A stretch of DNA of 6,646 nt from an uncultured Roseateles sp. (GTDB taxonomy: Bacteria; Pseudomonadota; Gammaproteobacteria; Burkholderiales; Burkholderiaceae). The stretch is taken from positions 1 to 6,646 of the forward strand of contig CAMLKW010000233.1 in the NCBI GenBank assembly GCA_946480605.1. Reading direction: 5' to 3'. Both the position numbers and the translations under genes were made by a program. The stretch's first letter is position 1; every line of letters begins with the position of its first letter. Below, one piece after another: positions 1 through 6,646 of this stretch. A model generated the notes under the pieces. The model had not been told where the DNA came from. It saw only the letters and a program-made list of their open reading frames with translations, and ran no database searches.

Positions 1-629
1 AAGGGCAGCGCCGACGGCAGGTTGTCGAAGATCACCGGCACCTGGCCGGCCACCGTGTCGTTCAGCGCCGGGCCCGCGCCGCGGTAGGGGATGTGCAGCA
101 CGAACACGCCGGCCAGCGTCTTGTACAGCTCCATCTGCAGGTGGCCGATGCCGCCGGTGCCGGAGCTGGCGTAGCTGTGCTTGCCGGGGTTCTTCTTCAA
201 CTCGGCGACGAAACTCTTGTAGTCCTTGGCCGGGAAGCTCGGGTGCACCGCGATGACATTGGGCGTCGCCGCGATGTTGATGACCGGCGTGAAGTCGGTC
301 AGCGGGTTGTAGGCGATCTTCTTGTTGATGGCCGGATTGGCCGCCGTGGTGGACACGGTGGCCACGCCCAGCGTGTAGCCGTCGGCGGCCGCGCGGGCAA
401 TCTCGTTGGCGCCCACCGTGCCGCCGCCGCCGGCCTTGTTCTCGACCACCATGGTCTGACCCAGGATGGCGTTCATGCGCTCGGAAACGATGCGGGCGAT
501 GATGTCCGTCGTGCCCCCGGGCGCGAACGGCACGATCAGGCGCACGGGCTTGTTCGGGTAGGCCTGGGCGAAGGCCAGCGGGCTGATACCGGTCAGTGCA
601 GCGGCTTGGAGGACGGTGCGGCGTTGCAT
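1..629 (-). CDS. Bug-family (TctC-like) tripartite tricarboxylate transporter substrate-binding protein, 3' part cut by window edge
   Basis: This is a periplasmic solute-binding protein of the Bug/TctC family, which captures small carboxylates or related compounds, for a TctAB membrane pair or as an orphan receptor. I translated the minus strand from an ATG at 629; it stays open for 209 codons to the window edge, against a usual length of about 320-330. Residues 1-22 form a signal peptide ([10 protein letters not shown] core, cleavage near FAQA) with a twin-arginine-like start. The mature N-terminus carries the family signature [16 protein letters not shown] (24-39), then TTDIIAR, a [10 protein letters not shown] stretch (61-70), and [12 protein letters not shown] (152-163), with [17 protein letters not shown] (181-197) near the edge. 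An AGGAGA ribosome site (638-643) sits 8 bases before the start. The substrate cannot be read from the sequence. It lies 38 bases downstream of the chalcone-isomerase-like gene on the same strand, so co-transcription with queG is plausible. No transporter membrane genes are visible. Confidence 0.93.
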
Positions 630-667
630 GAGGACAGTCTCCTGTTGTGGGTGTGGGTGGGGTGATG

Positions 668-1270
668 CTAGCCCGGCTGACCCAGCATGCCGGCGCGCAG
701 CCGCTGGTCTCTGTTCTTGTCGCCGAGAAAGACCTTCAGGAAGGCCGTGAAGAAGTCCTGCCCCTCGACGGGCTGGCCGCGCAGCTTGCCGTTCACGGTC
801 AGCACCGTGCCGCCCTGGGCGGGCAGGTAGTCGATGATGAGCGTGTCGCCCTTCTTCACGCGCCCCACCTCCGCGATGGTCGCGTTGAACTGCCGCACGC
901 GCTCGGCCACCGCCGCCAGTTCGGCATCGCTGCTGTTGCGACGCACGCCCTTGTCGATGGCCTTCACGAACTCTTGCGTGGAAACGTCCTTCACCATCGG
1001 GATGACGATGCGCAGCTCGACGCGCTTGGGGCCAGTTTGCGCATAGATGGCCTCTGGCGTGCTGGCCTTCTGCGGCAGGTAGAGCGCGGCCAGATAGGCG
1101 GAGTACTTCAAGACGAACACCTTGGCGCCGACGCCGTTGAGCTGCAGCGTGCTGCCGCCCAGCTGCAGCGTGTCGGCGAAATCCTGGCCTTCGTAGCGCA
1201 ACGCCTGAGCCGGCAACGCGGCAGTGGCGGCAGCCATGGCCAGGACATCACGACGGCGAAACAGGGTCAT
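668..1270 (-). CDS. Exported chalcone isomerase-like family protein
   Basis: This 200-residue protein belongs to the bacterial chalcone-isomerase-like family. Visible hallmarks are [23 protein letters not shown] (45-66, given here as the family's core strand-helix unit), a central [14 protein letters not shown] segment (84-97), and the C-terminal FLKVFLGDK motif (177-185). Bacterial members are not known flavonoid enzymes. Their role is unclear, and a fatty-acid or other lipophilic ligand in the periplasm is only inference from the fold. Residues 1-23 are a signal peptide ([19 protein letters not shown]) with an RRxxL twin-arginine-like core, so the product is probably periplasmic. The ATG at 1270 is supported by GGAG at 1277-1280, 6 bases away. 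The start lies inside the last 23 bases of queG, which suggests coupled expression. The gene ends with TAG, and the Bug-family gene begins 38 bases further on. Confidence 0.88.
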
Positions 1271-2402
1271 TCAATACTCCGGAACGGAACGGGTCGCACG
1301 ATAACGCGCCAGCCGCTGGCGGCGCGGACAAGGCCCATTCGATGTGCTCGGCCACCAGCGCGTCGGCGTCACGCCCCGCCCGCTGCAGCGCGGCACGCAG
1401 GTCTGCGTCGTCGCGGCGGCGCAGCGCGTTGCCGGCGGCGACGGCCAGGTTGCGCCGCCAGCGCGCGAAGCCGATGCGGCGTATCGCCGACCCCTCGGTG
1501 CGGCGCAGGAACTCGGCCTCGTCCCAGGTCAGCAGCTCGGCGATCGGCGCACCCGCCATGCCGGGGCGCACGTCAAAGTCCGCCAGCACGGCCGGCTGCG
1601 CGAACTTGTTCCACGGACAGGCCAGCTGGCAGTCGTCGCAGCCGTAGACGCGGTTGCCCAGCAGCGGGCGCAGCTCCAGCGGGATGGGCCCGTCGTGTTC
1701 GATGGTCAGATAGGAGATGCACCGCCGCGCATCGACGCGGTAGGGCGCCGTGATCGCAGCCGTGGGGCAGACATCGATGCAGGCCCGGCACTCACCGCAA
1801 TGGCCCGTCACCGGCGCCGTCGTCGGCAGCGCGAGGTCGATGAAGATCTCGCCGAGGAAGAACATCGACCCGGCCTCGCGGTGCAGCGTCAGCGTGTGCT
1901 TGCCGCGCCAGCCCAGGCCCGAGCGCGCGGCCAGCTCCACCTCCAGCACCGGTGCCGAGTCGGTGAACACGCGAAAGCCCAGCGGCCCCACGTCCGCCTG
2001 CAAGCGCTCGGCCAGCTTCTGCAGCCGCTGGCGCAACACCTTGTGATAGTCCCGGCCGCGGGCGTAGATGGAAATCTGCGCCTGCTCCGGCTTGTCCAGG
2101 CCGGTCCACTCGACGGCCTGCCAGCCAGGCTCGGTGGCCTGCGGCAGATAGTCCATGCGCGCCGTGATGACGCGCAGCGTGCCCGGCACCAGCTCCGCCG
2201 GCCGTGCCCGCTTGAGGCCGTGCGCCGCCATGTAGTGCATGCGGCCGTGGTGCCCGGCATCCAGCCAGGCCTGCAGCCCGGGCTCGGCGCTGCTGAGGTC
2301 CACATCGGCCACCGCGATCTGTGAGAATCCCAGCTCACGCGCCCAGCTGCGCAAACGCGCCAACAGCGCGGCGGTATCGACAGTGGACGGGACCTCTTGC
2401 AT
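1248..2402 (-). CDS. queG: Epoxyqueuosine reductase QueG
   Basis: QueG carries out the last step of queuosine synthesis, reducing epoxyqueuosine to queuosine at the wobble position (34) of GUN tRNAs in the cytoplasm, using cobalamin and two 4Fe-4S clusters. The 384-residue product shows the whole family layout. The N-terminal cobalamin-binding part includes YHKVLRQRL (119-127) and FTDSAPVLE (146-154), whose Asp148 matches the proposed catalytic acid. A ferredoxin-like part holds Cys202/205/208/212 in HCGECRACIDVCP and a second set at Cys228/255/258/262 (YGCDDCQLACPWNKF). A HEAT-like C-terminal segment follows (RRIGFARWRRNLAVAAGN, 308-325). Residues after about 360 form a tail with no family features; its end overlaps the next gene. 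The ATG at 2402 has no clear ribosome site and overlaps the tsaE start on the other strand. No other queuosine genes are visible. Confidence 0.97.
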   Translation of the reverse strand: MQEVPSTVDTAALLARLRSWARELGFSQIAVADVDLSSAEPGLQAWLDAGHHGRMHYMAAHGLKRARPAELVPGTLRVITARMDYLPQATEPGWQAVEWTGLDKPEQAQISIYARGRDYHKVLRQRLQKLAERLQADVGPLGFRVFTDSAPVLEVELAARSGLGWRGKHTLTLHREAGSMFFLGEIFIDLALPTTAPVTGHCGECRACIDVCPTAAITAPYRVDARRCISYLTIEHDGPIPLELRPLLGNRVYGCDDCQLACPWNKFAQPAVLADFDVRPGMAGAPIAELLTWDEAEFLRRTEGSAIRRIGFARWRRNLAVAAGNALRRRDDADLRAALQRAGRDADALVAEHIEWALSAPPAAGALSCDPFRSGVLNDPVSPS

Positions 2403-2870
2403 TTGTCTGCGATTCTAGAAACCGAGTTCCTGTGGACCGACGAGTCCGCAGCCCAGGCCTCCGCGCAACGGCTCGCGGCGGCCCTGCTCCCCTCCCCCGA
2501 CGCACTCATCGAACTGCATGGCCCGCTGGGCGCCGGCAAGACGACGTTCACGCGCCTGCTGCTGCGCGCGCTGGGCGTGGAGGGGCGCATCAAGAGCCCC
2601 AGCTACGCCGTCATGGAGAGCTACGAGCTGCCCGTGGGCGGCATGGCCAGTCACTTCGATTTCTACCGCTTCGGCGACCCGCGCGAGTGGGAGGACGCCG
2701 GCTTTCGCGACGTGTTCGCCGCGCCCGGCCTGAAGCTGTGCGAGTGGCCCGAGAAGGCCGCGGGCCAGCTACCGCCGGCCGACCTGCAGCTGTTCATCGA
2801 GCTCTTGCCTGACAACGGCCGCCGCGTGCGTGCCGTGGGCCGCCAGGTGCTGGTGGAGGCTTTGACGTGA
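2397..2870 (+). CDS. tsaE: tRNA threonylcarbamoyladenosine biosynthesis ATPase TsaE
   Basis: TsaE is the small P-loop ATPase that drives the TsaB-TsaD complex when it places threonylcarbamoyl on A37 of ANN-decoding tRNAs (t6A), an essential or near-essential cytoplasmic step. The 157-residue product has Walker A GPLGAGKTT (42-50), the switch-like IKSPSYAVMESY (65-76), the Walker B-like HFDFYRFGDP (86-95), and LCEWPEK (114-120), all in the family order and at the usual length. There is no ATG. The frame is closed upstream by TGA at 2322, and the only plausible starts are TTG at 2397 or TTG at 2403, two codons later. Neither has a strong ribosome site (GGGA at 2389-2392 is the best candidate). 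The 5' end overlaps the queG start by 6 bases on the opposite strand, and the 3' end overlaps amiC by 4 bases. Confidence 0.95.
   Translation: MHLSAILETEFLWTDESAAQASAQRLAAALLPSPDALIELHGPLGAGKTTFTRLLLRALGVEGRIKSPSYAVMESYELPVGGMASHFDFYRFGDPREWEDAGFRDVFAAPGLKLCEWPEKAAGQLPPADLQLFIELLPDNGRRVRAVGRQVLVEALT
2412..2440 (-). promoter_or_regulatory. Possible promoter for queG inside the start of tsaE
   Basis: On the minus strand TAGAAT (2417-2412) matches the sigma-70 -10 box at five of six positions and stands out in GC-rich sequence. The expected -35 position, about 17 bases upstream (near 2435-2440), reads TCGGTC and is poor. If used, transcription would begin near 2405, only about 3 bases before the queG ATG, giving an almost leaderless message. 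That would agree with the missing ribosome site. This is a weak call from one hexamer. Confidence 0.25.
2855..2859 (+). promoter_or_regulatory. Ribosome binding site fixing the GTG start of amiC
   Basis: GGAGG lies inside the last codons of tsaE, 7 bases before the GTG at 2867. The GTGA overlap, with the amiC GTG start and the tsaE TGA stop sharing bases, together with this strong site supports the non-ATG start and suggests translational coupling of the two genes. Confidence 0.7.
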
Positions 2871-4222
2871 AGCGCCGCGACGCCCTCGGCGCCCTCGCGC
2901 TGCTGCTGCAGGCCCCGCTGACGCTGGCGGCGGGCGGCCAGGCCAGCATCGTGGCCGTGCGCGTCTGGCCCGCGGCCGACTACACGCGCGTGACCATCGA
3001 GTCCGACCGGCCGCTGGCCGCCAAGCACTTCCTCGTCGACTCGCCACCCCGGCTGGTCATCGATGTCGAGGGCCTGCAGCTGAGCCCGGGGCTGAAGGAG
3101 CTGATCGGCAAGGTCAGGGCCGACGACCCCTACATCGCCGGCGTGCGCGTGGGCCAGAACACGCCCACCGTCGTGCGCCTCGTGCTGGACCTGAAGCAGC
3201 CCGCCGCCCCGCAGGTGTTCACGCTGGCGCCGGTGGCGGCCTACAAGCACCGGCTGGTGCTGGACCTGCATCCCAGCGTGGAGGCCGACCCGCTGGTGGC
3301 GCTGGCCCAGGAGCACAACAAGCCGCCCACCGCCGCGCGCCGGGCCGAGTCTGCAGCCAGCGCCGTCAACGATGCGCTGGAGGAGCTGATCCAGAAGATC
3401 GAGCGCCCGCCCGAGCCCTCGGCGCCGCCGCCCGCCGCCCCCCCCGTGGCCGCGGCGCCCAAGCCCGCCCCCGAACCCAAGCCTGCGACGGCGGCGATGG
3501 ACCGCCTCATCGTCATCGCGCTGGACCCCGGCCACGGCGGCGAAGACCCCGGCGCCGTCGGCCCCACGGGCCTGAAGGAGAAGGACGTCGTGCTGGCGGT
3601 GGGTCTGAAGCTGCGCGACCGACTCCAGACCAACCCCAACATCCGCGTGCTGATGACGCGCGACAAGGACTTCTTCGTGCCGCTGCAGGACCGCGTGCGC
3701 AAGGCGCGGCGCGTGCAGGCCGACCTGTTCGTGTCCATCCACGCCGACGCCTTCATCAACCGCCAGGCGCGCGGCGCCTCGGTGTTCGCGCTCAGCGACG
3801 GCGCCGCCACCAGCGCCGCCGCGCGCTGGATGGCCAACAAGGAGAACGCGGCCGACATGGTGGGTGGCGTCAACGTCGGTGCGGCCACCAAGGATGCCAA
3901 CGTGCTGCGCGCCCTGCTGGACATGAGCACCACCGCCCAGATCAAGGACAGCTTGAAGCTGGGCAAGGAGGTGCTGGGCCAGATCGGCAAGGTGGGCCGG
4001 CTGCACAAGCCGCGCGTGGAACAGGCCGGCTTCGCGGTGCTGAAGGCGCCCGACATCCCCAGCATCCTGGTCGAGACGGCCTTCATCTCCAACCCCGAGG
4101 AGGAGAAGAAGCTGCGCGACCCGGACTACCAGGACGAACTGGTGGATGCGCTGGCGGCCGGCATCGCGAGGTACTTTGCCAGGAACCCGCCGATGGCGAG
4201 AAAGCGCAGCACGACGCTTTAG
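2867..4222 (+). CDS. amiC: N-acetylmuramoyl-L-alanine amidase AmiC-type, AMIN plus Amidase_3
   Basis: This periplasmic zinc amidase cleaves the bond between N-acetylmuramic acid and the peptide stem in peptidoglycan and acts in daughter-cell separation. Residues 1-22 are a signal peptide beginning MKRRDAL, which is twin-arginine-like; E. coli AmiA and AmiC use the Tat pathway. An AMIN domain that targets the septum follows (about 27-135), then a helical and Pro/Ala-rich linker (about 150-210). The Amidase_3 catalytic domain spans about 213-438. Visible zinc and catalytic residues are His223 in DPGHGGEDPGA, Glu238 in LKEKD, His292 in SIHAD, and Glu403 in LVETAFISN. All are present, so the enzyme should be active. 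Length (451) is normal. Activity in this family is usually controlled by EnvC/NlpD-type LytM proteins docking on the helix that blocks the active site, here probably about 325-375. It is coupled to tsaE by GTGA. mutL, which commonly follows, is absent. Confidence 0.95.
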   Translation: MKRRDALGALALLLQAPLTLAAGGQASIVAVRVWPAADYTRVTIESDRPLAAKHFLVDSPPRLVIDVEGLQLSPGLKELIGKVRADDPYIAGVRVGQNTPTVVRLVLDLKQPAAPQVFTLAPVAAYKHRLVLDLHPSVEADPLVALAQEHNKPPTAARRAESAASAVNDALEELIQKIERPPEPSAPPPAAPPVAAAPKPAPEPKPATAAMDRLIVIALDPGHGGEDPGAVGPTGLKEKDVVLAVGLKLRDRLQTNPNIRVLMTRDKDFFVPLQDRVRKARRVQADLFVSIHADAFINRQARGASVFALSDGAATSAAARWMANKENAADMVGGVNVGAATKDANVLRALLDMSTTAQIKDSLKLGKEVLGQIGKVGRLHKPRVEQAGFAVLKAPDIPSILVETAFISNPEEEKKLRDPDYQDELVDALAAGIARYFARNPPMARKRSTTL

Positions 4223-5046
4223 GGCCTGCGCCCGGTCACGAGCGTGAAGGTCTGCATGTAGTGAAAGTCGGGCCGACGCAGCGCGAAGGCCGGACTGTCG
4301 GGATCGCACAGCTGCTCCAGCACGCGGAAGTCCTGCTCGGACAGCCAGGGCCTGAGCCGCTCGCCAAAGGTCGAGCGGAACTGCGCCTCCAGCACGTACT
4401 CGTGCGCCGCCGCGTCCAGCGGCGAGATGCGCTCGATGACGAAGGTGCGGACCTGCACCTCGGCGAGCCCGGCCTGCCGCAGCAGCCCGACGTTGGCCCG
4501 CACCGCCGCGAGCCGCTGCTCGTCCAGGCCGTAGCGATCGCGGTAGTAGGCCCGGACGGCGTCCACGACCGCCCGCTCCAGCCGCGAATCCCAGGCGAAC
4601 AGCATCTCCGGCAGGAAGCCGCTCTGCCCCACCGCCAGCCGTCCGCCCGGGCGCAGCCAGCCCGCGAGGCGGCGCACGGCGCCCAGCGGATCGGCGAAAT
4701 GGTTGACCGTGTTGGTTGACCAGATCGCATCCAGACCGGCGGCCGGCATGTCCAGCTCCATGAGGTCAGCGGCGTGCAGCTCCACCGCCGCGGGCGCCTG
4801 GCGCCGCGCGGCCTCCAGGTGCGGCTCCGACAGGTCCGCGCCGATGACCCGGCCCGCCGGCCCCACCGCCTGCGCCAGCCAGGCCAGCGCCTCGCCGCTG
4901 CCGCAGCCCGCGTCCAGCACCTGCATGCCGGGCTGCAGTGCCAGCGTGTCCAGCGCCGCGCGCAGCTCCGGCTCCGCGAAGCGCATGAACAGGCCCAGCT
5001 TGCGCGAGTAGTCGCGCTGCGCCGTGTCACCCAACAAACCCGCCAT
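4219..5046 (-). CDS. Class I SAM-dependent methyltransferase, substrate unknown
   Basis: This 275-residue protein has the Rossmann-type SAM-binding core. Counting from the chosen ATG, motif I VLDAGCGSGEA is at 43-53, the acidic end of strand 2 is Asp71 (IGADLSEPHLEAA), AADLMELDMP (92-101) follows motif II, IWSTNTVNHFADP (108-120) forms strand 4, and LRPGGRLAVGQSGFL (131-145) follows. The C-terminal 120 residues, rich in Arg, Tyr and Leu, are probably a substrate lid and do not name a substrate. An extra in-frame GTG at 5049 is possible, but GGAGG at 5053-5057 is 6 bases from the ATG at 5046 and only 3 from the GTG, so I chose the ATG. The upstream oxygenase stop shares one base with this start (TGATG), a coupling arrangement. 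The 3' end overlaps the convergent amiC by 4 bases. A small-molecule methyltransferase is likelier than a nucleic-acid one, by inference only. Confidence 0.88.
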   Translation of the reverse strand: MAGLLGDTAQRDYSRKLGLFMRFAEPELRAALDTLALQPGMQVLDAGCGSGEALAWLAQAVGPAGRVIGADLSEPHLEAARRQAPAAVELHAADLMELDMPAAGLDAIWSTNTVNHFADPLGAVRRLAGWLRPGGRLAVGQSGFLPEMLFAWDSRLERAVVDAVRAYYRDRYGLDEQRLAAVRANVGLLRQAGLAEVQVRTFVIERISPLDAAAHEYVLEAQFRSTFGERLRPWLSEQDFRVLEQLCDPDSPAFALRRPDFHYMQTFTLVTGRRP

Positions 5047-5759
5047 CACAAGCCTCCCTGTCCCGGTCGCTTCCTCGCATCAGGCGAGCACCATGCCAGT
5101 CCGTAGGGCAGCGTCGCTGGCCCGAACAGGAAGTGCAGCACACGCCGGCGCCCCAGGGCCTCGGTGGCCTTGGACGACGCGTGCAGCACCAGCGGCCGCA
5201 TCAGCAGCGCGTCGCCTGCGCGGGCATCGGCGGCGACCTCGCCGGCCTGCTCGCGCCAGCGGCGGGCGTCGGCCTCGTCCAGCACGCCCGCACGGTGCGA
5301 GCCCGGCACGAAGCGCAGGCCACCGTCGACCTCGGTCGCGTCGTCCAGGTGCAGCCGCAGCGCCACCAGTTGCGCCAGCAGCTCGGCCGGCGCCAGCACG
5401 AAATGCTGGCCGCCCTTGACGGACCAGGCCGTCAGCGCCGGGTGCTCCACGCGCGCCGCGACCGGGATGGCCAGGTCCTGGTGCGGCGAGACCAGCCAGT
5501 TCCGCTCGGTCGACTTCTCGAACAGCGTGCATTGCACCGCCACCGCGTCGGGCGGCAGGTAGGGGCGCAGCACCGGCAACGCCAGCAGCTCGCGCGCCAG
5601 CGCCTGGCACCAGGGCTGCTGCAGCAGCTCGCGCTGGCCCGCGGTGCCGGCAGGCAGTTCGCCGAGCCGGGCGCTCAGCCGTTCGCACTGCGCCGGGGCC
5701 AGCAGGCCCGGCAGCAGCAAGTAGCCTTCAGGGAGGGCATCGTCGTTCAGAGCCGGCAT
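5046..5759 (-). CDS. Phytanoyl-CoA dioxygenase (PhyH)-like Fe(II)/2-oxoglutarate oxygenase
   Basis: The 237-residue product resembles the PhyH family of non-haem iron oxygenases, which hydroxylate small molecules using 2-oxoglutarate and O2. The iron triad is visible: His93 and Asp95 in SPHQDLAIPV, and His193 in RPLVLHASSKA. Arg204, 11 residues after the distal His, is placed where PhyH enzymes bind the 2-oxoglutarate carboxylate. FVPGSHRAG (150-158) is the usual strand before the distal His. The N-terminus (DALPEGYLLLPGLLAPAQCERL) is the typical PhyH opening, so the ATG at 5759 fits, although its ribosome site is weak. Length is at the short end of the family. It starts 21 bases after ybdD on the same strand and is coupled to the downstream methyltransferase, so the two may act on one substrate. 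That substrate cannot be read from the sequence. Confidence 0.88.
   Translation of the reverse strand: MPALNDDALPEGYLLLPGLLAPAQCERLSARLGELPAGTAGQRELLQQPWCQALARELLALPVLRPYLPPDAVAVQCTLFEKSTERNWLVSPHQDLAIPVAARVEHPALTAWSVKGGQHFVLAPAELLAQLVALRLHLDDATEVDGGLRFVPGSHRAGVLDEADARRWREQAGEVAADARAGDALLMRPLVLHASSKATEALGRRRVLHFLFGPATLPYGLAWCSPDARKRPGQGGL
5053..5057 (-). promoter_or_regulatory. Ribosome binding site choosing the methyltransferase ATG
   Basis: AGGGAGG (5053-5059 read on the minus strand) is one of the strongest ribosome sites in the window. It lies in the last codons of the oxygenase gene, 6 bases before the ATG at 5046, and favours that start over the GTG at 5049. Confidence 0.65.
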
Positions 5760-5780
5760 GACCGGCTTTCTATCACCGAG

Positions 5781-5984
5781 TCAGCAACATTTCCCGACGC
5801 GCGCGCTGTAGCGCGCCGCCTGCCTCTCCCTGAAGAACTCTTCATACGTCATCGGCTCGCGGTCCGGGTGCGTGGCGCGGTGGTGGGCCAGGTAGCTGCC
5901 GTAGTCCGGCACGCCCACCATCAGGCGCAGACTCTGCGTCAGATACCGGCCCGCCTGGGCCAGATCGCGGCGCAGCTCACGCAT
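5781..5984 (-). CDS. ybdD: YbdD/YjiX family small protein, CstA partner
   Basis: This 67-residue protein is of the YbdD/YjiX family (DUF466, also named Sel_put). It has the diagnostic LRLMVGVPDYGSYLAHHRATHP (19-40, key VGVPDY and HHxxxHP), then MTYEEFFRERQAARY (45-59) and a terminal Cys-Cys. In E. coli the homologues follow the peptide/pyruvate transporters CstA and BtsT (YjiA-YjiX-YjiY cluster) and are thought to assist them. The exact role is not settled. Its ATG at 5984 overlaps the last 8 bases of the upstream CstA-derived frame, the normal cstA-ybdD coupling. The protein appears intact even though the CstA part upstream lacks most of its length. The TGA stop after the two cysteines is the ordinary end of the family. 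Confidence 0.93.
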   Translation of the reverse strand: MRELRRDLAQAGRYLTQSLRLMVGVPDYGSYLAHHRATHPDREPMTYEEFFRERQAARYSARVGKCC

Positions 5985-6646
5985 GCTGGCCCGCCGGCAG
6001 CAGCACGAAGGCCGTCTCCTGCGCCGTGACCTTGGCCGTGCGGCGCGCGGCCACGATGGTCTTGACGCTGTAGATCAGCACGCTGATGACCACGCCCATG
6101 AACAGCGCGCACAGCGCGGCGTCCAGGCGGTCGTTGAAGACCACACGCTCCATCGCCTCCAGCGACTTGGCCGGCGCCAGCACCTCGCCGCGGGCGATGG
6201 CGCCGGCGTACTTGTCGGCATGGGCCAGGAAGCCCAGCTTGGGGTCGCTGGAGAAGATCTTCAGCCAGCCGGCCGTCATCGTGCAGACCAGCAGCCAGGC
6301 CGCCGGCAGCGCGGTGACCCAGGCGTAGCGGTCCTTCTTCATCTTGAAGAGCACGACGGTGCCGAGCATCAGCGGACCGAGCGCCTTCACCGCCTCGCCC
6401 CACACGGGATCGCCGGCCACCAGCTTGCGCACGTCGGCGCGCGCCTGCAGTTCGGGGTAGCCCCACATGTGATAGACGGTGTTGAGCGCCCCGAGCTCGG
6501 AGGACCACACGCCGACCGGCTTCGAGTACTTCGTCCGCGCGGAGAGCCCCTTGCCGAAGATCGACATCCACTCACCGACCTTGCCGGGATAGAGCTTGTA
6601 GTAACGCAGCTCGTAGACGCCGTTGCCCGAGGCCGGCGTGAACGGC
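5977..6646 (-). CDS. NIPSNAP domain fused in frame to the C-terminal part of CstA; 5' end beyond window
   Basis: The frame is open from the right edge (222 complete codons visible), so the ATG at 6567 is internal and not the likely start. The first visible residues (PFTPASGNGVYELRYYKLYP, then GKVGEW) and the following KPVGVWSSELGALNTVYHMWGY and ADVRKLVAGDPVW are a NIPSNAP domain, a soluble ferredoxin-like fold of poorly known function; the lead-in suggests the second of two such domains. At about 6365-6390 the text changes to the C-terminal end of CstA: LMLGTVVLFKMKKDRYAWVT, a GFLAHADKYAGAIARGEVLAPAKS loop, VVFNDRLDAALCALFMGVV, and a tail ending in KETP-like AQETAF. This part has about three membrane segments out of the many in full CstA (roughly 690 residues). 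Transport function cannot survive. The chimera could be a deletion scar or an assembly join. It overlaps ybdD by 8 bases. Domain calls are from recognition, not a search. Confidence 0.85.
   Translation of the reverse strand, partial: PFTPASGNGVYELRYYKLYPGKVGEWMSIFGKGLSARTKYSKPVGVWSSELGALNTVYHMWGYPELQARADVRKLVAGDPVWGEAVKALGPLMLGTVVLFKMKKDRYAWVTALPAAWLLVCTMTAGWLKIFSSDPKLGFLAHADKYAGAIARGEVLAPAKSLEAMERVVFNDRLDAALCALFMGVVISVLIYSVKTIVAARRTAKVTAQETAFVLLPAGQHA
6365..6390 (-). other. Junction between NIPSNAP-derived and CstA-derived sequence
   Basis: Reading on the minus strand, NIPSNAP similarity ends around GDPVWGEAVK and CstA similarity begins at about LMLGTVV, so the breakpoint lies in or beside the short KALGP stretch. 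No inverted repeat, insertion-sequence end or obvious direct repeat is visible within the window at this spot. The frame is kept across the junction with no stop codon. Confidence 0.7.

Follow-up and report, generated by a model that had tools for sequence, protein, structure and literature searches.

According to a published study of E. coli (PMC5847655), CstA and YbdD import pyruvate together and form a constitutive pyruvate transporter. The NIPSNAP family is represented here by P0001, a protein of 211 residues with two NIPSNAP domains, the second of which forms its end and covers positions 1-102 of the Pfam profile; the solved NIPSNAP relatives found by sequence (5ixu, 5kak, 1vqy, 5k9f, 2ap6, and 1vqs) are chains of 112-126 residues. 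A sequence search found no solved relative of CstA.

These two families meet at one end of the 6,646-nucleotide stretch of DNA analyzed here (the window), where positions 5977-6645 of the minus strand hold one open frame of 222 codons, with its first stop at 5977 and its start beyond the window end. Codons 1-94 correspond to the second domain of the double-NIPSNAP protein (95% identical to P0001, with five differences between fused-frame residues 1-94 and P0001 residues 102-195), and from codons 92-95 onward the frame follows the last 129 residues of CstA, with identity up to 92%. An earlier note, made from the letters of the window, had described an in-frame NIPSNAP-CstA chimera without a stop, built from halves of unrelated families; the frame is indeed open, and its halves match two separate Pfam families, NIPSNAP (PF07978; residues 11-92, E 1.5e-20) and the end of CstA (PF02554; residues 80-125, E 1.5e-6). 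The NIPSNAP domain placed before CstA is likewise present, but it represents just one of two domains, the second, and the last 16 residues of a P0001-type protein are absent; with the match confined to profile positions 1-84 of 102, the domain is incomplete.

The CstA half is close to its counterparts in relatives. Fused-frame residues 94-222 are 92% identical to residues 559-687 of the CstA protein P0265 (Roseateles sp. DC23W according to its source), which agrees with the last ~130 residues claimed beforehand, and amino acid identity to the 30 best-scoring proteins is 85-92%. The Pfam match spans profile positions 513-560 of 560 and scores 27.7 bits against a cut-off of 27, as a C-terminal CstA sequence should; the NCBIfam CstA model matches residues 58-218 (E 2.1e-40) with 138.9 bits, under its whole-protein cut-off of 1188, below which the full-length P0265 (1091.1) also falls. 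The window does not encode a full CstA transporter, which would have ~690 residues and include the membrane core; it holds only residues ~559-687; the ~558 codons that should precede them (the earlier note had estimated ~550) are missing upstream of the tail, and NIPSNAP stands in their place. Of the last three hydropathy peaks of CstA, two are whole, as far as the earlier count of about three helices holds, but the third is cut at the join, so that this count was slightly generous; in the window itself, one of the three peaks exceeds 1.6.

Table 1. Features of the window discussed in the text
Feature	Position	Strand	Evidence and remarks
queG	1248..2402	-	frequent neighbour of the cstA-ybdD block; 15 of the 18 closest loci
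tsaE	2397-2870	+	frequent neighbour of cstA-ybdD
amiC-like amidase	2867-4222	+	frequent neighbour of cstA-ybdD
Class I SAM methyltransferase gene	4219-5049	-	between PhyH and amiC
PhyH-family dioxygenase	5046..5759	-	PF05721, E 3.1e-19; same position in 4 of the 18 closest loci
ybdD (Sel_put)	5781..5984	-	PF04328, E 6.2e-27; overlaps the cstA stop by 8 nt
cstA tail (pyruvate transporter family), last ~130 codons and stop	5977..6372	-	92% to P0265; end of PF02554
Join zone	6361..6375	-	codons 91-95, P-L-M-L-G; a word of ~10-13 nt could be common to both parents
Partial NIPSNAP gene (domain 2 of the 211-residue double-NIPSNAP protein)	6373..6645	-	PF07978; 5' end off the window

From the cstA tail onward, the gene order in the window is that of Roseateles/Pelomonas. 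We compared it with 80 cstA loci of relatives, of which L001-L018 are the 18 closest and L001-L050 enter the gene-order table. Directly downstream of cstA lies ybdD, in the window as in all 18 of the closest loci, and it is the native downstream partner of cstA. The block amiC-tsaE-queG comes after cstA-ybdD in 15 of these 18 loci; in the remaining three (L001, L003, and L008), ybdD follows cstA but amiC-tsaE-queG is missing from the fetched stretch. The neighbourhood of cstA is thus common but not fixed. At E<=1e-8, a search of the 18 closest loci gave no homologue of the SAM methyltransferase. In each of the 80 loci, a single unbroken alignment covers 659 or more residues of CstA. Two side observations belong here: YbdD ends in Lys-Cys-Cys and matches the NCBIfam KCU-star selenoprotein family below threshold (60 bits against a cut-off of 85), and by its sequence it may be a cysteine-containing counterpart in a family that also has a selenocysteine member; and L058 lies on a contig labelled Tolypothrix campylonemoides, a cyanobacterium, while its CstA ranks among those of Lysobacter and Luteimonas, so this locus may be a contamination of that assembly.

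The join itself is sharp. Protein alignments place it in codons 91-95, because it is there that the residues switch partner: the window reads ALGPLML-GTVVLFK, P0001 reads ALGPLML-EMSAKI, and P0265 reads AVALLL-GTVVLFK. At the DNA level, the window is 0.80-0.89 identical after the join to the cstA of 17 among the 18 closest loci, and 0.36-0.40 identical over the preceding 90 nt (L012 was left out of this comparison). The sharp change that had been noticed near 6365-6390 overlaps the measured interval of 6361-6375. At this place, 28 of 37 relatives have the cstA word CGCTG[CA]TGCT[CG]GGC, and the window has CGCTGATGCTCGGC; read from the cstA side alone, 10-13 nt of it could be common with the NIPSNAP parent. 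Within 5900-6646 there are no direct repeats of at least 14 nt, and neither of the two inverted repeat pairs lies at the join. The NIPSNAP-derived stretch occupies ~270-280 bp at the extreme end of the window, and genes are cut at both window ends.

To place the NIPSNAP half, we searched the relatives at several depths. None of the 80 cstA loci has a NIPSNAP match at E<=0.01 within the fetched stretch, which reaches at least 4 kb before cstA in 72 of the 80 and less in the others (median ~4.4 kb); since this stretch is limited, a NIPSNAP farther upstream would escape the locus comparison, and genome searches cover that case. Among 18 relative genomes there is no close homologue of the window NIPSNAP, only five having any match at E<=0.001 (best 37%). 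Nor did wider samples, drawn evenly and partly overlapping, contain one: at the level of the family, 72 of 299 genomes match at E<=0.001 (best 48% over 77 residues); of the order, 12 of 399 at E<=1e-30 (identity 34-36%); and of the phylum, 3 of 398 at E<=1e-40 (identity 40-42%), the latter two cut-offs being ones that a full-length match of 60% should still pass. Among 5.8 billion proteins, the NIPSNAP family consists mostly of metagenome proteins without an organism name; 6 of the 120 listed homologues have one, with 47-65% identity, and all come from metagenome-assembled genomes labelled Vicinamibacteria, Rokubacteria, Limnocylindrales, Methylomirabilia, and Methylomirabilota, labels that can be wrong. 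All 303 plasmid records with a match stay below 60% identity, and the viral contigs scanned contained no NIPSNAP-family relative. As far as sampled, the NIPSNAP side thus appears alien to the Roseateles/Pelomonas lineage; since no owner of this NIPSNAP emerged from the searches and only few of its relatives carry a name, it may nevertheless be an accessory gene of the same genome.

Composition does not separate the two halves. The codon usage of the NIPSNAP half has a z of -0.29 under a model from the relatives' genes, with 35% of 207 control chunks as low or lower, and of -0.77 when the model is built from the genes of the window, whose own chunks range from -2.91 to 2.41; its GC3 is 0.92 against 0.88-0.98. 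Leucine CTC rather than CTG is used in 5 of 8 cases in the NIPSNAP half versus 29 of 228 (p 0.002), a comparison that was chosen after the fact and is uncorrected. Codon usage and GC3 give no support for a foreign NIPSNAP half and do not discriminate between the readings; they are not decisive.

We also looked for a second protein of this architecture. A search with the fused query gave 736 matches among 5.8 billion proteins, with candidates of 0.55 to 1.75 times the query length, a range wide enough for a fusion of ~320 residues. Any true fusion would be expected at the top of such a search; among the best 120 of the 736 matches, the top match covers one half only. When the 333 proteins listed from the searches (the best 120 of each) were tested half by half, 120 contained the N half only, 213 the C half only, and none both; a coverage of up to 80% in some CstA matches reflects CstA alignments running weakly into the other half. 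The same architecture in an independent sequence was therefore absent from these 333 proteins, which is the result of the database check that the earlier note had proposed. A literature search found no paper pairing NIPSNAP with 'carbon starvation protein'. A joint protein alignment of both families for fold prediction looked unusable, its NIPSNAP rows being 20-odd percent identical to the query.

Three ways in which the frame could be genuine have to be set against these results. A NIPSNAP family that regularly carries the CstA-like tail is practically out of the question: P0001 ends with its second NIPSNAP domain, the listed homologues at least 60% identical over its whole length have 211-228 residues with NIPSNAP as their sole precomputed domain, and none of the six homologues that were aligned with the window has a membrane tail at its end. 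A new functional fused gene, making a membrane-anchored NIPSNAP protein, would account for the open frame, the in-frame join, and the ybdD kept downstream; against it stand the lack of a second example among the 333 proteins listed from searches of 5.8 billion, a NIPSNAP profile that stops at 84 of 102, and a join that falls inside a CstA hydropathy peak, and we regard it as highly improbable. To judge from its sequence, the fused protein, if real, would probably not work, because the NIPSNAP part is without its last 16 residues and the CstA part without the transporter core. We give equally little credence to the special case of a very recent recombination in one Roseateles-like strain that set a NIPSNAP from a distant lineage before the last two CstA helices, yielding an expressed, membrane-tethered NIPSNAP in place of the pyruvate transporter.

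A non-functional scar in a real genome is a more serious candidate, although still an unlikely one. A horizontally acquired NIPSNAP gene would have been located upstream of cstA, or a rearrangement would have carried it there, and recombination at a short shared word would then have removed ~558 cstA codons and left a frame that is open but of no use. Such an event fits with a short word that the parents may share at the join, with codon usage and GC3 that a single genome could show, and with the state of the two halves, each truncated as a dead remnant would be (NIPSNAP by its last 16 residues, CstA by most of its length). The earlier note had taken a deletion as the simplest reading, and little speaks for a simple one, because it needs a NIPSNAP upstream of cstA on the same strand and none is so placed in the relatives: no NIPSNAP lies near cstA in the 80 loci, a comparison that the earlier note had proposed in order to see whether the two are separate neighbours there, and identity in the 18 relative genomes reaches at most 37%. 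The event would also have to be very recent, because the cstA tail is still at an ordinary distance from its relatives. Were the join real, a foreign gene would recently have cost the organism a pyruvate transporter.

Of the three options in the earlier note (a deletion scar, a new fused gene, or an assembly join), an assembly or library join fits best. We consider it likely that the window ends in a chimeric contig end, a technical join of two organisms' DNA, and that there is probably no new gene. The window would then be a metagenome contig that probably stems from a Roseateles/Pelomonas relative (Burkholderiales), with the last ~270-280 bases being another organism's DNA that a library or assembly error attached within cstA, perhaps through a short shared word. 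Because assembler k-mers are usually longer than ~10-13 nt, a word of this length is easier to reconcile with a library chimera, or with genuine illegitimate recombination, than with a pure k-mer error. That the fused frame is open would be chance: one random join in three preserves the frame, and the two parents are both coding DNA rich in GC. The cstA of the real genome is most likely an ordinary gene of ~687 codons that extends further upstream and is followed by ybdD. If the join is chimeric, an intact cstA is to be expected in the source organism, and databases should not take up the fused protein, nor any 'NIPSNAP-CstA' architecture based on it.

Set beside the known systems, the window shares with E. 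coli CstA/YbdD the C-terminus of CstA and the overlapping ybdD after it, and differs in that ~558 N-terminal codons are missing and NIPSNAP is found instead. With the 211-residue double-domain NIPSNAP protein it has in common 94 residues around the second domain, with only the five differences given above; it differs in that the first domain would lie beyond the window and the last 16 residues are absent. Chimeric contig ends typically look like this, with a little foreign DNA at the extremity of a fragment whose two ends both interrupt genes, and the window resembles chimeric metagenome contigs in its short alien end, in an architecture not seen elsewhere, and in two lineages that are apparently joined at one point.
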